Part shown: in pieces, positions 1-64,000 of the stretch
Layout: every line of letters begins with the position of its first letter
Numbering within the stretch: position 1 is the stretch's first letter
IMG/VR virus record: IMGVR_UViG_3300023174_000130
Coordinates: 19,216 to 83,215 of that record
DNA from: a virus
Reading direction: 5' to 3' (one strand)
Length of the DNA stretch: 64,000 nt
Made by a program: the position numbers and the translations under genes
Notes under the pieces: model-generated
Database searches by the model: none
What the model was told of the DNA's origin: nothing
The model's input: the letters and a program-made list of their open reading frames with translations, nothing else

Positions 1-527
1 ATGTACTCAATGCGCTTGAGAACTCCAACTGCAATCTGAGCCTTTTCAGCACTTGGAACAGTAAAATCAATTCCAGTGCACCGAGAATGCAAAGCATCAA
101 TAATCCGATTCTTATAGTTGCAAGTCATGACGAATCTGCAGTTATTTGCAAATTCCTCTATGGCTCCACGCAATGCTGGCTGAATAGACTGTGCATTCGC
201 ATAGTCAAACTCGTCCAGAATTACTATCTTCAGTACACTGTTAAGTGAGACTGTAGAACAATAATTACGAATCTTTGTCCGAAGAGTATCAATACCATTC
301 TCTTCTGAGCAGTTGATTATAATGCTATCGGCACTCAAATCATTCGCCAAGGCACGGGCAACCGTAGTTTTGCCCGTGCCTGCCTTTCCATATAGCATCA
401 TGTTTGGAATTGTACCTTCCTTAATCATGCCTTTAAACACAGTGGCAAGATCAATAGGAAGAATGCAATCAGACAGTGTTTTGGGGCGATACTTTTCGAC
501 CCAAAGTAGATTAGTCACATCAGACAC
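1..527 (-). CDS. gp44: clamp-loader ATPase subunit, partial (cut by window edge)
   Basis: AAA+ clamp-loader small subunit like T4 gp44, which with gp62 loads the gp45 sliding clamp onto DNA. From a GTG at 527 the minus strand reads 175 codons off the window edge. Visible are LLWVEKYRPKT near the N-terminus, Walker A GKAGTGKTT (residues 47-55), Walker B IVILDE (101-106) and the SRC arginine-finger motif (148-150). The GTG overlaps the end of gp45 by a few bases in another frame, so the two are probably translationally coupled. The C-terminal part lies outside the window. The start is inferred from the conserved WVEKYRP box just downstream, because no ATG is available there. Family identity is secure. 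Confidence 0.93.
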   Translation of the reverse strand, partial: MSDVTNLLWVEKYRPKTLSDCILPIDLATVFKGMIKEGTIPNMMLYGKAGTGKTTVARALANDLSADSIIINCSEENGIDTLRTKIRNYCSTVSLNSVLKIVILDEFDYANAQSIQPALRGAIEEFANNCRFVMTCNYKNRIIDALHSRCTGIDFTVPSAEKAQIAVGVLKRIEY

Positions 528-529
528 GA

Positions 530-1201
530 TTAACCCCGCTTGATGGCGATGTAGTAAGAAAGATCCAGACTCTTATGTGTAAACTTAGAAACAACAGTGT
601 CAGTCAATTCAACGGTGTATGAACCAGGAATGAACTTCATTTCAGAAACATTGATAGTTCCTTCAAAATCCATACCCGTGTAGTTCTCATCAATAACAAT
701 TTCAAAGTTATTGCTAGTGCTTTGGCTGGAGTCATCAACGCTGATGACAAACTTTCCATCTTGACCAATCATACGGAGATCACTGACCTGAAGAATACTA
801 GATGCCTTGAGAACTTCATTTAGATCTTTTTCATCAAGATCAAACTTAGTTACTGAATTGGGCATTTTCATTTCTTTAGTCGGAATCGTCAATAGGCTTG
901 GTTCCGAATAATAGTAAGTAACACTAGATCGACCATTTGTAATCACGACATGAGTGTCATGAAACTCAAGATCGGGGTTGTTAAACATGCTAACAATACC
1001 AAGAAACTTATTGAGATCCCAGATAGGAACCTCAACATCAAAGTCCTCGGTTACCTTTGCCTGCACATAAATGTTCTTACCGGGAGAAATCGTCTTTAAT
1101 ACGTTTCCCGCCTGAATAAGAATGTTGGAGTTAATGGCTGCAAAATTCTTTAAAATGTTATAGGTTTCTTTGCTCAGACGCATTTTTGTCACAGTATTCA
1201 T
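530..1201 (-). CDS. gp45: sliding clamp (DNA polymerase processivity and late-transcription factor)
   Basis: At 223 residues it is close to T4 gp45 (228). In T4 the trimeric ring tethers the phage polymerase to DNA and also activates late transcription by contacting gp55 and gp33, both of which are encoded in this window. The N-terminus (MRLSKETYNILKNFAAIN) and the block WDLNKFLGIVSMF are typical of the family. The gene sits between a small basic gene and gp44, as in T4-like genomes. A purine-rich AGAAAG lies a few bases upstream of the ATG. It is probably read from the gp55-gp47-gp46 operon and from promoters just upstream at 1378-1416. Confidence 0.93.
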   Translation of the reverse strand: MNTVTKMRLSKETYNILKNFAAINSNILIQAGNVLKTISPGKNIYVQAKVTEDFDVEVPIWDLNKFLGIVSMFNNPDLEFHDTHVVITNGRSSVTYYYSEPSLLTIPTKEMKMPNSVTKFDLDEKDLNEVLKASSILQVSDLRMIGQDGKFVISVDDSSQSTSNNFEIVIDENYTGMDFEGTINVSEMKFIPGSYTVELTDTVVSKFTHKSLDLSYYIAIKRG

Positions 1202-1218
1202 ATAAATCTTTCTGTAAA

Positions 1219-1371
1219 TTAATCAAAGTCTTTACGATAAACACTATCGTTAAGTTGCTGCTTTTGTTCATGCCGATTGCCACGAACATTTCTCTTCTGT
1301 TGTTTCTTGCTCAAGCCAGTAGGCTTATTCTTGCGACGATTTTTAAACTTTTCAAAACTCTCTTCATTCAT
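1219..1371 (-). CDS. small basic protein of unknown function between gp46 and gp45
   Basis: Fifty residues starting MNEESFEKFKNRRKNK and rich in Lys, Arg and Gln (KKQQKRNVRGN). A longer in-frame start at 1491 would run deep into gp46, so I chose the ATG at 1371. It is preceded by TATAAT six bases upstream and by a late box at 1409-1416. I do not recognise the family. Its charge suggests nucleic-acid or polymerase binding, but that is only inference. The position, next to clamp and recombination genes, is one where T4-like phages often carry a small ORF. Confidence 0.6.
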   Translation of the reverse strand: MNEESFEKFKNRRKNKPTGLSKKQQKRNVRGNRHEQKQQLNDSVYRKDFD

Positions 1372-1377
1372 AGTTCT

Positions 1378-1405
1378 ATTATAACTCCAATTTCGTATAA
1401 TACAA
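1378..1405 (-). promoter_or_regulatory. early-type promoter of the 50-residue gene (leaderless)
   Basis: On the minus strand: TTGTAT, 16 bases, then TATAAT, which ends six bases before the ATG at 1371. The -35 is weak, but the geometry matches the stronger promoters in this window. Confidence 0.5.
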
Positions 1406-1408
1406 ATA

Positions 1409-1416
1409 TATTTATA
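1409..1416 (-). promoter_or_regulatory. T4-type late promoter box upstream of the small gene and gp45
   Basis: Perfect TATAAATA on the minus strand, inside the 3' end of gp46. It would let gp55 transcribe the small gene, gp45 and gp44 late. Confidence 0.6.
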
Positions 1417-3133
1417 CCTGAACCTTGATTTTTGAAAAATTATTTTTCTTTTCAAATTGCAAAGTTTGGTCAAACTTATCAACCAGTGCATCAGCTTTGT
1501 GGCTAATGATGTAGATTGAACATTTGTTCTTCATCTTATTCAATACTTTCATAAATGCCTCCGTACCCGCTGAATCCAAAGATGAATCTAGAATTTCATC
1601 AAAGATCAATAGATTACAATTGAGGCTGTTCTTCATCTTAGCAACTTCACGCCAAGTCAGCAGGATCGCCAAGTCGATGCGTTGTTTCTCTCCCTCAGAG
1701 AAAGAGGAATATGAGAATGCATCTCTGTATCGTGACTTGATGGTCTCCTTGAATTCCTCATCGATTGTGAAGTCAACATAGAGATTAAGCTTTCCGAGGA
1801 ACTTGTTGACGAGTCCATTGATGATGGGAACATAATGTTTGATAATGCGGCTCTTAAGCCCCCCATCTTTGAGGATATCATAAACAACATCATAGTGAAT
1901 TTGTTGAGAGATAAAAGATTCAAGTTTTTTGGCAATATCATTCTTTTTATTTTCCGATTCATTCAGGCTATTTTCCAGTATAGAAATATTGCTTGAGGCT
2001 TCTTTGTCTTTCTTATCTTTTTCAATTACTTTGATATTGGATTCTGCATTTCCAATTCTATAATTCAAAGCATTTATGTCTTGGACTTTTCCTCTAGACA
2101 AGATCATGAGTTTTTCATATTCTTTCTTAGATGCTTCTAGCTCAATATTTTTCTTTTCCGCAACTTTAAGTGCCTCAGAACAATCTTTGGCTTTCTTGCG
2201 TTTTTCTTCCAGATGTTTTTCTTTTTGATCTTTGGGCAGAACTTGCAAGCAACACTTGCAGGTTGCATTTTCTTCTAGTGCCTTGATGTCATCCAGTAGT
2301 GTAGCATGTAGAGTTTCTGTCTTCACTAACATAGATGGAACATCTTTTAAAGATTCAATCTTTTTGTTAATCTTTGTTATTTGATCTCCAAGTTTTTTAT
2401 GATCATCAAGTTCAGTCTTAACTACAACTCTATCTTGATCTATTTGCTCTTGGTATTCTTTAATGCGATTTACAAGAACATTTATATCATCAGCATTGCT
2501 AGTCTTTACTTGATCAATAAATTCTTTTTGAGACTTGATCTTTTCATGAGCAATCTTGACCAAACTTTCATGCTCTCCAATAGACACCTTCAACGAACTC
2601 AGTTGGCCCTTTACGTGCTGGTTCATATCTGCCAAGATATCAAGATCCAAAAGACCTTCAATAATCTTACGGCGTTCCGAAGGAGTCAACTGCATGAATG
2701 GTATGAAGTTTGATTTACCAAGGATGACAACCTGCTTAAAGGCTGCATAATCAAATCCAAGAATATGCTCTTCAAACATTTCTTGGTAATCTTTTGACTT
2801 AGCATTCTGGTCAATCATATTACCATCTTTGATAATTTCAAAGATCTTTGGAGATAGACCACGACGAACCAAGTAATGAGATCCTGCCTTGTTGAATTCT
2901 ATTTCAACTAGGCAATTCTTGCCATTAACGGTGTTTACAAGCTGCGGTATATTAATGGGTCGGAAGGGCTTTCCAAACAATCCAAAGCACAGGGAGTCCA
3001 ATAGCGCAAAAGACTTTCCATGTCCGTTGGTACCCGTGACTAGCGTAGTCTTATGGCTATTTAATTTAATCTCTGAAAAATTTGTGCCAAACGATCCAAA
3101 ATTTTTAAACCGAACTGTTAAAAATTCAATCAC
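1412..3133 (-). CDS. gp46: recombination endonuclease ATPase subunit (Rad50/SbcC-like)
   Basis: At 573 residues it is close to T4 gp46 (560). With gp47 it forms the Mre11-Rad50-type complex that resects DNA ends for recombination-dependent replication and host DNA degradation. Walker A is GTNGHGKS (34-41). A long coiled coil follows, with a zinc-hook CKCC at its apex. The C-terminal lobe has the ABC signature (SFSEGEKQR) and Walker B LLIFDEILDSSLD. The 3' end reaches into the leader of the small gene at 1371. The start overlaps the gp47 stop by four bases. Confidence 0.95.
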   Translation of the reverse strand: MIEFLTVRFKNFGSFGTNFSEIKLNSHKTTLVTGTNGHGKSFALLDSLCFGLFGKPFRPINIPQLVNTVNGKNCLVEIEFNKAGSHYLVRRGLSPKIFEIIKDGNMIDQNAKSKDYQEMFEEHILGFDYAAFKQVVILGKSNFIPFMQLTPSERRKIIEGLLDLDILADMNQHVKGQLSSLKVSIGEHESLVKIAHEKIKSQKEFIDQVKTSNADDINVLVNRIKEYQEQIDQDRVVVKTELDDHKKLGDQITKINKKIESLKDVPSMLVKTETLHATLLDDIKALEENATCKCCLQVLPKDQKEKHLEEKRKKAKDCSEALKVAEKKNIELEASKKEYEKLMILSRGKVQDINALNYRIGNAESNIKVIEKDKKDKEASSNISILENSLNESENKKNDIAKKLESFISQQIHYDVVYDILKDGGLKSRIIKHYVPIINGLVNKFLGKLNLYVDFTIDEEFKETIKSRYRDAFSYSSFSEGEKQRIDLAILLTWREVAKMKNSLNCNLLIFDEILDSSLDSAGTEAFMKVLNKMKNKCSIYIISHKADALVDKFDQTLQFEKKNNFSKIKVQV

Positions 3134-4176
3134 TCTTCATCCTTTGATAGTGCATTATTATACGCTTCATCTATGATACGTGCAAGAAACTTCTTGTCAA
3201 TAGACTTTTCCTGAATAGTCTCAAGTTCTTCGTGTAGAAGTTGGAGAGTATCCTTATGAACATCTACGGCTACCAGTTCAGGGTTTGCAGATACCTCTTC
3301 AGTCACTGCCAGTTCTGCCACGCCTGCTTCATAGAATTTATCCATGTATTTTTCAAAACTCGCAGCCTTCGTGCGCTTCTTGATAAAAATCTTGACATAG
3401 CAGTCCTTGAACTTTGAGTAGTCAAGTTTTTCTGGTTCGTCTTCATTATAATCAAACGTATAGAATAACTTTTTGTTATTTTCGACAAATACCAGTTCTC
3501 TAGCCAAAAAGTCAAATGTGTGGAATCCCTTTGGTTCCCATACATCCGAGAAAGCCATCTGGTATTGCGTCCCCAGATAATGAATATTGTCACGAGTGGA
3601 CTTAATATGATAATGCCCAGTAAGAACGTATTCAAACTTGTCGAAGTGTTTGGGGTCATATCCTTGCTCTATAAAGATACCACGAATACTCTGAAATCCA
3701 AATAATTCCAGATGTCCCATAAGAAGAGAGCATGTGGTATTGGTGATAAACTTTGCTGCCTGTCCTTCATTTTCTGGATTGATCCACGGTAGAAGAGCAA
3801 CGCAACCTGCTGAGGTTTGAATCTCTGTTGGCTCAGAATAGATTTCCCAGTTTTGATATGGGGCAACCAACTCATGCAATGAATTTACATTGTTATTATT
3901 GCGATAATAAGTATCATGATTACCACAAATGGCAATGCATTTTACTCCCATGTCTCTTAAAGGTTCAAAGAACCTAGTTCTGACTTGATGTAGTGTCTTA
4001 AAGTTTATATACTTTCTACGGTCAAAAACATCTCCCAGATGGAAGATGGTCTTGATGTTGTTTTCCTTCAAATAAGGAAACAATTGTTCTTCAAAAAATG
4101 ATAAAAAGTATTCAAGTACGATAGGAGAATCGGCCTTATAGCCGAAATGAGTATCGTTAAGAATTATTGCTTTCAT
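3130..4176 (-). CDS. gp47: recombination endonuclease subunit (Mre11/SbcD-like phosphoesterase)
   Basis: At 348 residues it matches T4 gp47 (339). Calcineurin-like phosphoesterase motifs appear in order: NDTHFGYK, LGDVFDRRK, CGNHDTYYRN, MGHLELFG and LTGHYHIKS. Together they supply the two-metal site. It partners gp46, whose gene begins four bases before this one ends. Its own start overlaps the gp55 stop, so the three are translationally coupled. Confidence 0.95.
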   Translation of the reverse strand: MKAIILNDTHFGYKADSPIVLEYFLSFFEEQLFPYLKENNIKTIFHLGDVFDRRKYINFKTLHQVRTRFFEPLRDMGVKCIAICGNHDTYYRNNNNVNSLHELVAPYQNWEIYSEPTEIQTSAGCVALLPWINPENEGQAAKFITNTTCSLLMGHLELFGFQSIRGIFIEQGYDPKHFDKFEYVLTGHYHIKSTRDNIHYLGTQYQMAFSDVWEPKGFHTFDFLARELVFVENNKKLFYTFDYNEDEPEKLDYSKFKDCYVKIFIKKRTKAASFEKYMDKFYEAGVAELAVTEEVSANPELVAVDVHKDTLQLLHEELETIQEKSIDKKFLARIIDEAYNNALSKDEE

Positions 4177-4742
4177 ATGTCAAGAGTATCTTTTTTAGAT
4201 TTTCTTTTTCTTTTAATAGAAGTTTTGGCTGGCTTTAACATATCATCAAATCGTTTCATGTCAAGATCAGTCAAGCCAAAGAAATCTCTTCGTCCTATAT
4301 CGATACCAGCATAAGTTTCATTAAACCAGTTATGAAAATCTTTATCATTCTGCTGTTCTGCGTATTTGTACTGCGTGTACTTTTCTTTCTTTTCTTTGTT
4401 TATAATACGCACAAAAGAAAACCAGCAAATCTGTGTTAGATAGCCAAATGGGCTAGTAGACTTGCTGGGGTCAAAGTTATCAATATAAGTTATGCAATTT
4501 AATACTGCATCTGATACCATCTCTTCTCTATACGGATAATTTGCAAAATTTGGTCTGAATGATAAACGTGATGCTATTTTTAAAACACATTCACCTATAA
4601 AATCAGGTAACTTTGGTTTCTTTCTTCCAGCATTTTCGGCATCATCACGCTTTTTACGATATTCTACTAAAGCATCATATAGTTCTTGATTACTTACGTA
4701 ATCTGCATCCGATGCTTTCTTTTTCTTTTTAGGTTGTTTCAC
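4173..4742 (-). CDS. gp55: late-transcription sigma factor
   Basis: At 189 residues it matches T4 gp55 (185), the divergent sigma factor that lets host RNA polymerase recognise TATAAATA late promoters. The helical block NFDPSKSTSPFGYLTQIC followed by WFSFVRIINKEKKEK corresponds to the sigma-2-like region. N- and C-termini are lysine-rich. The start is a GTG, chosen because TATAAT ends six bases before it, so the mRNA should begin at or next to this GTG. It heads the gp55-47-46-45-44 operon and is separated by only 53 bases from the glycan cassette upstream. Its targets are listed as late boxes below. Confidence 0.92.
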   Translation of the reverse strand: MKQPKKKKKASDADYVSNQELYDALVEYRKKRDDAENAGRKKPKLPDFIGECVLKIASRLSFRPNFANYPYREEMVSDAVLNCITYIDNFDPSKSTSPFGYLTQICWFSFVRIINKEKKEKYTQYKYAEQQNDKDFHNWFNETYAGIDIGRRDFFGLTDLDMKRFDDMLKPAKTSIKRKRKSKKDTLDI

Positions 4743-4748
4743 AATAGT

Positions 4749-4776
4749 ATTATACTATAAAAAATTAAATTGTCAA
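4749..4776 (-). promoter_or_regulatory. strong early-type promoter for gp55-gp47-gp46
   Basis: Minus strand: TTGACA, 16 bases, TATAAT, six bases, GTG start of gp55. Both hexamers match the sigma70 consensus. Start-point prediction puts +1 on or beside the initiation codon. Confidence 0.85.
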
Positions 4777-4795
4777 TTACTAATTAAAATAATAA

Positions 4796-5392
4796 TTAAT
4801 GCCATTCCATTATAGAAATGTTCATTTTTGCAAATTCATTAATTATTTCATTTTTTTCTTGTATTTTTACATTACGATTTTCGTACCAAAACCCATCATG
4901 CCACTCTATTATTAATTGATTAACAGTAAATAAATTTTTACAATTTAATAAATCCTTTAAAAATTCAAATTCTGCTCCCTCAATGTCGCATTTTATTTTT
5001 ACTGAATCTGTTGGTTGTATATCACACAATTTAAAAAGAGTATTAGCAGAAATGCATTTAACTTGAATTTTTGACCACTCCCATTCTGGTTGTTTCCAAA
5101 GTTCTTTAAGATTGGGAGGATCGCTTAAAATATTACAGGCTTCGCTTGTTTTACTCTTATCTAAATTAAATGTTACTATATCGTCTTTATTGCCAACAGC
5201 ATAATCATATAAATTAATATATTGAAAATTTTTTGTATTTTCTTCAAGTTTTTTTAATGCTTCACTATAAACATTTGGATTTGGTTCAAAACAATAAATT
5301 CCATAAGAGCTATCTATTATGTTTTTATTATAAAGATGGTTTAATCCTTCAAACTTATGCGATCCGAGATCTATTAATTTATTTTTATTCAT
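4796..5392 (-). CDS. FkbM-family methyltransferase 1
   Basis: 198 residues of the S-adenosylmethionine-dependent FkbM fold. LIDLGSH near the N-terminus is the first SAM loop, YCFEPNP the second acidic strand, and IKCDIEGAEFEFLKDL the characteristic IEGAE motif near residue 135. FkbM enzymes often O-methylate sugars of surface glycans. It is the last gene of the cassette and resembles the protein at 9373-9963, down to its C-terminal EWH. The substrate is unknown; a phage-made or phage-modified glycan is inferred from the neighbouring genes. Confidence 0.8.
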   Translation of the reverse strand: MNKNKLIDLGSHKFEGLNHLYNKNIIDSSYGIYCFEPNPNVYSEALKKLEENTKNFQYINLYDYAVGNKDDIVTFNLDKSKTSEACNILSDPPNLKELWKQPEWEWSKIQVKCISANTLFKLCDIQPTDSVKIKCDIEGAEFEFLKDLLNCKNLFTVNQLIIEWHDGFWYENRNVKIQEKNEIINEFAKMNISIMEWH

Positions 5393-5399
5393 GATATAT

Positions 5400-6335
5400 T
5401 TATTTATTTAATTTTAGCCATTCTGGTAAATTAATTTTTGGATTCCATCCCAATTCTTTTTTAATTTTAGAATTATTTGCTAAAGTAATTCTAGCTTCAC
5501 CAAGCCGCGGTTTAATAAATTGTTTTTCTCCACCTATTATATTTGCAATTTCATTTATTGAATAATTTATACCAGTACCAACATTATATATTTGTCCAAA
5601 TTGATAAATTGTTTGTTTAGTACCATTTATTTGCCACTCATCAAATTCTTTAACTGCTGCTAATATATTTGCATTAACAACATCTGAAACATGAGTAAAA
5701 TCTCTTCTTTGTTCTCCATCACCAACTATGGTCATAGGTTCTCCATTTTTCTTTTGTCTTTGAAAAATTCCTATAACTGGAGCATACTGCCCCTTTAGTG
5801 GCTGACGTTCGCCGTATACATTAAAATATCTAAAAATTATTGTTTCTAAATTATACAATTTAGAATACATTTTACACAATTCTTCACCAGAAGTTTTAGT
5901 TACGGAATAAGGATTGAGACAATCATTTGGCATATCTTCATTTAATGGTGGTGTATTTTTTAATCCATATGCAGAAGAAGTTGATGAATATACTACTCGT
6001 TTAACTTTATGTTTTCTAGATAATTCTAATATTGTGGCAGTTCCAACTACATTTGCTTCGACTGCCTTTAAGGGATCTATGATACATGGCTGAATTCTTG
6101 CTTCTGCGGCAATGTGAAATACTACATCTGGTTGGTGTCTTTCAAAGACATCGGAGCACATTTCATAATCACAAATATTGTACTTGTAATTATTTGCCTT
6201 TTTATTCCAGTAAAACTGATCATGTGCATCAGACGATTCATTATCAATTACAGTAACATTATGCCCACTTTCAATTAATTTGTCAACTAAATTTGAACCA
6301 ATAAAACCTGCTCCACCTGTTATTAAATAATTCAT
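5400..6335 (-). CDS. NAD-dependent nucleotide-sugar epimerase/dehydratase 1
   Basis: 311 residues of the extended short-chain dehydrogenase family (GalE/RmlB/WbpP-like). The Rossmann loop ITGGAGFIGSN is at the N-terminus, SSTSSAYG carries the catalytic Ser/Thr, and YSVTK is the YxxxK pair. RRDFTHVSD is the substrate-side signature. Likely action is epimerisation of a UDP- or GDP-sugar that feeds the neighbouring glycosyltransferases. The C-terminus (KIKKELGWNPK) is also typical. The exact sugar cannot be told from sequence. Confidence 0.87.
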   Translation of the reverse strand: MNYLITGGAGFIGSNLVDKLIESGHNVTVIDNESSDAHDQFYWNKKANNYKYNICDYEMCSDVFERHQPDVVFHIAAEARIQPCIIDPLKAVEANVVGTATILELSRKHKVKRVVYSSTSSAYGLKNTPPLNEDMPNDCLNPYSVTKTSGEELCKMYSKLYNLETIIFRYFNVYGERQPLKGQYAPVIGIFQRQKKNGEPMTIVGDGEQRRDFTHVSDVVNANILAAVKEFDEWQINGTKQTIYQFGQIYNVGTGINYSINEIANIIGGEKQFIKPRLGEARITLANNSKIKKELGWNPKINLPEWLKLNK

Positions 6336-6359
6336 ATAATTTTTTTTAATAAAAATTGT

Positions 6360-7067
6360 TTATGCACAATACCGAACATCGAATAAAGGCATGTGTATTT
6401 TACCATCACCATTAAAGTGTATAAAATATGGTATAGAATTTGTTTCTTTAAAAGTAAGTTGTTTAGATTCTTTGTTTATAATAAAATCTTCATTATTATT
6501 AAGCAAAAATGTATTAATAAAAATATTTGCAGTTGTATCAAGTTTTACTGAGAAGTACGGATCATGAAAAGAATTGTAGTAAATAGTTTCCATAAAACCT
6601 TGGTCGGTAAATCTTCTCCATGTCATATGATTTTCTATAGAAAGAGAACTTTCAAATAACTCTATCATATATTCTCTATATCCAATCCAGCAACCCGCAC
6701 AAGGAAATTTTAATTTTGTATTTGATTTTGAAGCTAAAAAACTTTCGTATTCTTTAAATGGAAAACAATTTGCCTCTCCAGATATTAATAATTTGCATTC
6801 ATGTTTTTTAAAATCTTCTTCTATATTTGTTAGGGATTTATTTACCAATACATCAAAAGCATCTACAAGAATTACAATTTCATCATCAATATTTTTCATT
6901 GCTTCTGCGGCATGAAACATTTTAGTATGATAAAAATCGGTACTGGTACTTCCATCTGTATATAAGATTAGATTTTCACTATGTTCTGGAGAATATTTTT
7001 GTAAACTATTTACCAGCGGATTTGCGTATTCTTTATTGTTTGTAAAACAAGGGGATATTATTTTCAT
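6360..7067 (-). CDS. glycosyltransferase resembling the PLOD/procollagen glycosyltransferase domain
   Basis: 235 residues. The N-terminal MKIISPCFTN, an acidic DAFDVLV near residue 70, and the block LLISGEANCFPF...FPCAGCWIGYREY resemble the glycosyltransferase domain of lysyl hydroxylase/procollagen galactosyltransferases, which also occurs in some large viruses. A role in transferring hexoses within the cassette is inferred. It lies 3 bases from the dehydrogenase upstream and 24 bases from the epimerase downstream. The acceptor is unknown. Confidence 0.65.
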   Translation of the reverse strand: MKIISPCFTNNKEYANPLVNSLQKYSPEHSENLILYTDGSTSTDFYHTKMFHAAEAMKNIDDEIVILVDAFDVLVNKSLTNIEEDFKKHECKLLISGEANCFPFKEYESFLASKSNTKLKFPCAGCWIGYREYMIELFESSLSIENHMTWRRFTDQGFMETIYYNSFHDPYFSVKLDTTANIFINTFLLNNNEDFIINKESKQLTFKETNSIPYFIHFNGDGKIHMPLFDVRYCA

Positions 7068-7070
7068 ATA

Positions 7071-7787
7071 TTACTCGTATTTTAATATACCATCAATGAA
7101 ATTTGAATTCATATATTTTTTTAAAATATTTGCATTTGGAATAACGCAATGGCCACCAATTTTTTCTGTTGCATATAATACGGGCCGAATTACATTATTT
7201 TTGTTAAGTTTAATATAGCCATCATTATAAGAGGTGTTAAATGAAGTCATTACTTCATCAAAATCAAGTTTATTTAAATCACATAATTGTTTTACATCAG
7301 CATGAAAAGCTATACATAATCCATAATATGTTGTGTCAAGTAATTTTCCATATTCTGTAGTTAAAGTATTTTTACAAATATAAAAAGGTATTTGTAATTC
7401 ATTTAAATGTTCTGAATAAAGAGTTGCAGCTTCTTTTATTTCTGAACCAATATACTTTAAAAAAGTTTTTATGCCTATATCTAAATTTGGATGTAACCCG
7501 CGCACCGGTGAATGGCAAACAAGGCCATTAATTTGTTTAGTAGTTCCCGGTGCAACTGTGGAATGTATAACAGTTAAAACTGGTTTAAATTTAAAAATAT
7601 AATCATTTATAATTTTAACAAAAGATTCTGAAAAAGGAATACAAATATTTAAAATATCACAATTTTTTAAATCGTCATTGTGATTTGTTTTTGGATCAAT
7701 TATTTTTGGAGTATATCCTTTTTCAATATAAATTTTATTTAAACTGCTTCCTATTTCACCCAAACCAATAATTCCTATATTTTTCAT
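7071..7787 (-). CDS. UDP-sugar dehydrogenase-like NAD-binding protein (short form)
   Basis: 238 residues beginning IGIIGLGEIGSSL, a Rossmann GxGxxG. It has TVIHSTVAPGTT in the position typical of UDP-glucose/UDP-mannuronate dehydrogenases and GGHCVIPN near residue 212, matching the GGHC catalytic-cysteine motif. The family is usually about 400 residues or more, and the C-terminal UDP-binding domain is absent here. The enzyme is therefore either a minimal oxidoreductase or works on an unusual substrate. Confidence 0.7.
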   Translation of the reverse strand: MKNIGIIGLGEIGSSLNKIYIEKGYTPKIIDPKTNHNDDLKNCDILNICIPFSESFVKIINDYIFKFKPVLTVIHSTVAPGTTKQINGLVCHSPVRGLHPNLDIGIKTFLKYIGSEIKEAATLYSEHLNELQIPFYICKNTLTTEYGKLLDTTYYGLCIAFHADVKQLCDLNKLDFDEVMTSFNTSYNDGYIKLNKNNVIRPVLYATEKIGGHCVIPNANILKKYMNSNFIDGILKYE

Positions 7788-7792
7788 GTTAT

Positions 7793-8401
7793 TTATTCTA
7801 ATATAAAAAGATCATCGTTACCAGAAATTTTTTCACAATATTTGTAACCTTTAGTATATAAAAAATCTAAAGTATATTTTTGATAATCAGGTCTGTTTGC
7901 AGTCTCAATCAAAATATATTTTGGTTTTATTTTATTAAAATTTAAACCTAAAAGAGCTGCAACTTCATATCCTTCCAAATCTAAAGATAAAAAATCTATC
8001 TGTTTAACATTATTTGTATCAAAAATATATTCCAAGGTCAATGCTGGAACTTCAACACCACCTTCGTTAATTTTACCGTAAATTTCTTGTTTTTGGTGTT
8101 CTGTAAAATAATCAGGAATATCAAATATTGCACACATTAAACTATTTCTGTCTGTTCTTAAAAAATTTCCTTTTACAGTTTTGTCTTTATATTCATTTGA
8201 TACAAGAGCACCATGTATGGTTTTAACTTTTCTATTTAAACAACATTGATTATATTTTGTTGGATTTGGTTCAACCAAAATACCATTCCACCCGTTTAAT
8301 TCCAAAAAATGTGTATTACTTTCTTCAAGTCCATCATTGGCTCCAGCTTCAAAAAAGAAACCATTTTTTATTGATGCTAAAATTTCCTGCAATCTACTCA
8401 T
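7793..8401 (-). CDS. FkbM-family methyltransferase 2
   Basis: 202 residues. The first SAM loop is FFEAGANDGLEES, followed by LVEPNP and LSLDLEGYEVAALLGL, the variant of IEGAE in this branch. It belongs to the FkbM/NodZ-adjacent group found in surface-polysaccharide clusters. Its start overlaps the stop of the 8398-9369 epimerase. It is divergent from the other two FkbM proteins here, so it was probably acquired independently. Confidence 0.8.
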   Translation of the reverse strand: MSRLQEILASIKNGFFFEAGANDGLEESNTHFLELNGWNGILVEPNPTKYNQCCLNRKVKTIHGALVSNEYKDKTVKGNFLRTDRNSLMCAIFDIPDYFTEHQKQEIYGKINEGGVEVPALTLEYIFDTNNVKQIDFLSLDLEGYEVAALLGLNFNKIKPKYILIETANRPDYQKYTLDFLYTKGYKYCEKISGNDDLFILE

Positions 8402-9369
8402 TGTATTTTACCTTTATAATAATCAATCACTTCTTTAATAACATCTTCTACGTATTTAGTAGGCTTCCATCCGAGTTCTTTTTTAATTTTATCGCTATTT
8501 GGAATTTTTTCAGGTGCTTCAGAAAATAATGGACCATGAAGGTCTTTTGGATCTACATGAATAATTTTTGAATTGCTTCCTGTAAGCTCTTTTACTTTTT
8601 CTGCCAAATATAAAATTGTTTGTTCATTCAACTCATTTCCAACGTTCCATTCATTGTTCCATAAATGGTCTGGTGCAACGGATGTAAGATATATCCCATT
8701 TACAATATCTTTAACCCATGTAAATGCCCTTAGTTGCTGTCCAGAATAATAAACTGTTATATCTTTATTTTTTAATGCCTGAGATACAAATCTTGGCAAC
8801 ACAAATCCACCATCTGGCAATTGATATTTACCAGTTACATTAAAAGGTCTTATAATCTGATATTTAAAATCTTTATTGATTTTTGTATGATTTGACAAAA
8901 CAATTTCTGATAAAAGTTTTGCCATTGCATATTCATTTCTTACAGTAAATTCACCATGCAAAACTTTATCATCTTGTTCTTGCAAATAACTTTTATGATC
9001 TCTATGTCCATAAATTTCTGAAGTTGAAATAAAAATGAATGGGCAGTTATTTTTATTTGCTCCATTAATGGCCCAATAGATGTCATCTAATATGGTTCTT
9101 GCCATTCTACCAGAGTGCTTTAGAACTCCAACCGGACCTACGGGTGAAGCTAGATGCAATATTAGATCAAATTTGGGTAGATCATGCCAATCGACATTCA
9201 AAATATTTTTTATGATTACTTCAGTATCACTTAAAATACTATGAGATGTTTGTATGGCATTGGAAGATAAATCATCTATGATCCATATCTTCCATCCTTC
9301 TGCTTTCCATTTTTCAATGCAATGAGTACCAATAAAACCTAAACCACCTGTAATAAGTACCGTTTTCAT
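8398..9369 (-). CDS. NAD-dependent nucleotide-sugar epimerase/decarboxylase 2
   Basis: 323 residues of the extended SDR family. ITGGLGFIGTHC begins the protein, STSEIYG and YAMAK give the catalytic Ser/Tyr/Lys, and RAFTWVKDIVNG is the late signature. The overall pattern is closest to UDP-glucuronate decarboxylase or dTDP-glucose dehydratase-like enzymes. It resembles the protein at 5400-6335 only in the fold. The C-terminal KIKKELGWKPTKY is typical. Substrate unknown. Confidence 0.85.
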   Translation of the reverse strand: MKTVLITGGLGFIGTHCIEKWKAEGWKIWIIDDLSSNAIQTSHSILSDTEVIIKNILNVDWHDLPKFDLILHLASPVGPVGVLKHSGRMARTILDDIYWAINGANKNNCPFIFISTSEIYGHRDHKSYLQEQDDKVLHGEFTVRNEYAMAKLLSEIVLSNHTKINKDFKYQIIRPFNVTGKYQLPDGGFVLPRFVSQALKNKDITVYYSGQQLRAFTWVKDIVNGIYLTSVAPDHLWNNEWNVGNELNEQTILYLAEKVKELTGSNSKIIHVDPKDLHGPLFSEAPEKIPNSDKIKKELGWKPTKYVEDVIKEVIDYYKGKIQ

Positions 9370-9372
9370 AAT

Positions 9373-9963
9373 TTAATACCACTCATGTAAAATAATATTT
9401 GCTTCATTAATTTTTTGTTTAATATGATTTTCATCATATTTATTTACCAACATTCTATTATGCCATTCAACATATAAAATTTTTATATAATTTAAATTGT
9501 TTTTTTCTATCATTTTTTCAAGTATGGGATACTCAGCTCCCTCTATGTCCATTTTACAAATTATATAATCATTTTTTGAAAAATTATCTTCAATAAATTG
9601 CATCAAATCTATAGTTTCACTAAAACCACCATCCTTAATGTATTGATCATCAATATAATGTGGTTTTAAAAAATTATCTTCTAATATATTAGAAGCTCCA
9701 CCAACCCATCCAACTTCATGGGGGCAGTATTCCATTGTTAATTTTTTAAATCCAGTATCAGTCCAAACTGCTTTATTGAATACTTCAAACTTTTTAAAAG
9801 ATTTTTTTAAAAAAATATTATTATTTAATTTATTTAAAAATTTATCATATGTTAATTTATTTGCTTCAAAACAATACACTTCAAAATCTTCATCAAGATT
9901 ATTTTGTATTTTTTGTAATCCCTGCCCCAAATTTGTTCCACAATCTAAAAATATTTTTCTCAT
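9373..9963 (-). CDS. FkbM-family methyltransferase 3
   Basis: 196 residues. FLDCGTNLGQGLQ is the SAM loop, VYCFEANKLTY the acidic strand, and CKMDIEGAEYPILEKM the family hallmark. The C-terminus (ILHEWY) parallels the ending of the methyltransferase at 4796-5392, so these two are probably paralogues. The gene follows the GT2-like gene at a 14-base gap. Confidence 0.8.
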   Translation of the reverse strand: MRKIFLDCGTNLGQGLQKIQNNLDEDFEVYCFEANKLTYDKFLNKLNNNIFLKKSFKKFEVFNKAVWTDTGFKKLTMEYCPHEVGWVGGASNILEDNFLKPHYIDDQYIKDGGFSETIDLMQFIEDNFSKNDYIICKMDIEGAEYPILEKMIEKNNLNYIKILYVEWHNRMLVNKYDENHIKQKINEANIILHEWY

Positions 9964-9977
9964 TTCATTTACCTTTT

Positions 9978-10715
9978 TTATTTGTATGATTGTATAATTA
10001 CTCTGTTTCCAATCATATTGGAGCTTGAACTGCCGGAATTTGGTTTGTGATACCCTATATTTAACATAGATTTATCCCAAGATAACCAGCTATTTTTGAT
10101 ATTTGTATTGTTATCACCTATGAATAAATCCCAATGTTGATATGTTTGTTCTGGAAGTTTTTTGTATACCACATCATAGTGGTTAAAGTCGTACTTGGCT
10201 CTCAAATGTTCCTCTCTACATTGTCCTTGTGGATGATTTAGTGGTGATCTCCAACCATAATCATACTGAGCTTCTTGGCTTTCGTACAGAGCTAAATTAT
10301 TTAATTTAATTCTCCAAACCCAATCTCGGTCTTCCCACCCTTGTATAAATCTTTCATCCCACCAACCAATTGTTCGAATAAGTTCTTTTGAAAATCCCAT
10401 AAACCCCACATTATATAATAAAACACAAGAAAAACCATTTTCCAAAAGATGTAACATTTTTTTTACTTCTTCTGGTTTTGGAGAACATCTATCGTTTATT
10501 AAAACCACCCATTCTGTAGGTGAAGTGACTACAGAATGATTAATTAACTGAGAATAAGTCGGATACATTTTGGGATAACGGTCAATACGATTATTCCAGT
10601 GAACATCATATTCTTCAGTTATTGGTTTTAACATCTGCATTTGGCGTTCTACAACATCTTTATTACAACCACAATGCAAACAAATTGTAAAATCTTTTAT
10701 TTTAAATGGTAGCAT
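9978..10715 (-). CDS. GT-A (family 2-like) glycosyltransferase
   Basis: 245 residues. EWVVLINDRCSPKPEEVKKM sits where GT-A enzymes carry the nucleotide/metal-binding acidic loop, and GWWDERFIQGWEDRDWVWR is a variant of the ED-rich acceptor/catalytic motif seen in GT2 proteins. It overlaps its upstream neighbour by 14 bases. The donor is probably one of the sugars made by the two SDR enzymes and the dehydrogenase, but this cannot be told from sequence. Confidence 0.68.
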   Translation of the reverse strand: MLPFKIKDFTICLHCGCNKDVVERQMQMLKPITEEYDVHWNNRIDRYPKMYPTYSQLINHSVVTSPTEWVVLINDRCSPKPEEVKKMLHLLENGFSCVLLYNVGFMGFSKELIRTIGWWDERFIQGWEDRDWVWRIKLNNLALYESQEAQYDYGWRSPLNHPQGQCREEHLRAKYDFNHYDVVYKKLPEQTYQHWDLFIGDNNTNIKNSWLSWDKSMLNIGYHKPNSGSSSSNMIGNRVIIQSYK

Positions 10716-11682
10716 ATAGATTAGACTTTATAGTATCAACAATGTATTTAGCTCTTGCTGTAGTGGTTGCATTTTTAAATAACCACTGTCGTTGTTGGTT
10801 CAACATATCCACATAATCATCTGTGGGCTTATTATTTATTACAAGTCGATTCATTATATGATCTAATTCTTCTTTTGAAGAATATGAATAACATGGTAAA
10901 TTTTGTGGAGAGCATAGTGGTGGTTTTTTATCATAGTCTTTAAAAAGAAGTAATGCACCTGAAGCAATTATTTCATAATGTCTAAGGCAATCCCATCCAC
11001 CTTTTTTGCACGTAACCCCAAACCAAGATTCTTGCATATCTTTGTAATAAGGATCCTCTTCAGTAAATACGTGATGTTTTCTAGTACCCAATTCAGGATC
11101 ATTTCCAAAAATAGCGCTACTAGGAGCTGTTTTTGGTAATAATTTATTTTTTATAGATAAGTCTATTGGCTTTATTTGGTACTCTGGAATTCCAAAACCT
11201 GTTGGATATATATTTTTTTCTAAAAATACCAATTCTCTTTTAAAAGAATTCTTTTTTTGATTTCCTATAATATACTCTTCATCATAGATTTTCATTATTG
11301 GTGCAGTTCCATATAAATCATGTCCATCAAGATACCAAATTTTTGATTCATCATAATTGTCATATATAAATTTATATTCTGGGTAACCATCATATTGACC
11401 TAACGTTCCAAAAAGAATTGCATCAAATTTTATATTTAATATGTTGTTTCTTTTTTGAGCATCAATATTTTTTATTGGAAGCTTATATAATGTAAATCCT
11501 CTTCCGTGCAATGAATCTTTTTTTGTATTAGACCAGTCGTGATACATAACTTTTTTTTCTGGATAATCTACGCAATTATCTCCAAGGATAGTTCGTAAAC
11601 CGTGCAATATTCCAACTTCAAGTAAATCTCCCTGTGCCAGAGGATTTGCAGTAGTTATATACAATAAATTTAAATTCTCCAT
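10702..11682 (-). CDS. probable GT-B glycosyltransferase (CgeB/GT1-like C-terminus)
   Basis: 326 residues. The C-terminal half has ESWFGVTCKKGGWDCLRHYE followed by ASGALLLFKDYDKKPP. This is the pattern (wrongly or rightly coloured acceptor loop, then an 'EA-G-ip' region) seen in GT-B enzymes of the CgeB type. The N-terminal half (LLYITTANPLAQGDLLEVGI) looks like the first Rossmann-like domain. Family assignment is moderate. It overlaps both neighbours by a few bases. Confidence 0.55.
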   Translation of the reverse strand: MENLNLLYITTANPLAQGDLLEVGILHGLRTILGDNCVDYPEKKVMYHDWSNTKKDSLHGRGFTLYKLPIKNIDAQKRNNILNIKFDAILFGTLGQYDGYPEYKFIYDNYDESKIWYLDGHDLYGTAPIMKIYDEEYIIGNQKKNSFKRELVFLEKNIYPTGFGIPEYQIKPIDLSIKNKLLPKTAPSSAIFGNDPELGTRKHHVFTEEDPYYKDMQESWFGVTCKKGGWDCLRHYEIIASGALLLFKDYDKKPPLCSPQNLPCYSYSSKEELDHIMNRLVINNKPTDDYVDMLNQQRQWLFKNATTTARAKYIVDTIKSNLYATI

Positions 11683-12392
11683 TGTTGTCCACCTGCAAAA
11701 TGTCTTATTTTAGTATTTTCTTTTTTTGACTTTGTTATATTATATTGCATTAAAGCTGGCCCAATTTCAGCATACTCTTCGGCTAAAAGAGTTGTATTCC
11801 ATTCTGGCCCAAGTATTTGAACATTACTGTGTAATTCGTCCAAGCTGTATTTTGTATATTCTGATTTGTTTTGATGCCATCCATAATTTGGCAATTCCAA
11901 AAATGAAATCCAACTATGAGGAATTATACCACACAAAGTATAAAATGCAGCTTGCTCCCGAAATGCCTGCCAATGTGTATCATATTTTTTCTTTTCCCAT
12001 AAAGTTTCATCTAATATATTTTCAATTAATTTTATTGTCCATTTATTAACTTTTAATTTGTATGAACCCATACAAAATGTATTACCGTTATCTATACAAA
12101 TTGAAAATGATTTGTCGCAAGGATAATCATTATCAAATTGATCTATTCTCATATCTGCATCCAAATGAAGTAATTCGTCACCTTCTTTTAATGTTCCATT
12201 ATCTAACATTTCTTTTACTAATGTAAATTTCCACCAAGTTGGATTACCCCTAAAAATATCTCCACCTTTGCTGACAACATATTCATAACCATGAATATCA
12301 GCAAATTTTTTATTTCTTGGTGAGAAATGCTCTTCAAAAAATTGTTGTCTATTATCTTTATAATTTGCAATAACAAATAATACTTTTTTCAT
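11670..12392 (-). CDS. GT34-like (GMA12/MNN10) glycosyltransferase
   Basis: 240 residues. VLFVIANYKDNR starts the fold, ELLHLDADMRI carries the DxD metal-binding motif near residue 77, and the C-terminal IRHFAGGQQWR matches the conserved HFAGC-like ending of GT34 galactosyl/mannosyl-transferases. Neighbours overlap by 4 and 13 bases. GT34 proteins are well known in fungi and plants and also occur in large viruses and phages. Confidence 0.68.
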   Translation of the reverse strand: MKKVLFVIANYKDNRQQFFEEHFSPRNKKFADIHGYEYVVSKGGDIFRGNPTWWKFTLVKEMLDNGTLKEGDELLHLDADMRIDQFDNDYPCDKSFSICIDNGNTFCMGSYKLKVNKWTIKLIENILDETLWEKKKYDTHWQAFREQAAFYTLCGIIPHSWISFLELPNYGWHQNKSEYTKYSLDELHSNVQILGPEWNTTLLAEEYAEIGPALMQYNITKSKKENTKIRHFAGGQQWRI

Positions 12393-13240
12393 TTTACTCT
12401 CTTTATAATATTATCATACATTCCGTCTAATGTAAAATAAGAAGAATATATTTTTTTTCCTGTTGTCAATAATTTTTCATATTGTTCATCATTTATATTT
12501 TTTAATATACTATCGATGTTATTAATATTATTTTCATCAATTAAAATTGAAAACTCATTCCAATTTAATTCATCTTGCCAAGGTAAATATAGTTTATCTG
12601 TTATAATAACAGGAACACAATTTAATTGAAATGCTTCATATAATCTAAAAGAATTTAATCCATATCCTCTAGGACAGAGTAAATATTTACTTTTAGATGC
12701 CAATTCTAAAAATAGTTCAAATTCTGATTTATGTACTGCAGGTGACCATTGTTTAATCCATATTTGATAATCGTCTTTACCAAATAAAGTTTGGCCCATT
12801 TTTATTCTAATTGGATGTGTTGCAGAACCAACAAAAGAAGCAATATATTTTTTTTCTTCTTTTATAATCAGTTCTGTTGGCAATTGTGAACAAATTAATG
12901 GAATGGGTATAATATTTTTTCCAGAAACATTTCCACCTGCCGAAAAACATAACGTATCTGGTGGTAAAATATGCCTTGGTGCATCATCATGTTGTAAAAC
13001 TGTAAAATATTTTTTATTTAAATCTAGTGAATTTAAAAATGATTGTATATCTTTATCTTTATTTTCACAATACAATGTTGTCCAACTTATTGCAATATAA
13101 TCTCTATCCAATGACGGATTATTTTCTATAAATTTTTTATAGAAATAGTCTTCCATATAATCCCCACTATGATATGGTGGGTATACGGGATATGAAGGAA
13201 CAGGTCTTAAATCTTCACGAGTATAAATCACAGATACCAA
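12389..13240 (-). CDS. exostosin-like (GT47) glycosyltransferase
   Basis: 283 residues. The C-terminal block SKYLLCPRGYGLNSFRLYEA followed by FQLNCVPVIITD and LPWQDELNWNEFSI is the hallmark of the exostosin family. SFVGSATHPIR in the middle is the usual preceding strand. Exostosins transfer uronic acids or hexoses in cell-surface polysaccharides. Overlaps with neighbours (4 and 13 bases) indicate coupled translation. Confidence 0.75.
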   Translation of the reverse strand: MVSVIYTREDLRPVPSYPVYPPYHSGDYMEDYFYKKFIENNPSLDRDYIAISWTTLYCENKDKDIQSFLNSLDLNKKYFTVLQHDDAPRHILPPDTLCFSAGGNVSGKNIIPIPLICSQLPTELIIKEEKKYIASFVGSATHPIRIKMGQTLFGKDDYQIWIKQWSPAVHKSEFELFLELASKSKYLLCPRGYGLNSFRLYEAFQLNCVPVIITDKLYLPWQDELNWNEFSILIDENNINNIDSILKNINDEQYEKLLTTGKKIYSSYFTLDGMYDNIIKRVK

Positions 13241-13905
13241 ACTCCAATATCTTTTAATCTATTTATCTTGTTTTCCAGACCAACAATATAATTGCAATGG
13301 AGCATTATGGTAGCATCAATATTTGTACCTTTTGCATCAAAAAAATAACCACCATTTGGAAAATAATTTAAATTAAAAAAATCAACTTGTTTTTTTAATC
13401 CATTCTTTTCAAGATAATTGTTGCACACTAATTGATCATCTTCAGTATTCTGTGATCCAAGATCATCAATTATTTTTTTAGATAAATCACACTCTGGAAA
13501 ATACATCAATCCTGTACAAGCACATTTTACAGGATAATCTATTTGAAATGTTGGATTTTTTATTTGTTCTAAAAACGTATTTGGATTTTTTAAAAATACT
13601 ATATCAGTGTCCAACCACATTAATGATTTATTATTTTCATAATATTTTTTAATAAGTGTCCATTTATTTTTTACTAATGCTCTAAATTTTGATTGTTCAT
13701 CCCATGTCCAATTATGGTATGCTTGTTCGGGCACATCTTCAAATAATTCAGTCGCAATACCTTGTTCAGTGTAATAATCATATATCGGTCTATCAAATGC
13801 AACAATAATAAATTGTGATTTGCTAATACCTACTTTTTCTGCAGACAATAACATATTGTCACAAATATTTTTACAACCACTGTTTAAATATGTCAAATAT
13901 TTCAT
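13228..13905 (-). CDS. nucleotide-diphospho-sugar transferase (PF03407-like)
   Basis: 225 residues. SLMWLDTDIVFLKNP carries the DxD motif near residue 98. QNTEDDQ and the C-terminal HCNYIVGLENKINRLKDIG match the endings of the nucleotide-diphospho-sugar transferase family (RRA/GT77-like). The conserved CTGLMYFP segment is also seen. Its overlap with the flanking genes places it in the same transcript. Confidence 0.75.
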   Translation of the reverse strand: MKYLTYLNSGCKNICDNMLLSAEKVGISKSQFIIVAFDRPIYDYYTEQGIATELFEDVPEQAYHNWTWDEQSKFRALVKNKWTLIKKYYENNKSLMWLDTDIVFLKNPNTFLEQIKNPTFQIDYPVKCACTGLMYFPECDLSKKIIDDLGSQNTEDDQLVCNNYLEKNGLKKQVDFFNLNYFPNGGYFFDAKGTNIDATIMLHCNYIVGLENKINRLKDIGVWYL

Positions 13906-14570
13906 TTTGATATAAAAAATTCTTTCATTCTTCGGTCAAAAACTTTTTTATCTTTATCATACATTTCGGTATTTTCATTTCTAGCATGCAATGTATCCCA
14001 TGGTTCAGGAGTCCATGCGTGTTGAATAATGCAAACCGGAGATGTGGCTAGTTTTTTCATAGCCATTAATACCAAAGATTGTTCTGTATCAGAATACACG
14101 GAAGTATATTCTGGACTATAAATATATCCAAAATGTTTGTATAGTGGCCAACCCATGACACACAATGTCATTAAATTATCATCTCTCAAACCATCATGAA
14201 ATTTAATAGCTCCATTAAAATCTGGGAAGGTTTGTTTAAACCCTTCAAATATGATATCATCATATCCTTTAATTTGTGGAATCATATCATCAGATGCTAA
14301 AAGCAATACATCCGCGTTTTCATCATCTAAATCTGCATTTACAGCTTGTATTTTTGATTTAGAATGACCATAAACATATTTAATTTTGATTGGTAAAGAA
14401 TTTAACCAATTTTTAATTTCATCATTGTTCATGGTGAGGTCGTCTTCATCCATAGTAACAACAAACTTTACATCATGCTTTCCTGAAAGGAAATCAATGT
14501 AAAGTTGAAATACTTTTTTAAATTTTTCTGGTCTATTTCTTGTTGGAAATTTAATTAATAATCTAGACAT
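13902..14570 (-). CDS. GT-A glycosyltransferase, first gene of the glycan cassette
   Basis: 222 residues. LIKFPTRNRPEKFKKVF is the usual GT2 N-terminus, VTMDEDD and LLLASDDMIPQIKGYDDII give the acidic DxD-like loops, and HAWTPEPWDTLHARN lies at the C-terminus. A good GAGG ribosome site precedes the ATG. The early-type promoter at 14585-14612 sits directly upstream, divergent from uvsY, so this gene leads the twelve-gene transcript. Confidence 0.72.
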   Translation of the reverse strand: MSRLLIKFPTRNRPEKFKKVFQLYIDFLSGKHDVKFVVTMDEDDLTMNNDEIKNWLNSLPIKIKYVYGHSKSKIQAVNADLDDENADVLLLASDDMIPQIKGYDDIIFEGFKQTFPDFNGAIKFHDGLRDDNLMTLCVMGWPLYKHFGYIYSPEYTSVYSDTEQSLVLMAMKKLATSPVCIIQHAWTPEPWDTLHARNENTEMYDKDKKVFDRRMKEFFISK

Positions 14571-14584
14571 AATACCTCACAATT

Positions 14585-14612
14585 AATATAATACATCATA
14601 TAAAGATGTCAA
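14585..14612 (-). promoter_or_regulatory. early-type promoter of the glycan cassette
   Basis: Minus strand: TTGACA, 16 bases, TATATT, then GTGAGG and the ATG at 14570. It is back to back with the uvsY promoter, 9 bases apart. Confidence 0.72.
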
Positions 14613-14621
14613 GTTATTTAG

Positions 14622-14649
14622 TTGACTTTTTTCTAAGGTACTTTATACT
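14622..14649 (+). promoter_or_regulatory. early-type promoter of uvsY
   Basis: TTGACT, 16 bases, TATACT, then nine bases to the ATG at 14659. No Shine-Dalgarno sequence fits between, so the mRNA has a leader of at most about three bases. Confidence 0.72.
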
Positions 14650-14658
14650 ACAAACCAA

Positions 14659-15096
14659 ATGAATCTAGAAGACCTCAAGAATAATATTACTAAAGATTCC
14701 CAAATAGACTCTACAGAATTAGGTGTAGAGGCTCTTAAGATACCTCAAGTACACGCCAAATATCTTAATATGCTTACAGATTTTAAATTGCTTTTGACCA
14801 AGCATCAAAATGATTATGCAATTCAACGATTGCGTAAGTGGAAAATATTGACTGGCAAAGCATCCAAAGAAGAACTGGAAGCATGGGGAGAAGAACCCTT
14901 TGATTTGGATCTACTCAAAACTGATGTAGAAAAGTTCATTGAGGGTGATCCTAAGATTGTTGAATTAAAGTCCAAAGTGGCTGTCAACGAAATTAAGGTC
15001 AAGATGGTAGAAGAGTTCTTGAAGGCCATCAACAACCGAAACTTCAACATCAAGTCTGCCATTGACTGGCAAAAAATGATGAACGGTATAGTATAA
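14659..15096 (+). CDS. uvsY: recombination mediator UvsY
   Basis: At 145 residues it matches T4 UvsY (137). UvsY loads the UvsX recombinase on gp32-coated single-stranded DNA. The N-terminus MNLEDLKNNITKDSQIDSTE parallels T4 MRLEDLQEELKKDVFIDST. The middle is helical and lysine-rich, and the C-terminus NIKSAIDWQKMMNG keeps the helical ending of the family. It is followed by uvsW within 10 bases, the usual T4-like pairing. Confidence 0.85.
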   Translation: MNLEDLKNNITKDSQIDSTELGVEALKIPQVHAKYLNMLTDFKLLLTKHQNDYAIQRLRKWKILTGKASKEELEAWGEEPFDLDLLKTDVEKFIEGDPKIVELKSKVAVNEIKVKMVEEFLKAINNRNFNIKSAIDWQKMMNGIV

Positions 15097-15099
15097 ATA
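15092..15099 (+). promoter_or_regulatory. late-promoter-like box before uvsW
   Basis: TATAAATA, four bases, then the GTG start of uvsW. It could give near-leaderless late transcription, but it overlaps the uvsY stop and may be a chance AT-rich match. Confidence 0.45.
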
Positions 15100-15103
15100 T
15101 TAT

Positions 15104-16612
15104 GTGGATATTGAAGTTGAATCTGTAGATGAAGTTCGTTACTACATCAAAGCAGAAAAAGGAATTAAGCAAGAGTTACGAGATTATTTCTCGTTCATGG
15201 TACCCGGTGCCCAGTATATGCCCATGTTTAAACGGCGTATATGGGATGGAAAGATCCGGTTATATGATATTCTTACATCTACCCTTCCCCGTGGTCTAAA
15301 AACCTATCTTGATAAGTTTTCTGTAGATAGAAAATACTCATTAAATATTAAAGAGAGTAGGAATCCTTTATGTATAAAGGAAACACAGCTTGCACAATTT
15401 TACGATACCCTAGCGGTATCGGTAAAGAAGAAGCCCGTGCAAATGCATGCCCATCAGCAACAGGCCATTATGCATGCTTTGAACAATCACAGATGCGTAT
15501 TGATTTCTCCTACTGGTTCGGGCAAAAGTTTGATAATCTACGTCTTGGTCCGATTTCTACAATCCGTATTATCGCCAAATCGAAAAATTTTGATTCTCGT
15601 ACCAACAGTTGGTCTCGTGAATCAGATGGATTCTGATTTTTTTGATTATTCTTCTCAAGACTCATCTTGGTCTTGCAAAAAATACATTCATAAGATATCG
15701 GCTGGCGTAGATAAAGATACTAATAAACAAATAGTCGTATCAACATGGCAGTCAATATACAAACTACCAAGAGAGTGGTTTGACCAGTTTGATGCCATTT
15801 TCTTTGACGAGTGCCATCAGGCCAAGGCAGAATCAATCAACATGATTGGTCAGAAGCTTGCCAAGGCTTGGTTTCGTATTGGTACAACAGGAACTCTAGA
15901 TCAAGCACAAGCACACCGACTGAACATTGAAGGTATTCTTGGTCCTGCTATTCAGTTCATTCAAACAAAAAACCTAATGAACAAAGGTTTGCTTGCCACT
16001 ATTGGAATAGACTGTATTCTGTTGCAATACACTGATGAGGAGAAACAACTCATCAAAAAGCAAAAATACCCCGACGAATTAAAGTGGATTATAACTAATC
16101 AAAAGAGGAATGAATTTGTCAAAGAACTCGCGCTCAAAACCAAAGGCAACACGCTCGTCCTCTTCAATTACGTCGAAGATCACGGCAAGCCTCTCGCCGC
16201 TCTCTTGGAGTCAGCAAAAAGCGGTAGACCAATATATTTCATCTCTGGAAAAACAGAAGCAGACACAAGAGAATATATTAGAAAAGTCGTTGATACGGAA
16301 AGAGATGCTATACTGGTTGCGAGTTATGGTACTACTAGCGCTGGTATCAACATTGTTAATATCGACAATATTATTTTTGCCTCGCCTACTAAGTCTATAA
16401 TTAGATTGTTACAGAGCATTGGTCGGGGTCTCAGAGTATCTGCAAAGAAGAAAACATTAAAAGTTTTTGATATTGTTGATGACTTGTGCTGGCTTAAACA
16501 CAAGAATCATATCTTCCGTCACTTCGAAGAGCGCGTAAAGATATACAAAAAAGAAAAGTTTGATCATAAGATCTTTTCCATGTCTTTAAAGGACAGCATA
16601 AAAGATAAATAA
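15104..16612 (+). CDS. uvsW: RNA-DNA and DNA helicase UvsW
   Basis: At 502 residues it matches T4 UvsW. It is an SF2 helicase that unwinds R-loops and branched DNA and switches origin-dependent to recombination-dependent replication. The N-terminal domain (VESVDEVRYYIKAEKG, FKRRIWDGKIRLYD) matches the T4 DNA-binding module. The motor has LISPTGSGKS (motif I), FFDECHQ (motif II DECH), GTTGTL (motif III) and LLQSIGRGLR (motif VI). The start is GTG at 15104; the ATG two bases upstream is in another frame and stops at once. Confidence 0.92.
   Translation: MDIEVESVDEVRYYIKAEKGIKQELRDYFSFMVPGAQYMPMFKRRIWDGKIRLYDILTSTLPRGLKTYLDKFSVDRKYSLNIKESRNPLCIKETQLAQFYDTLAVSVKKKPVQMHAHQQQAIMHALNNHRCVLISPTGSGKSLIIYVLVRFLQSVLSPNRKILILVPTVGLVNQMDSDFFDYSSQDSSWSCKKYIHKISAGVDKDTNKQIVVSTWQSIYKLPREWFDQFDAIFFDECHQAKAESINMIGQKLAKAWFRIGTTGTLDQAQAHRLNIEGILGPAIQFIQTKNLMNKGLLATIGIDCILLQYTDEEKQLIKKQKYPDELKWIITNQKRNEFVKELALKTKGNTLVLFNYVEDHGKPLAALLESAKSGRPIYFISGKTEADTREYIRKVVDTERDAILVASYGTTSAGINIVNIDNIIFASPTKSIIRLLQSIGRGLRVSAKKKTLKVFDIVDDLCWLKHKNHIFRHFEERVKIYKKEKFDHKIFSMSLKDSIKDK
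16604..16611 (+). promoter_or_regulatory. possible late box before the 16634 Lsm-like gene
   Basis: GATAAATA overlapping the end of uvsW, followed by GAAGGGAGGA and the ATG at 16634. Confidence 0.4.
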
Positions 16613-16633
16613 TAGAGAAGGGAGGACATACAT

Positions 16634-17302
16634 ATGTCCGAATCACTTCCCGAGAATTCTTTTGGCGGTGTATTGCGAGTTGTTAAGCTTACTTCAGGTG
16701 AAGAAATAATTGGTATGGTACATGAAGCATACCCCGATAGAATTTCAATTAAATTACCTGCTCGTATTGAAACCTATGTAGTTCGTGATGAAAAAAGCGA
16801 ACTAATAGAATACGTAAAACTTACAAACTATCTTTCAAACATACGTGGTTATGAAATTTCATTATCACGAAATGTCATAGTCTACATGGGTTCTCCAGCA
16901 TTAGAATTAGAAAAAATGTATGAAGTATTCTTCATGACCATGCAGACTGATTCCAAGACAACAATTGCTCCAATGCCAGATGACATGAAATTTGGTCATG
17001 AAGCCGGGCTTCAAATGTTAAATGATCTTTTTACAAATGAAGATTTTGTAAATTTTGTAAATGACATGATTGACAGTTTTGAGGCTGCTGAAATCTTAAT
17101 AGAAGACGATGATATTGAGGAAATAGAAGAATCTGAAGCAGAATCGGCTATAATGGACACTCCACAAGAAGAGGCTCCAAGTCCACCCAAGCCAAAGAAA
17201 CGCCGTACAATGAATCCTGAGATTAAAAAACTACCTTTTAATCCAGAAGGGGACCCAAAATCAGCTGAGAGCTGGTCAGATGATCCTAAAGATTATCTTT
17301 AA
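16634..17302 (+). CDS. Lsm/Sm-like domain protein with acidic, proline-rich tail (paralogue 1)
   Basis: 222 residues. The N-terminal 100 residues begin RVVKLTSGEEIIGMVHEAYP, the Sm-fold-like motif that also opens the proteins at 43987 and 54146. Residues 150-190 are very acidic (EDDDIEEIEESEAESA), followed by PSPPKPKKRR and a Pro/Lys-rich tail. A strong GGGAGG ribosome site precedes it. Hfq/Sm-like phage proteins may bind RNA or polymerase, but here the job is unknown. The tail distinguishes it from its two short paralogues. Confidence 0.6.
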   Translation: MSESLPENSFGGVLRVVKLTSGEEIIGMVHEAYPDRISIKLPARIETYVVRDEKSELIEYVKLTNYLSNIRGYEISLSRNVIVYMGSPALELEKMYEVFFMTMQTDSKTTIAPMPDDMKFGHEAGLQMLNDLFTNEDFVNFVNDMIDSFEAAEILIEDDDIEEIEESEAESAIMDTPQEEAPSPPKPKKRRTMNPEIKKLPFNPEGDPKSAESWSDDPKDYL

Positions 17303-17823
17303 ACTTGATTTGTCAAATCATCGGGGGCATCAGGATTTAACGTATAATATGAAAATTTAAATTTGCAAGTTGCTTTTTGCAAAATGGCATCAGCGCTATC
17401 TGCTTGAAATATCACTCCACTTAAATTTGTTGGAACAATATATTTAAAAGTAACTGTTAAATTTGTACAAGTTGAGGTTGGATCATATATCATTAAATTT
17501 GCACTTCTGTGCCAATCTTGATATTTTATATTATTTTGGTCGTCGTTTTCAATATTTGCCAAATTACGCATCCACGAATATAAACTCTTCCAGTTTTCCA
17601 ATCTTGAATCAACTATAAATTCTACATTTAAAGTTTCATAGTTAAATTGCATAGTTGGAACTGGTACTGTTGTTCCAAAAATTGTAGGTTGTGCTGTGTC
17701 TGGTACTGTACATCCAGGAAGATTGACTCTTTGGCAATTCAATTCAAATTGCTTTGTACCTCTTCCAAAGACTAAAGTAAAATAACTGTTGTATAGTGGA
17801 TTGATGTTTGAATTGCAGCTCAT
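17299..17823 (-). CDS. tail-tube-fold protein (third gp19-like paralogue)
   Basis: 174 residues. The block FELNCQRVNLPGCTVPDTAQ, FIVDSRLENWKSLYSWMRNL and the final Y-rich strands resemble gp19-like tail-tube or hub-tube proteins. It lies just downstream of gp23, not in the tube block. A terminator separates it from gp23 and a late box lies five bases before its ATG, so it is transcribed on its own. It could be a tube-capping or adaptor protein; its place in the virion is unknown. Confidence 0.55.
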   Translation of the reverse strand: MSCNSNINPLYNSYFTLVFGRGTKQFELNCQRVNLPGCTVPDTAQPTIFGTTVPVPTMQFNYETLNVEFIVDSRLENWKSLYSWMRNLANIENDDQNNIKYQDWHRSANLMIYDPTSTCTNLTVTFKYIVPTNLSGVIFQADSADAILQKATCKFKFSYYTLNPDAPDDLTNQV

Positions 17824-17828
17824 AAAAT

Positions 17829-17836
17829 TATTTATC
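17829..17836 (-). promoter_or_regulatory. late promoter, leaderless, for the 17299-17823 gene
   Basis: GATAAATA on the minus strand, five bases, then the ATG. Confidence 0.65.
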
Positions 17837-17845
17837 CCAAAACAT

Positions 17846-17873
17846 AAGTCCTCCCCATTTCTGGGGAGGACTT
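17846..17873 (-). terminator. terminator after gp23
   Basis: Eleven-base-pair stem (AAGTCCTCCCC with GGGGAGGACTT) and a six-base loop, immediately after the gp23 stop. The T-run is short. Confidence 0.7.
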
Positions 17874-17908
17874 CGAAAGGTTTCCTACTTTTCTCAAGAC
17901 CCCATCAA

Positions 17909-19357
17909 TTAGATGGTGTTACCGTGGAGGTTGGTAACTCTGGTCAAGCGGTAGTATTGGTTGAGACCGGCAGTCAAGGTATCAGCGTCAGGGACGTTGT
18001 TGCTATTGAGAACATATGGGTTAGCAACTACACCATAACGGGTCTTGAAGGCAATACGAGGTTGGAAAGTATTTGGATCAACTGCACGTACCATTTGTAG
18101 CGGAACGTATGGGCAGTAGAACAATCCAGCATCATATGGCGATTCACCCTTATAACCAGCAACGAAGAAGTTATAACCGAGTGGGCTATATGGATCAATG
18201 TAAACCTTGATCTTACCACTTAGAACACCAGCAAAGGTGCTTTGAGTATCATCAGCATTGATTTGTGGTGAGATGGCGGGGCTTAGGCTCATGAATCCAG
18301 ACATGGCGAGGGCAGCTGCGGTATCGCTATCGCAGATGATAAAGTTGCCCTTACCACGGCGGGTTTCCTTGGCGATTGCATTGCATTCGCGTTCGATTTG
18401 GAAACTTAGACCACGGAAACGTTCAGCAGACCAACGGCCATCTGAATCGTCATCAAGATCATAGGTTCCCTTGGATGTGAGGTCGGTTTGTTGTGAACCG
18501 CTCTTAGCAACGTAGTAAATGGTCTTGACGATTTCACGGTTGATTTCGGCAAGAATTTCGGTGCTGAGAAGATTGGCCAACTCTGCTTCGGCATCTAGAC
18601 CGTGAACAGCCTTGAGATCTTGGGCAAGTTCGACGGTATAGTTGCTGCTTAGAGCACGGGTCTTGGCTTGTACAGCAACGCGGTCGATGCTGAATGCCAT
18701 TTGGTTCCAAGAACCATATTGTGGATTGGTGTAGCCACCAGTACCACCAGCAGAGAAACTTAGTGGATTGTTGCCGATACCTTCACCATTGGAAGTCAAC
18801 ATAGCGCGAAGATTTTGAAGTTCTGCAGCGCTAGGAACAACGCCATTATTAAAATTGTAACCAGCTGATAGACCCTTAGAGCTGGCAAAGGTTGATCCCA
18901 AAGTCCAACCTGAACCACCGTAAGATGCTTGTGGCTCTTGGAACATGGCTTCAACATAGCCCGATTGGCTATAGGTCTTACCAGAACCAGCGTATTGGTA
19001 ATTAGCACGCATAGCAAAGATGAGGCCGGTTGGAGCGGTCATTGGTTGAACGCCGCAGATGTCGTATGCCATTAGGTTTGGCATAGAACGACGAATGAGG
19101 CTGATTAGAACGGGATCATAACCAGATACTGCACCGGTATTATATCCGGTTGAAGTGGCTGGTCCACCAAGGTTAGCATTGCCACCCATATCTTCATAAA
19201 GATGTTGTTGGCGAAGAGCTTGTTCTTGGTTTTCCAAAAGAACTGCGGTGACTTTCTTGCGATAGTCATCTTTGATTGCGGGAAGGGCTTCGTGACTTAA
19301 GACAGGATCCCACTTTTCTGTGAGAATGTCATATGGTGTGTTTTCTTGAAAATTCAT
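17909..19357 (-). CDS. gp23: major capsid protein
   Basis: At 482 residues it is close to other gp23 proteins (T4 521). Typical blocks are the N-terminal TEKWDPVLSHEALPAI, GYDPVLISLIRRSMPNLMAY, GVQPMTAPTGLIFAMRANY, KTRALSSNYTVELAQDLKA and a C-terminus with KTRYGVVANPYV. A possible gp21 cleavage site, LYE before DMGG (residues 53-55), agrees with the usual LxE rule, but this is inferred. The ribosome site is AGGAGA, with a late box (ACTAAATA) about 30 bases upstream. It forms the HK97-fold hexamers of the head. Confidence 0.95.
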   Translation of the reverse strand: MNFQENTPYDILTEKWDPVLSHEALPAIKDDYRKKVTAVLLENQEQALRQQHLYEDMGGNANLGGPATSTGYNTGAVSGYDPVLISLIRRSMPNLMAYDICGVQPMTAPTGLIFAMRANYQYAGSGKTYSQSGYVEAMFQEPQASYGGSGWTLGSTFASSKGLSAGYNFNNGVVPSAAELQNLRAMLTSNGEGIGNNPLSFSAGGTGGYTNPQYGSWNQMAFSIDRVAVQAKTRALSSNYTVELAQDLKAVHGLDAEAELANLLSTEILAEINREIVKTIYYVAKSGSQQTDLTSKGTYDLDDDSDGRWSAERFRGLSFQIERECNAIAKETRRGKGNFIICDSDTAAALAMSGFMSLSPAISPQINADDTQSTFAGVLSGKIKVYIDPYSPLGYNFFVAGYKGESPYDAGLFYCPYVPLQMVRAVDPNTFQPRIAFKTRYGVVANPYVLNSNNVPDADTLTAGLNQYYRLTRVTNLHGNTI

Positions 19358-19387
19358 TGTAGTTATTATCTCCTAATTGAGTAAAAT

Positions 19388-19395
19388 TATTTAGT
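19388..19395 (-). promoter_or_regulatory. late promoter of gp23
   Basis: ACTAAATA on the minus strand, with AGGAGA and the ATG about 30 bases downstream: a normal leader. Confidence 0.65.
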
Positions 19396-19406
19396 AAAGT
19401 GAAAGT

Positions 19407-20435
19407 TTAGACTTTTTTATTGAGTCTACCAAGTGCACCAGCGTAGTTTTCTACGAGGTTTGTTGATGTTTGTTTGACGGGAACGAAAGTTTGTTCTGGT
19501 TCAATGTTTCTTGAGGAAACTGGACGAGAACGAGTTAGGTAGTTTTCACGAATAGCAACAAGCTTTTCGCGGTATTCTTCGGGGCTGGTAAAGGCTACAT
19601 TTTCCATTAGATTTTGTAGCTTAACAATTTGTGTATCTGCAAGTTCTCTGGTTTCAGCAACAAAGATGCCTGCGCATTCTGTCAAAGAAACTTCTTTCTT
19701 GAGGTTCATATTGTACTTAACGGCTTCATTGAGCTTAGCTTCTAGTTCGCGGTTTGAAGCATAGAGTTCATCAAGAACATTGTACTTCTCGGCAGGAACG
19801 TCGATGTAGTGGTTTTCAAAGAGGTTCTTGAGACCGCTGATGAAGTTTTCTGCAATTTGTGTTTTGACACCTTGCTCAACTGCAACAGCATTGTCAGTCA
19901 TCCATTCTTCGACAACATAATCTAGATAGTCGTCAACCTTCTCAACTAGAGATTCGGTGACATTATCAAGATAATTCTTTACATTGCCATCAACATTTTC
20001 TAGAATCTTAGCAACTTTGGTTTCAACACGTTCAGTAACGGCTGCTTCAAAGATAGCTTCTAGTTGATTGATGAGCGATGGGGAAACGTCTTCGCCAAGA
20101 AGAGAAATCAAAGCATCATGAAATTCTGCTTTTAATTCTTCGTTGGTTTCAACGGGTTCATCTTCGCCACCTTCTTCTACTTCTTCAGTTTCTTCTTCAG
20201 ACTCATCAGAAGAAGATTGCTTGGGAGCAGCGGCCATTCCAGCTGAAGCAGACATTGTTGCGGGAACTCCGGGCTTACCAATTCCGGCCATGACGGCAGG
20301 AATGCCAGCAACAATGGGTGATGCAATTTGGGAGCCTCTTCCCGACATATCTCTGTCTGAGCCACCAGCGGACATTGGATATCCAGCCATGGCTGCGTTT
20401 TCTTCTGTAATATTATTCTTGCGTGTGTTTTTCAT
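19407..20435 (-). CDS. gp22: prohead core scaffolding protein
   Basis: 342 residues, longer than T4 gp22 (269). The N-terminal quarter is Gly/Pro/Met-rich and the acidic stretch EESEEETEEVEEGGEDEP follows. The middle and C-terminus are predicted helical, ending in KKV. It assembles with gp23 and is digested by gp21 during maturation. The position between the 20475 gene and gp23, with its own late box, matches the T4 order. Sequence similarity in this family is low, so position carries much of the call. Confidence 0.8.
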   Translation of the reverse strand: MKNTRKNNITEENAAMAGYPMSAGGSDRDMSGRGSQIASPIVAGIPAVMAGIGKPGVPATMSASAGMAAAPKQSSSDESEEETEEVEEGGEDEPVETNEELKAEFHDALISLLGEDVSPSLINQLEAIFEAAVTERVETKVAKILENVDGNVKNYLDNVTESLVEKVDDYLDYVVEEWMTDNAVAVEQGVKTQIAENFISGLKNLFENHYIDVPAEKYNVLDELYASNRELEAKLNEAVKYNMNLKKEVSLTECAGIFVAETRELADTQIVKLQNLMENVAFTSPEEYREKLVAIRENYLTRSRPVSSRNIEPEQTFVPVKQTSTNLVENYAGALGRLNKKV

Positions 20436-20455
20436 AAAAAGGAATCCTTGTAAAT

Positions 20456-20463
20456 TATTTAGT
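20456..20463 (-). promoter_or_regulatory. late promoter of gp22
   Basis: ACTAAATA on the minus strand, AGGATTCC and ATG about 20 bases downstream. Confidence 0.65.
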
Positions 20464-20474
20464 AGTTTTAATAG

Positions 20475-21215
20475 TTATGGAATTTTATAACCCTTAGATC
20501 TCAAACCTTTAATCTCTTCTTGTCTTCTGGCCTGTCTTATAGCGTTATCTTGGTCTCTCTCGGAGAAACGTTGAAGTTCATCTTCACGCTTAGCTTGCTT
20601 TATGGCATCATCTTGTTCTTTATTCGGGTCATATGGTTTTCGTTCAGATTTTGCTTGTCCGGGTATTGCAAGAGCAGTCCATGGACTTCCTGCTCCTTGT
20701 GCAGCCAATTCTTGGGTACTTCTACCAATTTTCTTCATATTGGCATCAAACCAATTAGCACCACTTATATCTGAAACTTGTCTCAAAAGTGTTGATGCTG
20801 CGCCGGGAACAGCGGAAACTAATCCTGAGCCAATTGCACCTACTACACCACCAAGAACAGGAATATTACCAACACCGGATGCATTCATGGCTTTTGCTGC
20901 CAGACCACCAAGTTTTTGTGCCCCAGATGCATCAAGCAAATCGGCAGCATAATCAGCAGCTTTTCCTACACCATATAATCCAGTTGCAACAACTTCTGGA
21001 CTTAGTGAAACTCCAGCAACATTAAAATCTTCGGTGTCCCCAAACAATACATTTGGTTCTTTTTTCTTGCCTTTTGGTTCAGGTGTGCCAACGCCCATTC
21101 CTGGGTCAGAACCAGTAATTGATTTAAATGTTTTTTCTTTGGTTTTTTCTTCAAATATTTTATTATTTAAAGATTCAACCAAATATAACTTGGCTTGTTC
21201 TGGTAGGTGAGACAT
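20475..21215 (-). CDS. Gly/Ala-rich head protein, possible packaged protein, unknown function
   Basis: 246 residues, inserted between gp21 and gp22. The N-terminus MSHLPEQAKLYLVES ends in LVE before Ser (residues 12-14), a candidate gp21 cleavage site. Residues about 95-140 are hydrophobic and glycine-rich (VLGGVVGAIGSGLVSAVPGA), like a membrane-active or glycine-zipper segment. The rest is charged and helical (KQAKREDELQRFSERDQDN). Its location in the prohead gene block suggests a prohead-core or internal protein. Not recognised. Confidence 0.5.
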   Translation of the reverse strand: MSHLPEQAKLYLVESLNNKIFEEKTKEKTFKSITGSDPGMGVGTPEPKGKKKEPNVLFGDTEDFNVAGVSLSPEVVATGLYGVGKAADYAADLLDASGAQKLGGLAAKAMNASGVGNIPVLGGVVGAIGSGLVSAVPGAASTLLRQVSDISGANWFDANMKKIGRSTQELAAQGAGSPWTALAIPGQAKSERKPYDPNKEQDDAIKQAKREDELQRFSERDQDNAIRQARRQEEIKGLRSKGYKIP

Positions 21216-21862
21216 TATTTTATTTTACGGAAATATTCTTCAAATACGTTGACAATATTTCTATTAAGAAGTCTGGAAGGTGATGTTTTAATAAGTTTTC
21301 TTGCTTCGGCAGCTTCTCTTTCTTGCCATGATCCTTCTACAAACATCCATTCTCTGCCTTCCATGATACCGTTTACAAAGGCATTTGGAGCAGATGGATC
21401 GGCAACAATATCAATAGCGGCCAACATAAAGTCTTCTTGAACTTCTTGATAACCATTCTTAGCTTTTAGAGAACCCATACCACGAGTTGATACACCAAGT
21501 TGCGCACCCTCATCGATAAGATTTTTTACAATCTTTCCCATTGGGGTATCTAAAACTTTAGCTTTACCATAGATGTTTTGACCATCTTCATGGAGTTCTT
21601 TGACAATGTGAGATACTCGGTCAAGATTGACTGTTGGGCCAGTTGGATGATTCAATTCACCTAATGCACGACCTTTATCAACATACTCATTGATATAACG
21701 CTTGCACTCTTTTAATAGAGTACCTTGTGGATAAATGCGACCATTGCGGTTTTTTACGCCAGATTGCATGAAGACACCTTCAATAAAGTAGGTCTTTTCA
21801 CCATTTCCTACATTCTCTTTGATGTACTTAATGTCTTCTGTTAGTTCCGTGATTAGCTTCAT
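21215..21862 (-). CDS. gp21: prohead maturation protease
   Basis: At 215 residues it matches T4 gp21 (212), the serine protease that trims gp23, gp22 and internal proteins after LxE or IxE. Conserved segments are NRNGRIYPQGTLL, ALGELNHPTGP (catalytic His), GAQLGVSTRGMGS (Ser) and DIVADPSAPNAFV. Its start overlaps the stop of a 54-residue gene as ATGA. This protease would process the capsid-targeted cargo proposed below. Confidence 0.92.
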   Translation of the reverse strand: MKLITELTEDIKYIKENVGNGEKTYFIEGVFMQSGVKNRNGRIYPQGTLLKECKRYINEYVDKGRALGELNHPTGPTVNLDRVSHIVKELHEDGQNIYGKAKVLDTPMGKIVKNLIDEGAQLGVSTRGMGSLKAKNGYQEVQEDFMLAAIDIVADPSAPNAFVNGIMEGREWMFVEGSWQEREAAEARKLIKTSPSRLLNRNIVNVFEEYFRKIK

Positions 21863-22023
21863 TCTTGTTCTTTCTTGCCTAAAATGGTTTTGGCAACAGT
21901 TTTGTACTGTTCTTGTAGACGTTGCCCTACCTTGTTATAAAGAACCTTTGAGGTTTCATTTTTAAAGGATACGGCGTTTTCTTGTACTACACTTTTGATC
22001 ATTTGGCGGATGTTGTTTTTCAT
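21859..22023 (-). CDS. small prohead-core candidate, 54 residues
   Basis: A 54-residue reading frame (MKNNIRQMIKSVVQENAVSF...) between the 22020 gene and gp21, joined to both by ATGA overlaps. It is basic and helical, consistent with a prohead-core protein in the gp67/gp68 position of T4. It is short, so the call rests on position and coupling. Confidence 0.55.
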   Translation of the reverse strand: MKNNIRQMIKSVVQENAVSFKNETSKVLYNKVGQRLQEQYKTVAKTILGKKEQE

Positions 22024-22433
22024 ATTAAATTTTTTACTTTCTGTGAAAATGTTAGATGTTGTTTTAAAGCTTCTTCATTTGTTAAAATCTCTGATACCAT
22101 TTTTTGTCTATTTTCAGGACTCAAAGATTCAAAAAGTTTTTTTAACAAAACTACATCAGACTCTGAGATATTTATACTAAAACCATTTTTAAATTTATGT
22201 ATTCCTGGATTAAAATTTTCTGTAAAATCAATAAATTCTTTTAATTCAACAGAATCAAGCGTTTGTTCTTCAGTATATAATAACTTTTTAGATACATTAT
22301 TTTTGACTTGTAAAAAGCTCTCATGAAGTTTTATTGCCAAAGCTTGAGTTAAATTTTGTTTAAAAAATTTCTCATTTTTGGATAGCAATCCTTCGATGCT
22401 GTTTTTCAATAATGTAGTGGTGATATTTTTCAT
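22020..22433 (-). CDS. prohead-core candidate (gp68-like position)
   Basis: 137 residues, about the length of T4 gp68 (141), lying directly after gp20 as gp67/gp68 do in T4. It is helical and charged, with LHE before Ser (residues 36-38) as a possible gp21 cleavage site. I cannot confirm homology by sequence; the name follows from position. Confidence 0.5.
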   Translation of the reverse strand: MKNITTTLLKNSIEGLLSKNEKFFKQNLTQALAIKLHESFLQVKNNVSKKLLYTEEQTLDSVELKEFIDFTENFNPGIHKFKNGFSINISESDVVLLKKLFESLSPENRQKMVSEILTNEEALKQHLTFSQKVKNLI

Positions 22434-22434
22434 A

Positions 22435-23997
22435 TTACTGAGGCTGGCTTTCTTGGGCTTGTGCTGCTTGCTGTGCAGCCATTGCTGCCTGCTCCTGTGC
22501 TATTCGCTGTCTGTCAATCTGCATTTGTTTTTCTAGTTCAATCAGATCTTCAGGCAAATATTTTAAGATATGTGTTTTTACATAATCTGTAGAGAAATAC
22601 TTACCAATGTATGGCTCAACAAAAGAAAGCATCTTTACACGCTCTGAAAGAATTTCTGCTTCTTTGAGATCCCAGAAATAATTGTCCGTATTGAAAACTA
22701 CTTTGATATCTGTTTTAAGTTGTCTCCAGTCCTCATCGGTCATTACTCCTTTAAGAAGCAACTGAACTCTGAGCGTATCCAAGAATAACTTGGAGAACTG
22801 GAATCTCAATCTATCTATAAACTTATAAAACTTAATCTCTTCACGTGTGATCTCGGTAGATCTACCCATGTTAAAACCATTGCTTTCTGGAGTCAAGCGG
22901 CTTAGCGGTACATTAAGTGCACCGTAAAGTTTCTTTTTGAAATATTCAGCATCTTCAATTTGAGAGAGTGATTGTGCTCCCGGCAAGGTAGTGATCTCTG
23001 TACCACGTGATCCTTCACGGCGAGGCAACCAATAGTCTTCCAGAACAGACATGAATTTGCGCTCATCTCTGATTTCACCAGTATCTTGGTTATAAATTAA
23101 CCGAGTGCGGAAACGGCTCATCATATCACGCATATATTGTTCGGCTTTTTGTTTTGGAAGCTGACCAACGTCTACGTAAAATACTCTTCTTTCTGGGGCA
23201 CGAGCAATTCTATAAACAAGCAATGCATCTTCCATTTGACGCAACATGTTTAGTGGTCTGATTGCTTTATGCAAATAACCCAAAACTCGCTTGCTGTTTA
23301 GATCTACCAATCCAGATGGAACATAAACAACGCTATCCAAAGATAGATGAAGACCTTGTGGTCCGGTCATGATATAAGATTCTTTATCTGTATTTGTATA
23401 CACATAAAATTCTTCAATATCTTTGACTAACTGAACAGGAGTTCCGTTTGTCCCCTTATCCATTTCTTTTTTGAGCTTACGGATTTTTTTAATCTTTAAT
23501 GGATCAATTGGAATAATTTCCTGAATGCCTTCCATTGGCAAATCTTTATCAATTACAAGATTATAATAGATCTTGGAATCAATATACCAACGACGGAAAG
23601 TTTCATACGATCTGTGATTAAAATCTAATAGATGAAGAATTGTTTCAAATTCTTTGTATATTTTTGTTTTAATATTTTCTGAAATATTGCAGTTTGATAA
23701 ATCTAATTTTACTGGCTTATGATCAGTACCTGGAACAATTGCGGCATTTACAATTTCATCAATAGCATTATCTAGTTCTGGATATACCGACATATTACGA
23801 TACTGAATTACAGATTGCTGTTCGTCACGCATTGTTGCAGCGTAATCAAGAGCAGTTCCAAAAAATCCACCAGCTTCAACAGTTACAGTACCATCAAACA
23901 TCTCTGGAGCAGCAAATGCCTGTATTGCTTGCTCTCGGGCATCAGCCTTTGTTGGCTGTTTTTTTCCAAACTGAAATCCAAATATATCAATTTCCAT
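22435..23997 (-). CDS. gp20: portal protein
   Basis: At 520 residues it matches T4 gp20 (524). Recognisable are QYRNMSVYPELDNAIDEIVN, the SKIYYNLVID and PSGLVDLNSKRVLGYLHKAI blocks, ERRVFYVDVGQLPKQKAEQY and PESNGFNMGRSTEITREEI. The last ~25 residues are Ala/Gln-rich. It forms the dodecameric vertex through which DNA is packaged. It is followed by the prohead-core candidates and preceded by the tail-tube genes, as in T4. Confidence 0.95.
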   Translation of the reverse strand: MEIDIFGFQFGKKQPTKADAREQAIQAFAAPEMFDGTVTVEAGGFFGTALDYAATMRDEQQSVIQYRNMSVYPELDNAIDEIVNAAIVPGTDHKPVKLDLSNCNISENIKTKIYKEFETILHLLDFNHRSYETFRRWYIDSKIYYNLVIDKDLPMEGIQEIIPIDPLKIKKIRKLKKEMDKGTNGTPVQLVKDIEEFYVYTNTDKESYIMTGPQGLHLSLDSVVYVPSGLVDLNSKRVLGYLHKAIRPLNMLRQMEDALLVYRIARAPERRVFYVDVGQLPKQKAEQYMRDMMSRFRTRLIYNQDTGEIRDERKFMSVLEDYWLPRREGSRGTEITTLPGAQSLSQIEDAEYFKKKLYGALNVPLSRLTPESNGFNMGRSTEITREEIKFYKFIDRLRFQFSKLFLDTLRVQLLLKGVMTDEDWRQLKTDIKVVFNTDNYFWDLKEAEILSERVKMLSFVEPYIGKYFSTDYVKTHILKYLPEDLIELEKQMQIDRQRIAQEQAAMAAQQAAQAQESQPQ

Positions 23998-24005
23998 ATT
24001 TCACC

Positions 24006-24533
24006 TTAGTTTCTTCTTGTAACATTAGTTATCTCAATATAATCAAAAACAATGATAACGTTAAAACTATTTAACGTGTTTGGATTACCCATGTTTAGAT
24101 TTATTGGTTGAATTCCTGCAGGCCAACAGCCATGCAATTTATATTCTTTTAAAACAGAATTTGGTCCATCTTCACCATTTAAATTTAAATGTTGAATTTT
24201 CCAATTATCCGCTTTATATTTTTTTGGTAGTGTAGATTTATTCGTATCGTGATCATTTATAAGATTTTGCCACTTTTGAATTCTTCCCCAAAGATTATTT
24301 GATCCAGTATCGTCCCATGCAGTAAAAGACCACGTACCATAATCTTTTTCACCGGGATAATGAAATTTTCTACCAAAATAATCATAGCTTATAGTCTTAG
24401 AAGCTGCATTAGGTACAGTAGCTGCTCTTACATGGAAGTCTGTAAATTTTCCACCTGTGGGAAAACTACCAATTATTTTAAATCGGTTAGATCTTGATCC
24501 TCCAAAGAAATTTGTTTTAAAATCTATGAGCAT
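24006..24533 (-). CDS. gp19: tail tube protein (gp19-like, paralogue A)
   Basis: 175 residues (T4 gp19 is 163). RSNRFKIIGSFPTG, RAATVPNAASKTISYDYFGR, CWPAGIQPINLNMGNPNTL and VFDYIEITN are the typical strands. A nearly equal paralogue sits immediately upstream (24537-25079). Which forms the tube cannot be told from sequence; the position next to gp20 is that of gp19. Confidence 0.85.
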   Translation of the reverse strand: MLIDFKTNFFGGSRSNRFKIIGSFPTGGKFTDFHVRAATVPNAASKTISYDYFGRKFHYPGEKDYGTWSFTAWDDTGSNNLWGRIQKWQNLINDHDTNKSTLPKKYKADNWKIQHLNLNGEDGPNSVLKEYKLHGCWPAGIQPINLNMGNPNTLNSFNVIIVFDYIEITNVTRRN

Positions 24534-24536
24534 AGT

Positions 24537-25079
24537 TTAGCTATTGTAGTTGTCTTGAATTTTTAGATAATCAAAAGTAAGTGTTGCACTAAAACCAACG
24601 AAGCCAACTTCACCCATGTTAAGATTAATTTCACCAACAACTGATGGCCAGCATTTATACAAAGTAATTGTTTTTATAGGATTTCCGTTTAAATCCAATT
24701 GTTTTATTTGCCAAGTTGTTTGAAGAGTTTTATAGGAATAATCATTTCTAACAACTTTATGGGTATAATGGCCGTCCATTTGTTCCGACCAAGTATGTAA
24801 TGCTTTCCAAATATTTTTAGTATTATTATCGTCGTAAATACCTATAGCCCAAGTACTATAAATTCTATCACCAGCATATGTGACCATTCTTCCACGATAT
24901 GGAACAGAAATAGTATTAATTTGAGTAGCTGGCAATGATGCAGATACTATTTTAAATGCTGCATCATTTTTATCAATACTAATTCCATTTGGCCATTTTG
25001 GCATAACCACGAACCTATTGGCACGGGTTCCACCGTTAAAACCATCTTTAAAATTAATTATTGAATTTTTTGATGGCAT
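24537..25079 (-). CDS. tail tube protein (gp19-like, paralogue B)
   Basis: 180 residues. It shares with its neighbour GGTRANRFVVMPKWPNG, the YRGRMVTYAGDR strand, CWPSVVGEINLNMGEVGF and LTFDYLKIQDN. It is three bases from the next gene and follows gp18, so it is a tandem duplicate. Either it makes a second tube segment or cap, or the two co-assemble. Confidence 0.8.
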   Translation of the reverse strand: MPSKNSIINFKDGFNGGTRANRFVVMPKWPNGISIDKNDAAFKIVSASLPATQINTISVPYRGRMVTYAGDRIYSTWAIGIYDDNNTKNIWKALHTWSEQMDGHYTHKVVRNDYSYKTLQTTWQIKQLDLNGNPIKTITLYKCWPSVVGEINLNMGEVGFVGFSATLTFDYLKIQDNYNS

Positions 25080-26404
25080 TATTGTGTTAGGGTTATATTA
25101 AGTATAAAGCTATCAATACTGAGAATTGGTTTAATTATTACTTGAATCGTCAATGATGAAGAGTTATCTGTATTGTTAGATGCATCACATATAATTTGAG
25201 TTTTAGTATTGTCAATATATGGAGTAAATGGATCTATTGCATTATCTATTTCAGAAGTAATTTGTGCGCGGGTAGATGCATTATTTACATCAAATAGGTA
25301 TTTCAATGCAATGGCATTAATAGCTTCTGACAAAGCTGAACGAAGTCTTGATGGGCCTATTCTTTCATCAGATGATACTACACCAGAAGAATTTGCTGTG
25401 GCTCCAACAACATCCGATCCTAAAAATTTAGGATTAAAGTTTACAAAGAAATTGACTCTATTATTTCTTAAAACTGTTTTTAAATTATCAAACCAATCAA
25501 TCGAATTTGATACATTTCCATTTAATACAGTTGCTCTATCTATACCGGCTACAGTTAAATACTGTTCATTTCGATTTAAAGCTCTGGTAAAGAATCCACC
25601 TACATCAGACACTGCTGGCAAAGTATATGTAATCTTACTGGTGCTTAATAATGAAGTTGTATCTAAATCTGTTACAGTTTTTAAACCACAAACATTAAAT
25701 ATTCTATTAGCAACTTGTGTTCCAGTGACGTAAGCAGATGACCCGAATAAAGTTGCGTAGTTTGCCATAGTATAACCAGCTCCAGTAATTCCAGAACTAT
25801 CGGCAATGCTTGGGAATATACCTACAGTATATGGTTGGTCTATTAACCATTGACATAATGTGGTTCCCGCTTGTTGGCCAATTACTATATCAAAATAATT
25901 TTGCGAATCTATAATATATTGATCCAATCCAGCTGCAGATCCAGACAAAATCAAAGAACCACCATAAGCCATATAATTTATGGCAAACAACATATCTTTA
26001 CCAGCAGCCAATGGTGTTAGACGAACAGAGTTGTTTTCTACTCCAGCAGTTTGAAAAAATCCATATGTTCCACCTGCGCCGGGATCTGATACCAGACATG
26101 CTGTGACTCCACCCAATGAATTTAAATCTCCAATAAAATCTTGTGGTGTGGTATAAACAATATATTTGTCTAAAGTAGTGCCTTTAGCGGGAACGGTAGA
26201 TCCTGTAGATCCCCATGTTCTGGAACGAGAGTATATTAACCATCCAAATAAGCCACCAGGATCATTGCCTGCAGCGCCTGAAAGACCATTAAATGTCAAA
26301 CCGCTGTTATATGTATTTCCGGTAATCATACCGGCTAACAGGGTATTGGTGGTACTTTCTGTCGAATATTGGTTAGAGCTTATAAAGGAGCTGAGTGATG
26401 GCAT
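25079..26404 (-). CDS. gp18: tail sheath protein
   Basis: 441 residues, shorter than T4 gp18 (659), so the protruding domains of the T4 sheath are probably missing. The C-terminus contains RIGPSRLRSALSEAINAIAL, the sheath-closing core, and the middle has NVNFFVNFNPKFLG-like strands. It is flanked by gp17 upstream and the tube gene downstream. A late promoter (GCTAAATA) and AAAGGAAAT ribosome site precede it. Confidence 0.88.
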   Translation of the reverse strand: MPSLSSFISSNQYSTESTTNTLLAGMITGNTYNSGLTFNGLSGAAGNDPGGLFGWLIYSRSRTWGSTGSTVPAKGTTLDKYIVYTTPQDFIGDLNSLGGVTACLVSDPGAGGTYGFFQTAGVENNSVRLTPLAAGKDMLFAINYMAYGGSLILSGSAAGLDQYIIDSQNYFDIVIGQQAGTTLCQWLIDQPYTVGIFPSIADSSGITGAGYTMANYATLFGSSAYVTGTQVANRIFNVCGLKTVTDLDTTSLLSTSKITYTLPAVSDVGGFFTRALNRNEQYLTVAGIDRATVLNGNVSNSIDWFDNLKTVLRNNRVNFFVNFNPKFLGSDVVGATANSSGVVSSDERIGPSRLRSALSEAINAIALKYLFDVNNASTRAQITSEIDNAIDPFTPYIDNTKTQIICDASNNTDNSSSLTIQVIIKPILSIDSFILNITLTQ

Positions 26405-26427
26405 TTAATTTCCTTTTTCTGTCAAAA

Positions 26428-26435
26428 TATTTAGC
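26428..26435 (-). promoter_or_regulatory. late promoter of gp18
   Basis: GCTAAATA on the minus strand, about 24 bases before the ATG. Confidence 0.65.
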
Positions 26436-26439
26436 ATTC

Positions 26440-28101
26440 TTATGAAGGATACCAAACAACACCATTTTCTACAAACTCACCATCATCTTCACCATTATTT
26501 TGATTTGGAGCAAATAAAACATTATCATCTTCTGGTTTTATAGCTTCTTCATAGTTAAATTTTGATTGTTCTATAAGATCTGCAAAGTATTCTTGTCGGG
26601 TTAACCAAGCAAAAAATACCAAAGTCATAACTAAATCATCATTTTGACCATCTTCGGCCTTATATGTATTTGATTTAGAAACAAATGACATCATTTCTGT
26701 TATAATTCTATCATCATTTAATAAAAGTTTATTTTCTTCTACTAGACGTTTTAATATAGCACATCCTATTTTTTTAGTTTGTGCTGTTGTTCTCAAACCC
26801 ATTTCATTTTTTCCAACACCACCGAATCCTTGAGATAAAACTTGACCTTTTCTTCCTATAATTTTAGTCATCAATACATTTTCATATTCTAGATCAGAAT
26901 GAAGAATATTAGAAACTTGACCACCAAGATCATTAGTTTCTATTAAAACATAAGCGTTGTTATAAGCTTTAGCAACATTTTGTATAACTGTTGGAAAATT
27001 AAAAGGACTTATAGTATTGTTTCTGTAACTGCACACAACCTTGTATGGGGTACTGGAACCTTCAATTACTGTAAATGCTGAATAGTCCGATCCCTGTCCT
27101 CTGGAGACATCTGCTTGCAAAAAATAAGTTTTGTCTTGTTGTGGTGTTTCGTATACTCTATGCCCTTCGGCATTTTCAGATATTGGTTCTTCTGGTGCCA
27201 ATACATTTAATTTGGTAGAAGAAATAAGAGTATTAGAAGAGCCCAAAAAGCTACATCCATATTCTTGTTCAAATTGTTCCGGGCTTGTGTTGGCTATCTG
27301 TTCTTCAGCCCACACATCATCTCTTTTAGGACCACCGGGAGTAATTGGAACATCTCTCCAGCTTACTTCTACTGGGACAAATCTATTTTTTAATTTATGG
27401 CCTTCTTGTCTGTTTGCATCCACCCAAAGTTTATGAAAATGATTCATTCCATTTGGGGTTGAAACAATAATAAGTTTTGTAGTTAAACCTGCTGAAATAG
27501 TTGGATAAGTAGATGAATAGAATTCTTCTGCAATATGTGATGGCAAGAACGCGTATTCGTCCAACAAAAGTAAGTTATAAGAACCACCACGGATTGCTGA
27601 AGACGATGTTGCGTCACATACGACTCTAGATCCATTTTCCAATTTAAAGCTTGTCTTATTCCATTCTACCACTCCTTGTTGAAGAAATTGTGGAAGATTT
27701 TCATAAGCCAGCTGAAGTTTGGCAAATAATTCGTCTTTAGCGGTTTTTAACTTATTTGCCAGAATAGCTACGTTAACACTTTGGTTAAATGTAACATAAT
27801 GACAAATATAACCAATTACTGATGTAGATTTACCCGATTGGCGAGGCCATTTAGAAATAACAAATCTATTTTTGTGTATTTCTCTTACAAATTTTTCTTG
27901 ATAATCATATAACTTGAAAGGCATAACGCCTTTGTCTAGCGTTTTTACTTTTACATATTTACTGCAAAAATATACTGGATCATTTGCACATTTAACATAT
28001 TCTTCCAGTTGTTCTTTTGTGTAAGGTATTTCAACGCCAGGAGGTTTTAGCTTTGGGTTGTTTCTGTACCCTTGATTATTGTTGTTTTGACTCACTATCA
28101 A
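26440..28101 (-). CDS. gp17: large terminase subunit (packaging ATPase and nuclease)
   Basis: At 553 residues it is close to T4 gp17 (610). The ATPase domain has SKWPRQSGKS (Walker A) and LLLLDEYAF (Walker B). The C-terminal RNase-H-like nuclease starts at LQADVSRGQGSDYSAFTVIE and ends with QNDDLVMTLVFFAW, whose acidic residues bind the metals. Its start overlaps gp16 by 26 bases. Confidence 0.95.
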   Translation of the reverse strand: MIVSQNNNNQGYRNNPKLKPPGVEIPYTKEQLEEYVKCANDPVYFCSKYVKVKTLDKGVMPFKLYDYQEKFVREIHKNRFVISKWPRQSGKSTSVIGYICHYVTFNQSVNVAILANKLKTAKDELFAKLQLAYENLPQFLQQGVVEWNKTSFKLENGSRVVCDATSSSAIRGGSYNLLLLDEYAFLPSHIAEEFYSSTYPTISAGLTTKLIIVSTPNGMNHFHKLWVDANRQEGHKLKNRFVPVEVSWRDVPITPGGPKRDDVWAEEQIANTSPEQFEQEYGCSFLGSSNTLISSTKLNVLAPEEPISENAEGHRVYETPQQDKTYFLQADVSRGQGSDYSAFTVIEGSSTPYKVVCSYRNNTISPFNFPTVIQNVAKAYNNAYVLIETNDLGGQVSNILHSDLEYENVLMTKIIGRKGQVLSQGFGGVGKNEMGLRTTAQTKKIGCAILKRLVEENKLLLNDDRIITEMMSFVSKSNTYKAEDGQNDDLVMTLVFFAWLTRQEYFADLIEQSKFNYEEAIKPEDDNVLFAPNQNNGEDDGEFVENGVVWYPS

Positions 28102-28519
28102 TTACCTCTGCTTCAATCACCTTATCAGTACTTCTATCTTTATTTAATAGATTCTGCAGATCTTTGGTTGAACCAACAAAAACAGAATTGTTTGTTTGCG
28201 TAACTTTTGTCGTAGTAGATGAAGTTGTATCTTTTGCTTTTTTGTGCACATCCAAAACGTTGTTGTTAAGATCGGCCATGGTTTTTAATAAAATGGCTAC
28301 CACTTCAAATGCTCTCGGTGAATCCGATTCCGTGGCAACTTTTAATGCAGCTTCAAGTGCTAAATTACCATTACCAATCAAATCTTTTAGATTTGATTGT
28401 ACGGTCGCATAATCTTTTTGAAAAGAAGAAGAGTCAAATGTTCCACCAGAAATTACTTTATCTTTTGGTGTTTCTGCAACTTCATTTAAATTAAATAACT
28501 TTGATAAATTTTTATTCAT
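28076..28519 (-). CDS. gp16: small terminase subunit
   Basis: 147 residues, directly before gp17 as in T4. The helical core DLIGNGNLALEAALKVATES, SPRAFEVVAILLKTMADLNNNVLDVHK is typical of gp16 oligomerisation domains. The tail is acidic and unstructured. It recognises DNA and stimulates gp17. Confidence 0.85.
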   Translation of the reverse strand: MNKNLSKLFNLNEVAETPKDKVISGGTFDSSSFQKDYATVQSNLKDLIGNGNLALEAALKVATESDSPRAFEVVAILLKTMADLNNNVLDVHKKAKDTTSSTTTKVTQTNNSVFVGSTKDLQNLLNKDRSTDKVIEAEVIDSESKQQ

Positions 28520-28523
28520 ATAC

Positions 28524-29174
28524 TCAATCTATTATTACAATATTTGATGATGTAATTCCTGTGACAGATTTAATTTCACCAAATATCCACGATTTGGCTA
28601 AAAACTGAAATGAGGCTATATTAAGTCTACGGCTTGATAAATCACCTTCGTATTTTTCAGTCAAATTATTACTTACCATTATAATTGGTATTTGTAAATT
28701 TGTCTGTGCCTCATTCATATTTAAAGTGATTATATGTTCGGGAACAAAGAATGGCATTATTTGTTCTATAATTTGCAGCATATCATCTGTATGTCTTGTG
28801 TAAACATATAGATTAAAAGATACATTTACTGGTATTTGGCTTGATATAGCACTTCCTACTGGACCACATGATGGAGATCCAATATTACTAGGTTGTACTT
28901 TTCTACCCAATCTTCTTGAAGCATCCGACACAATACTATTCATTGAAAAACTTATAATAGGAAGTTGCGTCTCAATACGAGTTCCAGGTGTAATAGAAGA
29001 AGGTTGCAACAATCTTTGAATAAATTTTTCTTGAGGTGCATAATGAATGGGAACTCGTATATTCTGTGCAACTGATGTATCTGGATCAATATGAGCAACT
29101 TCTATATTGCTGAATAATGATCCAAAACCAACCACTAGTTTTCTTAAATTTTCATTGTAAAAATAACCAAACAT
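28524..29174 (-). CDS. gp15: tail sheath terminator / proximal tail protein
   Basis: 216 residues starting MFGYFYNENLRKLVVGFGSLF. The ATG at 29174 was chosen over 29195 because an AGGAGGT sequence sits in front of it. IRVPIHYAPQEKFIQRL, ITPGTRIETQLPIISFSM and SRRLGRKVQ match gp15. It caps the sheath next to the necks. Confidence 0.88.
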   Translation of the reverse strand: MFGYFYNENLRKLVVGFGSLFSNIEVAHIDPDTSVAQNIRVPIHYAPQEKFIQRLLQPSSITPGTRIETQLPIISFSMNSIVSDASRRLGRKVQPSNIGSPSCGPVGSAISSQIPVNVSFNLYVYTRHTDDMLQIIEQIMPFFVPEHIITLNMNEAQTNLQIPIIMVSNNLTEKYEGDLSSRRLNIASFQFLAKSWIFGEIKSVTGITSSNIVIID

Positions 29175-29176
29175 TT

Positions 29177-29854
29177 TTATGAACCTCCTGTGCAACCAGC
29201 TTCATTAAATGGATCATTGGGATTAAATCCATATGAATTGCCTTCTGTTCGCAATTCATCATTAACTCCAAATGTTGTGCCTAGATTATTTGCAATTGGT
29301 ATAATTACCGATCCAGATAACCCTGCTGTAGTTGATGTGTATGGAGAATTGATATCACTATTCAAAGTTTGAATCTTTTCATAGCTATATGTGAAGAGTT
29401 CTGCAGTTATCTGATAAGAATAAAGCTTACCTAAAGGATAAAGAGGATTTTCATGCTCAACAAAATTAATTTCAAATAATGATTTGGATAAAGGAAAATA
29501 AATTAAATCGCCTTCTCTGGGTCTTGTTATGGTTTTATCGATAGCTGTAACTTCATCTCTAAATCTGCGTCTAGCCATTAATAAAGAAATTTTGTCTTTA
29601 ATTTCTAATCCAAATTGAGTAATAACATCAGTACCATCAAATCCTTTATATGACTGTATGTACATTTCTATTGTATAAATCTTTTCAAAAGAAGAAGATG
29701 GGTCTTCACCAAATATTTTATCAATGTTAAAATATTTTCTAGGAACATAAAAACAATCCTGACCCACTCCTTGAATTAATTCTACCGTCAAATCTTCGAT
29801 TAAACGTTGTTCTGTTATGACAGAAGTGGTATTGATGTATGGATTTGTTGCCAT
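29177..29854 (-). CDS. gp14: neck protein
   Basis: 225 residues. LIQGVGQDCFYVPRKYFNID, IYTIEMYIQSYKGFDG, EIKDKISLLMARRRF, and REGDLIYFPLSKSLFEINFV are family blocks. With gp13 it closes the packaged head and joins it to the tail. The order gp16-15-14-13 is compressed but recognisable. Confidence 0.88.
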   Translation of the reverse strand: MATNPYINTTSVITEQRLIEDLTVELIQGVGQDCFYVPRKYFNIDKIFGEDPSSSFEKIYTIEMYIQSYKGFDGTDVITQFGLEIKDKISLLMARRRFRDEVTAIDKTITRPREGDLIYFPLSKSLFEINFVEHENPLYPLGKLYSYQITAELFTYSYEKIQTLNSDINSPYTSTTAGLSGSVIIPIANNLGTTFGVNDELRTEGNSYGFNPNDPFNEAGCTGGS

Positions 29855-29855
29855 A

Positions 29856-30686
29856 TTATCCGATCATTGGATCAACTGGAAGCTCTTGAGTCTTCAACAG
29901 CATTTGTTCTATTACTTCTAATTCTTTTACAGCATCTTGCATTATAGCTGCAGCATTTAGTGAGGCACCACCGGGCAATGGCATTCCTGTGAACTTTATT
30001 AAGTTTTGTGCCCATTGTTTTTTAAGTAATGCTGCGTAGTGCCTTTGGAAAATACGATCATCCCATGCTTTTATATAATAATCTGGATTAACTTGAACAT
30101 ACGCTTCAACCATGAGAAAATTTATATGATTCATTCTAGAATCTTTTACTTCTAAAAATAATCTATTTGTTGTTTTTGTATATGTAAATGATACAGGATA
30201 ATTAAACACATCATTTATTAAGCTAAGGTATTGCATACTTTCCATGTATGAGGCCATTGGTCCCTGTGATAGGCCACCTTGGTTAAAGTATAAACCAAAG
30301 AAATCAAATAATGTCATTTGATATCTCAAATCAAACATATAATCTCCAACCGTACTATTTGGGCTGTAAACTTGACTAATGGTTCGAATGTCCGAGGCAG
30401 CTGGCCAGTATGCAGTACTTCCACTTTCACTTGAAGTTACACCTTGAGCACCAACAGCATAACCAAATTTTGTTACATCAAAATATTTGCCAGTTATATT
30501 ATCTTGTGTAATTGGTACAACAAACTGTGCACGTTGATTAAAGTCAAAATGACGTTCGTGCATATATTCCAAAGATTCATCTAAACGATCTTCAGCTTGT
30601 TGAGGATCTATGTTTATTTGAATTACTGGGGCACCCAGTTTTCTAAATGCATAATTGATAAAATCCTGTCGGGTGGTTATAGCCAT
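29856..30686 (-). CDS. gp13: neck protein
   Basis: At 276 residues it is close to T4 gp13 (309). The N-terminus RQDFINYAFRKLGAPVIQIN and YIKAWDDRIFQRHYAALLKK are typical. A CATAAATA late box lies five bases before its ATG, so this transcript should be leaderless. It completes the head-tail joint with gp14. Confidence 0.88.
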   Translation of the reverse strand: MAITTRQDFINYAFRKLGAPVIQINIDPQQAEDRLDESLEYMHERHFDFNQRAQFVVPITQDNITGKYFDVTKFGYAVGAQGVTSSESGSTAYWPAASDIRTISQVYSPNSTVGDYMFDLRYQMTLFDFFGLYFNQGGLSQGPMASYMESMQYLSLINDVFNYPVSFTYTKTTNRLFLEVKDSRMNHINFLMVEAYVQVNPDYYIKAWDDRIFQRHYAALLKKQWAQNLIKFTGMPLPGGASLNAAAIMQDAVKELEVIEQMLLKTQELPVDPMIG

Positions 30687-30691
30687 ACAAA

Positions 30692-30699
30692 TATTTATG
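30692..30699 (-). promoter_or_regulatory. late promoter, leaderless, for gp13
   Basis: CATAAATA on the minus strand, then TTTGT and the ATG: a five-base gap. Confidence 0.65.
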
Positions 30700-31147
30700 T
30701 ATTCTCTATTATTTTATTTACTTGATCTATAATTCTCTCTTTTTCTTCACTTGCTCCCAGTGTAACTTGAATATATTGTAAGTTTTCAGGATCTATTTGT
30801 TCTATTTGTTCTTTTCTATCTCTTATTTCGGCTGGCTTATAATTTGGATCATAATTACTAAATCCTGGCATTTTAAGTGGACAATTTAATATCGGATAAT
30901 CTAATTTTGAATATTCTTCATTATTTTGCATCAGCCAAGTATGTTTTTTGTCACCACATCCACATTTATTACAAAAATATTTTTGTGGTTCAACTGAGCT
31001 TTCTTTTAAATAAGGACAGGGTGTATTGACTTCCAAACCACCAAAACAAGACAAAACTCTGAGTTGTTTTGTTTGTAAGTCAGTTTTTTTGTTTCCCAAG
31101 CCTCTTGACGCCAACGATGCAGCAAACATTATCATCTTATTAAACAT
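30695..31147 (-). CDS. zinc-binding virion or assembly protein, unknown
   Basis: 150 residues. Cysteines at CPYLKESS, FCNKCGCGDKKHTW and LNCPLKMPGF make a likely zinc site. The rest is charged (DRKEQIEQIDPEN) and ends in a helix. It sits between a baseplate gene and gp13. Not recognised. Confidence 0.55.
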   Translation of the reverse strand: MFNKMIMFAASLASRGLGNKKTDLQTKQLRVLSCFGGLEVNTPCPYLKESSVEPQKYFCNKCGCGDKKHTWLMQNNEEYSKLDYPILNCPLKMPGFSNYDPNYKPAEIRDRKEQIEQIDPENLQYIQVTLGASEEKERIIDQVNKIIENT

Positions 31148-31150
31148 AAA

Positions 31151-31789
31151 TTATATCACCTTATAATCTATTACAATCCCTGCTGGTATTACGTGTTGCT
31201 CCAAGAATGTTTTATAATTTTGTAAAGTATTATACTTGGAACTTGTTACAGCTATTTGTATATTTGAATATGTGGTTGTAGTAACATATACTTCCGTAAT
31301 ACCAAACCCAAGTAAAGCGCAAATCAAATATTTTATAGCTGGAGGAGTTCCTTTGATATTAAAATAATTTTCATCTGCTTTTACAGCAAATGTTCTTAAA
31401 TTTGGTAAAATAGAACTTAATTGAGATGAAGATAAATTAGCATTTGGAAAATAAAAATCAAATAAAGCTTCTAAAAATATAGAGTGCATATACAAAGGAA
31501 CTCTTATATTTTCCCAGTTAAGCTGTGCACCATATCCATAATCTTGGCTAAAAAGCCATCTTAAATAATTTTTAATAATTGGAACTATGGTTACAGAACT
31601 AGTAGTATCATTTTCATATGATTTTAAAATCCATTCTGGAAATAAAGATTCTACAGTAAGCATATCTCCAAACCATGGTTTTGTGATTATATCATGAAAA
31701 TCACTACCCAGCACTGTAAAACAGCTTTCAGCAGCTAATTGTGCTTTTGTTTGTAATTGAATTTTTTGATTATTATATAAAACAATCAT
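31151..31789 (-). CDS. baseplate wedge candidate (P2 gpI-like or short gp7)
   Basis: 212 residues. The C-terminal two-thirds have KGTPPAIKYLICALLGFGITE, resembling the GTxxSIxxLxxLLG block of P2 gpI and the start of T4 gp7-like wedge proteins. It follows gp6, as gpI follows gpJ in P2-like tails. T4 gp7 is over 1000 residues, so this would be a minimal version. Confidence 0.55.
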   Translation of the reverse strand: MIVLYNNQKIQLQTKAQLAAESCFTVLGSDFHDIITKPWFGDMLTVESLFPEWILKSYENDTTSSVTIVPIIKNYLRWLFSQDYGYGAQLNWENIRVPLYMHSIFLEALFDFYFPNANLSSSQLSSILPNLRTFAVKADENYFNIKGTPPAIKYLICALLGFGITEVYVTTTTYSNIQIAVTSSKYNTLQNYKTFLEQHVIPAGIVIDYKVI

Positions 31790-32865
31790 TGTTCGTATAC
31801 CAAATTTATTCCTGCAACAGATCTTGCTCCCAAATAAGCCATCAATGTTGTTTGATTAGTTGATGATAATCCAGTAACATAAACTTTTACTCTACCCGGT
31901 ATACAACAATCATTTTGAACTGTTACCAATGATGAATCCGATGTTCCAGAAATACTTGAGCCCACAATCGCATTAACATAATCATTTAATGTAACACATC
32001 TATCTTGACCTGTGGCTTTAAATAACAATCTACTTCTGGCTTCAGTGACTGATATTTCATCATAACCTCCAGCAGGTACAGTCGTAGCTACAAATGCTGC
32101 ATCTGATCTAGCAGTAATTGTAGCATTATTTGCTGCTGCACCATTGGATACAACTGCACGAACTAGAACAGTACTTGTAGTAGGTATTTCTTTAGCAGTA
32201 ATAAAATTATTTGTTACAATATAGCCCTGTGGACCGTTAATAACGGTAAATGTTTGATTGTTATCTGTTGTAGAAGTTGTTCCTTTGTCAACTCTTGTCC
32301 ATTTAGTTATTACTCCAGTACCAGTAACAGTTTCATAAAAACTAATGGTTCGGGGATCTACTGTATAAGGTAACTCGCATGATTGGGTTGCATAATCATA
32401 ATTGGTATAACTTGTTACACTTTTTCCAGAATAAAGATTAATAGATTTACTTTGACTTGGTAAAACAGAATCTATATTAAAGAAATATGTCTGTGCTGCT
32501 GTTGTAGTTGTTGCTAGAAAAGTAGCATAATCTTCAAGAGTTGCACCAATTGCAGTAACAGTTCTATTGGTAGAAGCTCCTTGTACTGGAGCAATCAATA
32601 CAGAACTATTAGCTGCAATCCCCAGTATGCTTTGCATTAAAGTAGTAGTTGTTGCAAATGAATTCACATATCCAAATTGTGCATATATGCCATTATAAGC
32701 CGTGGCAGTAGCCAAAATATTAATCAACATGTTTGCAGCACTGGCATTATTTTCAAAATCAATGTCAGCTAAATCAGGTTGCTGTTTAAAAAATTTAATC
32801 AAAGAGGCTCTAATATCACTAAAATCTAATGATGCAACATTAAGATTTTTTAACTGGTATGTCAT
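31786..32865 (-). CDS. gp6: baseplate wedge protein (gp6/gpJ family)
   Basis: 359 residues, against 660 in T4. The N-terminus LNVASLDFSDIRASLIKFF, DIDFENNASAANMLINILA and TLMQSILGIAANSSV is typical of gp6. It ends with a VKVYVTGLS-like strand. Overlaps of one and four bases link it to gp25 and the gpI-like gene. In T4, gp6 dimers form the wedge core ring. Confidence 0.85.
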   Translation of the reverse strand: MTYQLKNLNVASLDFSDIRASLIKFFKQQPDLADIDFENNASAANMLINILATATAYNGIYAQFGYVNSFATTTTLMQSILGIAANSSVLIAPVQGASTNRTVTAIGATLEDYATFLATTTTAAQTYFFNIDSVLPSQSKSINLYSGKSVTSYTNYDYATQSCELPYTVDPRTISFYETVTGTGVITKWTRVDKGTTSTTDNNQTFTVINGPQGYIVTNNFITAKEIPTTSTVLVRAVVSNGAAANNATITARSDAAFVATTVPAGGYDEISVTEARSRLLFKATGQDRCVTLNDYVNAIVGSSISGTSDSSLVTVQNDCCIPGRVKVYVTGLSSTNQTTLMAYLGARSVAGINLVYEQ

Positions 32866-33245
32866 TATAGTTCTACCTCTATCGTTGTGCTAGAATTTGA
32901 CTGCCCATTAATTCCATTATTTAATGAATAAGTTATAAAAAATTGAAATACTGTATCAGATGCATAGTCCAATCTGACTTTAACATCATTCATTACTGGG
33001 ATAGCAGATTCTATGTACGCTGCTAAACCAGATTCCAATGGACCCACTTGGGCTTGGCCAGAAAATATATAACTAAAATAATCTGATCCCAAATTCATAT
33101 TTGAAACAAGTTCACCTTTTTGTGTTTTGAGAACATTTTCAATATATTGAGAATAAGCATTAAATCCGCTCACCATACCAATATCTTTTTTAGAAGATTT
33201 GGAATTAACTTTTTCTAATAATATTGAAAAATCTTTGAGCGCCAT
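32865..33245 (-). CDS. gp25: baseplate wedge protein (gp25/lysozyme-like fold)
   Basis: 126 residues starting MALKDFSILLEKVN. The ATG at 33245 was chosen over 33293 because it lies five bases after a TATAAATA box. NVLKTQKGELVSNMNLGSDY and YIESAIPVMNDVKVRLDYAS are family signatures. It bridges sheath and wedge. Confidence 0.88.
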   Translation of the reverse strand: MALKDFSILLEKVNSKSSKKDIGMVSGFNAYSQYIENVLKTQKGELVSNMNLGSDYFSYIFSGQAQVGPLESGLAAYIESAIPVMNDVKVRLDYASDTVFQFFITYSLNNGINGQSNSSTTIEVEL

Positions 33246-33250
33246 AATAA

Positions 33251-33258
33251 TATTTATA
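33251..33258 (-). promoter_or_regulatory. late promoter, leaderless, for gp25
   Basis: Perfect TATAAATA on the minus strand, then TTATT and ATG: a five-base gap. Confidence 0.7.
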
Positions 33259-34068
33259 TCATGAATAATATCGAACACCTGCTGCTTTACCACTACTATC
33301 TAATGGTGCTATTTGCGTAAGTGACAGTGCTGTTTCGTGTGTTCCAGAATTTGTAATTACGTGTTTAATGCCCGTAACATAATATGTTGTATTTAAAACA
33401 GAATTTGTTGATGAGTAAGGAAATCCACTTATACCATTTATACGAAGATTGGCAAGTTGACCAACTTTTAATGTAAAATCACCGGCAATTGTCACGTCCA
33501 CTTTTCTTCCATATTTAATTGCATCTAGAAATTCTGCTCGTTTTACTGGAGTTTCAACTGGAGTATTCCAAAAAGATGCAACATTTAATCTTAGTTTTAT
33601 ATAAGCTTCATAATTTGGCTTAATATCTGGGCACAGGCAACTATATGGGGCAGAAGGAGTTGCCCATAAACATCCCATCCAATCAAGTCCTAATTTTGTA
33701 TTAATTTGATTGCATTCCTCATTAACAACATCAAAATAAAGATCAATGGGCTGCGTTGTATTTAAAGAAGGAACAGTTGAAGGCCCAGTCCAAAGAGTAT
33801 AATTTGAACCAGACCCTCCACATCCACCTCCACCAACAAAATTTTGTGTACTTCCACATGAGCCTTTAGTTGCTGTATAAAAACCAATAGCTTCTGCAAT
33901 TTCTAAAACTCCAGGAAATCTATCAAAACACTCTTGCAACGAGGAGGGAATTCCTGTTGCTCCTCTTGTTATTGCTGCATTTGCACATTCATATGCATCT
34001 TTATTTGCTACAGGATAAAAAGTTTCTTGTGAATAGTTAGTACCATATGTAATAATCTGTTTTGCCAT
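33259..34068 (-). CDS. baseplate hub-associated protein, unknown
   Basis: 269 residues. The C-terminal strands (VDVTIAGDFTLKVGQLANLR, TYYVTGIKHVITNSGTHETAL) resemble the last domains of hub/spike proteins. A glycine/cysteine loop (GGGGCGGSGS) and WMGCLWATPSAPYSCLC lie in the middle. It is between gp25 and the large hub gene. It may be part of the hub or spike; no lysozyme domain is present. Confidence 0.5.
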   Translation of the reverse strand: MAKQIITYGTNYSQETFYPVANKDAYECANAAITRGATGIPSSLQECFDRFPGVLEIAEAIGFYTATKGSCGSTQNFVGGGGCGGSGSNYTLWTGPSTVPSLNTTQPIDLYFDVVNEECNQINTKLGLDWMGCLWATPSAPYSCLCPDIKPNYEAYIKLRLNVASFWNTPVETPVKRAEFLDAIKYGRKVDVTIAGDFTLKVGQLANLRINGISGFPYSSTNSVLNTTYYVTGIKHVITNSGTHETALSLTQIAPLDSSGKAAGVRYYS

Positions 34069-34078
34069 TGAATATCCT

Positions 34079-36088
34079 TTAACAAGTTCCGTCTACAACA
34101 TTTTCGGCCCAGAAATATGTAACACTATTATTGGGATCTATCTGTTCAATGCATACTCTTGCAACATGCATTATATTTGCAGATTCTTCAAATGTAGCTG
34201 TAGCTGGTGCGCCAATTGGTCTGTATCCAAATCCAGATGCGGCTGATGTATTTGACCAACCCGGTGGCAAATATGCTCCAGTTAAGCCTCTTTCATTTAA
34301 ATTTATCGCCCATGTTGCATCTTGACTATCATTTGATTTTTCTGAAGGATCTAATGACCATTGTTCCAACAAATGCGGATAATACGTATTACCAGATCCA
34401 CCTGCTCCAGACGCTGAACCACATGCTCCTGATATTCCAGAAGAAAACAATATCTTGTTCCATTTATACCTATAAAATTTTGCACCACTTGGTAGTTCTG
34501 GCGTTGTTTCTGTTTGTGGTTGGAAATTGCCACCAGTGCCACCTGTACCAGTAGCACCATAATAAGCAGTATCTGGCTCATATCGCTGTAATACAGCAAA
34601 GAAACAATTTTCTCCTCTTTTACCCATACAACATAAAGAGTGAATAACAAAGTTTTGTTGTTCTATTTTTCTTAATTGTTCTATGGTATTTTGTATTTTA
34701 GATCCGCCAGTAGGACCAGTTGGTCCAGCAAATTCACTAGATCCACAGTTTCCATTTGTCAAAGCTTTAAAGGTATTATATCTAATATCCATTACTTTTT
34801 GTAAATTCGTACTTTCACCAGGAATAATAGATGTAGCACTAGTTGCATCTGTATCATTTTCATTAGGATAATTTGGATGAATTGGTGTCAAATCAAACAT
34901 ATTTTTCCACATATCAGGACTATCCAAAAATGCCATGTAGCCTTTATCACCCATTAAATTCAATGCACCGTATGACGATTCCATACCATATTGATTTCCC
35001 AACATATTTGTAATGGATCTGTCATTAGTTGGTGTGCCCCCATCATAATATCCCCAAGAATTTTCAGGATAAATTAAATCACCACCAGAAGGAGCTTCAG
35101 TTGCTCTTCCAGCAACACTAACTACATCAATATTATATTTTTGACCATCATCTTGAAATTGAAAAGTTAAATTTTTTAAAGCATTATTTTGTACAGCATT
35201 AATAGCATCACTCTTAGCATCACCAGTTAATCCTGGATCAACTGTTAGATTATTTGTATCTAAGTATTTTGGAGTTTTTCTAATGTAGTAATAATTCTTA
35301 GATATCCATTGATACGCAGGATTTGTGGCCAAGAAATATGCCTTGCGGTACTGTTTTCCATCCGATAATCTTTCTTCAACCGCATCACCATTATAAACAG
35401 CAACATTTACTGGTTCTTCATCTTCTGCACCTACCATATCTCTTGAAAAAGATTTAAAATTAAATGCCCCATTCATAGAAGTCCAAAAGAAAAAATTAGG
35501 ATTTTTGTTTTGATCAACTGCCATGGTTGACAAATAATTCATCATTTCAATTGCATTATCTGGCAGTGCTTCTTCTCTATTATTAAAAGGTATAAATGGT
35601 CTGTATAAGAAATAATTGGATGCCGAATCACGATATCCTTCATCAGCACCAAATGTATGTACCATTTGAGCTACAAATTCATCCACAGTATAAACTTGTG
35701 GGCTTTTATATCCCAATAACTTATTCAAAGAATTGGTAGAAAAATATCTGTAATAATGATTTGTAAAATTTATTACTAATAAAGTTTCTTCAGTATCAGA
35801 TGCTGCGTTATTACTATATGAAACGCTGGTAATATCACATTCCCATTTATCCCCATTAAAAAATTCAATAGTTAAAGTTGTGACAGCATTTAATTCAATT
35901 GCGCTCGCAATATCTTGTTTGTCTTTTACCAATAATGCTCCAGATGGAAGAACATCATTGATATTTTCGACTATTTCTAATCTTTCAAATTGGCATTCTT
36001 GATTTTGTCTTAAAATATCAAGATCGCCTAAATAAATTGATTTTATTGTAGAATACGCTGGATTAAATCTGGACTGTGTATTTGCCAT
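34079..36088 (-). CDS. gp27: baseplate hub protein (gp27-like)
   Basis: 669 residues, longer than T4 gp27 (391). The N-terminal half contains LYRPFIPFNNREEALPDNAI and FFFWTSMNGAFNFKSFSRD, similar to gp27-type hub domains, and QYRKAYFLATNPAYQWISKN. The C-terminal half is rich in glycine and serine. The extra domain may replace a separate spike. Identity is by patterns and position, so moderate. Confidence 0.6.
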   Translation of the reverse strand: MANTQSRFNPAYSTIKSIYLGDLDILRQNQECQFERLEIVENINDVLPSGALLVKDKQDIASAIELNAVTTLTIEFFNGDKWECDITSVSYSNNAASDTEETLLVINFTNHYYRYFSTNSLNKLLGYKSPQVYTVDEFVAQMVHTFGADEGYRDSASNYFLYRPFIPFNNREEALPDNAIEMMNYLSTMAVDQNKNPNFFFWTSMNGAFNFKSFSRDMVGAEDEEPVNVAVYNGDAVEERLSDGKQYRKAYFLATNPAYQWISKNYYYIRKTPKYLDTNNLTVDPGLTGDAKSDAINAVQNNALKNLTFQFQDDGQKYNIDVVSVAGRATEAPSGGDLIYPENSWGYYDGGTPTNDRSITNMLGNQYGMESSYGALNLMGDKGYMAFLDSPDMWKNMFDLTPIHPNYPNENDTDATSATSIIPGESTNLQKVMDIRYNTFKALTNGNCGSSEFAGPTGPTGGSKIQNTIEQLRKIEQQNFVIHSLCCMGKRGENCFFAVLQRYEPDTAYYGATGTGGTGGNFQPQTETTPELPSGAKFYRYKWNKILFSSGISGACGSASGAGGSGNTYYPHLLEQWSLDPSEKSNDSQDATWAINLNERGLTGAYLPPGWSNTSAASGFGYRPIGAPATATFEESANIMHVARVCIEQIDPNNSVTYFWAENVVDGTC

Positions 36089-36089
36089 A

Positions 36090-36962
36090 TCACTTATACT
36101 TAGTTGTTATAAAAGAGCTCTGAACCAGACCTAATTGGCTTGGAACATATGCTTGTACGGTTTTGGATACAGTATCAATATACTGTTTCACGGATACTGA
36201 AGTTTCACCCACCAATAAAGTTGGAGTAGCTGGTCCAGGAGCTGGTGCTTCTGATTCTGAAGCAGGAAGTTCATCATCAATTGTTGAATTCGATGATGCG
36301 GGTTGTCTATAAATTATTTTAGCATCTTGTGGTGTTGAAATTGATAAAATTTTATCCAAATAACTTGTTTTATTGGCTGTATAATAATTTCCGGCTGATG
36401 AATAAGATCCATCAGAATTTAATTGGATTACTGCAACATGGTCTTGTGTTGTATTTACTCTAATAAAAGGACCAGTACCACCACGCTGAGGTCCAATAGT
36501 CATACTGCCATCATAAAAAGAGGTTTCTTCAATAAGGGCAAATGGTCCATTTAATTGAAAATTACCAGTAGAGCCATAATTATATGATGCTCCGGTATTT
36601 CCTATGTACGGAAGCACAATACTGCCAACAGGAAAAGCCACGCCACCTGATGTGACTCCAGCTGTAGGAAATAAAGTCATATTAATTTTTTCTTCATTAT
36701 TTTTTATATATAAAACAGCATTTTCTTCCAATAAAAAGAATGGATTGATAACATTATTTGCTGCAACAATAGCCCAGAAGCTATCTGAATCAGTGTATAC
36801 GTTATAGGCTGCTTCTAATAAAGTTGTTTTATTATCTATTGTAACTGTACCTTCTTCTATCGTTGCATGCTCTACATCCAAATAAGTAAAAAAATCGGAG
36901 ATTTTAAAATCACCTATACTACTGGTAAATACCGTTTTTGGAAGATTATTAAAAAATTTCAT
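36090..36962 (-). CDS. gp53: baseplate wedge protein (gp53-like, LysM-like N-terminus)
   Basis: 290 residues (T4 gp53 is 196). The N-terminal TTLLEAAYNVYTDSDSFWAI followed by VAANNVINPFFLLEENAVL fits the LysM-like part of gp53. The C-terminus ends in a proline-rich linker (APAPGPATPTLLVGE) and a helix. It is followed by the hub gene and preceded by gp48. Confidence 0.7.
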   Translation of the reverse strand: MKFFNNLPKTVFTSSIGDFKISDFFTYLDVEHATIEEGTVTIDNKTTLLEAAYNVYTDSDSFWAIVAANNVINPFFLLEENAVLYIKNNEEKINMTLFPTAGVTSGGVAFPVGSIVLPYIGNTGASYNYGSTGNFQLNGPFALIEETSFYDGSMTIGPQRGGTGPFIRVNTTQDHVAVIQLNSDGSYSSAGNYYTANKTSYLDKILSISTPQDAKIIYRQPASSNSTIDDELPASESEAPAPGPATPTLLVGETSVSVKQYIDTVSKTVQAYVPSQLGLVQSSFITTKYK

Positions 36963-36967
36963 TAAAT

Positions 36968-37792
36968 TTATCTCATATACTTTGTAGAGATTTCAGATTT
37001 AGAAAGAACACCACCATATGAAGGATCATATGTTCCTGTTTCAAATTCACTAAAAACTAATCCCAGCAAAGTAATAGATGAAGCCCCATTTGGCAAATAC
37101 CTAATAACAGGATCGCTTTCATCATTTTTTTGAACTTTAACTGTTTCTAGTACACAAACAAGAGGTTCACCAAGCCAGTTTGCAGTAAGATTTGCTTCGC
37201 CGCCACCGCGTTGTCCAGTTCCTAAAGCAGCTTGATTACCACTGGTTACCTGTAATGCCCATAAATTTTGTGGATAACTTCTTTCGGGCAATCCAGTAGC
37301 TACTGCTGGATATGAACACTTTCTAAAAGTACCTACAATATTTTCAATTTGTATTGATTCTTCTTTATTTTTTGGTATTAAAGCATATTGAAAAAAGTAT
37401 TTTTTTCTTGCTTCTGAGACCATGCTCATTTCTGCTATATTACTAAATCTTCTATAGGTAGAGGTAGCAAACATTCTTTCCCAGTAGAATGTAGCTGGTT
37501 GCATTGCTCGTTTTAATATGCTTAACGCACCACCACTGCCAGCATTTGCAATTCCTGCCCTAGAAATCATTGGTCCTACCGGATTATTATTACTTTCACC
37601 AAATTCGTGTGCTGCCAAATATCCTGGTTCTTTTGGCATTGGTAAACTTATTCTTGCAAATGCTCTATTAATAACCCCTACACGGGTACGTTCAAAGTTT
37701 TTTAAAGAATACTCAGCACTATAAAACTGCATCCACAGCGGTTGTTCTTTTGCAGCAAACCCATAAGGATATTGAAATTGATTGCGGGCCAT
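36968..37792 (-). CDS. gp48: baseplate tail-tube cap
   Basis: 274 residues (T4 gp48 is 364). FFQYALIPKNKEESIQIENI, ITLLGLVFSEFETGTYD and the VCVLETVKVQKND strand match the tube-cap family, as do YSAEYSLKNFERT and ISLPMPKEP. Its late box (TCTAAATA) is seven bases before the ATG, and it is divergent from gp4. Confidence 0.8.
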   Translation of the reverse strand: MARNQFQYPYGFAAKEQPLWMQFYSAEYSLKNFERTRVGVINRAFARISLPMPKEPGYLAAHEFGESNNNPVGPMISRAGIANAGSGGALSILKRAMQPATFYWERMFATSTYRRFSNIAEMSMVSEARKKYFFQYALIPKNKEESIQIENIVGTFRKCSYPAVATGLPERSYPQNLWALQVTSGNQAALGTGQRGGGEANLTANWLGEPLVCVLETVKVQKNDESDPVIRYLPNGASSITLLGLVFSEFETGTYDPSYGGVLSKSEISTKYMR

Positions 37793-37799
37793 ATATGAA

Positions 37800-37807
37800 T
37801 ATTTAGA
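37800..37807 (-). promoter_or_regulatory. late promoter of gp48
   Basis: TCTAAATA on the minus strand, seven bases before the ATG. It is 7 bases from the plus-strand box for gp4. Confidence 0.6.
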
Positions 37808-37814
37808 TAATTTC

Positions 37815-37822
37815 TCTAAATA
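37815..37822 (+). promoter_or_regulatory. late promoter, leaderless, for gp4
   Basis: TCTAAATA, then TTATT and ATG: a five-base gap. Divergent with the gp48 box. Confidence 0.65.
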
Positions 37823-37827
37823 TTATT

Positions 37828-38256
37828 ATGGCATACAGGACAATATTTAACCCAAAGAATCCTAAAAAATATGCTGGGGATTCATCTAAAATTGTATGCA
37901 GATCCTTGTGGGAACGTAATGTATGCAATTTTTGTGATGAACACCCCAATATAATTAAATGGTCTTCTGAAGAAATAGCCATACCTTATGTCAGTCCAAT
38001 TGATAAAAAAATGCACAACTACTATCCAGATTTTTTAATACAATTTAAGAACTCCGATGGAGTGCATACATGGATGGTTGAGGTCAAACCAAAAAAACAA
38101 ACTTTTTTAAAAGAAAATGCTTCAAAAAAAGAAAAGGTAACTTGGATCATAAACAATGCCAAATGGAATGCTGCTAAAAACTATTGCAACAATAATAGTT
38201 TTGTTTTTAAAATTTTAACAGAAAAAGATTTATTTTCTAATGCCAACTCCAAATAA
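37828..38256 (+). CDS. gp4: head completion protein
   Basis: 142 residues (T4 gp4 is 150). FNPKNPKKYAGDSSKIVCRS, LWERNVCNFCDEHPNIIKWS, EEIAIPYVSPIDKKMHNYYP and DFLIQF with VEVKPKKQ form the family fold, which resembles TnsA-like nucleases. It finishes the head before tail joining. It overlaps the next gene by 17 bases. Confidence 0.9.
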   Translation: MAYRTIFNPKNPKKYAGDSSKIVCRSLWERNVCNFCDEHPNIIKWSSEEIAIPYVSPIDKKMHNYYPDFLIQFKNSDGVHTWMVEVKPKKQTFLKENASKKEKVTWIINNAKWNAAKNYCNNNSFVFKILTEKDLFSNANSK

Positions 38257-38848
38257 CAATTCAATTTTATCAATAAAAGACTTTTTTGATCGACACAATG
38301 GTCTTCAAAGATCCAATAGATTTACATTATCTTTTTCTAACTTACCCGGAACACTGCCCAAAGTATCCAACAATGATTTAAATCCATTAGCAATAACAAT
38401 AGGTGCCAGAGCTATAGATGGTGTTGCAGATGGTTTGGCTGGCTATGGTCCCGGTAGAACAATTCCAAGATCTCAAAAGTTTCCTCAAGGTATACTTTTA
38501 ACTTTTCCAGTAACCAATGATAATTTTATTACACTGTTTTTCAATTCATGGTTTAATTTAATATATTCAGGTGGTAGACAATCACCAAAAGCAGCATCAA
38601 CTAATAATGCTAGGAACCCTACACGTTTTCCATATCAAGTTCAATTTTATGACGATATTATTGCGCAAACACAAATGAAGATTTCATTATTGGATCCAAA
38701 TGGAAATCCAAATGTTTCATATAATTTTTTTGAAGTATATCCTGTTGAATGTTTGCCAATTGAATTAAATATGTTGAAGTCTAATGACTATTCAACATAT
38801 ACAGTTCTTATGATGTTTAGAGATTTTAATTTTTATCAAGGAGTCTAA
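38240..38848 (+). CDS. gp54: tail-tube initiator-like protein (gp54-like)
   Basis: 202 residues of the tail-tube fold (RSNRFTLSFSNLPGTLPKV, CLPIELNMLKSNDYSTYTV, MMFRDFNFY). It is related to the three gp19-like proteins on the minus strand but longer. The position before gp26 suits gp54, which starts tube polymerisation on the baseplate. T4 gp54 is 320 residues, so this is shorter and the name is tentative. Confidence 0.55.
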   Translation: MPTPNNNSILSIKDFFDRHNGLQRSNRFTLSFSNLPGTLPKVSNNDLNPLAITIGARAIDGVADGLAGYGPGRTIPRSQKFPQGILLTFPVTNDNFITLFFNSWFNLIYSGGRQSPKAASTNNARNPTRFPYQVQFYDDIIAQTQMKISLLDPNGNPNVSYNFFEVYPVECLPIELNMLKSNDYSTYTVLMMFRDFNFYQGV

Positions 38849-38851
38849 TTT

Positions 38852-39514
38852 ATGGATTTGATGAGTTCTTTAAAAAGCCTGCTACCTACTTATGAAACTA
38901 CTTTACCTTTTTCTAAACAAAAAGTTATTTTTAGACCTTTTAAAGTAAAAGATGCAAAAAGCATTTCTGTTATTCTGCAAGAAGAAAATAAAAAATTAGC
39001 ATTAATATCATTAGTTGAGTTATTAAAAAATAATACTGAAAATGTAAACATACTGAATCTTTGCATGGCTGATGCTGAATTTTTGTTTTTACAAATAAGA
39101 TCTAAAAGTGTAGACGAACAATTGAATTTGATTTACAATCAAGAAAAAATTCAAGTGTATATACCTGATATTAAACATAGAAATGAAATATCATCAGATA
39201 CAATAACACTAACAGATAGTGTTTTTATTACGTTAGAAACTCCAACTATAAAAGATTTATTAAAATTAGATACATTAGATAAAGAAGACTTTTTAAAGGC
39301 CTGTATTAAAAAAGTCAATGTGGGTGGAGAGGTCTTTCATGTTAATAAATTTGTTCCAGACGATATTAAAACTATTTTAGATAATCTACCTTTAAATGTT
39401 TTGCCAAAGTTTGAAGGATTTATGAAAACCCAACCAGAATTGTATGTTGTATTAGAAACACAAGATGGTGACAAGGAGGTCAATGGGTTATTACGTTTTT
39501 TTACCTTTCGGTAA
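38852..39514 (+). CDS. gp26: baseplate hub/tail-assembly protein gp26, zero-frame product
   Basis: 220 residues (T4 gp26 is 208). FSKQKVIFRPFKVKDAKSIS, SVDEQLNLIYNQEKIQVYI, FITLETPTIKDLLKLD and LPLNVLPKFEGFMKTQPELY match the gp26 family. It follows the gp54-like gene after a GGAG ribosome site. The frame ends in RFFTFR. The -1 frame is open from inside this end, after a T7 run, and continues for 69 codons to 39711. Confidence 0.82.
   Translation: MDLMSSLKSLLPTYETTLPFSKQKVIFRPFKVKDAKSISVILQEENKKLALISLVELLKNNTENVNILNLCMADAEFLFLQIRSKSVDEQLNLIYNQEKIQVYIPDIKHRNEISSDTITLTDSVFITLETPTIKDLLKLDTLDKEDFLKACIKKVNVGGEVFHVNKFVPDDIKTILDNLPLNVLPKFEGFMKTQPELYVVLETQDGDKEVNGLLRFFTFR
39496..39502 (+). other. probable -1 frameshift site
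   Basis: T TTT TTT slippery heptamer in gp26 phase (codons CGT TTT TTT ACC). A strong AAGGAGGT lies at 39473-39480, 15 bases upstream, with no gene start at a usable distance. Shifting -1 continues in an open frame to 39711. This is the layout of stimulated frameshifts such as dnaX. Confidence 0.7.
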
Positions 39515-39711
39515 AGTTTTTTGATTTAAAAGATTATTTTACAACAAATTTTACCTTAATAAATAATTTTAACTGGAGTCTATTTGATTTGGACGATATG
39601 ATTTGGTGGGAACGAGAAATTTATGTAAAGATATTAGTAGATTACCAAGAACAGAAAAAACACGAACAAATGTCATCACATTATGATATGGGACGAGGAA
39701 TGAATCTATGA
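39502..39711 (+). CDS. C-terminal extension of gp26 by -1 frameshift (gp51 position)
   Basis: Sixty-nine codons from the slippery site to TGA at 39709-39711, reading YLSVKFFDLKDYF...FDLDDMIWWEREIYVKILVDYQE. This would give a 286-residue fusion. The WWEREIY segment resembles the C-terminal extension of tail-assembly chaperones as I remember them. No ATG or usable ribosome site lies near the beginning; the first ATG is at the methionine of DDMIWW. The stop overlaps the next start as ATGA. Alternatively it is a separate gp51-like gene started inside. Confidence 0.65.
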   Translation, partial: YLSVKFFDLKDYFTTNFTLINNFNWSLFDLDDMIWWEREIYVKILVDYQEQKKHEQMSSHYDMGRGMNL

Positions 39712-40130
39712 ATGAAAATGAAGTATCAATAGACGTATCAGCAGAACAAAAATCTTTTTCTGCAGCATTAATGCCTTCAAGCATACAATCCGCAGAAGTT
39801 TCTTCTGAACAACAAAATGTCGTTTTACCAGAATCAATTTCTTATACGGCTACTCAACCAGATATTAAAAATTCAGCTCAAGCTGAAGTTTCAAAAACCG
39901 CAGTAGATTTAAAAATTAAATTTGATGCAGAAGCCCAATATAAAGAATTAAGAACATCTGTTGATGGTATACAGTCATCTTTATCTTCTTTAGCAAATAA
40001 TGCTAGAGACTCTTGGTTACCAAATCCAAGACCTGTTGATAAATTTGAAGAACGTCCTTTGACAGAACCTACTAATTTAATATTTGAAGCCAGACGAGAA
40101 AGATTTTCAGAATTTCCCAGATGGGCATAA
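39708..40130 (+). CDS. small tail or baseplate protein, unknown
   Basis: 140 residues. The N-terminal half is low-complexity and Ser/Gln/Ala-rich, residues about 75-100 form a coiled coil (DAEAQYKELRTSVDGIQSSL), and the C-terminus is basic and aromatic (ARRERFSEFPRWA). Its start overlaps the extension above. The position after a chaperone pair is where tape-measure genes usually lie, but this is far too short for one. Terminated by the hairpin at 40132. Confidence 0.5.
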   Translation: MNENEVSIDVSAEQKSFSAALMPSSIQSAEVSSEQQNVVLPESISYTATQPDIKNSAQAEVSKTAVDLKIKFDAEAQYKELRTSVDGIQSSLSSLANNARDSWLPNPRPVDKFEERPLTEPTNLIFEARRERFSEFPRWA

Positions 40131-40131
40131 A

Positions 40132-40155
40132 AAAAGCCCCCTTGCGGGGGCTTTT
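40132..40155. terminator. bidirectional terminator between 39708 gene and gp32
   Basis: Ten-base-pair stem AAAAGCCCCC with GGGGGCTTTT and a TTGC loop, flanked by A-run and T-run. The genes on either side converge on it. Confidence 0.85.
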
Positions 40156-40156
40156 C

Positions 40157-41014
40157 TCAATCGTTCTCCATCTCGGAGAAGTACTTTAGAGGATCCTTTT
40201 CCTCAATGTCTTCAGACACTACGGTGTCAGCCACATCATCCTCAATACTCTTGCTTTCAGTAAACTGAGCACGAATATCATCACCAACAGCCTTCTTGTA
40301 ACGTTCAGAGAGTTCTGTATAACTCTTGAACTGACTTTTGTCAACAAATGGCTTCAGAGGATACTGCTTCTTCCAAAGTTCCTCTAGCTTCTTGTCATCT
40401 CCACCAAGAAGCGGAGCGGGAGATGCAAATTCTGACCGATCATAATTTACGTAACCTCCGACATTACGAATCTTGATCTTAAAGTCTGCACCAGTCCAGA
40501 AGTTGAATGGGTCAACAGCAACCTCGTCCTGATACTCTGGATGAGCAAGGCTCTGGATCTTCTGGAAGATCTTTGTGCCATACTGGTAAAGGAAAACCTT
40601 TCCCTTATTCTCTGGATTGGCAGGATCTTCAATGACGAGAATATTGGAAAAGTAAGTCAACTTGCGCTTACGATTCCGTGCAATGTTCTTGTCATCTTCA
40701 ATACCACTATTCCAAAGTTCTGTGTTACCCTGACAAATTGGACACTTTTCACCAATTGTAGTTGGGCAGTTTTCAAACAGCCAACCACCCTTACCCTTAA
40801 ATGCGTGGCTATACACAGATACGAAGGGAGTATCTTCACCTTCAATTTCAGGCAGGAAACGGATTACAGCGTATCCATTGCCCGACTTATCAATACCGGG
40901 TTTCCAAAGACGTTCGTCCTTGTAACTCTCCTTGGAGGTGAGTTTATCCATACGCTCGGTTAGAGATGCGACTGAGTTCTTACTCTTTTTCTTAAAATCT
41001 GCAAAGTTTGACAT
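40157..41014 (-). CDS. gp32: single-stranded DNA-binding protein
   Basis: 285 residues starting MSNFADFKKKSKNS (the start at 41014 follows AAAGAAG; the more upstream ATG at 41032 has no site). The zinc ligands are His in VYSHAF and Cys in ENCPTT and KCPICQG. The OB-fold core follows with FKIKIRNVGGYVNYDRSEF, and the C-terminus is acidic (ESKSIEDDVADTVVSEDIEE), where partners bind. It coats single-stranded DNA in replication and recombination. It has a leader of about 40 bases. Confidence 0.93.
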   Translation of the reverse strand: MSNFADFKKKSKNSVASLTERMDKLTSKESYKDERLWKPGIDKSGNGYAVIRFLPEIEGEDTPFVSVYSHAFKGKGGWLFENCPTTIGEKCPICQGNTELWNSGIEDDKNIARNRKRKLTYFSNILVIEDPANPENKGKVFLYQYGTKIFQKIQSLAHPEYQDEVAVDPFNFWTGADFKIKIRNVGGYVNYDRSEFASPAPLLGGDDKKLEELWKKQYPLKPFVDKSQFKSYTELSERYKKAVGDDIRAQFTESKSIEDDVADTVVSEDIEEKDPLKYFSEMEND

Positions 41015-41060
41015 AGTATCTTCTTTCCCCAAGGATCTACCTTGGCCTATAAGTTCTAGT

Positions 41061-41088
41061 ATTATGTATCACAGTTTCATTTAGTCAA
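41061..41088 (-). promoter_or_regulatory. early-type promoter of gp32 (long leader)
   Basis: Minus strand: TTGACT, 16 bases, CATAAT, predicted start about 40 bases before the ATG. It overlaps the 3' end of gp33. Confidence 0.6.
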
Positions 41089-41314
41089 GCGGAAGCCGTT
41101 TGGATTTCTTCTTCTTGAGCAAATGAAGATTGTTGGCTTCTTGTTGAATTTTTTCGACAATTGGTTTTGTTAGAAGTTTTCCAGCTGCGCTGGGATCCAG
41201 ACCCATTTCTTCTGAAATTTCTAACACACAATCCATAAATGTCATTTGTGTTATTTTTACTCTGTTTATAACTTTATTTGAAAATTGTTCTTTTGCGGAT
41301 TCATCTATGTACAT
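41081..41314 (-). CDS. gp33: late transcription co-activator
   Basis: 77 residues, shorter than T4 gp33 (112) but like cyanophage gp33. MYIDESAKEQFSNKVINRVK, MTFMDCVLEISEEMGLDP and EANNLHLLKKKK form the helical, polymerase-binding protein that connects RNA polymerase to the gp45 clamp. It is just upstream of gp32. An early promoter sits five bases before its ATG. Confidence 0.8.
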   Translation of the reverse strand: MYIDESAKEQFSNKVINRVKITQMTFMDCVLEISEEMGLDPSAAGKLLTKPIVEKIQQEANNLHLLKKKKSKRLPLD

Positions 41315-41319
41315 ATTCT

Positions 41320-41347
41320 ATTATAGCATATAATTTAATCTATTCAA
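41320..41347 (-). promoter_or_regulatory. early-type promoter of gp33 (leaderless)
   Basis: Minus strand: TTGAAT, 16 bases, TATAAT, five bases, ATG. Confidence 0.7.
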
Positions 41348-41359
41348 TATATAAAAGAG

Positions 41360-41367
41360 TCTAAATA
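41360..41367 (+). promoter_or_regulatory. late promoter of the 41399-43707 genes
   Basis: TCTAAATA, about 31 bases upstream of the ATG at 41399, with AAAGGA in front of it. Confidence 0.65.
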
Positions 41368-41398
41368 TTCTTGAAGAAGAAATTTAAAGGATAAAAAT

Positions 41399-42382
41399 AT
41401 GCCATTTCCATCACCTTATTATGGATCAGATTACGTAGTAATTAATAGCGGAGGCACCTTTGCCGTAGGTGCAGACCCTGTTACCAATATTTCTGGTGGC
41501 TATTCATACTATGTACAGTACTATAAATTGGGATTCGGTGCTACTGGTGCGTTTACTCCAGTTACTTCCAGCAATCCTTTCCCTGTAACCGTTGCAACTG
41601 GCCTAACAGCAACAATTTCTGGCTTTTCTGGCCCAATATCAATTGTAGGAACTGTAGGTGGACAGGCTGTTACAGTAGGGGGAAGCGTAGTTGTATCAGG
41701 TCTAACAGCATCTCCTGTATATGTACAAACTGCACCTAGCTGCAGAGTAGAAGTTACTGGTGGAAGATATTTAAGTAGACTTAATGACAGTGTTTCTGTT
41801 TTTGGACCAAGTGGAAGTACTTGGCTATATGCAAATCTAGTAGATAGTACGGGAACTCCAATTGGAAGTTCTGGTAACCCAATGTACACCAACATAATTG
41901 GTGCAACTATTAGCGTTACGATTAACCCCACCGTTGGTGTGACCAATCAATCTGGAACTGCCCTTAGAGTACAAGGGTTTACTGGTGGCACACCACTTTC
42001 AACAACTGTAGGCAATACTGTTGGAATTAATGACACCGCAATTCTTGCATCTATGGCAGGAATAAGCAATCAACTTGGAACTTTAAATACAAATCTTGGA
42101 ACTCTTGGAATTAGCAGACCAACCACGTTTATCAGTGGTAGATTAACCGCTACAACTGGTGTAACTGGATTATATCCTGCTGGATATACGACAATTTCTG
42201 GTATTAATATTAAAGCATCGTCATCCAATACCGATCTTGTTTATATAAACTCTGACGGTGTAGCTTCAATTGGATATGAATTGGATCCAGGACAAAATAT
42301 ATTCTTAAATGTTCAAAATCTTAGAACCATTTATTTAAGAGCAAAAACTTCTTCGCAAGTAGTTTCTTACATGGCTAGCTAA
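41399..42382 (+). CDS. virion structural protein with beta-rich repeats
   Basis: 327 residues, Gly/Thr/Val-rich and with almost no charged residues. Repeated valine-rich segments (TVATGLTATISGFSGPISI, VGTVGGQAVTVGGSVVVSGL) suggest a beta-helix or immunoglobulin-like adhesin. The C-terminus (VYINSDGVASIGYELDPGQN) is compact, and resembles C-terminal domains of small phage decoration or fibre proteins. First gene of a plus-strand late transcript. Not recognised. Confidence 0.55.
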   Translation: MPFPSPYYGSDYVVINSGGTFAVGADPVTNISGGYSYYVQYYKLGFGATGAFTPVTSSNPFPVTVATGLTATISGFSGPISIVGTVGGQAVTVGGSVVVSGLTASPVYVQTAPSCRVEVTGGRYLSRLNDSVSVFGPSGSTWLYANLVDSTGTPIGSSGNPMYTNIIGATISVTINPTVGVTNQSGTALRVQGFTGGTPLSTTVGNTVGINDTAILASMAGISNQLGTLNTNLGTLGISRPTTFISGRLTATTGVTGLYPAGYTTISGINIKASSSNTDLVYINSDGVASIGYELDPGQNIFLNVQNLRTIYLRAKTSSQVVSYMAS

Positions 42383-42384
42383 AA

Positions 42385-43707
42385 ATGAGTAGTGCAGCTT
42401 TAACAGTAGTAAAATCAACACAATCATTTACATTAGAATTTATTGGTTCTACTGCTGATCCTTGCTTGACCAAGGGTTATTTGGAGTCATCGCCACAAGT
42501 TCAACTAGTTGGAAACAGTTTTTTCTTTAATTATTCGCAAAGTAAAAACGTCAATGATTTTAAGTTTTTAAAATTATTTTTTGATAAACTTGGAGTCGGA
42601 TCTACTTTTTCTTTTAGTTCTGGTAAATATACAAATATTACTACTGGATCCGTATTATCTTGGGATGGTCAATTTACACTACAAGGAAAAACTGGGGCGT
42701 ATAACCAGTATCTATATTTTAGTGGATTATCTGGAACATCTGGGATTTCTGCTGGCATATATGATAGAAATCTTTTTACAACTCCAATTCAATTTACTGC
42801 TGTAACGGGTGGCACTGCTGCATTGCTAGTAAACAAATCACCGGATATGGATCCTTTGAATTTTACTTATCTGGGAATATACGGAAGTGATTATAGTTTT
42901 GAAGAATATTTGCAAGTTAACAACAGTACATTAAATCAAAAAAGAATACTTATTAAAAATGTATTGAAACTAAATGATGGGACAGAAGTAATTTATATTG
43001 ATCCAACTGTCAGTATAACAAATGAAAACTTATATTTTCAACAGTCAATGGTTGACATTTATATGAGAGGAGTTTTGACTCCCGATGACATCAACTATGA
43101 TCAAACATTAAATGGAATTCTTAGAATTTCAAATACATATCCGGGTGTTTATACTCAACTACTTGAAAATCAAAATAAACAACAATTTTTATTAAGACAA
43201 CTTTTAAATCCAGTATATCCAGTAAATTATTATTGGTATCCAAATACTAAACTTGTTAATTTTAGTTCTGCTGACGTTGAAGCATATACGAATGCTAGCT
43301 ATGTTTTTGCTTCAATATTTCAACTTGTCTATGATACCAATTATATTCCAGTATTTTCTACTTCTGCAATTTTAGATGTTCCCACATTAATTGGTCAAGA
43401 AGTTTATAATACAATATTGATTGATAGCAATGACACTTCTGTTTTAAACTTTAGTCCTGGGAATAATAACACCACTAAAAACTTTAAAATAGATTTATCA
43501 GATTCTAGAAATATAGATTTAGATATTTCTGCTTATAGCGACTATGCATGTTCAGTTCCATTGACTAGAAATTTTAGAATCAATGGAACACCCGGTAGAG
43601 AAGGAGCGGCCTTCATTTATTATTCAGACCGCCCCGATTCTCTACAGAGCATTTATTTAAAACTTGAACGAGAAACAACTTTAATCTTGAGTGTGGTAAT
43701 TTCTTAA
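42385..43707 (+). CDS. virion structural protein, unknown
   Basis: 440 residues. Aromatic-rich with TFSFSSGKYTNITTGSVLSW, QYLYFSGLSGTSG and PGREGAAFIYYSDRPDSLQS. It follows the previous gene by 2 bases, so it is co-transcribed. A tail fibre or virion decoration role is inferred; no catalytic motif is seen. Confidence 0.5.
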   Translation: MSSAALTVVKSTQSFTLEFIGSTADPCLTKGYLESSPQVQLVGNSFFFNYSQSKNVNDFKFLKLFFDKLGVGSTFSFSSGKYTNITTGSVLSWDGQFTLQGKTGAYNQYLYFSGLSGTSGISAGIYDRNLFTTPIQFTAVTGGTAALLVNKSPDMDPLNFTYLGIYGSDYSFEEYLQVNNSTLNQKRILIKNVLKLNDGTEVIYIDPTVSITNENLYFQQSMVDIYMRGVLTPDDINYDQTLNGILRISNTYPGVYTQLLENQNKQQFLLRQLLNPVYPVNYYWYPNTKLVNFSSADVEAYTNASYVFASIFQLVYDTNYIPVFSTSAILDVPTLIGQEVYNTILIDSNDTSVLNFSPGNNNTTKNFKIDLSDSRNIDLDISAYSDYACSVPLTRNFRINGTPGREGAAFIYYSDRPDSLQSIYLKLERETTLILSVVIS

Positions 43708-43985
43708 ATTTCAACCCAAGTATAACTGTTTCCATCATAAAAATAAGAATAATACCTACCATTGGTATTCCATATTTGACCAACAACTGGATTTAATGGT
43801 GGATTATCGGAAGTATATATTTCTGATACTCCTTTATAATTCCAAGCATCTACTTGTTGTATTGGAGACAAGTATGTTGATTTTGCTGCTTCATATAGTT
43901 TTCCTTGAAACAGTATTGAATCACCTTTACTATAAACAAAAGCGGTTCCGTTGGAACTCTTAGATTTATAGTTTCCTTTAAACAT
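43704..43985 (-). CDS. small virion protein (possible carbohydrate-binding fold)
   Basis: 93 residues. FVYSKGDSILFQGKLYEAAK resembles the strand-turn-strand of chitin-binding/CBM5-12-type modules, and NPVVGQIWNTNGRYYSYFYD with a final WVEI is common at the ends of phage fibre proteins. It converges with the plus-strand transcript, overlapping by four bases. Confidence 0.5.
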   Translation of the reverse strand: MFKGNYKSKSSNGTAFVYSKGDSILFQGKLYEAAKSTYLSPIQQVDAWNYKGVSEIYTSDNPPLNPVVGQIWNTNGRYYSYFYDGNSYTWVEI

Positions 43986-43986
43986 T

Positions 43987-44289
43987 TTAGATTAATGTCT
44001 CGGATGATTCTTCGGTAGGAGCTTCTTGAACTTGAACATCGGGATTTACCCACTTTAGATAATATCCTGCCATGTCATCAGCCACATCTACAGCAAAAAT
44101 AATAGCCGAATCAGGAATAACTGTTCCTTCGCTAATTTTTGTGTATGGCAACCAATTTGCCAATCCTATCTTATATTCCTTTAAATGAACTAACATAGCT
44201 GGATCTTCCACATACCAGCCACCCTCTACTTTTTTTCCTTTAGAAATAACTTCTTCGCCAGACAACACTTTAAAATATACCAATTCCAT
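43987..44289 (-). CDS. Lsm/Sm-like small protein (paralogue 2)
   Basis: 100 residues. YFKVLSGEEVISKGKKVEGG, DPAMLVHLKEYKIGLANWLP and PDSAIIFAVDVADDM match the protein at 54146-54457 throughout, and the start of 16634-17302. Its early-type promoter (44311-44338) gives a 21-base leader with AAAGG. Confidence 0.65.
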   Translation of the reverse strand: MELVYFKVLSGEEVISKGKKVEGGWYVEDPAMLVHLKEYKIGLANWLPYTKISEGTVIPDSAIIFAVDVADDMAGYYLKWVNPDVQVQEAPTEESSETLI

Positions 44290-44310
44290 AATGTACCTTT
44301 CTTTATATTA

Positions 44311-44338
44311 ATTATACGTGTTTTACACGCTTTGCAAA
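44311..44338 (-). promoter_or_regulatory. early-type promoter of the 43987 Lsm-like gene
   Basis: Minus strand: TTTGCA, 16 bases, TATAAT, then 21 bases including AAAGG to the ATG. It is partly inside the 3' end of the 44312-44947 gene. Confidence 0.55.
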
Positions 44339-44947
44339 CTGTTTAGCTGCACCACATCCACATCCACCTGGTTTTTTATTATCGGGAGATGTGTTTGGAT
44401 TCATAGTCGGAGCTCCGCTGTATTGATTGTATGTTTCAAATCTTTGATTAATCATATTTAATTTAACATTTTCAATTATTTCTTCTTCTGCAGATTTGGT
44501 TTTTTCTTCATCTATTTTTTGATTTTTAAATTCTTTAATTTTAGAAAGATCTATTTCATTCCTATAACTCAATTTATCAAATTTAAAAAATATTACTGGA
44601 ACTTTAAACCATTTATTAAATTTAATTCGTCTTGCTTCGCAGCCACAGTTTCCATTTGTTAATTTAATTATTAATTTTTTAATTCCAGTTTTTTTAGTAA
44701 TAAAGTCTATTATATCACCAATATGTAAACTTACAAAATTTAATTTAATTTTAAATACTTTTTGAAATTGAAAATTTATATCTATTACTTTATAATAAAT
44801 ATAATTTTTTTCTTCTTTTATATCATCATTATATCTATCAGCATCAAATGTAGTTTCTAATCCTACACGAGGATCAATACTTAAAGTATTATTACCATAT
44901 GCTGAGTGCATTGTTTTAGATACAAAAACATTTTCGTTATAATTCAT
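44312..44947 (-). CDS. unknown protein with CGC motifs
   Basis: 211 residues. LTNGNCGCEARRIKFNKWF near the middle resembles a CGCxxR motif seen in small phage proteins, and the C-terminus has PGGCGCGAAKQFAKRVK. The rest is lysine-rich. It is between the giant protein and an Lsm-like gene and has a late box upstream. Not recognised. Confidence 0.5.
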   Translation of the reverse strand: MNYNENVFVSKTMHSAYGNNTLSIDPRVGLETTFDADRYNDDIKEEKNYIYYKVIDINFQFQKVFKIKLNFVSLHIGDIIDFITKKTGIKKLIIKLTNGNCGCEARRIKFNKWFKVPVIFFKFDKLSYRNEIDLSKIKEFKNQKIDEEKTKSAEEEIIENVKLNMINQRFETYNQYSGAPTMNPNTSPDNKKPGGCGCGAAKQFAKRVKHV

Positions 44948-44963
44948 ATAATACCTTTCATGT

Positions 44964-44971
44964 TATTTATG
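44964..44971 (-). promoter_or_regulatory. late promoter of the 44312-44947 gene
   Basis: CATAAATA on the minus strand, with AAAGGT and the ATG about 16 bases downstream. Confidence 0.6.
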
Positions 44972-44984
44972 TCAATTGTACACA

Positions 44985-47900
44985 TTATTCTTCTATAACA
45001 AAACATTGCATATTGGCTGTTTTTCCAAATGGCTGTGGTACTCCTTCTTCAGAAGGTATACATACTGCTTCAAATGGTCCAGATTCAGTTTGTCCATCCA
45101 TACCTATAAAACATAGTGCTGTACCAACAGTAAGTCCACCACAATTTAAACTACTATAATCCGAATAAACATCGTCGTATATTCTCCAAAGTCTGGGTAT
45201 ACCACTAATTGGTACAGGTTCTTCGGCTTCCGTTCCCATTCCGGGCAATGGTTTTGTTGATGGATAGTAGTTGATAGGATCATCTAAAGAATATTCTTTG
45301 TCTACTCGGTATATTAAATTTGGATTTAATCTACAACAGAATTTACATCCCGGACAAGAACGGTCATTGTTTGGGCAGCTTCCTGTTGGATATAAATCTC
45401 TAGGACAATCACAGCAACCACCTCCACTTGATGCAAAAGATGATCTATCTCCACACCAACAATTGCATGCAAAAGTCATTCCAGGTGGAAGAGGTCCAGT
45501 ATATCCTGTGAATGAAACTAGAGGACCCAACCAATCATCTGTCTTAGCAGCATCCATGTATAAAATTTTATTAAAGGATCCATTAATACTGTCATTCATA
45601 AAACCATTAATAGATATTGGAGGTGGTGCATCAGTACAGAATTTTCTGCCATAAGAATGTGCCCATCCTCCAGGACCAACTAAATTTTCTACAGAGGATT
45701 GACATACACTTGCTCCATTCCCTGATCCACAAGGATTTTCAGTTCTACAAGGATCATCATTGGGAACAACTTTGCAAATATCACATGCTGTGCCTACTAT
45801 AGATTGTGATAAATGTTTTTTTAGTGTATAAAGAGTTCTTCCACCAACATAAACATATGGATATGACATAGTCGATTCTACATTATATGCTTTTGGAATT
45901 GAATTTTTTGGTGTCATTAACTCATTAATAAGTTCTGATGATGTCATACCATAAACGCCACTGGGAACAGGATAGTTATTTCCGACATAATGATTTCTAT
46001 ATGGTATTGGTGCTGTTTGAACTTCATATAAAGAAGTTTCAGCATTGTAACCATAATAATAATTACGTTTAGCATAAAAGAATCCAGTAATATTTGTTTT
46101 AACTACACCACAACATTGTCCTAGTCCAGTATCCATATTATCACTAGATACTTTTCCAAATCCTTTTGCTGATTGTATAAAATAATCTTTATTTGAATTG
46201 AAACCTATTCGGCCATTAACATTACCAAAACATCTTTCGCCAAAATATGGTCCACCACTACAATCATAAGCTTGTTTTTCTCGTCTACTTGGAGGACAGC
46301 CACATACTGCATCATTACACTTGCAAAACGGTGTTCCGCGACCGGGTGTAAATCCATAGCCACTAAATGCAAATGCAGAAGGACTTCCGTCACCAATCCA
46401 GCATATATCTCCACCAAAACATGCTCCAAATTCATTATTTAAATTTCGATTAGCAGTGGCAATTGAACTATTTGGATCACCACCATTGCCATTTTCAGTA
46501 TTTGGCCTTAAACCATCTCTACCATCCCTATCACGCAACATACCACATCCTTTACCGGGATATGGTTCATACGTGTGAAGAGGAGTAGCTTGCTGTATAC
46601 GTCTCCAATCTGGTCGCATCCAATAATATTGAGGATGCCCAGAAAATGATCTATTTAAATCATGAGTCTTTGTATAGTAGACACTGGTCAGATCTACATT
46701 ACCAACAATATTTTGAGATATTTCGCTTTGTATAGAATTACAAGGCATACCAAAAAACCATTTTGAAAAATCCCATCTTCCAGGAACTGCTCTAAAAAAT
46801 GCTTGAGTTCTAAAATAGATAGGTAAATCACCAAAATTTTTAAATTGCAATTTGGAATGATCTACATCAAACGATGAAGCTTTCCATGTCTGTGCTTGTG
46901 TACCTGATGTAAAGATTGTTGACACACTTCCAGATGTAAAAGATAAATCACTATAATCATTTTTACCAATTCCAGCAGTAAGTCCTCTATTTGCATCTGG
47001 TCTTGGAAATATTTCAATTCTTGTCTTTGAAGAATTCTTTCTTCTATAAACAACTCCAATGGCATTTGGGCCAGCAGTAATTTTATCTATTTTATCATAA
47101 TTTTTTGCATAAAACGCAGTAAGACCAGAATAAGTAACACCAGATACTGCTGTTACCATTTCAGAATTTCCCCATACAACTAATCTATGCTTGTCTCCAG
47201 CTTTTCTTGCCATAATACTGTAATCTGGACCACCATCTATTGCAAATATACTAGCAGAACTGAATATTGTTTTGTCTGCTGTTGTATATACTTTATATTT
47301 TGAATGATCCCAATTTTCACCACAATTTTCTTGGGTTGCGCAAATATCACTACATCCAGTTACACCACCAGCAGGCCCAAGCTTCCATTCATCTGGAAAT
47401 ATTTCACTATGAGGTAAAAATACTGGTATAGGATTATTATTTGTAAAACTATTTTCTTCATTTAATGGTTCTCCATCTTCATCTACTTTTACATATGATC
47501 CCCATATTTTTAAATTATTGTCATCAGATAATGCAATACTATGATAATGACCTGCTGCAACTTGCGTGTATACGGGAACATCTGGCTCAATTGCTTTTAT
47601 GCAACTATATCCCCATTCTGCGCCACAAGAATTTTTACTAGCTCCTAATAAATTTCCTTGATCGATGCTTGGTTGAAATAATTGGCATCTAATATCACAA
47701 GGAATAGCATTTTCTCCTTCACTCCAAGATACGCTACCTACTGGTTGATTACTATTTACACAATGAGTGATATTCCACCATTCTTTATTTTCTGGTAAAG
47801 ACAGAGTAGAATTTCTTTGTATTAAAGTATTCCATTCATCTTCTGTAAAATATCCTGGTTTTGGAAGATGATAATAATAAAATAATGCTTGATATCCATT

Positions 47901-50900
47901 TGGAGCAGCTAGTTGTTGCGTACCCCTTTTTTCAGCAAGCTCTCTTTTTCCTGATATTGTTGGATATCCATACGATGATTGATTATATGTATTATCACTA
48001 GTTGGAGTTGCAAACAAAGAACCACCAGATGTTATTGCAATAGTATGTTTAACTCCACATGCTACATCTTTCCATATAAAAAATTTATTATTAAGATCGT
48101 ATCTAAATTGATTTACACCAGGATAACAATTTGCTTGAATATAATCAGAAATGTAACGAGTATCATCATAAAAAATTCCATAATCGATATCAGCATCATC
48201 TCCTCCACCATTTCCCTTTCCCCACGCTTTCAAAACATACATTTCATTGCTGTTTGACTCAGCACAACTAAATGAACCAGATGGATATATAAAAAATGGT
48301 GTACCAACAATTTCCCAACCAGAATTTGAAAATTTCTTTCGTTTGTAATTAGTTTCATTGCATCCAGGATTTACGTGCCATAAATTTGGACCAGAGACAA
48401 CACCTTCTGTATATTCCACCAAAGCAACAGCAAATTTTCCTTTTGAAGATATTTTTTCTACTCTTCCATCTGGAAGAGTAAAATTTTGATTTTCTTCTTC
48501 ATATATTATTCCAAGTTCGGGTGCTACCGATAAATTACATGGAACTGCTCCAACATCCGTATCAAAATAATTTCCATCGCATATTGGTTGAATATCACCA
48601 GTAGGACATGGAGGTTCAACATCTACTTGTATATTTGCATATTCTGGTGAGCAACCTACATCTGCAGGATCTCCACTGGGTGGTACTGATCCTCGTCCAA
48701 ATGCTCTGACCTTTCCATTTGTTGTTACGGCAAACCAAGTTTGTTGACCACCAAAGAGAGAGGTATATGCTAGAAGATCGTCGGGATCTTGATTAGATTT
48801 AACATTTAAAACACTTTCTTTGGTATCACATATACCTGCTCCAGTGCATCCCCATGTTGTCAAACCTGCTCCAATAGGTGTTGGCCATAATTTGGCTCTA
48901 CGCGGACCAGCAAACATTGGACCTGGAATACCACTAACAAGATTTTCTTGCCTTGGATTGATTAAATTATTTTTCATCAATTTAGCAGTAACATATGGTT
49001 TTAATGCTGCCCAAATGGTAAAATCATCTTTATCAGAAAAATTGGCTTCTGGATTGTCTGCTAAGATTTTTCCTTCCAACCAATTAATCATTTCATAATA
49101 TCCAGTTTTCTTACCTAAGAAAGCTTCGACATCTGCATCAAGAAATACTGGATCAGGGCGCCCATCTGCTGGTGGGTGTTCTGGATCTATTGGTTCTAAT
49201 TCTACACTATCTAATAATTCTATTAATTCTGTGGCTATATCTCCTGCATGATCTTTAACACTGATAACATTGTATCGTATCATTTCTTTTAACCATGCTG
49301 TTACATATTCGTAATCATCTACATCATTTGATTCTACTACAGGTTCATTATAAATGGTCTCTCCTGGATCTGTAATTTTATTATAAAAATAAAGATAAAA
49401 TTTTTCTATAAAATCTTCTCCACTAAAGAAATTTCCATTTACAACAACATTTTTAGCTATAGAAATTTTTTCCATAGCATGTAAATCAGAATGAAACAAA
49501 GGAACAACTGAAGATCCATACATTACTCTGCGAGGGAAACTACGCATAGCCTGATATCTAAATGCTTCTCTAGGATCATATATAAAATTATTTTTTGTCC
49601 ATCTGCCAGCATATGGTCTTTCATATGGAGTTATTAACATATTACAATGATTCATGGGTATCGGTGGAGCCGGTGTAAACAGTGCTTTACTATGATACGC
49701 CCAGGATTCAAAATGATGATCCATACCAATCAAACCAACCATTTTATGGAATAAATTACTTTTTTTATTAAAAGTCTTTTTAAACGATGCATTATTCCAA
49801 CCATATTTACCTGGTGAGATTATAGTAGGTGAATAAAATGGACCTAATACTTCTTGTTCTTTTGCTACTGTTGATCCATAATGAAAAACATCTTTGGCAG
49901 CAGGATATAATCTTTGAGATATTCTACTCAAATAAGGAGATATTCCTCTTGCAAAACATTGTTTGTTATAATTTGGATTGAACAAAGGAGTATTTGCATT
50001 CTCACCTTGTGTTCCAATATTACAATATGATCCTAAAGTTGGAGAAGATTTTCCAAAACCACTTGCTTTTGGCCAAGCTGCTCTAGCATTTCTTCTAGCA
50101 TCTAAACCACCATAACATGCAGAAGTTGTTGGATTTGATGTATTTGCACAAGAACAACAACCAGCTTCGCTGACAAACATTGGTGGAGCAAATGGCTCTT
50201 GTGAAGGAATATAGCCACCTTGTTGTACTCTTTGAGAAACATTAAAAGATTTTCTAGCAGTATCTACTAAACCACCACTTAAATGTGGATATCTCATACA
50301 TTGACATGGATATGTTGTTCTATCTCTGCATTTACATGCTATGCCAGTTGGACAATTACCAAACGCATAATGGGCCATGCAACTAAGACAAGGAGTTCCA
50401 TCACTACCATCTGCTTCATATCCACTACCAGATAATAAAAAGTCACATGTCTTTAATCCAGAAAATAGTGATTGAGTTTTTTTCCATCCCGATCCTTGTG
50501 CAATTTTTGTTTGATAATTAAAAATATATTCTGGTGGATACCAAACCATATGACATCCAGTATATCGATATATAAAATATAATGGAGCGGCGCCCGGTGA
50601 TCCTCCATTAACAGGACAAACTCCGCATTGCCAAGGTTTACCTTGTAAACCATCCTCATTAATAGGACCATTTTCGCCAGGTCCAATCTCTGGAATAATA
50701 AAAGAATTTACAGAACTTATTAATCCTGATCCACCGGGTGTTTGATTGGGTGCAGGAATTGTTGGTGGATATTTTGTTTCTGGACCAAAGAAATTATTTA
50801 ATTCGGCACCACCGTTTGTTAATAATCTAGATTGATCTAAAGTAGTTAGTAATGGATCAAGTTCTGCAACTAAACCATTTCCATTTACTAATATATTTCC

Positions 50901-51821
50901 ATTATATAGATCCGGATTGTCAAATGTTGTACCTTTTGCCGAATCATAATTTTTAGTATAAATTGGATGCGCAAATAATTGATTTATATTATTGTGTTGA
51001 TTTACTGTATCACCATAATAACCACTACAATATACTTCGCATTCCTTTTGACACGATGCACAAAAATTAATATTTGCATCTTTACAATCTACTGAATTAT
51101 TTCTAATACAGTCTAGATCATAACCATTATCTATTATACACTGTTTGCAAACAGGGTAAAGATTATCTAATTTATCTTTAAATCTTTTATTTGCACTTGG
51201 TACAACTGTTTCAACTGCGTTAGAACTAATATTTTTTTTAATCGTAGTTTGTTTAGTCTTTTGCGCTATAAGTTCATCAGTAGTTTTAATATTATATGCT
51301 GTACCATAATTTATTGGAGTTTTTGTTCCACGGCTAACTAACTTTTTAAACATCTGTGAAACATTAAAAGTAACATTGTCTGAATGAGTATTAGTAGTTT
51401 GTTTGAAAGTAGGACAATTAGGATCTATAGTAGGATCACACTTACCAGTACATATACTACAGCATTCTCTACATCCTCCACCAAATACTACAGATTCTGT
51501 AGCAGCGGGTACCTCAGGAGCTCCGTCAAGTGTACAATTATCGTCTTTACACTTATATACGGGTGGACATTCACTGCATTGACTTGGTGCGCATTGCGTA
51601 CAACAAGCTGGGCAAGGTTCTACACCTGGTACATTTGGATTTTGATTATCTAATTCCAAACTGCTTGTTCTAGATACTGGTCTATTAATTTTTAAAGAAA
51701 TTAAATCACCAGGTGAAACCGGTACGGCGCTATCTAATAAATTTCCAAAAATTGTAACAAATTGATTTGTTAAGCAATAATCATCAACCGCAACATCACA
51801 GCAACATAATTTTTTAGGCAT
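44985..51821 (-). CDS. giant cysteine-rich virion/adhesin protein with RCC1-like repeats
   Basis: 2278 residues, by far the longest gene here. By my count it has about 95 cysteines, in clusters: the N-terminus (LCCCDVAVDDYC, CPACCTQCAPSQCSEC), a GGGCRECCSICTGKCD block, and the C-terminus (GGGCCDCPRDLYP, CPGCKFCCRLN). Several RCC1-type repeats lie in the middle (CGVKHTIAITSGGSL, VAAGHYHSIALSDDNNLKIW, DKHRLVVWGNSEMVTAVSGV), suggesting a beta-propeller segment. There is no signal peptide or membrane segment. It has a late box and GGTGAGACC. Probably a host-recognition or tail-fibre-like protein; the function is inferred. Confidence 0.6.
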   Translation of the reverse strand: MPKKLCCCDVAVDDYCLTNQFVTIFGNLLDSAVPVSPGDLISLKINRPVSRTSSLELDNQNPNVPGVEPCPACCTQCAPSQCSECPPVYKCKDDNCTLDGAPEVPAATESVVFGGGCRECCSICTGKCDPTIDPNCPTFKQTTNTHSDNVTFNVSQMFKKLVSRGTKTPINYGTAYNIKTTDELIAQKTKQTTIKKNISSNAVETVVPSANKRFKDKLDNLYPVCKQCIIDNGYDLDCIRNNSVDCKDANINFCASCQKECEVYCSGYYGDTVNQHNNINQLFAHPIYTKNYDSAKGTTFDNPDLYNGNILVNGNGLVAELDPLLTTLDQSRLLTNGGAELNNFFGPETKYPPTIPAPNQTPGGSGLISSVNSFIIPEIGPGENGPINEDGLQGKPWQCGVCPVNGGSPGAAPLYFIYRYTGCHMVWYPPEYIFNYQTKIAQGSGWKKTQSLFSGLKTCDFLLSGSGYEADGSDGTPCLSCMAHYAFGNCPTGIACKCRDRTTYPCQCMRYPHLSGGLVDTARKSFNVSQRVQQGGYIPSQEPFAPPMFVSEAGCCSCANTSNPTTSACYGGLDARRNARAAWPKASGFGKSSPTLGSYCNIGTQGENANTPLFNPNYNKQCFARGISPYLSRISQRLYPAAKDVFHYGSTVAKEQEVLGPFYSPTIISPGKYGWNNASFKKTFNKKSNLFHKMVGLIGMDHHFESWAYHSKALFTPAPPIPMNHCNMLITPYERPYAGRWTKNNFIYDPREAFRYQAMRSFPRRVMYGSSVVPLFHSDLHAMEKISIAKNVVVNGNFFSGEDFIEKFYLYFYNKITDPGETIYNEPVVESNDVDDYEYVTAWLKEMIRYNVISVKDHAGDIATELIELLDSVELEPIDPEHPPADGRPDPVFLDADVEAFLGKKTGYYEMINWLEGKILADNPEANFSDKDDFTIWAALKPYVTAKLMKNNLINPRQENLVSGIPGPMFAGPRRAKLWPTPIGAGLTTWGCTGAGICDTKESVLNVKSNQDPDDLLAYTSLFGGQQTWFAVTTNGKVRAFGRGSVPPSGDPADVGCSPEYANIQVDVEPPCPTGDIQPICDGNYFDTDVGAVPCNLSVAPELGIIYEEENQNFTLPDGRVEKISSKGKFAVALVEYTEGVVSGPNLWHVNPGCNETNYKRKKFSNSGWEIVGTPFFIYPSGSFSCAESNSNEMYVLKAWGKGNGGGDDADIDYGIFYDDTRYISDYIQANCYPGVNQFRYDLNNKFFIWKDVACGVKHTIAITSGGSLFATPTSDNTYNQSSYGYPTISGKRELAEKRGTQQLAAPNGYQALFYYYHLPKPGYFTEDEWNTLIQRNSTLSLPENKEWWNITHCVNSNQPVGSVSWSEGENAIPCDIRCQLFQPSIDQGNLLGASKNSCGAEWGYSCIKAIEPDVPVYTQVAAGHYHSIALSDDNNLKIWGSYVKVDEDGEPLNEENSFTNNNPIPVFLPHSEIFPDEWKLGPAGGVTGCSDICATQENCGENWDHSKYKVYTTADKTIFSSASIFAIDGGPDYSIMARKAGDKHRLVVWGNSEMVTAVSGVTYSGLTAFYAKNYDKIDKITAGPNAIGVVYRRKNSSKTRIEIFPRPDANRGLTAGIGKNDYSDLSFTSGSVSTIFTSGTQAQTWKASSFDVDHSKLQFKNFGDLPIYFRTQAFFRAVPGRWDFSKWFFGMPCNSIQSEISQNIVGNVDLTSVYYTKTHDLNRSFSGHPQYYWMRPDWRRIQQATPLHTYEPYPGKGCGMLRDRDGRDGLRPNTENGNGGDPNSSIATANRNLNNEFGACFGGDICWIGDGSPSAFAFSGYGFTPGRGTPFCKCNDAVCGCPPSRREKQAYDCSGGPYFGERCFGNVNGRIGFNSNKDYFIQSAKGFGKVSSDNMDTGLGQCCGVVKTNITGFFYAKRNYYYGYNAETSLYEVQTAPIPYRNHYVGNNYPVPSGVYGMTSSELINELMTPKNSIPKAYNVESTMSYPYVYVGGRTLYTLKKHLSQSIVGTACDICKVVPNDDPCRTENPCGSGNGASVCQSSVENLVGPGGWAHSYGRKFCTDAPPPISINGFMNDSINGSFNKILYMDAAKTDDWLGPLVSFTGYTGPLPPGMTFACNCWCGDRSSFASSGGGCCDCPRDLYPTGSCPNNDRSCPGCKFCCRLNPNLIYRVDKEYSLDDPINYYPSTKPLPGMGTEAEEPVPISGIPRLWRIYDDVYSDYSSLNCGGLTVGTALCFIGMDGQTESGPFEAVCIPSEEGVPQPFGKTANMQCFVIEE

Positions 51822-51838
51822 AATAAGGTCTCACCATG

Positions 51839-51846
51839 TATTTATA
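51839..51846 (-). promoter_or_regulatory. late promoter of the giant gene
   Basis: TATAAATA on the minus strand, 17 bases before the ATG. Confidence 0.6.
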
Positions 51847-51854
51847 CACCAAAA

Positions 51855-51886
51855 CAACAAAAGCTCCCAAAAAGGAGCTTTTGTTG
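51855..51886 (-). terminator. terminator after the 51906 gene
   Basis: Thirteen-base-pair stem (CAACAAAAGCTCC with GGAGCTTTTGTTG) and a six-base loop. It stands between the 51906 gene and the late promoter of the giant gene. Confidence 0.82.
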
Positions 51887-51905
51887 CTACAAACTTTACT
51901 AAATT

Positions 51906-52142
51906 TTAGCGAGAACGATTACGGACTACGCGGTAGTACGAACGACCATTCTTTGTCTCACGAACTACATTATAGTTCATGTCAAAACGATCAAAAGCCT
52001 CACGGAGGTCATGCATCGTTGCGCGCATGTTAGTAACGCGGAAACGCTTGCGAGCCTCGCCAGCGGTCAGAGTAGCACCGCCACGCATAAAATCAAACAC
52101 TCTCTGAATCTTGGTCGGACGATCAACAGTAGTAATTTCCAT
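51906..52142 (-). CDS. winged-helix DNA-binding protein
   Basis: 78 residues starting MEITTVDRPTKIQRVFDFM. ATLTAGEARKRFRVTNMRAT, MHDLREAFDRFDMNYNVVRE and YYRVVRNRSR fit the phage HTH_39-like winged helix. AAGAAAGGAAAG precedes the ATG chosen, and an early-type promoter lies upstream, so it is probably an early regulator. Confidence 0.65.
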   Translation of the reverse strand: MEITTVDRPTKIQRVFDFMRGGATLTAGEARKRFRVTNMRATMHDLREAFDRFDMNYNVVRETKNGRSYYRVVRNRSR

Positions 52143-52172
52143 AAACTTTCCTTTCTTATAAGAAGTTGCCAT

Positions 52173-52200
52173 AATATACACCGTATAGCCCAACTGTCAA
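52173..52200 (-). promoter_or_regulatory. early-type promoter of the 51906 gene
   Basis: Minus strand: TTGACA, 16 bases, TATATT. Confidence 0.68.
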
Positions 52201-52207
52201 GCAATTC

Positions 52208-52215
52208 CCTAAATA
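52208..52215 (+). promoter_or_regulatory. late promoter of the 52237 gene
   Basis: CCTAAATA, with GAAGGAGG in front of the ATG about 20 bases downstream. Confidence 0.62.
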
Positions 52216-52236
52216 ATTCTGACTGAAGGAGGCCCT

Positions 52237-52836
52237 ATGGGACAGAGCAATCGTCAGTTCGTAAAATTTGTGAGACAGCATCTTGCAGAATACGGTATGA
52301 AACTTATTATTGGCCGTGGAAAACATGTAAATGTAGATGGTTTCCGTTGTTCTGGCTATTTTGATGAATCTGGAAAAGCCATTGCTGTAGCCCGTAAAGC
52401 AAATGAATTTATGCAAGTTTTGGTACATGAATATTGCCATTTTTTACAATATATCAATAACTCTCAAATTTATAATAAATCTTATGAGGCTTCTACTATT
52501 GTAGATGCTTGGTTAAAAGGCAAAAATTATCCTATTAAAAAGGTAAAAAGAGCATTTTTTATTGTACGTGCAATGGAAAGAGATTGTGAAAGACGGGCAA
52601 TGAAGATTATTAAAGACTTTAATCTAGCAATTAATAGCAAAATGTACGCAAAAAGAGCACATGTGTACATTTACAGCCACTTTTTGATGGAAAAAACTCG
52701 TAAATTTCACTCTTACAAGCGAAATCCATACTATAGCAAGTATGTTTTGAAGATTATGCCATCAAATATGGCTGTTCTAAGCCATAAAACGATCCCACCG
52801 AAGGTTTATTCGGTCTTAGAATCGTTTACAATCTGA
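52237..52836 (+). CDS. HExxH zinc metallopeptidase-like protein
   Basis: 199 residues. VLVHEYCHFLQYI carries HExxH at residues 64-68, and RAMERDCERRAMKI lies where a third zinc ligand and active-site region are found in minimal metallopeptidases. The rest is basic and aromatic. A good ribosome site and late box precede it. Its substrate is unknown. It overlaps the end of the opposite gene by 31 bases. Confidence 0.62.
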   Translation: MGQSNRQFVKFVRQHLAEYGMKLIIGRGKHVNVDGFRCSGYFDESGKAIAVARKANEFMQVLVHEYCHFLQYINNSQIYNKSYEASTIVDAWLKGKNYPIKKVKRAFFIVRAMERDCERRAMKIIKDFNLAINSKMYAKRAHVYIYSHFLMEKTRKFHSYKRNPYYSKYVLKIMPSNMAVLSHKTIPPKVYSVLESFTI

Positions 52837-53171
52837 GATTTTAGATATTTTGATACAAATTTTGTAAATGGTTGATCGCCATAAGGCCATCTATCATCTT
52901 TGTCCATAAATCCATAGTGCACCAAAGCATCTATATGCTCATCCAGCATTTTTAATGTAACATCATCAACATTCCATTTTATGTTGTCGTCTTCGTTTAT
53001 GGCCGGGGCTTCTGCTGCTGCATGTTCTGCAACCGCAAGATCTGATATCTTTGCAAGGTTGCCAAGAATTTCCAGTGATTTGGCGCATTGATAAAAAAGA
53101 TCCTTTTTGACGGGATCTTCTTCTTTGCGAGCCAAGTTGCGAATTTCGTAAACTAGCTCTGGGATTTTCAT
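52806..53171 (-). CDS. small acidic protein, unknown
   Basis: 121 residues. Helical N-terminal half (LVYEIRNLARKEEDPVKKDL), acidic linker (EAPAINEDDNIKWNVDD) and a C-terminal half with DALVHYGFMDKDDRWPYGDQ. Not recognised. Its end overlaps the 52237 gene antisense. It is part of the minus-strand cluster running down from 54457. Confidence 0.45.
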   Translation of the reverse strand: MKIPELVYEIRNLARKEEDPVKKDLFYQCAKSLEILGNLAKISDLAVAEHAAAEAPAINEDDNIKWNVDDVTLKMLDEHIDALVHYGFMDKDDRWPYGDQPFTKFVSKYLKSQIVNDSKTE

Positions 53172-53181
53172 TTGTAACTCC

Positions 53182-53544
53182 TTAACTTAACGTTAGGAGA
53201 TACTTGGTTTGTTGTACGACTCCAAGCATCTCATCACGTATATTTAACAGTTCTGTTTGTGAAGGATCTATTTCTTTTGGAAGTTCATTCATTAAATAAT
53301 CTTCAAAAGAATTTAATACTTGATTTGCATTTGTGCGATATGGACCATTGAGTTGAAGTTCGCTAATTTGTTTGAGTTCTTCTTTGCCAAGAGCACCCAT
53401 ATATGTCTCAGCAAAGGTATCCAAAAGACCATCGATAGCCTCATATGCCTTTCCTAAAGCTTTATGTGCGGCATAAGATTTAGTACCCCAGTGATGAAGT
53501 CTAAGTTCGTTTTCAAAATTTAAAATAGTTTTAATGCAAGACAT
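53182..53544 (-). CDS. Dps/ferritin-like DUF5856-type protein
   Basis: 120 residues. The N-terminal LHHWGTKSYAAHKALGKAYE and TFAETYMGALGKE carry the helical pattern and His/Glu residues of the DUF5856 family, which resembles ferritin-like starvation proteins. It may bind metal or DNA. It precedes the 52806 gene within 11 bases. Confidence 0.6.
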   Translation of the reverse strand: MSCIKTILNFENELRLHHWGTKSYAAHKALGKAYEAIDGLLDTFAETYMGALGKEELKQISELQLNGPYRTNANQVLNSFEDYLMNELPKEIDPSQTELLNIRDEMLGVVQQTKYLLTLS

Positions 53545-53759
53545 TAATATTTCCTGTGTTTGTGTTCTTGTGAAAAAGTTATAAAATCTTCTGGTACATC
53601 TTCTGGATTTCGCTCAGCTCTTTTTTGTGCTTTACGATACTCAGGATCGGTTAGAAGGAGAGGGGTTACCTCTCCTGTAGAATCTAAATGAGCCACAAAA
53701 TAATAACTGGCACATTCAGTTGGTTTTTTCTTTTTATTTTGAATTTTACCTCGTGCCAT
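53544..53759 (-). CDS. small protein, unknown
   Basis: 71 residues, basic N-terminus (MARGKIQNKKKKPTE) followed by YYFVAHLDSTGEVTPLLLTD and a charged tail. It has a TATAAATA box five bases before the ATG, so it and the Dps-like gene are late and leaderless. Not recognised. Confidence 0.45.
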   Translation of the reverse strand: MARGKIQNKKKKPTECASYYFVAHLDSTGEVTPLLLTDPEYRKAQKRAERNPEDVPEDFITFSQEHKHRKY

Positions 53760-53764
53760 AAAAA

Positions 53765-53772
53765 TATTTATA
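53765..53772 (-). promoter_or_regulatory. late promoter, leaderless, for the 53544 gene
   Basis: TATAAATA on the minus strand, TTTTT, ATG: a five-base gap. Confidence 0.7.
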
Positions 53773-54142
53773 TAACTTGAATACCAGTATCATCGGTATA
53801 ATAAATTTTATGAAATACTTCACCACACCATTTGGCACAGACAGGACAAGGCTTAGAGTTTCTAAAATTACCAAAACGGTTGAATCTAAAGTTAAGAAGA
53901 ATCAACTTCTCACCACGCAATGATTTTGGAACTTTTCTATAAGCATCCAACTCAGAATGCATGTCTGCACATCTATATCCCAAACGCACAGTATCGGGGT
54001 GGGTCTTGAACACATTTTGACCCACCGCGATAATTTTGCGTTTATATATCACCAACGAGATATGCTTTTTTTGTCTTTCCATTGCCATCGACAGAGGCTT
54101 GGCAATAGGAAGATAATTTTCAATCACGTGGTCTATATTCAT
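53768..54142 (-). CDS. cytidine/deoxycytidylate deaminase-like zinc enzyme
   Basis: 124 residues. CADMHSELDAY supplies the HxE of the deaminase fold and KPCPVCAKWCGE the PCxxC metal site. The N-terminus (ISLVIYKRKIIAVGQNVFKT) and the short beta strands match the small CDA/dCMP-deaminase class. A nucleotide-pool role is likely, but the substrate (cytidine, dCMP or a guanine base) is not fixed by these motifs. Confidence 0.72.
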   Translation of the reverse strand: MNIDHVIENYLPIAKPLSMAMERQKKHISLVIYKRKIIAVGQNVFKTHPDTVRLGYRCADMHSELDAYRKVPKSLRGEKLILLNFRFNRFGNFRNSKPCPVCAKWCGEVFHKIYYTDDTGIQVI

Positions 54143-54145
54143 ATT

Positions 54146-54457
54146 TTACGTCGTCAGCTTCAGCTTACTGAGCGGATCAACGCCTTTGCTAGAAGGAGTT
54201 ACAAGGCCCTTATTAACACCAGTATCATATTGATTCTTCAGTTCATCCAAAGGATCAACAGTGAACGGCACAAATGACTTTGCAATAGTAACGCCCTTTG
54301 CAGCCTTAGTATACATCATCCAAGGCATCAAACCAATATTGCCTTCGCCTACTGGGATAAGAATAGCTGGATCTTTGAGAAGCCAAGAATCACCTTGATC
54401 TTCAAATCGTGCGAGAATTTCTTCACCGGAGTTTAGTCTAAATAGTTTTACGTTCAT
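54146..54457 (-). CDS. Lsm/Sm-like small protein (paralogue 3)
   Basis: 103 residues. LFRLNSGEEILARFEDQGDS, WLLKDPAILIPVGEGNIGLM and PWMMYTKAAKGVTIAKSFVP match the protein at 43987-44289 throughout. RBS is AAAGGAAAC and the early-type promoter sits 21 bases upstream of the ATG. It heads the minus-strand cluster 52806-54457. Confidence 0.65.
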   Translation of the reverse strand: MNVKLFRLNSGEEILARFEDQGDSWLLKDPAILIPVGEGNIGLMPWMMYTKAAKGVTIAKSFVPFTVDPLDELKNQYDTGVNKGLVTPSSKGVDPLSKLKLTT

Positions 54458-54478
54458 ATGTTTCCTTTACAGAGTTTT

Positions 54479-54506
54479 ATTATAGCAGGCGTTTTAACAA
54501 TAGCAA
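54479..54506 (-). promoter_or_regulatory. early-type promoter of the 54146 Lsm-like gene
   Basis: Minus strand: TTGCTA, 16 bases, TATAAT, then 21 bases including AAAGGAAAC to the ATG. Confidence 0.65.
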
Positions 54507-54517
54507 GTAACAATAAT

Positions 54518-55150
54518 ATGAAATCATTTCAACAATTTTTAATTGAAGGCTCTGAACAAATGCAATGTGATATTAATGGTATTTGCAAAGTAATAAAAGA
54601 ATATGAATCTGCAGGTAATGAACAAAAAATTCTTTCTATCTATAAAGATAGCAAAGGTTTATCAACAATTGGTCATGGACATTTAGTTACTCCAAAATCT
54701 TCAAAGATATTTTCTGAATTAAATATCAGTCCTGATATTTTAAGTGGCAAAGGAAAACTTACACCAGAACAAGCAGATAAATTACTTGAAAGAGATGTAA
54801 ATGATCGCTTACCTCAAGTTAAAAAATTAGTTCCTAAATTTGGTGAATATTCTCCAGAACTACAAGCCCAACTTACCTCTGAACATTTTAGAGGTATGTT
54901 AGGAAAATCTCCTAGCGCTGTTAAAAAATTAAGCGCAGGAGACTTTTCTGGTGCAGCAACAGAATATTTAAATGCTAAAGATTATAGAGAATCTGTAAGA
55001 GACAAAACTGGTATTGCACCAAGAATGCAAAAACTTGCAGATGCAATCAAAACGGAACCAGAACGTCAGAAGAAACGTCAGCAATCTTCTCTTCAAACCA
55101 ATCAGGCACCTCAGTCGCCTTCCACTTCGCAAACGCTGCCTTCTCGTTAA
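54518..55150 (+). CDS. T4-type lysozyme with a capsid-targeting propeptide
   Basis: 210 residues. Residues 1-10 are MKSFQQFLIE, followed by Gly, matching T4 internal-protein propeptides (as I recall, MKTYQEFIAE) and the protein at 58080. The body is a GH24 lysozyme: Glu35, Asp44 and Thr50 have the E-8-D-5-T spacing of T4 lysozyme (NEQKILSIYKDSKGLSTIGH). A Gln/Ser-rich tail follows. I took the ATG at 54518 because the upstream one (54458) only overlaps the divergent gene's start and its sequence is unlike the family. No signal peptide is seen and no promoter is visible. It may be an internal lysozyme; the plain endolysin alternative cannot be excluded. Confidence 0.75.
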   Translation: MKSFQQFLIEGSEQMQCDINGICKVIKEYESAGNEQKILSIYKDSKGLSTIGHGHLVTPKSSKIFSELNISPDILSGKGKLTPEQADKLLERDVNDRLPQVKKLVPKFGEYSPELQAQLTSEHFRGMLGKSPSAVKKLSAGDFSGAATEYLNAKDYRESVRDKTGIAPRMQKLADAIKTEPERQKKRQQSSLQTNQAPQSPSTSQTLPSR

Positions 55151-55610
55151 TATAATAACTGCGATAAGCAACTATTGCATTTTCATTCTTATATTGTTCT
55201 GGCATTGCCTGAACAAAAGTAGTCAGCTTACCTTTGGGCAAATTAACAGGGCAGTCATACAATTCATTCAACAACATAGATTCCATTGAATGAACTTTGC
55301 CGTACCGCCGAGTGTATTCCTTGCACAGAGCATATGCATGTTTCCAAAGCCAAAGATAATTTTCTGAAGTAGTACGGGTCCAAATATTGCATGGATGATT
55401 AATCATTGCAGCCTTGCAAATATTCTTCTTTGTGCAAACATGAGTGGTGTATCTACGTTTGCCAGTGTTAACTTCTAAGGGATCACCATCCAAAACATGA
55501 TGGGCAGTTGAAAGCAACTGGCAAGATTCAAGAATCATTTTTACAACGTGCTTATCGCACATCATACGAGCAGAAGTAGCGGCATCATTGTCCAAAACAA
55601 AAATGTTCAT
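55047..55610 (-). CDS. conserved phage protein, unknown
   Basis: 187 residues starting MNIFVLDNDAATSARMMCDK. HVVKMILESCQLLSTAHHVL, NHPCNIWTRTTSENYLWLWK and FVQAMPEQYKNENAIVAYRS form a pattern I have seen in several phage proteins of unknown function. It overlaps the GMP reductase stop as ATGA, so it is in that operon. Its 3' end overlaps the opposite lysozyme gene by 104 bases. Confidence 0.55.
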   Translation of the reverse strand: MNIFVLDNDAATSARMMCDKHVVKMILESCQLLSTAHHVLDGDPLEVNTGKRRYTTHVCTKKNICKAAMINHPCNIWTRTTSENYLWLWKHAYALCKEYTRRYGKVHSMESMLLNELYDCPVNLPKGKLTTFVQAMPEQYKNENAIVAYRSYYINEKAAFAKWKATEVPDWFEEKIADVSSDVLVPF

Positions 55611-56644
55611 ATTTCGTGATTCTCAAAAATATTGTTTATAGTACGATTGACCTTAACCATTGTACCACGCGAATACAAGTCAGGCAAGTTAAAAGCACCA
55701 ACATACGAACAAGCAGAGCGCAATCCACCAAGAATTTCTTGAACGGTGTGATGTACAGATCCACGATAAGGTACTTCCACAGTGCGGCCCTCGGAAGCAC
55801 GGTAATCCTTAAGTCCGCCATTGTATTTTTCATTTGCGGTTTTGCTGGACATACCATAATGAAGCATAGTGAGTGATGCGTTATTATTGGAGTGACGAAT
55901 TTCTCCACCACACTCGTCATGTCCTGCAAATGCACCTCCAGCCATAACAAATGCAGTCCCAGCCACAAAAGACTTAGCAAAATCGCCGGGATGTACAATC
56001 CCTCCATCAGATACGATCCCAATACCTAACGCTGTTGCGGTTTCCACACACTCTATGACCGCTGAGAGTTGGGGATATCCCACTCCGGCTACTCTGCGTG
56101 TCAGGCACATCGACCCCGACCCGATTCCCACTTTTACTAGATCTGCTCCAGCATCGGACAACGCCACGACCCCCTCTGGGGTCACGATATTCCCTGCAAT
56201 CAATATTGACTTCGGCCATTTTTGTCTCACTTTCTTTACGAAGTTATGAAATTCTGTCATGTAACCATTTGCAACATCAACACAAACAAAAGTTGGATCA
56301 TTGATTGTTGCATTATCCACAAACAATTTACTCTCTGGGTCTAACCCAAGAGTCAATGAAACGTATTTTTCTTTATCTGGATAACTGGTGGCAAAAGTAA
56401 CATAATATTCACCACCTTTCTTCAGACAGGTAATCATCTTGTAATCTGACAATACAAGAGCCATTTCGTGTGTTCCCACCGTGGACATGTTTGCCGCCAT
56501 GATCGGCACACCAGTCCAATAAGATCCGCAATTAAAAGTAGTACCAACTTCAAGATTGACATCTTTGCGAGACTTAACATCCGAAAGTCTTGGTACAATG
56601 AGTGCGTCTGAATAATCTAGTTTTGGTTCGTAGTTTACAATCAT
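55607..56644 (-). CDS. guaC: GMP reductase (GMP to IMP)
   Basis: 345 residues, the length of bacterial GuaC. VKVGIGSGSMCLTRRVAGVG contains the catalytic cysteine, followed by YPQLSAVIECVETATALGIG, SDGGIVHPGDFAKSFVAGTA, MLHYGMSSKTA, YRASEGRTVEVPYRGSVHHT and ILGGLRSACSYVGAFNL. These favour GMP reductase over IMP dehydrogenase, because no CBS-domain insertion is present. The ATG at 56644 lies eight bases after an early promoter. It converts GMP to IMP with NADPH, shifting purine pools. Confidence 0.88.
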   Translation of the reverse strand: MIVNYEPKLDYSDALIVPRLSDVKSRKDVNLEVGTTFNCGSYWTGVPIMAANMSTVGTHEMALVLSDYKMITCLKKGGEYYVTFATSYPDKEKYVSLTLGLDPESKLFVDNATINDPTFVCVDVANGYMTEFHNFVKKVRQKWPKSILIAGNIVTPEGVVALSDAGADLVKVGIGSGSMCLTRRVAGVGYPQLSAVIECVETATALGIGIVSDGGIVHPGDFAKSFVAGTAFVMAGGAFAGHDECGGEIRHSNNNASLTMLHYGMSSKTANEKYNGGLKDYRASEGRTVEVPYRGSVHHTVQEILGGLRSACSYVGAFNLPDLYSRGTMVKVNRTINNIFENHEI

Positions 56645-56652
56645 GACCGACA

Positions 56653-56680
56653 ATAATAACACATAGAAACTACTGGTCAA
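56653..56680 (-). promoter_or_regulatory. early-type promoter of guaC
   Basis: Minus strand: TTGACC, 16 bases, TATTAT, eight bases, ATG. Confidence 0.65.
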
Positions 56681-56683
56681 TAA

Positions 56684-56857
56684 TTATTTTGATTCTTCTA
56701 TTCTTTTGATGGCATCACGAAGATTCAACATCATCTGTGCTAATTCTTTTGATGTAAGCTTATCCCGAAGATAGTCTTCATATTTTGAAAGAATAATTTT
56801 CGCTTCTCGGAAAAGGATTGCATGTAAATGATCAGAACTTTTGGAATCATTTGCCAT
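56684..56857 (-). CDS. small helical protein, 57 residues
   Basis: MANDSKSSDHLHAILFREAK followed by IILSKYEDYLRDKLTSKELA and MMLNLRDAIKRIEESK. It starts 10 bases after the previous stop and its own stop abuts the guaC promoter. Too short for family assignment; helical with a coiled-coil look. Confidence 0.5.
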   Translation of the reverse strand: MANDSKSSDHLHAILFREAKIILSKYEDYLRDKLTSKELAQMMLNLRDAIKRIEESK

Positions 56858-56866
56858 CAATCTTAT

Positions 56867-57436
56867 TTATTCAATTCCAACTGTATCGTCACGAACAAAC
56901 TTAAACACTTTACTCATGTAGAAAGATTTCCATGATTGAGTGTTTAAATCCCACACGCCAACTCTGTCATTTCCCATTGGAGTAAAGAAAGCAGCACGAA
57001 CATTCAATTCTTTGCTTGGTAAATATTTTCTGTCCAAAGTACAATTCAGTCTTCGTGTTGATCCATCCATTTTATTGAACCAAACTGTACATATTCCTGA
57101 TAAATTTTCCATTATCAACTCTTGTGCGGAAAGATGGTCTGTTTTATATGCACTATCTTCATTTATTACAGTTGTATCAATAATATAATCAATAGTTGGA
57201 TCAAACACATTTATGTCTTGATTTATTCTTGTTTGAGACATAAAATTATCAAATGATCCATATTGACGAGTTATAAACTGTTTGTAGATTAAATCATCTT
57301 TTTCCAAAGACATATATGTTTCTAGTTGAAGTTTGGAACCACTGTATCCTTGAACTTGTTTTGATGCGAGACCATTTTCTGAACTAAGAAGCTGTTCAGT
57401 GAGTCTATCATTAAAACTTTGTTGCTCTTTATCCAT
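56867..57436 (-). CDS. DUF2693-like protein (paralogue 1)
   Basis: 189 residues. The C-terminal half GICTVWFNKMDGSTRRLNCT, LDRKYLP and VGVWDLNTQSWKSFYMSKV matches the DUF2693 pattern (KxDGxxR then a WDxxxxxWRSF-like end). Its N-terminal half is hydrophilic. The same domain is in the GC-rich gene at 61703. Function unknown; often in phage early regions. Confidence 0.62.
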   Translation of the reverse strand: MDKEQQSFNDRLTEQLLSSENGLASKQVQGYSGSKLQLETYMSLEKDDLIYKQFITRQYGSFDNFMSQTRINQDINVFDPTIDYIIDTTVINEDSAYKTDHLSAQELIMENLSGICTVWFNKMDGSTRRLNCTLDRKYLPSKELNVRAAFFTPMGNDRVGVWDLNTQSWKSFYMSKVFKFVRDDTVGIE

Positions 57437-57684
57437 TATAGTTCTATGCTAAAAACTTTTTTGTCTGAACCCATATTCTTGATATTAATTTTGTTTGTGT
57501 TTAAAGAATTCAATACTGCAGGTAAAAACATAGGATGCAAAGTTACAAAAATTTTTGCAAATGGCTCACGTTGTTTTGATTTTATTTTTTCCATTAATTT
57601 TTTTATTATCAATGGGTCTTGTTGCTTTTGATTCGGACTTAAAGTAATGTAAGTCGTGAGAAGTTTGGAAGTCTCGGTAATCAT
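57436..57684 (-). CDS. small protein, unknown
   Basis: 82 residues, Lys/Asn-rich, with FAKIFVTLHPMFLPAVLNSL and a helical C-terminus. A late box lies five bases before the ATG. The end overlaps the next start. Confidence 0.45.
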   Translation of the reverse strand: MITETSKLLTTYITLSPNQKQQDPLIIKKLMEKIKSKQREPFAKIFVTLHPMFLPAVLNSLNTNKINIKNMGSDKKVFSIEL

Positions 57685-57689
57685 AAAAG

Positions 57690-57697
57690 TATTTATT
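57690..57697 (-). promoter_or_regulatory. late promoter, leaderless, for the 57436 gene
   Basis: AATAAATA on the minus strand, CTTTT, ATG: a five-base gap. Confidence 0.6.
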
Positions 57698-57785
57698 TGA
57701 CTAATAAAAGTACTGTGATACTTTTACAGAAAATTAAATACTGACAGATAACTATAGGTTATCTATAGTAATATAAATTAAACTA
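57695..57785. other. AT-rich intergenic region with inverted repeats
   Basis: About 90 non-coding bases between two minus-strand genes. Contains AAAAGTA and TACTTTT around a short loop (weak terminator candidate) and ACTATAG-GTTAT-CTATAGT. No gene is seen. Confidence 0.4.
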
Positions 57786-57807
57786 TAAAATAGTATCTTA
57801 AGTATGT

Positions 57808-58026
57808 TTAATAATAACTACCAAAAGTATTATTAGATGGTTTAAAATTATCTAATAGTCCAGCTCTAAGATCTTCTAGAGGTCTCATACTATCTGGTAT
57901 TTGTGTTGGTGTAAATCCAACATTATTCTCAGACAAGTTTCTTAGGGGACTTGGAGCATTTTTATATTTTTTATGTAATAACCGAATGGTTTCTTCTAGT
58001 GATTTTCCATTATTTTTATTATACAT
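57808..58026 (-). CDS. small helical protein, unknown
   Basis: 72 residues starting MYNKNNGKSLEETIRLLHKK; the longer in-frame start at 58089 is rejected because a late box sits five bases before the ATG chosen. Ends in NTFGSYY. Not recognised. Confidence 0.5.
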   Translation of the reverse strand: MYNKNNGKSLEETIRLLHKKYKNAPSPLRNLSENNVGFTPTQIPDSMRPLEDLRAGLLDNFKPSNNTFGSYY

Positions 58027-58031
58027 GGAAA

Positions 58032-58039
58032 TATTTATA
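58032..58039 (-). promoter_or_regulatory. late promoter, leaderless, for the 57808 gene
   Basis: TATAAATA on the minus strand, TTTCC, ATG. It overlaps the plus-strand box at 58036-58043 to make TATTTATAAATA. Confidence 0.7.
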
Positions 58040-58043
58040 AATA
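58036..58043 (+). promoter_or_regulatory. late promoter of the 58080 gene
   Basis: TATAAATA, 36 bases before the ATG at 58080, forming the other half of the shared palindrome. Confidence 0.65.
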
Positions 58044-58079
58044 TTTTTACATTTAAGACTCTATTCAAGAGACAATAAT

Positions 58080-58592
58080 ATGAAATCATTCAAACAACAT
58101 TTACACGAATCTGGACTCAAAAAAGCACTTGACACCGGCAATCCAGATCTAATGAAAAAAGAACTTGCAAAAAGAAGAGAAAGATCGGAAAGATTGCAAG
58201 CCGATGCAACACTTCTTAATCAACTTTCCAATCACAAAGGCGCATTAGCAGCCCACACCAAATTTTCTCAAGCACAGGCATTGAAACCCGGTATCGAAGA
58301 TTTGACCATGCCGCTTGAAGCCCAAGGTATCAAGACTGGTGTAAAGCTCAGAGAACTTCCAACAGAAAAACCTTGGCATGATGAACTGACACCAGATTAC
58401 TATGATGGCTCCGATGAAGATCAAACAGGTTCTTCATCTGAAGTAGAATCAGCACAACAACAAAATCAATTTTCTGGAAATTTACAAAAACCATTTCCTT
58501 CACCAGTAGAAATGGCTGCAAATTTTATGTCAAGAAGTGCATCAGACAAAAAGCCAACTCCATCAGGATTTGCAAAACAAATCAAATTTTAA
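58080..58592 (+). CDS. capsid-targeted protein A (unknown body)
   Basis: 170 residues. Residues 1-10 are MKSFKQHLHE followed by Ser, with LHE as the cleavage site. It begins with the same few bases as the lysozyme gene (ATAATATGAAATCATT). The body is Lys/Arg-rich near the N-terminus, then acidic, and Gln/Ser-rich at the C-terminus. No catalytic motif is seen. Unusual, extended and hydrophilic, as T4 internal proteins are. Confidence 0.7.
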   Translation: MKSFKQHLHESGLKKALDTGNPDLMKKELAKRRERSERLQADATLLNQLSNHKGALAAHTKFSQAQALKPGIEDLTMPLEAQGIKTGVKLRELPTEKPWHDELTPDYYDGSDEDQTGSSSEVESAQQQNQFSGNLQKPFPSPVEMAANFMSRSASDKKPTPSGFAKQIKF

Positions 58593-58595
58593 ATA
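58588..58595 (+). promoter_or_regulatory. late promoter, leaderless, for the 58601 gene
   Basis: TTTAAATA overlapping the previous stop, then ATTGT and ATG: a five-base gap. Confidence 0.55.
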
Positions 58596-58600
58596 ATTGT

Positions 58601-60037
58601 ATGGACTACCTTACCAGACACTACAAGCATCTCTGCGAACAACTTCAAGAAAAAATTAATGTTCTTGAAAAATTTTTAATTGAAAGGCCTTCAATTGAAG
58701 ATCAAATAGAAACTGGAAATGAAACCATTCTAAATGTAGGTACAGGAAAAACAAAAGGACATGCAAAAACTGGAAACGTCAAAGTCCCATTTGATATAAC
58801 AATTGATCCAGAACTTTCTAAAACATCAACAAGGGGAGAATTTAGATCTTCAAACTTGGCTGTAACTAGAAGATTGTACCCCAAATTATTTGACGACACA
58901 AAAGAATTAAAAGGAACAATAGCATTAGATCCAAGTCTTAAAGTAGATGATGATGATTTTTATAAAGCCGTTAAAGATCAAGATACTGTAGCACATGAAG
59001 CGGCTCATGCACACCAATTGGCTGCCAAGACAAGAGATGCAGAACAAAGAAAAGCACAAGGAAAAACAACTTACGCCGATGTGGAAATGAGCAAAATAGA
59101 AAAAACTTCTACGTCACAAAGATCATCAAATCCAAGATTGACAAACGTATCACCGGAAGTAAAATCAGGATTGGAATATTCTCAATATTATCTTAATCCA
59201 CAAGAAATCAATGCCAGAAGTTCTGGTGCGGGAACTATGGCATATAGAATAAGATCAGGGGGTGGAGATAGAACTTATTCATTTAATGTGCCAAAAATAG
59301 GCGCAGAAGTTGGACTAGAGTATGTTGCTGGCGGATCAAAAGTATCTCCAGAAGAAACGGCAGCAATGTCAAGACATGAAAGATCTGTTGCCAAAAGAAA
59401 AAATTTATTTGCTAGTCAAGATTTAAAAAATGCAACGGCAAGAGGAGTTTTAAAGGCCGAACAAGATATGGCGACTCCGAATCCGGAGGTTGAATCAACA
59501 AAAGCAAGACAAAATGCAATCAAAGCAAAAGTTGAAACCTTAAAGGCAAAAACAGAACAACCAAAAATTTCAACTCCTGAAGTTGCTCCAACCCAAAAAG
59601 CAAATGTCGTATCCAAAATAATCGATCCAACTTCTGCCGTAATCCAAGCTACTACAGCACAAGCATCAAAGATTGCTCCGCAGGCTGCTTTAAAACCTCT
59701 TCCCGGAACACAAATAAAAGGAGTTGGAACCGGAATGTCAATTGGTGCTGGAATATTGGGTGGATTGGCCGGAGAATTTGTTGTAAAACCAACAGCAGAA
59801 AAATTAGGAGTGTTTGATGCTGTTGAAAAAGGCTCAAAGAAACTTTTTTCAAAAATGCCAGACTGGGCAGTAAAAGCATCAGATAAAACATTAGGTGCTG
59901 CGCAAGTTGCACTTGATCCAATCGGTTCTGCTTTCGATGCTTCAATTGACATGAGATCAAAACAACAAGACAGAATGAGAAAATCTGGAATGTCAGAAGA
60001 TGAAATTGCCCAATCCATGGCAAGTTCAATTCAATAA
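58601..60037 (+). CDS. capsid-targeted protein B with zinc-peptidase motif HEAAH
   Basis: 478 residues. Residues 1-28 are the leader shared with the protein at 60344, ending FLIE before Arg (E28). Residues 130-140 read VAHEAAHAHQL with HExxH at 132-136, and NPQEINARSS (Glu202) is a plausible third ligand in gluzincin-like order. Residues about 374-395 (GVGTGMSIGAGILGGLAGEF) are a glycine-zipper hydrophobic segment. The tail is charged and helical. A packaged peptidase or injected protein is inferred; the protein family is not recognised. Confidence 0.68.
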   Translation: MDYLTRHYKHLCEQLQEKINVLEKFLIERPSIEDQIETGNETILNVGTGKTKGHAKTGNVKVPFDITIDPELSKTSTRGEFRSSNLAVTRRLYPKLFDDTKELKGTIALDPSLKVDDDDFYKAVKDQDTVAHEAAHAHQLAAKTRDAEQRKAQGKTTYADVEMSKIEKTSTSQRSSNPRLTNVSPEVKSGLEYSQYYLNPQEINARSSGAGTMAYRIRSGGGDRTYSFNVPKIGAEVGLEYVAGGSKVSPEETAAMSRHERSVAKRKNLFASQDLKNATARGVLKAEQDMATPNPEVESTKARQNAIKAKVETLKAKTEQPKISTPEVAPTQKANVVSKIIDPTSAVIQATTAQASKIAPQAALKPLPGTQIKGVGTGMSIGAGILGGLAGEFVVKPTAEKLGVFDAVEKGSKKLFSKMPDWAVKASDKTLGAAQVALDPIGSAFDASIDMRSKQQDRMRKSGMSEDEIAQSMASSIQ

Positions 60038-60054
60038 TATTAATAAATTTTTAG

Positions 60055-60088
60055 ATAAAAAGGGTCCCAGAAATGGGACCCTTTTTAT
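60055..60088. terminator. bidirectional terminator
   Basis: Stem of about 15 bp (ATAAAAAGGGTCCCA with TGGGACCCTTTTTAT) and a GAAA loop, between the 58601 gene and the opposite membrane-protein gene. Confidence 0.85.
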
Positions 60089-60110
60089 AGCGCTAGAATG
60101 GCTTATAGGC

Positions 60111-60272
60111 TCATTTAACTGCAGGAGCCGTCTTGGCTGCTGGAGTGGCTTCGGGTGCCTTGGCGTGGCTGCTGACCCAAGTTAAAAGGATAAAAGCAAC
60201 AACCCCGACACCAACGACCAACCAAGTGGTTGAAGAAACAGACTTCACAAAATTCTTAATCTTATCTAGCAT
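60111..60272 (-). CDS. small single-membrane-span protein (holin or spanin candidate)
   Basis: 53 residues. MLDKIKNFVKSVSSTTW is followed by a single hydrophobic span (LVVGVGVVAFILLTW), then a hydrophilic Ala/Pro tail (KAPEATPAAKTAPAVK). Lys-rich N-terminus in, tail out. AAGGAG and CCTAAATA give good late expression. A holin-like or membrane-adaptor role is plausible, but topology alone does not show it. Confidence 0.6.
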   Translation of the reverse strand: MLDKIKNFVKSVSSTTWLVVGVGVVAFILLTWVSSHAKAPEATPAAKTAPAVK

Positions 60273-60290
60273 AGTATCTCCTTAAAAGAT

Positions 60291-60298
60291 TATTTAGG
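60291..60298 (-). promoter_or_regulatory. late promoter of the 60111 gene
   Basis: CCTAAATA on the minus strand, AAGGAG and ATG 18 bases downstream. Confidence 0.62.
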
Positions 60299-60330
60299 CC
60301 ACTCATCACCCCCCTCCATTTTTTCGGTTT

Positions 60331-60338
60331 TATAAATA
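60331..60338 (+). promoter_or_regulatory. late promoter, leaderless, for the 60344 gene
   Basis: Perfect TATAAATA, TTTTT, ATG: a five-base gap. Confidence 0.7.
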
Positions 60339-60343
60339 TTTTT

Positions 60344-60700
60344 ATGAATTACCTAACCAACTATTACAAGAACCTATCTGAGCAACTTCAAGAAAAAGTC
60401 AATTTTTTAAATCAAGCAATTTTAGAAGCTCAAAGAGAAACTGAAGATGTAATTATTGATGATGCAGAAAGAGAAGAGGGTGAAGATATTCCAACTCTTC
60501 AAGGCCGTCTTGCCAAAGGCAAGGGTGCAAAGCGTGGCAGAGAAGTTGATATTGAACCAGGACGCGCAATTCCCGGAGAATCTAAACAAACTGAAATTCA
60601 TCATGCACAAGAACTAGCAAGTGGTGATGCTGACAAAAACAACATCTATACCACAGGCAAACCAATTAAGGTCAACAAGAGCGAAATTCGCAGATCATAA
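60344..60700 (+). CDS. capsid-targeted protein C (unknown body)
   Basis: 118 residues. Residues 1-28 (MNYLTNYYKNLSEQLQEK...) match the leader of the 58601 protein and end ILE before Ala at the same position (E28). The body is different: basic (GRLAKGKGAKRGREVD), acidic and hydrophilic. Followed by a strong terminator. Confidence 0.65.
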   Translation: MNYLTNYYKNLSEQLQEKVNFLNQAILEAQRETEDVIIDDAEREEGEDIPTLQGRLAKGKGAKRGREVDIEPGRAIPGESKQTEIHHAQELASGDADKNNIYTTGKPIKVNKSEIRRS

Positions 60701-60728
60701 AAATAACTTAAAAATTTTTGAATAAACT

Positions 60729-60760
60729 TTTGGGCTCCTTTCGGGGGCCCAAATTTTTTT
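60729..60760 (+). terminator. terminator after protein C
   Basis: Ten-base-pair stem with one GU pair (TTTGGGCTCC with GGGGCCCAAA), followed by seven T residues. Confidence 0.85.
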
Positions 60761-60819
60761 ATGGCATATGAGGTTTTTGGCGATAGGGGGTGCCGAAAAT
60801 TTTTTATGGCATATGAGGT
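60755..60819. repeat. direct repeat pair in the AT/GC boundary region
   Basis: A 20-base unit ending ATGGCATATGAGGT occurs at 60755-60774 and 60800-60819. Downstream are GAGAATTTTAGAGAATTTTGAGAGA repeats, then a GC-rich stretch. No convincing gene lies in 60761-60936; a role as origin, regulatory or recombination site is open. Confidence 0.6.
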
Positions 60820-60936
60820 ATTTTGAGAATTTTAGAGAATTTTGAGAGAAGGGGGGAGCTAGCCGTTCCGATAACCGGAATCCTATATGGGACCCGTTAC
60901 ACTGTTTGGACCCCGCTATCCCCCCCCCTCTAATAA

Positions 60937-60966
60937 CTCAGAGGCCCCCTTGCGGGGGCCTCTGAG
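60937..60966 (-). terminator. terminator after the 60978 gene
   Basis: Thirteen-base-pair stem CTCAGAGGCCCCC with GGGGGCCTCTGAG and loop TTGC. Confidence 0.8.
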
Positions 60967-60977
60967 GGGCTGGGGGG

Positions 60978-61145
60978 TTACTGGCCCCAGTACCAGTCCC
61001 AGTAGGTGTCTTCGTCTGGCGCCTCCGCGTACTCAACGCCTTCCTCGGTGATCCAGGCAGCATCCGGCCCGAGATTCTTCGGGCGCTGGGCGAGGCGAAC
61101 CTCAACGGGGCGGGTGGTTTCTTCGATGTGGGTGGTGCTTTCCAT
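60978..61145 (-). CDS. small acidic GC-rich early protein
   Basis: 55 residues starting MESTTHIEETTRPVEV; the start at 61145 fits the promoter (TACAAT ends six bases upstream) rather than the longer start at 61253. Acidic and aromatic (EAPDEDTYWDWYWGQ). Unknown; perhaps an inhibitor of a host protein, but that is a guess. Confidence 0.55.
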   Translation of the reverse strand: MESTTHIEETTRPVEVRLAQRPKNLGPDAAWITEEGVEYAEAPDEDTYWDWYWGQ

Positions 61146-61151
61146 GCGCGT

Positions 61152-61180
61152 ATTGTAACACAGCCGGCGACTCATTGCAA
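61152..61180 (-). promoter_or_regulatory. early promoter of the 60978 gene (leaderless)
   Basis: Minus strand: TTGCAA, 17 bases, TACAAT, six bases, ATG. Confidence 0.7.
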
Positions 61181-61210
61181 GTCGCATGGTAGAAATTTCT
61201 TTAATAACAC

Positions 61211-61239
61211 TGCTGGCCCCCCTCAGAGGGGGGCCAGCA
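61211..61239 (-). terminator. hairpin after the 61280 gene
   Basis: Thirteen-base-pair stem TGCTGGCCCCCCT with AGGGGGGCCAGCA and a three-base loop. Confidence 0.75.
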
Positions 61240-61279
61240 GGTTGGCTAGGCATTGCAGGTCACGGGCTTCCCATAGGGG

Positions 61280-61558
61280 TTACATTTCCCCCCATCCTGC
61301 GCTGGCTAGCCAGTCGTTATCGGCGTCCCAGTCTTCCCGGCTCATCCGGCTAGCCGCGTCGATGAACGCATCGTTATCAGCCTCGCGGCTGTCCTCCTCA
61401 AAGGAGGGTTCCGCGTGTTCCCCGTTCCTCTTCGCCTCGCGCTCGCGCTCCGCGTTGTCCTCGCACATCGGGCAGAGGCTGTCCGTGTAGGCGTACTCGG
61501 GGCGGTGGCAGTCGCAGGGGAAGTGTTCGTGCTCGTGGTTGTGGGTGGTGTTGCACAT
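61280..61558 (-). CDS. small Cys/His-rich GC-rich early protein
   Basis: 92 residues starting MCNTTHNHEHEHFPCDCHRP, with CPMC nearby, suggesting a zinc site of the CxC...CxxC type. The acidic middle and C-terminus end WLASAGWGEM. The start at 61558 fits the promoter (TACCAT ends six bases upstream) rather than 61576. Unknown; a regulatory role is inferred. Confidence 0.55.
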   Translation of the reverse strand: MCNTTHNHEHEHFPCDCHRPEYAYTDSLCPMCEDNAEREREAKRNGEHAEPSFEEDSREADNDAFIDAASRMSREDWDADNDWLASAGWGEM

Positions 61559-61564
61559 GCAAGT

Positions 61565-61593
61565 ATGGTAGCACACTTCGCTGCTGATGTCAA
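61565..61593 (-). promoter_or_regulatory. early promoter of the 61280 gene (leaderless)
   Basis: Minus strand: TTGACA, 17 bases, TACCAT, six bases, ATG. Confidence 0.72.
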
Positions 61594-61681
61594 CCCTTCG
61601 GAAAGAAATTTCTGTAGCGGTGCTCCTGAGTCCTAGAACAAACTTTGAGAAATGTCTTCCCGAAGGGTTGACATCAGCAGC
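61580..61681. repeat. 22-bp inverted repeat spanning two divergent early promoters
   Basis: Arms 61580-61601 and 61660-61681 are exact reverse complements (sequence CCGAAGGGTTGACATCAGCA and the last C bases), containing both -35 TTGACA hexamers. The divergent promoters are copies of one another. Confidence 0.75.
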
Positions 61682-61696
61682 AGTCTATGGTACAAT
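61668..61696 (+). promoter_or_regulatory. early promoter of the 61703 gene (leaderless)
   Basis: TTGACA, 17 bases, TACAAT, six bases, ATG. Confidence 0.75.
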
Positions 61697-61702
61697 GGTG
61701 CC

Positions 61703-62050
61703 ATGAGCACCACCACCAACCGCACCCGCATCGTCCTCCCCTTCTTCACCGACTCACTCGCCGTGCGACACAATCGCATGATGTCCCTCCTCGACTCCGG
61801 GTGGGTGCAGGTCACCTACAAGAAGGGTGACGGGCAGGTCGCCGTCCGCCTCGCCACGCGCAACCCCACGCTCGTTGCCGCCTATGGTCACGAGAGTGAC
61901 CGCACCGCCATCAGCCGCAGCGACACCGACTGGAACGCCACCGGCATCGTCTACTACTACGATTACACCAAGGGCAGCATCCGGTCATTCTATGTGGAGG
62001 AGGTCATCGAGGTCGCCATCCCGGCTGAGTGCCCGGAGAATTGCCACTAA
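61703..62050 (+). CDS. DUF2693-like small protein (paralogue 2)
   Basis: 115 residues starting MSTTTNRTRIVLPFF. VQVTYKKGDGQVAVRLATRN and GIVYYYDYTKGSIRSFYVEE fit the DUF2693 pattern and align in shape with the gene at 56867-57436. The start at 61703 follows the promoter. The gene is GC-rich, its paralogue AT-rich. Confidence 0.62.
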   Translation: MSTTTNRTRIVLPFFTDSLAVRHNRMMSLLDSGWVQVTYKKGDGQVAVRLATRNPTLVAAYGHESDRTAISRSDTDWNATGIVYYYDYTKGSIRSFYVEEVIEVAIPAECPENCH

Positions 62051-62059
62051 CCACTTCAC

Positions 62060-62096
62060 GGGGGAGAGAAAGAAATAATAAATCTTTCTCTCCCCC
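62060..62096 (+). terminator. terminator after the 61703 gene
   Basis: Fourteen-base-pair stem GGGGGAGAGAAAGA with TCTTTCTCTCCCCC around a nine-base AT loop. Confidence 0.78.
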
Positions 62097-62100
62097 CTGC

Positions 62101-62129
62101 TTGACTTCCGCCCCACGACCTGATACAAT
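62101..62129 (+). promoter_or_regulatory. early promoter of the 62136 gene (leaderless)
   Basis: TTGACT, 17 bases, TACAAT, six bases, ATG. Confidence 0.72.
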
Positions 62130-62135
62130 ACCGAC

Positions 62136-62387
62136 ATGAGCAACCGAATCACCGTCAAGGACTTGGATAGCGCCGTCATCCACCTGAACACCATGCTCGG
62201 CCTGAAGATGGGCGCAGAAGGATCCTTCTGCCTGCAGGGAGCCTACGGAGGCTGGCAACTGCAGAGGCGCATGGGTAGCGGAGTCATCGCCGTCACCACG
62301 GGCTACCGTCCGAAGCGCGAACTGTACCGGACGATCATCGACATCGGGTACGGAGTCTCCTGCACAAAGGCCGCGCCAACGAACTAA
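62136..62387 (+). CDS. conserved small phage protein, unknown
   Basis: 83 residues. VIHLNTMLGLKMG, LQGAYGGWQLQRR and GYRPKRELYRTI form a pattern I have seen in several siphovirus and actinophage small proteins of unknown function. Alone between its own promoter and the HNH region. Confidence 0.55.
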   Translation: MSNRITVKDLDSAVIHLNTMLGLKMGAEGSFCLQGAYGGWQLQRRMGSGVIAVTTGYRPKRELYRTIIDIGYGVSCTKAAPTN

Positions 62388-62406
62388 CGAGGTGGTGCTC
62401 GTACCG

Positions 62407-62473
62407 TCAGACTGGTTCCCGCAAAGGATTCGTCCGATCCTCTGATTCGTTCGGAGGTAGGGAACCAGTCTGA
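62407..62473. repeat. 14-bp inverted repeat around a structured loop
   Basis: Arms 62407-62420 (TCAGACTGGTTCCC) and 62460-62473 are exact complements. The loop itself can form AGGAT-loop-ATCCT. The repeat overlaps the 3' end of the HNH gene, whose stop is in the left arm. Function unknown (terminator, RNA or insertion scar). Confidence 0.55.
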
Positions 62474-62877
62474 TGAGCGCCCAAACTTCGGTTAAAAGTT
62501 TCAACTAAATTTGTTTCGTGGTTGAAATGTCGTAGACGGTGGCAAGTAGGACACAAAAATACACCGTTCTTTATTTCTTTATCAATCGCTGTTCTAGTTC
62601 TCCATTGCTTGGGAGAACGATTGGTAGAAGAAATAATAGTGTGGTGAAACTCCAACAAAGACGGAACACGATCCCACCCACAGTCAAAACAAGAAACCTT
62701 TAAAGAATCAATGTAAGCACAGTTTTTAGTGTAAGCATTTTTCTTATATTGTTTCTCTTGTTCCGGTGTTCGTGTATCTCGGACTTGGGCAACCTTTGCC
62801 GCAGTACAACGGCGACACCGACAACCTTTGTTGTATCCAGTACGGGGAGCATTGTTTGGAAATAAGCATTGAGTCAT
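62407..62877 (-). CDS. HNH endonuclease (homing-type)
   Basis: 156 residues. Zinc pairs appear as CRCRRC, CFDCGWD and CPTC. The HNH core is SLLEFHHTIISST and NGVFLCPTCHRLRH. Late-box driven (TATAAATA five bases before the ATG), and more AT-rich than its GC-rich neighbours. It sits between the 62136 and 63063 genes, on the opposite strand. This suggests a mobile nuclease gene inserted into the early region. Confidence 0.8.
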   Translation of the reverse strand: MTQCLFPNNAPRTGYNKGCRCRRCTAAKVAQVRDTRTPEQEKQYKKNAYTKNCAYIDSLKVSCFDCGWDRVPSLLEFHHTIISSTNRSPKQWRTRTAIDKEIKNGVFLCPTCHRLRHFNHETNLVETFNRSLGAHQTGSLPPNESEDRTNPLREPV

Positions 62878-62882
62878 ATAGC

Positions 62883-62890
62883 TATTTATA
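62883..62890 (-). promoter_or_regulatory. late promoter, leaderless, for the HNH gene
   Basis: TATAAATA on the minus strand, GCTAT, ATG: a five-base gap. Confidence 0.7.
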
Positions 62891-62910
62891 ATTGTAGCTG
62901 ACTCACTACT

Positions 62911-62935
62911 ATCAGCGGCCTCAGAGGCCGCTGAT
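62911..62935. terminator. GC-rich hairpin upstream of the HNH gene
   Basis: Eleven-base-pair stem ATCAGCGGCCT with AGGCCGCTGAT and a three-base loop. No T-run, so its role as terminator is uncertain. Confidence 0.5.
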
Positions 62936-62999
62936 GTTATGGGACTGGACGCGGAGAGCCTGATAGTAGCCGGCCCCGCTGGACGTTATCGGATGGAAA

Positions 63000-63015
63000 G
63001 AATATTATAATATTC
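63000..63015. repeat. 16-bp perfect palindrome upstream of the 63063 promoter
   Basis: GAATATTATAATATTC, 12 bases before the -35. AT-rich in a GC-rich context, so it may be an operator; no binder is known. Confidence 0.5.
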
Positions 63016-63027
63016 CGCCCCCACCCA

Positions 63028-63056
63028 TTGACATGGCCGGCATGGCATGGTACAAT
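63028..63056 (+). promoter_or_regulatory. early promoter of the 63063 operon (leaderless)
   Basis: TTGACA, 17 bases, TACAAT, six bases, ATG at 63063. Confidence 0.75.
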
Positions 63057-63062
63057 GTACGC

Positions 63063-63629
63063 ATGAGCACCACTCGCACCAACCGTTACGAAGCCGTCCG
63101 CACCAACGCCATCGAAGCCTTCATCGGCCATCTCGCATCGGCTACCCTCTTCGATTACGCCGCCGCGCAGAAGTGGTACGCCGAGGCCGGAGACTTCGCG
63201 GAGTCGCTCCGCGTCCTGCGCCCGGAGTGGAGCATGGAAGTCTCCGCGTCCGTTGTCTCCGCGTTCTCGCCCCGCGTCACTTGGCAGCACAACAAGGCGA
63301 AGGCCACCCAGTACGCGCAGGGCATCACGCCGAAGGGTCTGCGCTCCCACGTGGACGCGGCCGACCGATGCGTCCGGCAGGGCTTCAACGGCCTTCGCGG
63401 CCCAAAGACGAACGCGTTTGCCCGTGCCATCGCCGGGGATCGGGACGCGGTGGTGGTGGATGTGTGGATGTGCCGCGCTGCCGGACTGGGCAAGGATGCG
63501 CCCAACGCGACCGAGTACCGGGCAATCGCGGACGCGATCCGCACACTCGCCGGAACGGGCGCCGTCTGCATGGCACCCGCCACGCTGCAGGCCCTGCTGT
63601 GGATCATCGTTCGGGGGAAGGCCGAATGA
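63063..63629 (+). CDS. actinophage-like conserved protein (DUF7178/HhH-GPD-like pattern)
   Basis: 188 residues starting MSTTRTNRYEAVRTNA. SASVVSAFSPRVTWQHNKAK, GFNGLRGPKTNAFARAIAG and AVVVDVWMCRAAGLGKDAPN resemble DUF7178-type proteins in actinophages; the 'VVDVWM' end of a helical pair recalls HhH-GPD base-excision enzymes. The start at 63063 (not 63033) follows the promoter. Function unknown. Confidence 0.5.
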   Translation: MSTTRTNRYEAVRTNAIEAFIGHLASATLFDYAAAQKWYAEAGDFAESLRVLRPEWSMEVSASVVSAFSPRVTWQHNKAKATQYAQGITPKGLRSHVDAADRCVRQGFNGLRGPKTNAFARAIAGDRDAVVVDVWMCRAAGLGKDAPNATEYRAIADAIRTLAGTGAVCMAPATLQALLWIIVRGKAE

Positions 63630-63856
63630 TCCCGACCATCGAACGAATCAAGCCCACCCCGACCATCGGGGTGGGCTTGACAAGGAAAGAATTGATTGTC
63701 CTAGACCGCCTCGTGTTTCGGGGCCTCGTGGACACGATGCTAGAAATCAACACCTACACGGAAGAGCGGCACGATGACTTCCGCACCGAGGCCAACGATG
63801 AACGCAGGACGCTACAGAGCCTGCAGGCCAAGATAGAAAGGACGCTACGACAATGA
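63626..63856 (+). CDS. small helical protein, unknown
   Basis: 76 residues starting MIPTIERIKPTPTIG, in a frame that overlaps the previous stop as ATGA. The C-terminus is a coiled coil (DERRTLQSLQAKIERTLRQ). Near its 5' end (63650-63678) is an 11-bp hairpin (AAGCCCACCCC with GGGGTGGGCTT) that could be an attenuator. Longer upstream frames in this register are shadows. Confidence 0.5.
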   Translation: MIPTIERIKPTPTIGVGLTRKELIVLDRLVFRGLVDTMLEINTYTEERHDDFRTEANDERRTLQSLQAKIERTLRQ

Positions 63857-63993
63857 ACCACCGACCCGGTAAATTCGTCCATGACGCCTTCCGGGAGGGA
63901 ATCCGGCTTCGCCCCAAGACCTGGGGCAAGAAGAGCCGAGACCCCCGGAAGGCGCGGAGGGAGGGGAAAAGGGAAGTGGCCAGCGAGGGCTGA
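63853..63993 (+). CDS. small basic protein, unknown
   Basis: 46 residues starting MNHRPGKFVHDAFREG, very basic (KKSRDPRKARREGKREV). It overlaps the previous stop as ATGA, third in the 63063 operon. It is short, so the call rests on the coupled start and the position. Confidence 0.5.
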   Translation: MNHRPGKFVHDAFREGIRLRPKTWGKKSRDPRKARREGKREVASEG

Positions 63994-64000
63994 GCTACTA

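Follow-up and report, generated by a model that had tools for sequence, protein, structure and literature searches.

A -1 shift that yields two chaperone forms has reportedly been described for several T4-like groups by Vladimirov, Gautam and Davidson in 2022 (Virology 566:9-15), in a study that is said to name genes 26 and 51 of T4. As conveyed by later papers that cite this work, polyT slippery sequences are known in the TAC-N genes of T4-like phages (PMC12846349, citing Vladimirov, Gautam and Davidson 2022), and some T4-like phages carry separate short and long genes instead (PMC10885494, citing Vladimirov, Gautam and Davidson 2022). In T4 itself, both gp26 and gp51 are counted among the hub assembly chaperones; gp51 is required, yet absent from the finished particle (PMC3004832). 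Neither of the products of lambda G and GT is found in the virion (PMC5009743). According to the citing papers, a frameshifted gp26/gp51 chaperone has already been reported for T4-like phages, and the locus analysed here is a new, well-supported case.

The window, i.e., the whole stretch of 64,000 nucleotides that was analysed, comprises positions 19216-83215 of the 83 kb IMG/VR virus record IMGVR_UViG_3300023174_000130, the contig of which is incomplete. A major head protein, a portal and a tail sheath stabiliser encoded in the window assign it to the T4-like phages, and its source is an uncultivated T4-like virus of bacteria; a phage nucleotide search has returned, among the matches listed, only the neighbouring gp32 region and no close isolate. 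For comparison, 80 related IMG/VR loci with identities down to ∼50% have been fetched, 79 of which hold both parts of the gene, and 31 representatives with less than 90% identity to one another have been selected. Gene 26 (38852-39514, plus strand) encodes in the zero frame a protein of 220 aa that matches PF12322 (T4_baseplate, 2.9e-23) and PHROG 150 (3.4e-25), the short tail-assembly chaperone (TAC-N), and ends with the stop codon at 39512-39514. The open -1 frame spans 39472 to 39711, and its part from 39502 to 39711 (plus strand) forms an extension of 69 codons plus the TGA stop (39709-39711), in which WWEREIY is conserved among relatives. The earlier note had expected 69 further open codons, a fusion form of 286 residues and an ATGA overlap with the next gene, all of which are borne out by the reading frames: the -1 frame runs to 39711, 217 shared and 69 new residues add up to 286, and the TGA overlaps the ORF that begins at 39708.

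The extension matches PHROG 634 (“baseplate hub assembly catalyst,” 1e-14) and constitutes a gp51-like C-terminal domain (TAC-C) of the predicted fusion (TAC-NC); in a profile search of the whole contig, the -1 frame after gp26 has been the sole match to PHROG 634. The fusion aligns with PHROG 150 up to position 276 of 282, whereas gp26 alone reaches only 233, so that the fusion combines a match to near the end of this profile with a match to PHROG 634, as does T4 gp51, the C-terminal part of which also matches PHROG 634. T4 gp51 thus corresponds to the fusion and T4 gp26 to the unshifted gp26, and the chaperone-type fusion of the earlier note has gained a homologue and an architecture. As T4 gp26 and T4 gp51 each match PF12322 over their whole length, they are paralogues, and from this paralogy together with the gp51 architecture of the fusion it follows that gene 26 would make two tail-assembly chaperones, one short and one long. 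An AF2 model, which covers the 220-aa form of gp26 only, has a mean pLDDT of 87.5, and T4-like gp26/gp51 proteins are among its best fold matches in BFVD; against the PDB, the fold search has given nothing significant (HK97 chaperone 2ob9 at E 0.89, probability 0.28) and the sequence comparison no match. The chaperone function of both products is suggested by homology and by the analogy to lambda G/GT (PMC5009743). Anatomy, conservation, constraint at the DNA level and the homology of both parts are demonstrated here, and from the sequence we infer the occurrence and the rate of a -1 shift in gene 26. Judged in this way, one gene 26 almost certainly gives rise to two tail-assembly chaperones by a -1 slip at seven Ts.

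The gene directly upstream (38240-38848, plus strand) encodes a tail-tube-like protein of the gp54 or gp19 type (PHROG 45 tail tube, 9.7e-11). The next gene, which overlaps the extension (39708-40130, plus strand), encodes 140 aa and is conserved in relatives at 139-204 aa with a common FEERPT..NLIFE.RR end; it has no PHROG match and is not recognisable as a tape measure, a point that weighs against the proposed reading of gene 26. In related phages a long gene with weak tape-measure matches stands at this downstream place, and the present lineage may have either a very short tape measure or one located elsewhere, the contig being incomplete. Two further ORFs of the window lack a PHROG match: one of 2278 aa with a Cys-rich start (44985-51821, minus strand), the product of which is probably a large virion or adsorption protein, and one of 669 aa (34079-36088) in the baseplate region among T4-like baseplate genes, the place of which suggests a candidate hub protein.

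The T TTT TTT that the earlier note had seen near the end of gp26, in phase for a -1 shift, has been confirmed at 39496-39502 (plus strand), where the gp26 frame reads (CG)T TTT TTT and thus presents XXXYYYZ in phase. An in-phase heptamer alone is weak evidence, as 201 heptamers of the A/T type, six of them T TTT TTT, occur in phase in window ORFs of about 100 aa or more. Checked in the relatives, the heptamer is in phase and its T run exactly seven long in 80/80 sequences, and the -1 frame relation together with T TTT TTT is present in all 79 loci that hold both parts; among the 31 representatives, the TTT TTT codons hardly or never change. In E. coli, U UUU UUU has been reported as less prone to shifting than A AAA AAG (PMC5009743), and this modest shiftiness is a weak point against the reading as a -1 shift.

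Fifteen bases upstream of the heptamer, as the earlier note had described, lies AAGGAGGT (39473-39480, plus strand), a Shine-Dalgarno(SD)-like motif inside the gp26 frame and the only copy on both strands of the 64 kb window. The motif is kept in 73/80 sequences, its GAGGT core in 80/80, and the distance from GAGGT to the heptamer is 15 nt in every one of the 80. The conserved Glu of the motif is encoded by GAG in 31/31 representatives (GAG makes up 12.6% of Glu codons) and the conserved Lys by AAG in 27/28 (14% of Lys codons). Across the 31 representatives, synonymous constraint is limited to AAG GAG GT, TTT TTT and CGG, while the adjoining Gly, Leu and Val codons, which also specify invariant residues, have undergone 11 to 14 changes on the tree. 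An upstream SD of -7.2 kcal/mol or better has been found in every representative of the window clade; SD use at the gene starts of the window is only moderate, which speaks against the reading. We regard AAGGAGGT as a putative stimulator of the shift. Stimulation of a -1 shift has been reported for distances of 9-14 nt (PMC5009743), and the 15 nt found here slightly exceed this range, which counts as a weak point against a dnaX-like reading. The statement that AAGGAGGT has no gene to start has proven nearly right, but an ATG at 39483, 3 nt past the motif, opens an ORF of 13 codons in the third frame; as this mini-ORF is kept in only 2/31 representatives, it has been rejected.

As AAGGAGGT resembles a ribosome site, the -1 frame might also be a separate gene 51 that is started independently, perhaps from this motif or by translational coupling, and several public records are annotated accordingly: S-PM2, for example, carries a separate gp51 whose ATG directly follows the gp26 stop, and in phiM7 a separate gp51 starts 9 nt past that stop. 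In the window clade, however, the -1 frame has no common ATG, GTG or TTG before a TTG/ATG located 77/86 nt past the gp26 stop, and a start there would lose FFYLSVKFFDL, a peptide of eleven residues that is identical in 31/31 representatives from the first slip codon on. Non-ATG starts in the -1 frame (ATT and the like) have been rejected, as they are not conserved, and an early start is absent in many cyanophage loci, too. The five -1-frame codons before the heptamer are variable among the 31 representatives, and in nine loci (3/31 representatives) a -1-frame TAA stands between AAGGAGGT and the heptamer, directly 5' of the latter. From this TAA and from the conservation that begins at the slip codons it follows that the frame change is confined to the stretch from the heptamer to the gp26 stop, and that independent initiation cannot yield the conserved part. 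Relatives in which the second frame has its own start codon, which the earlier note had named as a refuting case, have been looked for in the clade, and none has a start able to make the conserved domain. Separate initiation is thus very unlikely, and the -1 shift is retained as the source of the second product.

A third element, a stem past the slip site, had been overlooked in the earlier note; its proposal of a dnaX-like set of signals is upheld and extended by it. The 5' arm GGTAAAGTTT (39510-39519, plus strand) begins 7 nt past the heptamer and spans the end of gp26, the 3' arm AAATTTTACC is at 39546-39555 (plus strand), and 10/10 pairs are formed in the window. For the 50 nt that begin 5 nt past the heptamer, folding of the 31 representatives has given a mean z of -4.1 relative to shuffles, and over 34 distinct sequences 96.5% of the cells of the stem are paired. 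In six cells both partners have changed (A-U to G-C and the reverse), whereas shuffles yield 1.1 such cells and slid versions of the same 34 sequences 0 to 3. Moreover, the 3' arm exists in two mutually exclusive positions: five sequences have ACT or ACA as the distal Thr codon and ACC as the near one, which brings the 3' arm closer, whereas the remaining 36 carry ACC at the distal Thr codon and never at the near one. Since all double changes come from three related sequences and the arm swap is confined to five, each may have arisen only once, and the covariation reflects few, probably single, events in evolution. An invariant CGG codon (3% usage) stands at the foot of the stem, where both reading frames also constrain it, and because the arms are coding, part of their conservation has another cause. 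The stem is a candidate 3' stimulator of the shift and would be the third signal of a cassette in which SD, heptamer and stem fit within about 85 nt.

A run of identical bases invites transcriptional slippage as well, by which mRNAs with a base lost or added would give the fusion through normal translation, and bacterial slippage on long runs of A or T is a known phenomenon (PMC5009743). In that review, however, the runs considered have nine bases, whereas the run of the clade is fixed at seven and the cyanophages have only six Ts followed by a C; an invariant SD spacing and a 3' stem with a fixed spacer are not expected from slippage alone, and we consider this explanation highly improbable. 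A real split of the gene, with gp51 as a decaying remnant, or a frame change that stems from a sequencing or assembly error, has in its favour solely that annotation tools missed the second frame, and it is refuted by conservation, as the same frame relation recurs in 79/79 metagenome loci with both parts and in 85/86 loci on the cyanophage side and the -1-frame protein is strongly conserved. A programmed -1 ribosomal frameshift with dnaX-like signals, by which two proteins would be made from gene 26, is therefore the reading in which we place high confidence.

The wider group consists of 86 further loci, mostly of the cyanophage type and including S-PM2, Mosig, ValKK3 and phiM7, of which 84 show the -1 relation at T TTT TTC and phiM7 at T TTT TTT. 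The Kyanoviridae and others shift to the same -1 frame at one or the other of these heptamers, and T TTT TTC has been seen by eye in BUCT608 and phiAS5; no shift has been found in L161 and only a short extension in L164, which may be damaged or divergent contigs. In Salmonella phage Marshall (Ackermannviridae; around 2241), omitted from these counts, gp26 also seems to be followed by a -1 frame resembling gp51; no T TTT TTY is recognisable at the site (GAA ATT TTC ATT TAA), and the phage may rely on another slip site or another solution. The stimulators differ by lineage, the window clade having a strong SD and one stem, the cyanophages other hairpins and, in many of them, a weak or absent SD: in only 21/51 cyanophage-type loci measured does the SD reach -6 kcal/mol, and hairpins past the site occur in many of them (mean z -2.7 vs. 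-0.3 for the background). The cyanophage hairpin (A3) is paired in 92.4% of cells, with no double changes and a covariation equal to shuffles. As slip site and frame are common and the stimulators differ between groups, the former appear older than the latter, a conclusion drawn from this distribution and not from a tree. In the public annotation of several of these phages the second product is missing or mis-started: gp51 appears as a separate gene with a doubtful start in S-PM2 and phiM7, starts inside the domain in Mosig, and is absent from the annotation of Sf-CH1b and ACG-2014i. All five would be compatible with a joined frameshift CDS, and these records can now be corrected.

According to the mechanism that we propose, most ribosomes would end at 39512-39514 and release the 220-aa gp26 as the short chaperone, and a minority would slip at T TTT TTT and continue in the -1 frame. 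During the slip, the anti-SD of the 16S rRNA would grip AAGGAGGT behind the ribosome and the stem-loop ahead would block the mRNA, after which the slipped ribosomes would complete the 286-aa gp26-gp51 fusion as the long chaperone. If the analogy to lambda gpG/gpGT holds, a large number of short and a small number of long copies would coat or guide the tape-measure or hub protein, with the extra domain recruiting a tail tube or hub partner. A more far-reaching scenario, which we offer tentatively and deem rather unlikely as a whole, would have a T4-like ancestor with a -1 cassette for its hub/tail chaperones, the stimulators of which turned over while slip site and frame were kept; the T4 branch would have replaced the cassette by duplication, and in the window clade the anti-SD would act over 15 nt, a distance beyond those studied to date, with the 3' arm switching between two positions. 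As frameshifting would supply the same pair in this clade and in cyanophages, whereas T4 uses two genes, the locus is a clean case for the question of how a fixed ratio of short to long chaperone is set, and in its compact, conserved cassette the three control signals stand out with unusual clarity.

In comparison to known systems, the locus shares with the T4-like -1 shift chaperones of Vladimirov et al. (2022), as described by the papers that cite them, a TAC-N of the gp26 family, a TAC-C that corresponds to the gp51 domain, and a polyT slip near the 3' end of TAC-N from which the long form arises by -1; relative to what those papers report, the window adds a stimulator of the AAGGAGGT type that is invariant, together with a defined stem on the 3' side. 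In the literature examined, in which Vladimirov et al. (2022) is represented by citing papers, the combination of SD, heptamer and stem has not been found described for gene 26. From the cyanophage systems the window differs by T TTT TTT in place of T TTT TTC, and its clade is uncultivated, with a gp26 only 25-28% identical to that of cyanophages. In T4, both proteins match PF12322 and gp51 has the extra PHROG 634 domain, like the fusion; the two are separate genes, as the earlier note had stated, divergently arranged with 26 on the minus and 51 on the plus strand, whereas a single gene of the window would supply both forms. In lambda G/GT and in systems of the HK97 gp13 type, too, a single gene yields two forms of different length, the long one through a -1 shift close to where its first ORF ends; a sequence relation to the present locus is not detectable. 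The E. coli dnaX cassette is alike in the order of its upstream SD, heptamer and downstream stem-loop; its heptamer is A AAA AAG, whereas the window has U UUU UUU with the SD at 15 nt, and the dnaX shift leads to a shorter product, whereas the shift predicted here would lead to a longer one.

Follow-up and report, generated by a model that had tools for sequence, protein, structure and literature searches.

Disulfide networks in virions have been described for the Agrobacterium phages Milano (PMC10811340) and 7-7-1 (PMC12796354), and the fibers of the cyanophage Pam3 are attached by disulfides, as cited in PMC11821841. As far as Pam3 is described there, these phages have cysteine-rich virion parts, a contractile tail and covalent stapling in common. 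Phage proteins with RCC1-type propellers have been described as well. The C-terminal propeller of gp131 of the myophage phiKZ (4gbf) is seven-bladed and sits at the baseplate periphery (PMC4901313). RCC1-like proteins with the corresponding repeats are also known from the jumbo phages phAPEC6, GAP32 and W70, and virions analyzed by mass spectrometry were found to contain several RCC1-type phage proteins (PMC11370258, PMC5259590). Here, a gene is analyzed whose product carries RCC1-type repeats within an unusually cysteine-rich chain and for which a role comparable to the covalently stapled parts of Milano, 7-7-1 and Pam3 can be proposed.

The gene lies within a 64,000-nt stretch of viral DNA (the window), of which it is the largest single gene (Table 1). 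Homologs of gp20, gp23, gp17, gp18, gp22 and gp32 are present, together with a late sigma factor gene (phrog_234, E 2e-50), as expected of T4-like phages, and the portal protein is about 48% identical to those of its nearest matches, cyanophages and phage Melnitz. The virus is an uncultured, T4-like, Kyanoviridae-related bacteriophage without cultured relatives. While Milano has its cysteines distributed among many ordinary structural proteins (2.1%), this phage concentrates them in one giant protein (3-5%). Capsid, portal and sheath are not cysteine-rich at 0.2-0.9% (0.83, 0.19 and 0.91%, respectively), which counts against the interpretation favored below, and the collagen-like tail fibers, encoded by separate genes of 890, 505, 1254 and 1788 aa, are cysteine-poor (0-0.7%). 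Thus, the enrichment throughout structural proteins that characterizes the Milano type is absent, whereas the strong enrichment with conserved cysteines of Milano/Pam3-type proteins is found in the giant protein itself.

Table 1. Coordinates of the giant gene, its domains and its operon neighborhood (positions in the window).
Feature	Position	Strand	Description
Late promoter box	51839..51846	-	T4-type, TATAAATA; immediately after a terminator-like hairpin that has a T-rich tail
Giant Cys-rich ORF	44985..51821	-	2278 aa (about 250 kDa), 95 Cys, ATG start
N-terminal Cys module	51432..51821	-	residues 1-130 (MPKKLCCC...C...CxxCC); 17 Cys
Helical module	51018..51158	-	residues 222-268; 8 Cys/47 residues; helices pLDDT 56-77
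Conserved N-domain	48957..50639	-	residues 395-955; Cys block 399-622, then Cys-poor part
RCC1-type propeller	46896..48872	-	residues 984-1642; predicted seven blades, long loop insertions
Conserved post-propeller domain	45642..46895	-	residues 1643-2060; motif YFxxxAFFxxxPGxWDxSKW...
Variable Cys-rich tail	44988..45641	-	residues 2061-2278; invariant Cys 2273
d211	44312..44947	-	next operon gene; 211 aa, CxC motifs
sm100	43987..44289	-	100 aa, phrog_527 (unknown function)
s93	43704..43985	-	93 aa, YxxGDxVxYxGKLY pattern
f327 + f440	41399..43707	+	converging pair adjoining the operon

The cytoplasm in which phage proteins fold is reducing, and their cysteine content is typically about 1%. The original prediction, made from the sequence, called some 95 cysteines in 2278 residues very unusual, and the exact count is indeed 95, corresponding to 4.17% in comparison to 1.21% for the remaining genes predicted in the window (212 of 17,523 residues; binomial P of at least 95 cysteines, 3.6e-24). 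Relative to shuffles of the same protein (3.9 expected for each spacing), CC occurs 8 times, CxC 9 times and CxxC 14 times, the latter being the most over-represented spacing and matched in 0 of 2000 shuffles. The proposed clusters at both ends were recovered (13.1% cysteine in residues 1-130, 7.3% in 2061-2278), and further clusters are internal: residues 222-268, 395-630 (7.2%) and 1643-2060 (4.1%). Residues 631-955 contain a single cysteine. The absence of a signal peptide was borne out by a Kyte-Doolittle scan, in which no hydrophobic segment of signal-anchor or transmembrane-helix length was detected (highest 19-residue mean, 1.24). Apart from its RCC1 part, the protein is not represented in Pfam or PHROGs; matches to dynein light chain (HMMER, E about 0.9) and Pfam ATP1G1 (E 0.08) were taken as chance.

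An initial single-sequence scan of viral contigs did not reveal relatives of the giant gene. Searching records that share gp23 located them on about 40 IMG/VR contigs with one conserved gene order. The nearest relative is 66% identical at the amino acid level (dN 0.25, dS 0.69) and has 89 of 100 cysteine positions in common, which identifies the ORF as a real gene. Twenty distinct members, mostly 26-42% identical to the giant, were compared; proteins of the family comprise 1800-2490 aa and carry 55-96 cysteines (3-5%). Cysteine, whose clusters had been suggested as a search target in relatives, is a family-wide trait and the most conserved residue across these members: 20 of 46 well-aligned cysteine columns are invariant (43%), compared to 37% of the Trp and 22% of the Gly columns. 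The invariant positions include 423, 459, 481, 506, 508, 555, 558, 600 and 622 in the block of the N-domain and 1694, 1801, 1833, 1840, 1903 and 2031 in the post-propeller domain. Some cysteine columns are also gained and lost in pairs, as expected of disulfides, and these sequence patterns suggest such pairing. Columns 726 and 2237 change together perfectly, with at least three changes on the tree, as do the two columns that align behind residues 578 and 595; Cys 992 and Cys 998 are likewise jointly gained and lost. Perfect column pairs are far more common in cysteine than in most residues (10 of 703, 7 of them inside the N-terminal module, in comparison to 7 of 15,051 for Gly). This module is a separate small upstream ORF in five relatives (L103, L111, L119, L123 and L127). 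The family-wide conservation of cysteine, the separate module and the dispensable propeller described below go beyond the original prediction.

The family is without a cultured member among the phages searched. Using the giant, two relatives and three neighboring genes as tblastn queries, nothing significant was found in 50,697 phage records, and the sole match of a propeller-less cousin in phage records had an E-value of 0.5. No relative was detected in the prokaryote genome contigs scanned or in profile searches of phages Melnitz, S-SM2, HTVC008M and P-RSM6.

The RCC1-type repeats had been taken to suggest a propeller, and this part of the prediction is supported. Pfam RCC1_2 (E 1.4e-11, 44.3 bits against a cut-off of 22) and WD40_RLD (E 4e-9) match the giant, and RCC1-like models match all six family members scanned. 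Pfam recognizes two repeats, and all seven blades are present in the AlphaFold2 structure prediction, mostly at pLDDT 70-93. This confident model match indicates that the region folds as a seven-bladed RCC1 propeller. The best solved fold match is RCC1-like domain 2 of HERC2 (7q40; VIA, Z 25.2, rmsd 3.1, 299 aligned residues, 21% identity). HERC2 provides a cellular ubiquitin-ligase domain, however, and the common fold implies no common function; there is no reason for expecting Ran GEF activity or chromatin binding of the phage propeller. The match to phiKZ gp131 (Z 15.8, rmsd 5.5 Å, 12% identity) is weaker than that to cellular RCC1 (Z 20-25), and the cysteine scaffold is not seen in gp131. 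Phage RCC1 proteins matched in BFVD mostly comprise about 360-860 aa, whereas the family described here represents a cysteine scaffold of 1800-2490 aa with an optional propeller insert. Of the 18 propeller cysteines, 17 are located in loops outside the blade strands. The idea of the propeller as the essential part was rejected on account of a cousin at the same locus (L158), which retains the post-propeller domain, lacks the propeller and is even richer in cysteine; therefore, the cysteine scaffold and not the propeller defines the family. Structure prediction in pieces, which had been proposed as a check, was informative for the propeller and poor for residues 1-985 (mean pLDDT 50 for the N-domain), where the model yielded no fold match and, given its quality, provides no evidence of a new fold.

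The operon follows a conserved order: HTH - giant - d211 - (sm100) - (s93) - f440/f327 - gp32 - tail-tube-like/baseplate-hub/gp48-like genes. In 19 of 19 members, the first ORF of the operon is preceded by the box TATAAATA or CTAAATA at a distance of at most 60 nt (null 1.4%), and the published late promoter of T4 and cyanophages is close to this motif (PMC2984593). In the window, the same box also stands ahead of the gp23, gp22, sheath and gp48-like genes. Across the window, TATAAATA is not enriched (11 occurrences, 9.3 expected) and is informative solely by its position upstream of the giant gene. The d211 gene, for which no match in phages was found, immediately follows the giant gene in every relative for which that sequence is available. 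By eye, s93 resembles a small virion-surface or carbohydrate-binding module and f327 in relatives a repetitive fiber or decoration protein, both putative assignments; s93 has no Pfam or PHROG match, and no database match was found for f327 and f440. Near the giant gene lie genes for a lysozyme-like protein (54458-55150) and for a putative metallopeptidase (52237-52836).

On balance, we lean towards the giant being a late virion protein that most probably forms a peripheral appendage of the tail or baseplate and is cross-linked by disulfides formed after release. We infer presence in the virion, a tail site, disulfide formation and a propeller ligand, with the gene neighborhood pointing to the tail. 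The original assignment to the virion gains indirect support from the late box at all 19 loci, the fiber- and baseplate-like neighbors and the RCC1 precedents in virions (PMC11370258, PMC5259590), while its designation as a fiber fits less well with the separate collagen-like, cysteine-poor fiber genes of the same phage. The protein would be made in the reducing cytoplasm and built into the particle late, and its conserved cysteines would pair after particles meet the oxidizing outside, yielding intrachain and interdomain disulfides and perhaps also bonds to partners such as the N-terminal cysteine module and the d211 protein. In this way, the cysteine-rich N- and C-domains would act as a covalently stapled scaffold, with the propeller between these halves as an optional surface for binding or display.

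The cysteines might instead bind structural metal (Zn or Fe-S) in a cytoplasm-folded, multi-metal-site protein of virion or non-virion nature. The reducing cytoplasm, the prevalence of CxxC, the 8-Cys block 225-265, which is retained whole or reduced as a group, and the CxC motifs of d211 are consistent with this, and paired cysteines could be half-sites of metal centers. We nevertheless regard it as unlikely, given that most invariant cysteines in 423-622 and 1694-2273 lie outside CxxC pairs, that losses outside the modules occur in twos and not in fours, and that no Pfam zinc-binding domain was found in the giant or the relatives scanned. The choice between metal and disulfides left by the original prediction is thus narrowed towards disulfides by the paired gain and loss, short of proof. 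Late promoters also drive some non-virion genes, and the proximity of the lysozyme-like and putative metallopeptidase genes would suit a late non-virion protein, such as an assembly factor or a protein acting on the host envelope during lysis. The lack of a signal peptide or transmembrane segment, the absence of any Pfam enzyme domain across 2278 aa and the occurrence of RCC1-type proteins of other phages in virions (PMC11370258, PMC5259590) make such a role unlikely. Even less can be said for an internal head protein organizing DNA through its propeller, as proposed for phAPEC6 and W70 (PMC7247149, PMC11370258), which we consider highly improbable: the propeller is dispensable in the L158 cousin, nothing besides the common fold points to a chromatin function, and the gene is distant from the head genes.

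The conservation of a giant protein with 55-96 cysteines implies that cross-links, covalent or metal-based, have been selected for in the finished particle. A more far-reaching proposal, possible but rather doubtful, is that of a new class of virion organ throughout an uncultured T4-like lineage, in which one giant protein might on its own provide a redox-sensitive disulfide scaffold, with an exchangeable display domain between its cysteine-rich halves and a detachable N-terminal cysteine module, serving either to clamp the contractile tail covalently or as its redox trigger. If the tail is stapled by disulfides of the giant, the principle known from Milano and Pam3 would extend to T4-like phages in a different architecture, and redox control of infection would become testable with one protein.

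The window belongs to a T4-like phage, as indicated by its portal, major head protein, terminase, scaffold, sheath, baseplate proteins, gp32, gp46/gp47 and late sigma factor, and covers bases 19216-83215 of an 83,215-base IMG/VR virus record. Since the portal is at best ~48% identical to those of cultured phages (cyanophages and Methylophilales phage Melnitz), the lineage is distant from them. The giant protein is encoded by a single unbroken ORF, for which the original prediction had given the exact coordinates and length and the correct number of cysteines, without a strand; its 95 Cys compare with 1.21% Cys for the remaining window genes (P 3.6e-24). The sheath gene of this phage encodes only 441 aa vs ~663 aa in Melnitz, and known sheath families are matched by its C-terminal part only. 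Four consecutive collagen-repeat tail fibre genes (890, 505, 1254 and 1788 aa) are located on the contig bases preceding the window.

With the giant as query, no match was obtained in 50,697 phage records, viral contigs or prokaryote genomes. Relatives were first reached via records having the gp23 gene in common, which yielded one full-length relative at 66% identity and four at 30-35%. The alignment of these relatives led to 38 loci and a search with the N-terminal half to an overlapping set of 40. Intact copies comprise ~1800-2490 aa with ~3.0-4.3% Cys. Among 20 distinct aligned members, Cys is the most conserved residue in well-aligned columns (20 of 46 invariant, vs 37% for Trp and 22% for Gly), and the closest pair (dN 0.25, dS 0.69) has 89 of 100 Cys positions in common. 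The giant belongs to a new family of a known kind; this family has no cultured member. Two copies (L117, L136) are split into at least two frames; given the close relationship of L117 to an intact copy, L116, its broken frames are possibly sequencing errors.

Location of the parts of the giant protein and of genes discussed in the text
Feature	Location	Strand
Giant gene, 2278 aa	window 44985-51821	-
Cys module starting MPKKLCCC, N-terminal	residues 1-130	
Eight-Cys stretch, predicted helical	residues 222-268	
Conserved N-domain	residues 395-955	
Propeller (model)	residues 984-1642	
Post-propeller part, conserved, Cys-rich	residues 1643-2278	
HTH-like gene	window ~51906-52142	-
199-aa gene	window 52237-52836	+
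IMP dehydrogenase / GMP reductase-like gene	window 55607-56680	-
Sheath gene	window 25079-26404	-
Collagen-repeat tail fibre genes	L101:2894-16260	-
Propeller-less protein of G012	L158:8141-11968	+
MPKKACCC protein of G017	L159:14158-17439	-
Split giant copy	L117:3005-9642	
Split giant copy	L136:2378-4920	

In five loci (L103, L111, L119, L123 and L127), the N-terminal Cys module is a separate ORF of ~77-134 aa directly upstream, which makes it a fusable and probably interacting part. The first part of the N-domain (399-622) is rich in Cys, of which nine to eleven are invariant or nearly so; its second part is almost devoid of Cys. The predicted propeller of RCC1 repeats was borne out at the level of an AlphaFold2 model built from 23 family sequences (pLDDT mostly 70-93 in the blades, poor in long insertions, mean 55). 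Its top VIA match is HERC2 RLD2 (Z 25.2, rmsd 3.1, 299 residues), followed by RPGR, BLIP-II, RCC1 and UVR8 (Z 21-25), in agreement with Foldseek, and 17 of 18 propeller Cys lie outside the blade strands.

The propeller is optional in this family, since in the virus record G012, whose gp23 is 81% identical to that of the window phage, the corresponding locus codes for a protein of 1275 aa with 66 Cys (5.2%). This protein has matches to the N-terminal module, N-domain and post-propeller domain with no propeller between them (domain E-values of 0.0014, 2e-11, 3e-20 and 4e-8, each from a one-sequence search). Record G017 has nothing in this slot; a few genes away, a CTAAATA box precedes the gene for a glycine-rich MPKKACCC protein (1091 aa, 52 Cys), in which no homology to the giant was detected past the first residues. 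A 201-aa protein with 12 Cys adjoins it. What this lineage conserves is a late protein of large size and high Cys content, the middle domain of which varies.

Late expression is indicated by a TATAAATA or CTAAATA box, which all 19 loci compared carry no more than 60 nt from the first start codon, usually directly after a terminator-like hairpin; 1.4% of random 60-mers contain such a box. Identical boxes precede the gp23, gp22, sheath and gp48-like genes of the window, and TATAAATA and NATAAATA are the late motifs published for T4 and cyanophages (PMC2984593). As the box is located upstream of the small Cys ORF in split lineages, this ORF and the giant appear to form one operon there. Nearly every locus of sufficient length has the order HTH, giant, d211 (a 211-aa gene), the converging pair f440/f327, gp32 and baseplate genes; the collagen-like tail fibres of this phage are Cys-poor and encoded elsewhere on the contig. 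The small HTH-like gene directly upstream (MEITTVDRPTKIQRVFD... in relatives) is 74-100% identical between relatives where the giant is only ~28% identical. A 199-aa gene in divergent orientation to the giant, its neighbour in most loci, weakly matches the putative metallopeptidase family DUF6782, with an HEYGH motif in the L158 homologue, and a phage-borne gene resembling IMP dehydrogenase / GMP reductase (Pfam E 1e-64) also lies near the giant in many relatives.

Both metal binding and disulfides had been proposed for the Cys clusters. Gain and loss of Cys were traced for 20 sequences on a tree built without Cys columns. Among Cys columns changing at least three times, 10 of 703 pairs matched perfectly, seven of them inside the N-terminal module, which is gained and lost as a unit, and three elsewhere. 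Non-Cys residues gave 0 to 7 perfect pairs from mostly far larger sets (Gly 7 of 15,051), the Trp set (1 of 66) being too small to judge. Cys 726 and 2237 pair the N-domain with the C-terminal part, 1500 residues apart, and Cys 992 and 998 are absent together in four members. Such paired loss is as disulfides predict and is suggestive of them rather than conclusive, as the sample comprises 20 sequences and variable regions are aligned with uncertainty; disulfides are favoured over metal.

Disulfide networks are possible in contractile phages, as exemplified by Milano and 7-7-1, and that of Milano needs reduction before contraction (PMC10811340, PMC12796354). Disulfides attach the fibres of Pam3 to its baseplate, according to an article citing that work (PMC11821841). 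RCC1-type proteins were detected by mass spectrometry in W70 and GAP32 virions (PMC11370258, PMC5259590), and a propeller is located at the baseplate periphery of phiKZ (PMC4901313). A virion role of the giant, as originally predicted, is likely. The protein would be expressed late, folded in a reduced state and then incorporated into the particle, where oxidation outside the cell would produce a stapled appendage. This design would differ from that of disulfide-networked phages, since the capsid, portal, sheath and fibre proteins of this phage contain little Cys, and a single giant would bear the cross-links.

Follow-up and report, generated by a model that had tools for sequence, protein, structure and literature searches.

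The window analysed here, a 64,000-nucleotide stretch of IMG/VR virus record IMGVR_UViG_3300023174_000130, carries markers of a T4-like myophage: a gp23-type major head protein, UvsY, a UvsW-type helicase and gp55. Its GC-rich segment contains five promoters that an earlier note had described as a TTGACA-like hexamer, 17 bases, TACAAT or TACCAT, six bases and ATG. All five are present in the sequence, with both intervals exact at each, and the genes that follow them are small:

61152-61180, - strand: promoter TTGCAA-N17-TACAAT, N6, ATG at 61145; ortholog at L008 4193 (- strand) arranged alike
60978-61145, - strand: predicted leaderless ORF of 55 aa (MESTTHIE...) without a family match; three-member family with gaps ACGCGC/ACGCGT
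61565-61593, - strand: promoter TTGACA-N17-TACCAT, N6, ATG at 61558
61280-61558, - strand: predicted leaderless ORF of 92 aa (MCNTTHNHEHEHFPC...); eight-member family
61668-61696, + strand: promoter TTGACA-N17-TACAAT, N6, ATG at 61703
61703-62050, + strand: predicted leaderless ORF of 115 aa with a WYL_2 domain (PF10902), phrog_1086
62101-62129, + strand: promoter TTGACT-N17-TACAAT, N6, ATG at 62136
62136-62387, + strand: predicted leaderless ORF of 83 aa, phrog_15513 (function not known)
63028-63056, + strand: promoter TTGACA-N17-TACAAT, N6, ATG at 63063
63063-63629, + strand: predicted leaderless ORF of 188 aa, DUF7178 (PF23802)

The -35 hexamer of the first site (TTGCAA) is weak. The positions under which these sites had been reported lead to the right places but mix two reference points, as 61152 and 61565 are the ends of -10 hexamers and 61668, 62101 and 63028 are the starts of -35 hexamers. 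The reported lack of a ribosome-binding site was borne out by direct reading, with no Shine-Dalgarno (SD) element resembling AGGAG or GGAGG in the 20 bases preceding any of the five ATGs. No relatives of the WYL_2 protein were detected by exact-peptide scan or tblastn, and the island DNA showed no similarity to named phages.

The arrangement recurs well beyond the window and far above chance. A strict form of the pattern has four matches in the whole 83-kb record and none in a reversed control, and the GC-rich blocks of five records hold 66 promoter-like sites with an ATG at a gap (the distance from the -10 to the start codon) of six bases, against a mean of 0.05 and a maximum of one in 20 dinucleotide shuffles. 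The GC-rich parts of 20 records contain 198 promoter-like sites of which no two are identical; the first ATG lies at gap 6 in 125 of them and at gap 7 in 13, the latter gap occurring in CobS-like genes. Comparison of these intervals across relatives, as had been proposed, found gap 6 kept at 123 non-identical sites (ORF of at least 40 aa) in the 20 records and in more than 30 unrelated protein families. The 131 proteins behind a gap of 6 or 7 form 37 blastp families; in the 17 with at least two members, spacer length varies in nine and the gap in one. Spacer and gap sequences drift among the gap-6 sites while gap length stays constant: the eight-member family of the 92-aa ORF, for example, shows six further gap sequences, each of six bases. 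The promoter at 63028-63056 is likewise kept in those DUF7178 orthologs that retain the upstream region. In IMG/VR, a search for TTGACA-N16-18-TACAAT-N6-ATG returned many single matches and one dense contig (L037/G001, eight matches), and the lineage is therefore marked by dense arrays rather than by a single motif.

The base before the ATG is always a pyrimidine at the 123 gap-6 sites (C in 97%, T in 3%), as expected for an initiator with a pyrimidine at -1 and a purine at +1. An SD-like 4-mer is absent from positions -20 to -4 at 105 of these sites; the other 18 have an SD-like 4- or 5-mer in a stretch that would not be transcribed. Promoters of the same islands that do have leaders (L007 10639, L019 4827 and L019 5774) also show C|A at this distance from the -10, followed by AAGGAG and a downstream ATG, and serve as an internal control for the predicted +1. 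The coding start is weakly folded (-1.3 kcal/mol for the first 36 bases versus -8.1 for an internal stretch) and CA-rich, codons 2-8 having A34 C46 G11 T9 versus A21 C30 G31 T18 later in the genes. A further in-frame start lies upstream in about half of the ORFs. The predicted leaderless genes stand back to back on both strands, and hairpin potential after their stop codons is strong (-16.8 kcal/mol over 55 bases versus -11.7 when shuffled), which suggests one-gene units. In relatives, a conserved dyad overlaps the -10 of a tRNA-Lys promoter.

Weaker sites of related design occur in the AT-rich part of the genome:

4742-4776, - strand: gp55 promoter TTGACA-N16-TATAAT-N6-GTG, gene 4173-4742, phrog_234
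41081-41314, - strand: gp33 homologue, TTGAAT-N16-TATAAT-N5-ATG, phrog_254
14622-14661, + strand: uvsY promoter TTGACT-N16-TATACT-N9-ATG, start at 14659
56644-56680, - strand: guaC-like dehydrogenase promoter TTGACC-N16-TATTAT-N8-ATG
1219-1371, - strand: ORF of 50 aa (MNEESFEKF...), TTGTAT-N16-TATAAT-N6-ATG

The 16-base spacer and the gap of five to nine bases attributed to these genes were confirmed, but only some of them would be exactly leaderless if transcription starts seven bases after the -10. The claim fails for guaC (gap 8) and uvsY (gap 9), which are probably short-leadered instead of exactly leaderless, with a likely leader of two to three bases in guaC. Orthologs of guaC have gaps of 8-9, whereas the uvsY gap of nine in the window is six in the G001 ortholog. 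The gp55 orthologs in G002, G003 and G004 all keep a spacer of 16, a gap of 6 and GTG, and orthologs of the 50-aa ORF in G002 (20537) and G004 (60614) also have gap 6. In the AT-rich blocks of five records, 29 sites have an ATG at gap 6 versus 10.6 in dinucleotide shuffles; this signal is weaker than the GC-rich one and partly diffuse over gaps 5-8.

A second promoter class, which the earlier note did not include, is also set close to start codons. The phage encodes both gp55 and gp33, and the T4-type late octamer TATAAATA, assigned by sequence and with no required -35, precedes an ATG by exactly five bases at the following places:

60331-60346, + strand: TATAAATA-N5-ATG, ORF 60344-60700
62877-62890, - strand: TATAAATA-N5-ATG, HNH endonuclease ORF 62407-62877 inside the GC-rich segment
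58026-58039, - strand: TATAAATA-N5-ATG, ORF 57808-58026
53759-53772, - strand: TATAAATA-N5-ATG, ORF 53544-53759
33245-33258, - strand: TATAAATA-N5-ATG, baseplate-wedge-like ORF 32865-33245; the G002 ortholog also has N5

An ATG stands at exactly N5 after 17 of 88 octamers, or 42 of 248 if any first base is allowed, and octamers with one base changed give a flat distribution. In pelagiphage HTVC008M, 5 of 14 stand at N5. An SD leader is retained in head and tail genes, the major capsid gene among them. The octamer occupies -13 to -6 of T4 late starts (PMC1524935), and N5 therefore sets +1 on the A of the ATG.

For the hexamer promoters, +1 is expected seven bases after the -10, a rule that allows one or two bases of variation. 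Because the two promoter classes converge on the same point, leaderless mRNA is the best reading, and we consider it highly probable that the promoters are positioned to start transcription on the first base of the ATG, yielding messages with no 5' leader. The leaderless interpretation first proposed for this DNA is thus well supported, at the level of sequence comparison, by the kept gap, the pyrimidine at -1, the absence of SD elements, the CA-rich unfolded starts and the coincidence with late promoters.

Alternatives must be weighed against this reading. Perhaps the messages do carry leaders, of only 1-5 bases, and the constant spacing marks a near-leaderless class. Given the spread of +1, leaders of 1-3 bases are possible, and the gaps of 8-9 in guaC and uvsY, the gap of 7 in CobS-like genes and the sites of pelagiphage HTVC008M, mostly at gaps 10-12, would suit such a class; the sharp peaks at exactly six (hexamer) and five (octamer), each placing +1 on the A, and the obligatory pyrimidine before the ATG make it improbable as the general explanation. 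We regard as much less probable still that the ORFs are translated from longer transcripts begun upstream, the promoter near the ATG reflecting compact packing or an operator site. The one-gene units suggested by the post-stop hairpins, the back-to-back order on both strands and the lack of upstream SD elements speak against read-through, and packing alone would not keep this distance exact across over 30 families, even though some ORFs do have in-frame upstream starts and the tRNA-Lys dyad across the -10 could be an operator.

One might suspect that a foreign contig rich in GC had been fused to T4-like phage sequence, as the segment lies at the contig end and has about 60% GC versus about 35% elsewhere. 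However, the AT-to-GC junction and the island recur in most of 19 other IMG/VR loci, also within longer records (G002 and G003, for example), and these relatives led us to reject an assembly chimera; with almost no such sites in shuffles, chance or artefact is barely credible.

If leaderless mRNA is the correct reading, a mechanism can be outlined. Small genes of the GC-rich island would each be driven singly by a sigma-70-type promoter close to consensus, with an extended -10 (TTGACA-N17-TGnTACAAT), which the host RNA polymerase presumably reads early in infection. For the late genes concerned, the phage's gp55-type octamer TATAAATA would give the same placement; its end lies one base closer to +1, hence N5 rather than N6. 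By analogy with known leaderless translation, ribosomes would bind the 5'-terminal AUG directly, aided by the unfolded, CA-rich coding start. It is tempting to speculate, and we lean moderately towards this view, that the phages form a T4-like lineage with a genome-wide leaderless programme, in which host-sigma early promoters and, for some late genes, gp55 promoters place +1 on the A of AUG, ahead of a translation-enhancing CA-rich start, and bypass SD-dependent initiation.

Clues to the host diverge. Of 74 named phages with a relative of the DUF7178 protein, 73 have Mycobacterium, Gordonia or Rhodococcus as host; the CobS-like island gene points instead to cyanophages and pelagiphages. A WhiB homologue, a marker in freshwater actinophages, was found in none of 16 records, which are incomplete, and its absence does not exclude an actinobacterial host. 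We discarded tRNA-Arg(TCT) of two relatives as a host marker: an exact 51-base stretch occurs mainly in Alphaproteobacteria, yet the match (68-70 of 75 bases) is generic because of differences in the acceptor stem and D arm. Papers on freshwater actinophages yielded no comparable T4-like phage.

Leaderless messages have usually been met one gene at a time in phages, as with lambda cI, or in the smaller part of a host's gene complement. The lineage described here has dozens of small, unrelated genes whose promoters, of two classes that are read by different sigma factors, are positioned with single-base precision for predicted 5'-AUG messages. With homologues elsewhere that have SD leaders, these genes offer a clean natural set for probing what is gained by leaderless translation, perhaps speed, compactness, use of 70S ribosomes or escape from changes in initiation. 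When such phages are annotated, an ATG that follows TANNNT at six bases, or TATAAATA at five, would be called as the start.

We found no description of leaderless T4-like phage genes in open-licence papers, but several known systems share parts of the design. Bacterial leaderless genes have a published signature, TANNNT some 12 bases ahead of the start codon (Zheng et al. 2011, PMC3160421), and the distance in these phages is exactly that. The TA-led genes of Actinobacteria and Deinococcus-Thermus share the lack of SD and a TANNNT whose first T stands at -12; the present case differs in being a T4-like phage with dense small-gene arrays, a near-consensus -35, an extended -10 and a CA-rich coding start. 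CA repeats enhance the translation of leaderless messages (Martin-Farmer and Janssen 1999, cited in PMC9031893), and lambda cI mRNA and the CA-repeat construct share the 5'-terminal AUG and the CA-rich stretch just downstream; these are one well-known gene and a laboratory construct rather than a genome-wide programme. T4 late promoters (gp55/gp33/gp45; PMC1524935, PMC7892883) share the TATAAATA octamer, and the window has gp55 and gp33 homologues, but here roughly a fifth of the octamers have an ATG at N5, whereas in T4 no more than one of 12 matches does. In phage C48C1 (Kyanoviridae, OQ984149), the promoter gap is 7 for DNA polymerase and 6 for both primase and DNA methyltransferase, the last counted to an ATG six bases after the annotated one; such sites are few there, and no GC-rich leaderless island was seen. 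Finally, the DUF7178 genes of the Mycobacterium/Rhodococcus phages Jflix2, Kimona and Sheen encode a homologous protein (34-38% identity) and carry SD leaders (GGAGG, GAGAGGA) before the ATG; the predicted leaderless start of this gene belongs to the present phage lineage.

All five promoters that the earlier note had described in the GC-rich segment were found as claimed, on both strands, each with a 17-base spacer between -35 and -10, TACAAT or TACCAT, a six-base gap and ATG (start codons at 61145 (-), 61558 (-), 61703 (+), 62136 (+) and 63063 (+)). Searching the entire record with a strict promoter pattern recovered four of the five, and a reversed control had no match; the fifth, outside this pattern, has a weak -35. 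The comparison across relatives proposed there was also run, and nearly all DUF7178 orthologs whose upstream region is covered by their record have ATG six bases past TACAAT, TATCAT or TATAAT, with varying gap bases (GTACGC, ACTTCC, TCTCGC, GGGGGC, ACGCGC, ACACAC, GCGGGC, CATTGC, TCGGGC, ACCGTC, ACACGC).

The GC-rich portions of 20 records contain 198 non-identical promoter-like sites; 125 of these have their first ATG at gap 6, and 13 have it at gap 7. A total of 123 gap-6 sites open ORFs of at least 40 aa; because the relatives are homologous, these sites are not independent events. Adding nine gap-7 sites gives 131 distinct proteins, which blastp sorts into 37 families. Spacer length varies in 9 of the 17 families with at least two members, and gap length in one (CobS-like, 6 or 7). 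In G000-G004, five records analysed at full or nearly full length, GC-rich blocks hold 66 gap-6 sites against 0.05 in dinucleotide shuffles and AT-rich blocks 29 against 10.6, with gaps 5, 7 and 8 also above shuffles in the latter. What carries the leaderless argument is the spread over more than 30 unrelated families, a gap whose sequence drifts while its length stays constant, and the agreement of two promoter classes.

Transcription usually starts at a purine (+1) preceded by a pyrimidine (-1). Because 97% of gap-6 sites have C and the other 3% have T directly 5' of ATG, never a purine, transcripts should begin on the ATG. The same expectation comes from leadered promoters in the same islands, which keep C then A at the matching position, followed by AAGGAG and an ATG further downstream (for example TACAAT-ACACCC-A-ACAAGGAGACTGACC-ATG at 4827 in relative locus L019); from TANNNT about 12 bases upstream, which has been described as a hallmark of leaderless genes in bacteria (PMC3160421); and from the T4 late promoters, a second class that agrees by its own rule. 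From their host-like promoter consensus, we infer that the gap-6 genes are early.

As the earlier note had also stated, Shine-Dalgarno (SD) sequences are absent upstream of these ATGs. The typical coding start is ATG-ARC-ACC-ACC; A or C make up 80% of codons 2-8 versus 51% further into genes, and the first 36 bases are barely folded (-1.3 kcal/mol, versus -8.1 for an internal stretch). According to Martin-Farmer and Janssen 1999 (as cited in PMC9031893), CA repeats directly 3' of the start codon increase translation in E. coli, of leaderless mRNAs as well as leadered ones. In our reading, the phage has adapted these genes so that their 5'-AUG can be bound directly.

The AT-rich cases proposed alongside are real and share a 16-base spacer, with looser gaps than the GC-rich sites.

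AT-rich genes with a 16-base spacer
gp55: gap 6, GTG start
1371 gene (50-aa ORF, 1219..1371 (-)): gap 6
gp33: gap 5
guaC: gap 8
uvsY: gap 9

Spacer 16, gap 6 and GTG recur in all four gp55 orthologs (G000, G002, G003, G004), and gap 6 is kept in G000-G003 at a presumed dUTPase-like gene, named from its motif, in G002 and G004 at the 1371 gene, and in G003 and G004 at helicase-like genes. Leaderless starts would thus be a trait of some AT-rich regulatory and replication genes too; the guaC gap is 8-9 throughout. SD-like motifs occur in 4 of 37 AT-rich genes with such a promoter versus 306 of 619 others (Fisher p = 2e-6), a comparison that is supportive only, since gene calling was crude.

T4 late promoters have TATAAATA at -13 to -6 (PMC1524935); leaderless placement is therefore five bases (N5), not six. 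In the five records, ATG stands at exactly N5 after 17 of 88 TATAAATA octamers (next highest count 6) and after 42 of 248 octamers with any first base; octamers altered at one other position gave no N5 peak. The window's own cases include the following predicted leaderless late genes.

TATAAATA-N5-ATG sites
60331-60346 (+), ORF at 60344
62877-62890 (-), HNH endonuclease ORF at 62877
58026-58039 (-), ORF at 58026
53759-53772 (-), ORF at 53759
33245-33258 (-), baseplate-wedge-like ORF at 33245

Major capsid and similar late genes have SD-containing leaders of about 20-25 bases, so the late class is mixed.

The window encodes a gp23-like major head protein, UvsY, a UvsW-type helicase, the gp55 late sigma factor and gp33; the head protein and gp55 best match T4-like cyanophages and one pelagiphage (identity at most 53%). 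It spans bases 19216-83215 of an 83,215-base IMG/VR virus record, and its right end is therefore the contig end. GC is about 35% over most of the record and about 60% in the final 3 kb. An assembly chimera is ruled out, because the AT-to-GC junction reappears at most of the 19 other IMG/VR loci of the DUF7178 gene (63063-63629). In G000-G004 the island measures about 8-16 kb, and the AT-rich genome that it sits in reaches up to 146 kb. Inside the window's island lies an AT-rich insert with a late-type promoter, likely a mobile endonuclease gene:
62407-62877 (-), HNH endonuclease gene

In most relatives the island also carries tRNA genes for Lys (TTT), Leu (CAA), Arg (TCT) and Ile (TAT anticodon), at L007 9742-9814, L012 9541-9613, L016 9082-9154 and others, which would serve the AT-rich genes. 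The Lys and Leu promoters end just 8-9 bases 5' of the tRNA; these tRNAs, too, may therefore be transcribed with hardly any 5' leader. A dyad, GCCCAT-CGGTTATA-ATGGGC, overlaps the tRNA-Lys promoter -10, is conserved in L012, L016, L019 and L021, and is a possible operator. L016 (record G002) has a second set of strong promoters, at 2635, 3700, 4580, 5810 and 7205 (+) and 4172 and 5922 (-), which are followed by a common CTACTTGGT element but by no start codon; they could be small RNA genes or a regulatory repeat.

The leaderless starts, like the DUF7178 relatives, suggest an actinobacterial host. The CobS-like gene gives this no support, a WhiB homologue was not found in 16 records, themselves incomplete, and tRNA matching pointed to no particular host group. 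Unlike in this lineage, the DUF7178 homologues are preceded by SD leaders in Rhodococcus phage Jflix2 and in Mycobacterium phages Kimona and Sheen. The same promoter pattern found no gap-6 cluster in T4, Syn10, S-SKS1, Mosig or HTVC008M; in C48C1, replication genes have three such sites, two at gap 6 and one at gap 7. The annotated start of the C48C1 DNA methyltransferase lies directly 3' of the -10 (L204 4481-4487; OQ984149 33480-33486), and the ATG six bases downstream is the likelier true start. In HTVC008M, 5 of 14 late octamers stand at N5, and late leaderless placement may therefore extend beyond this lineage.
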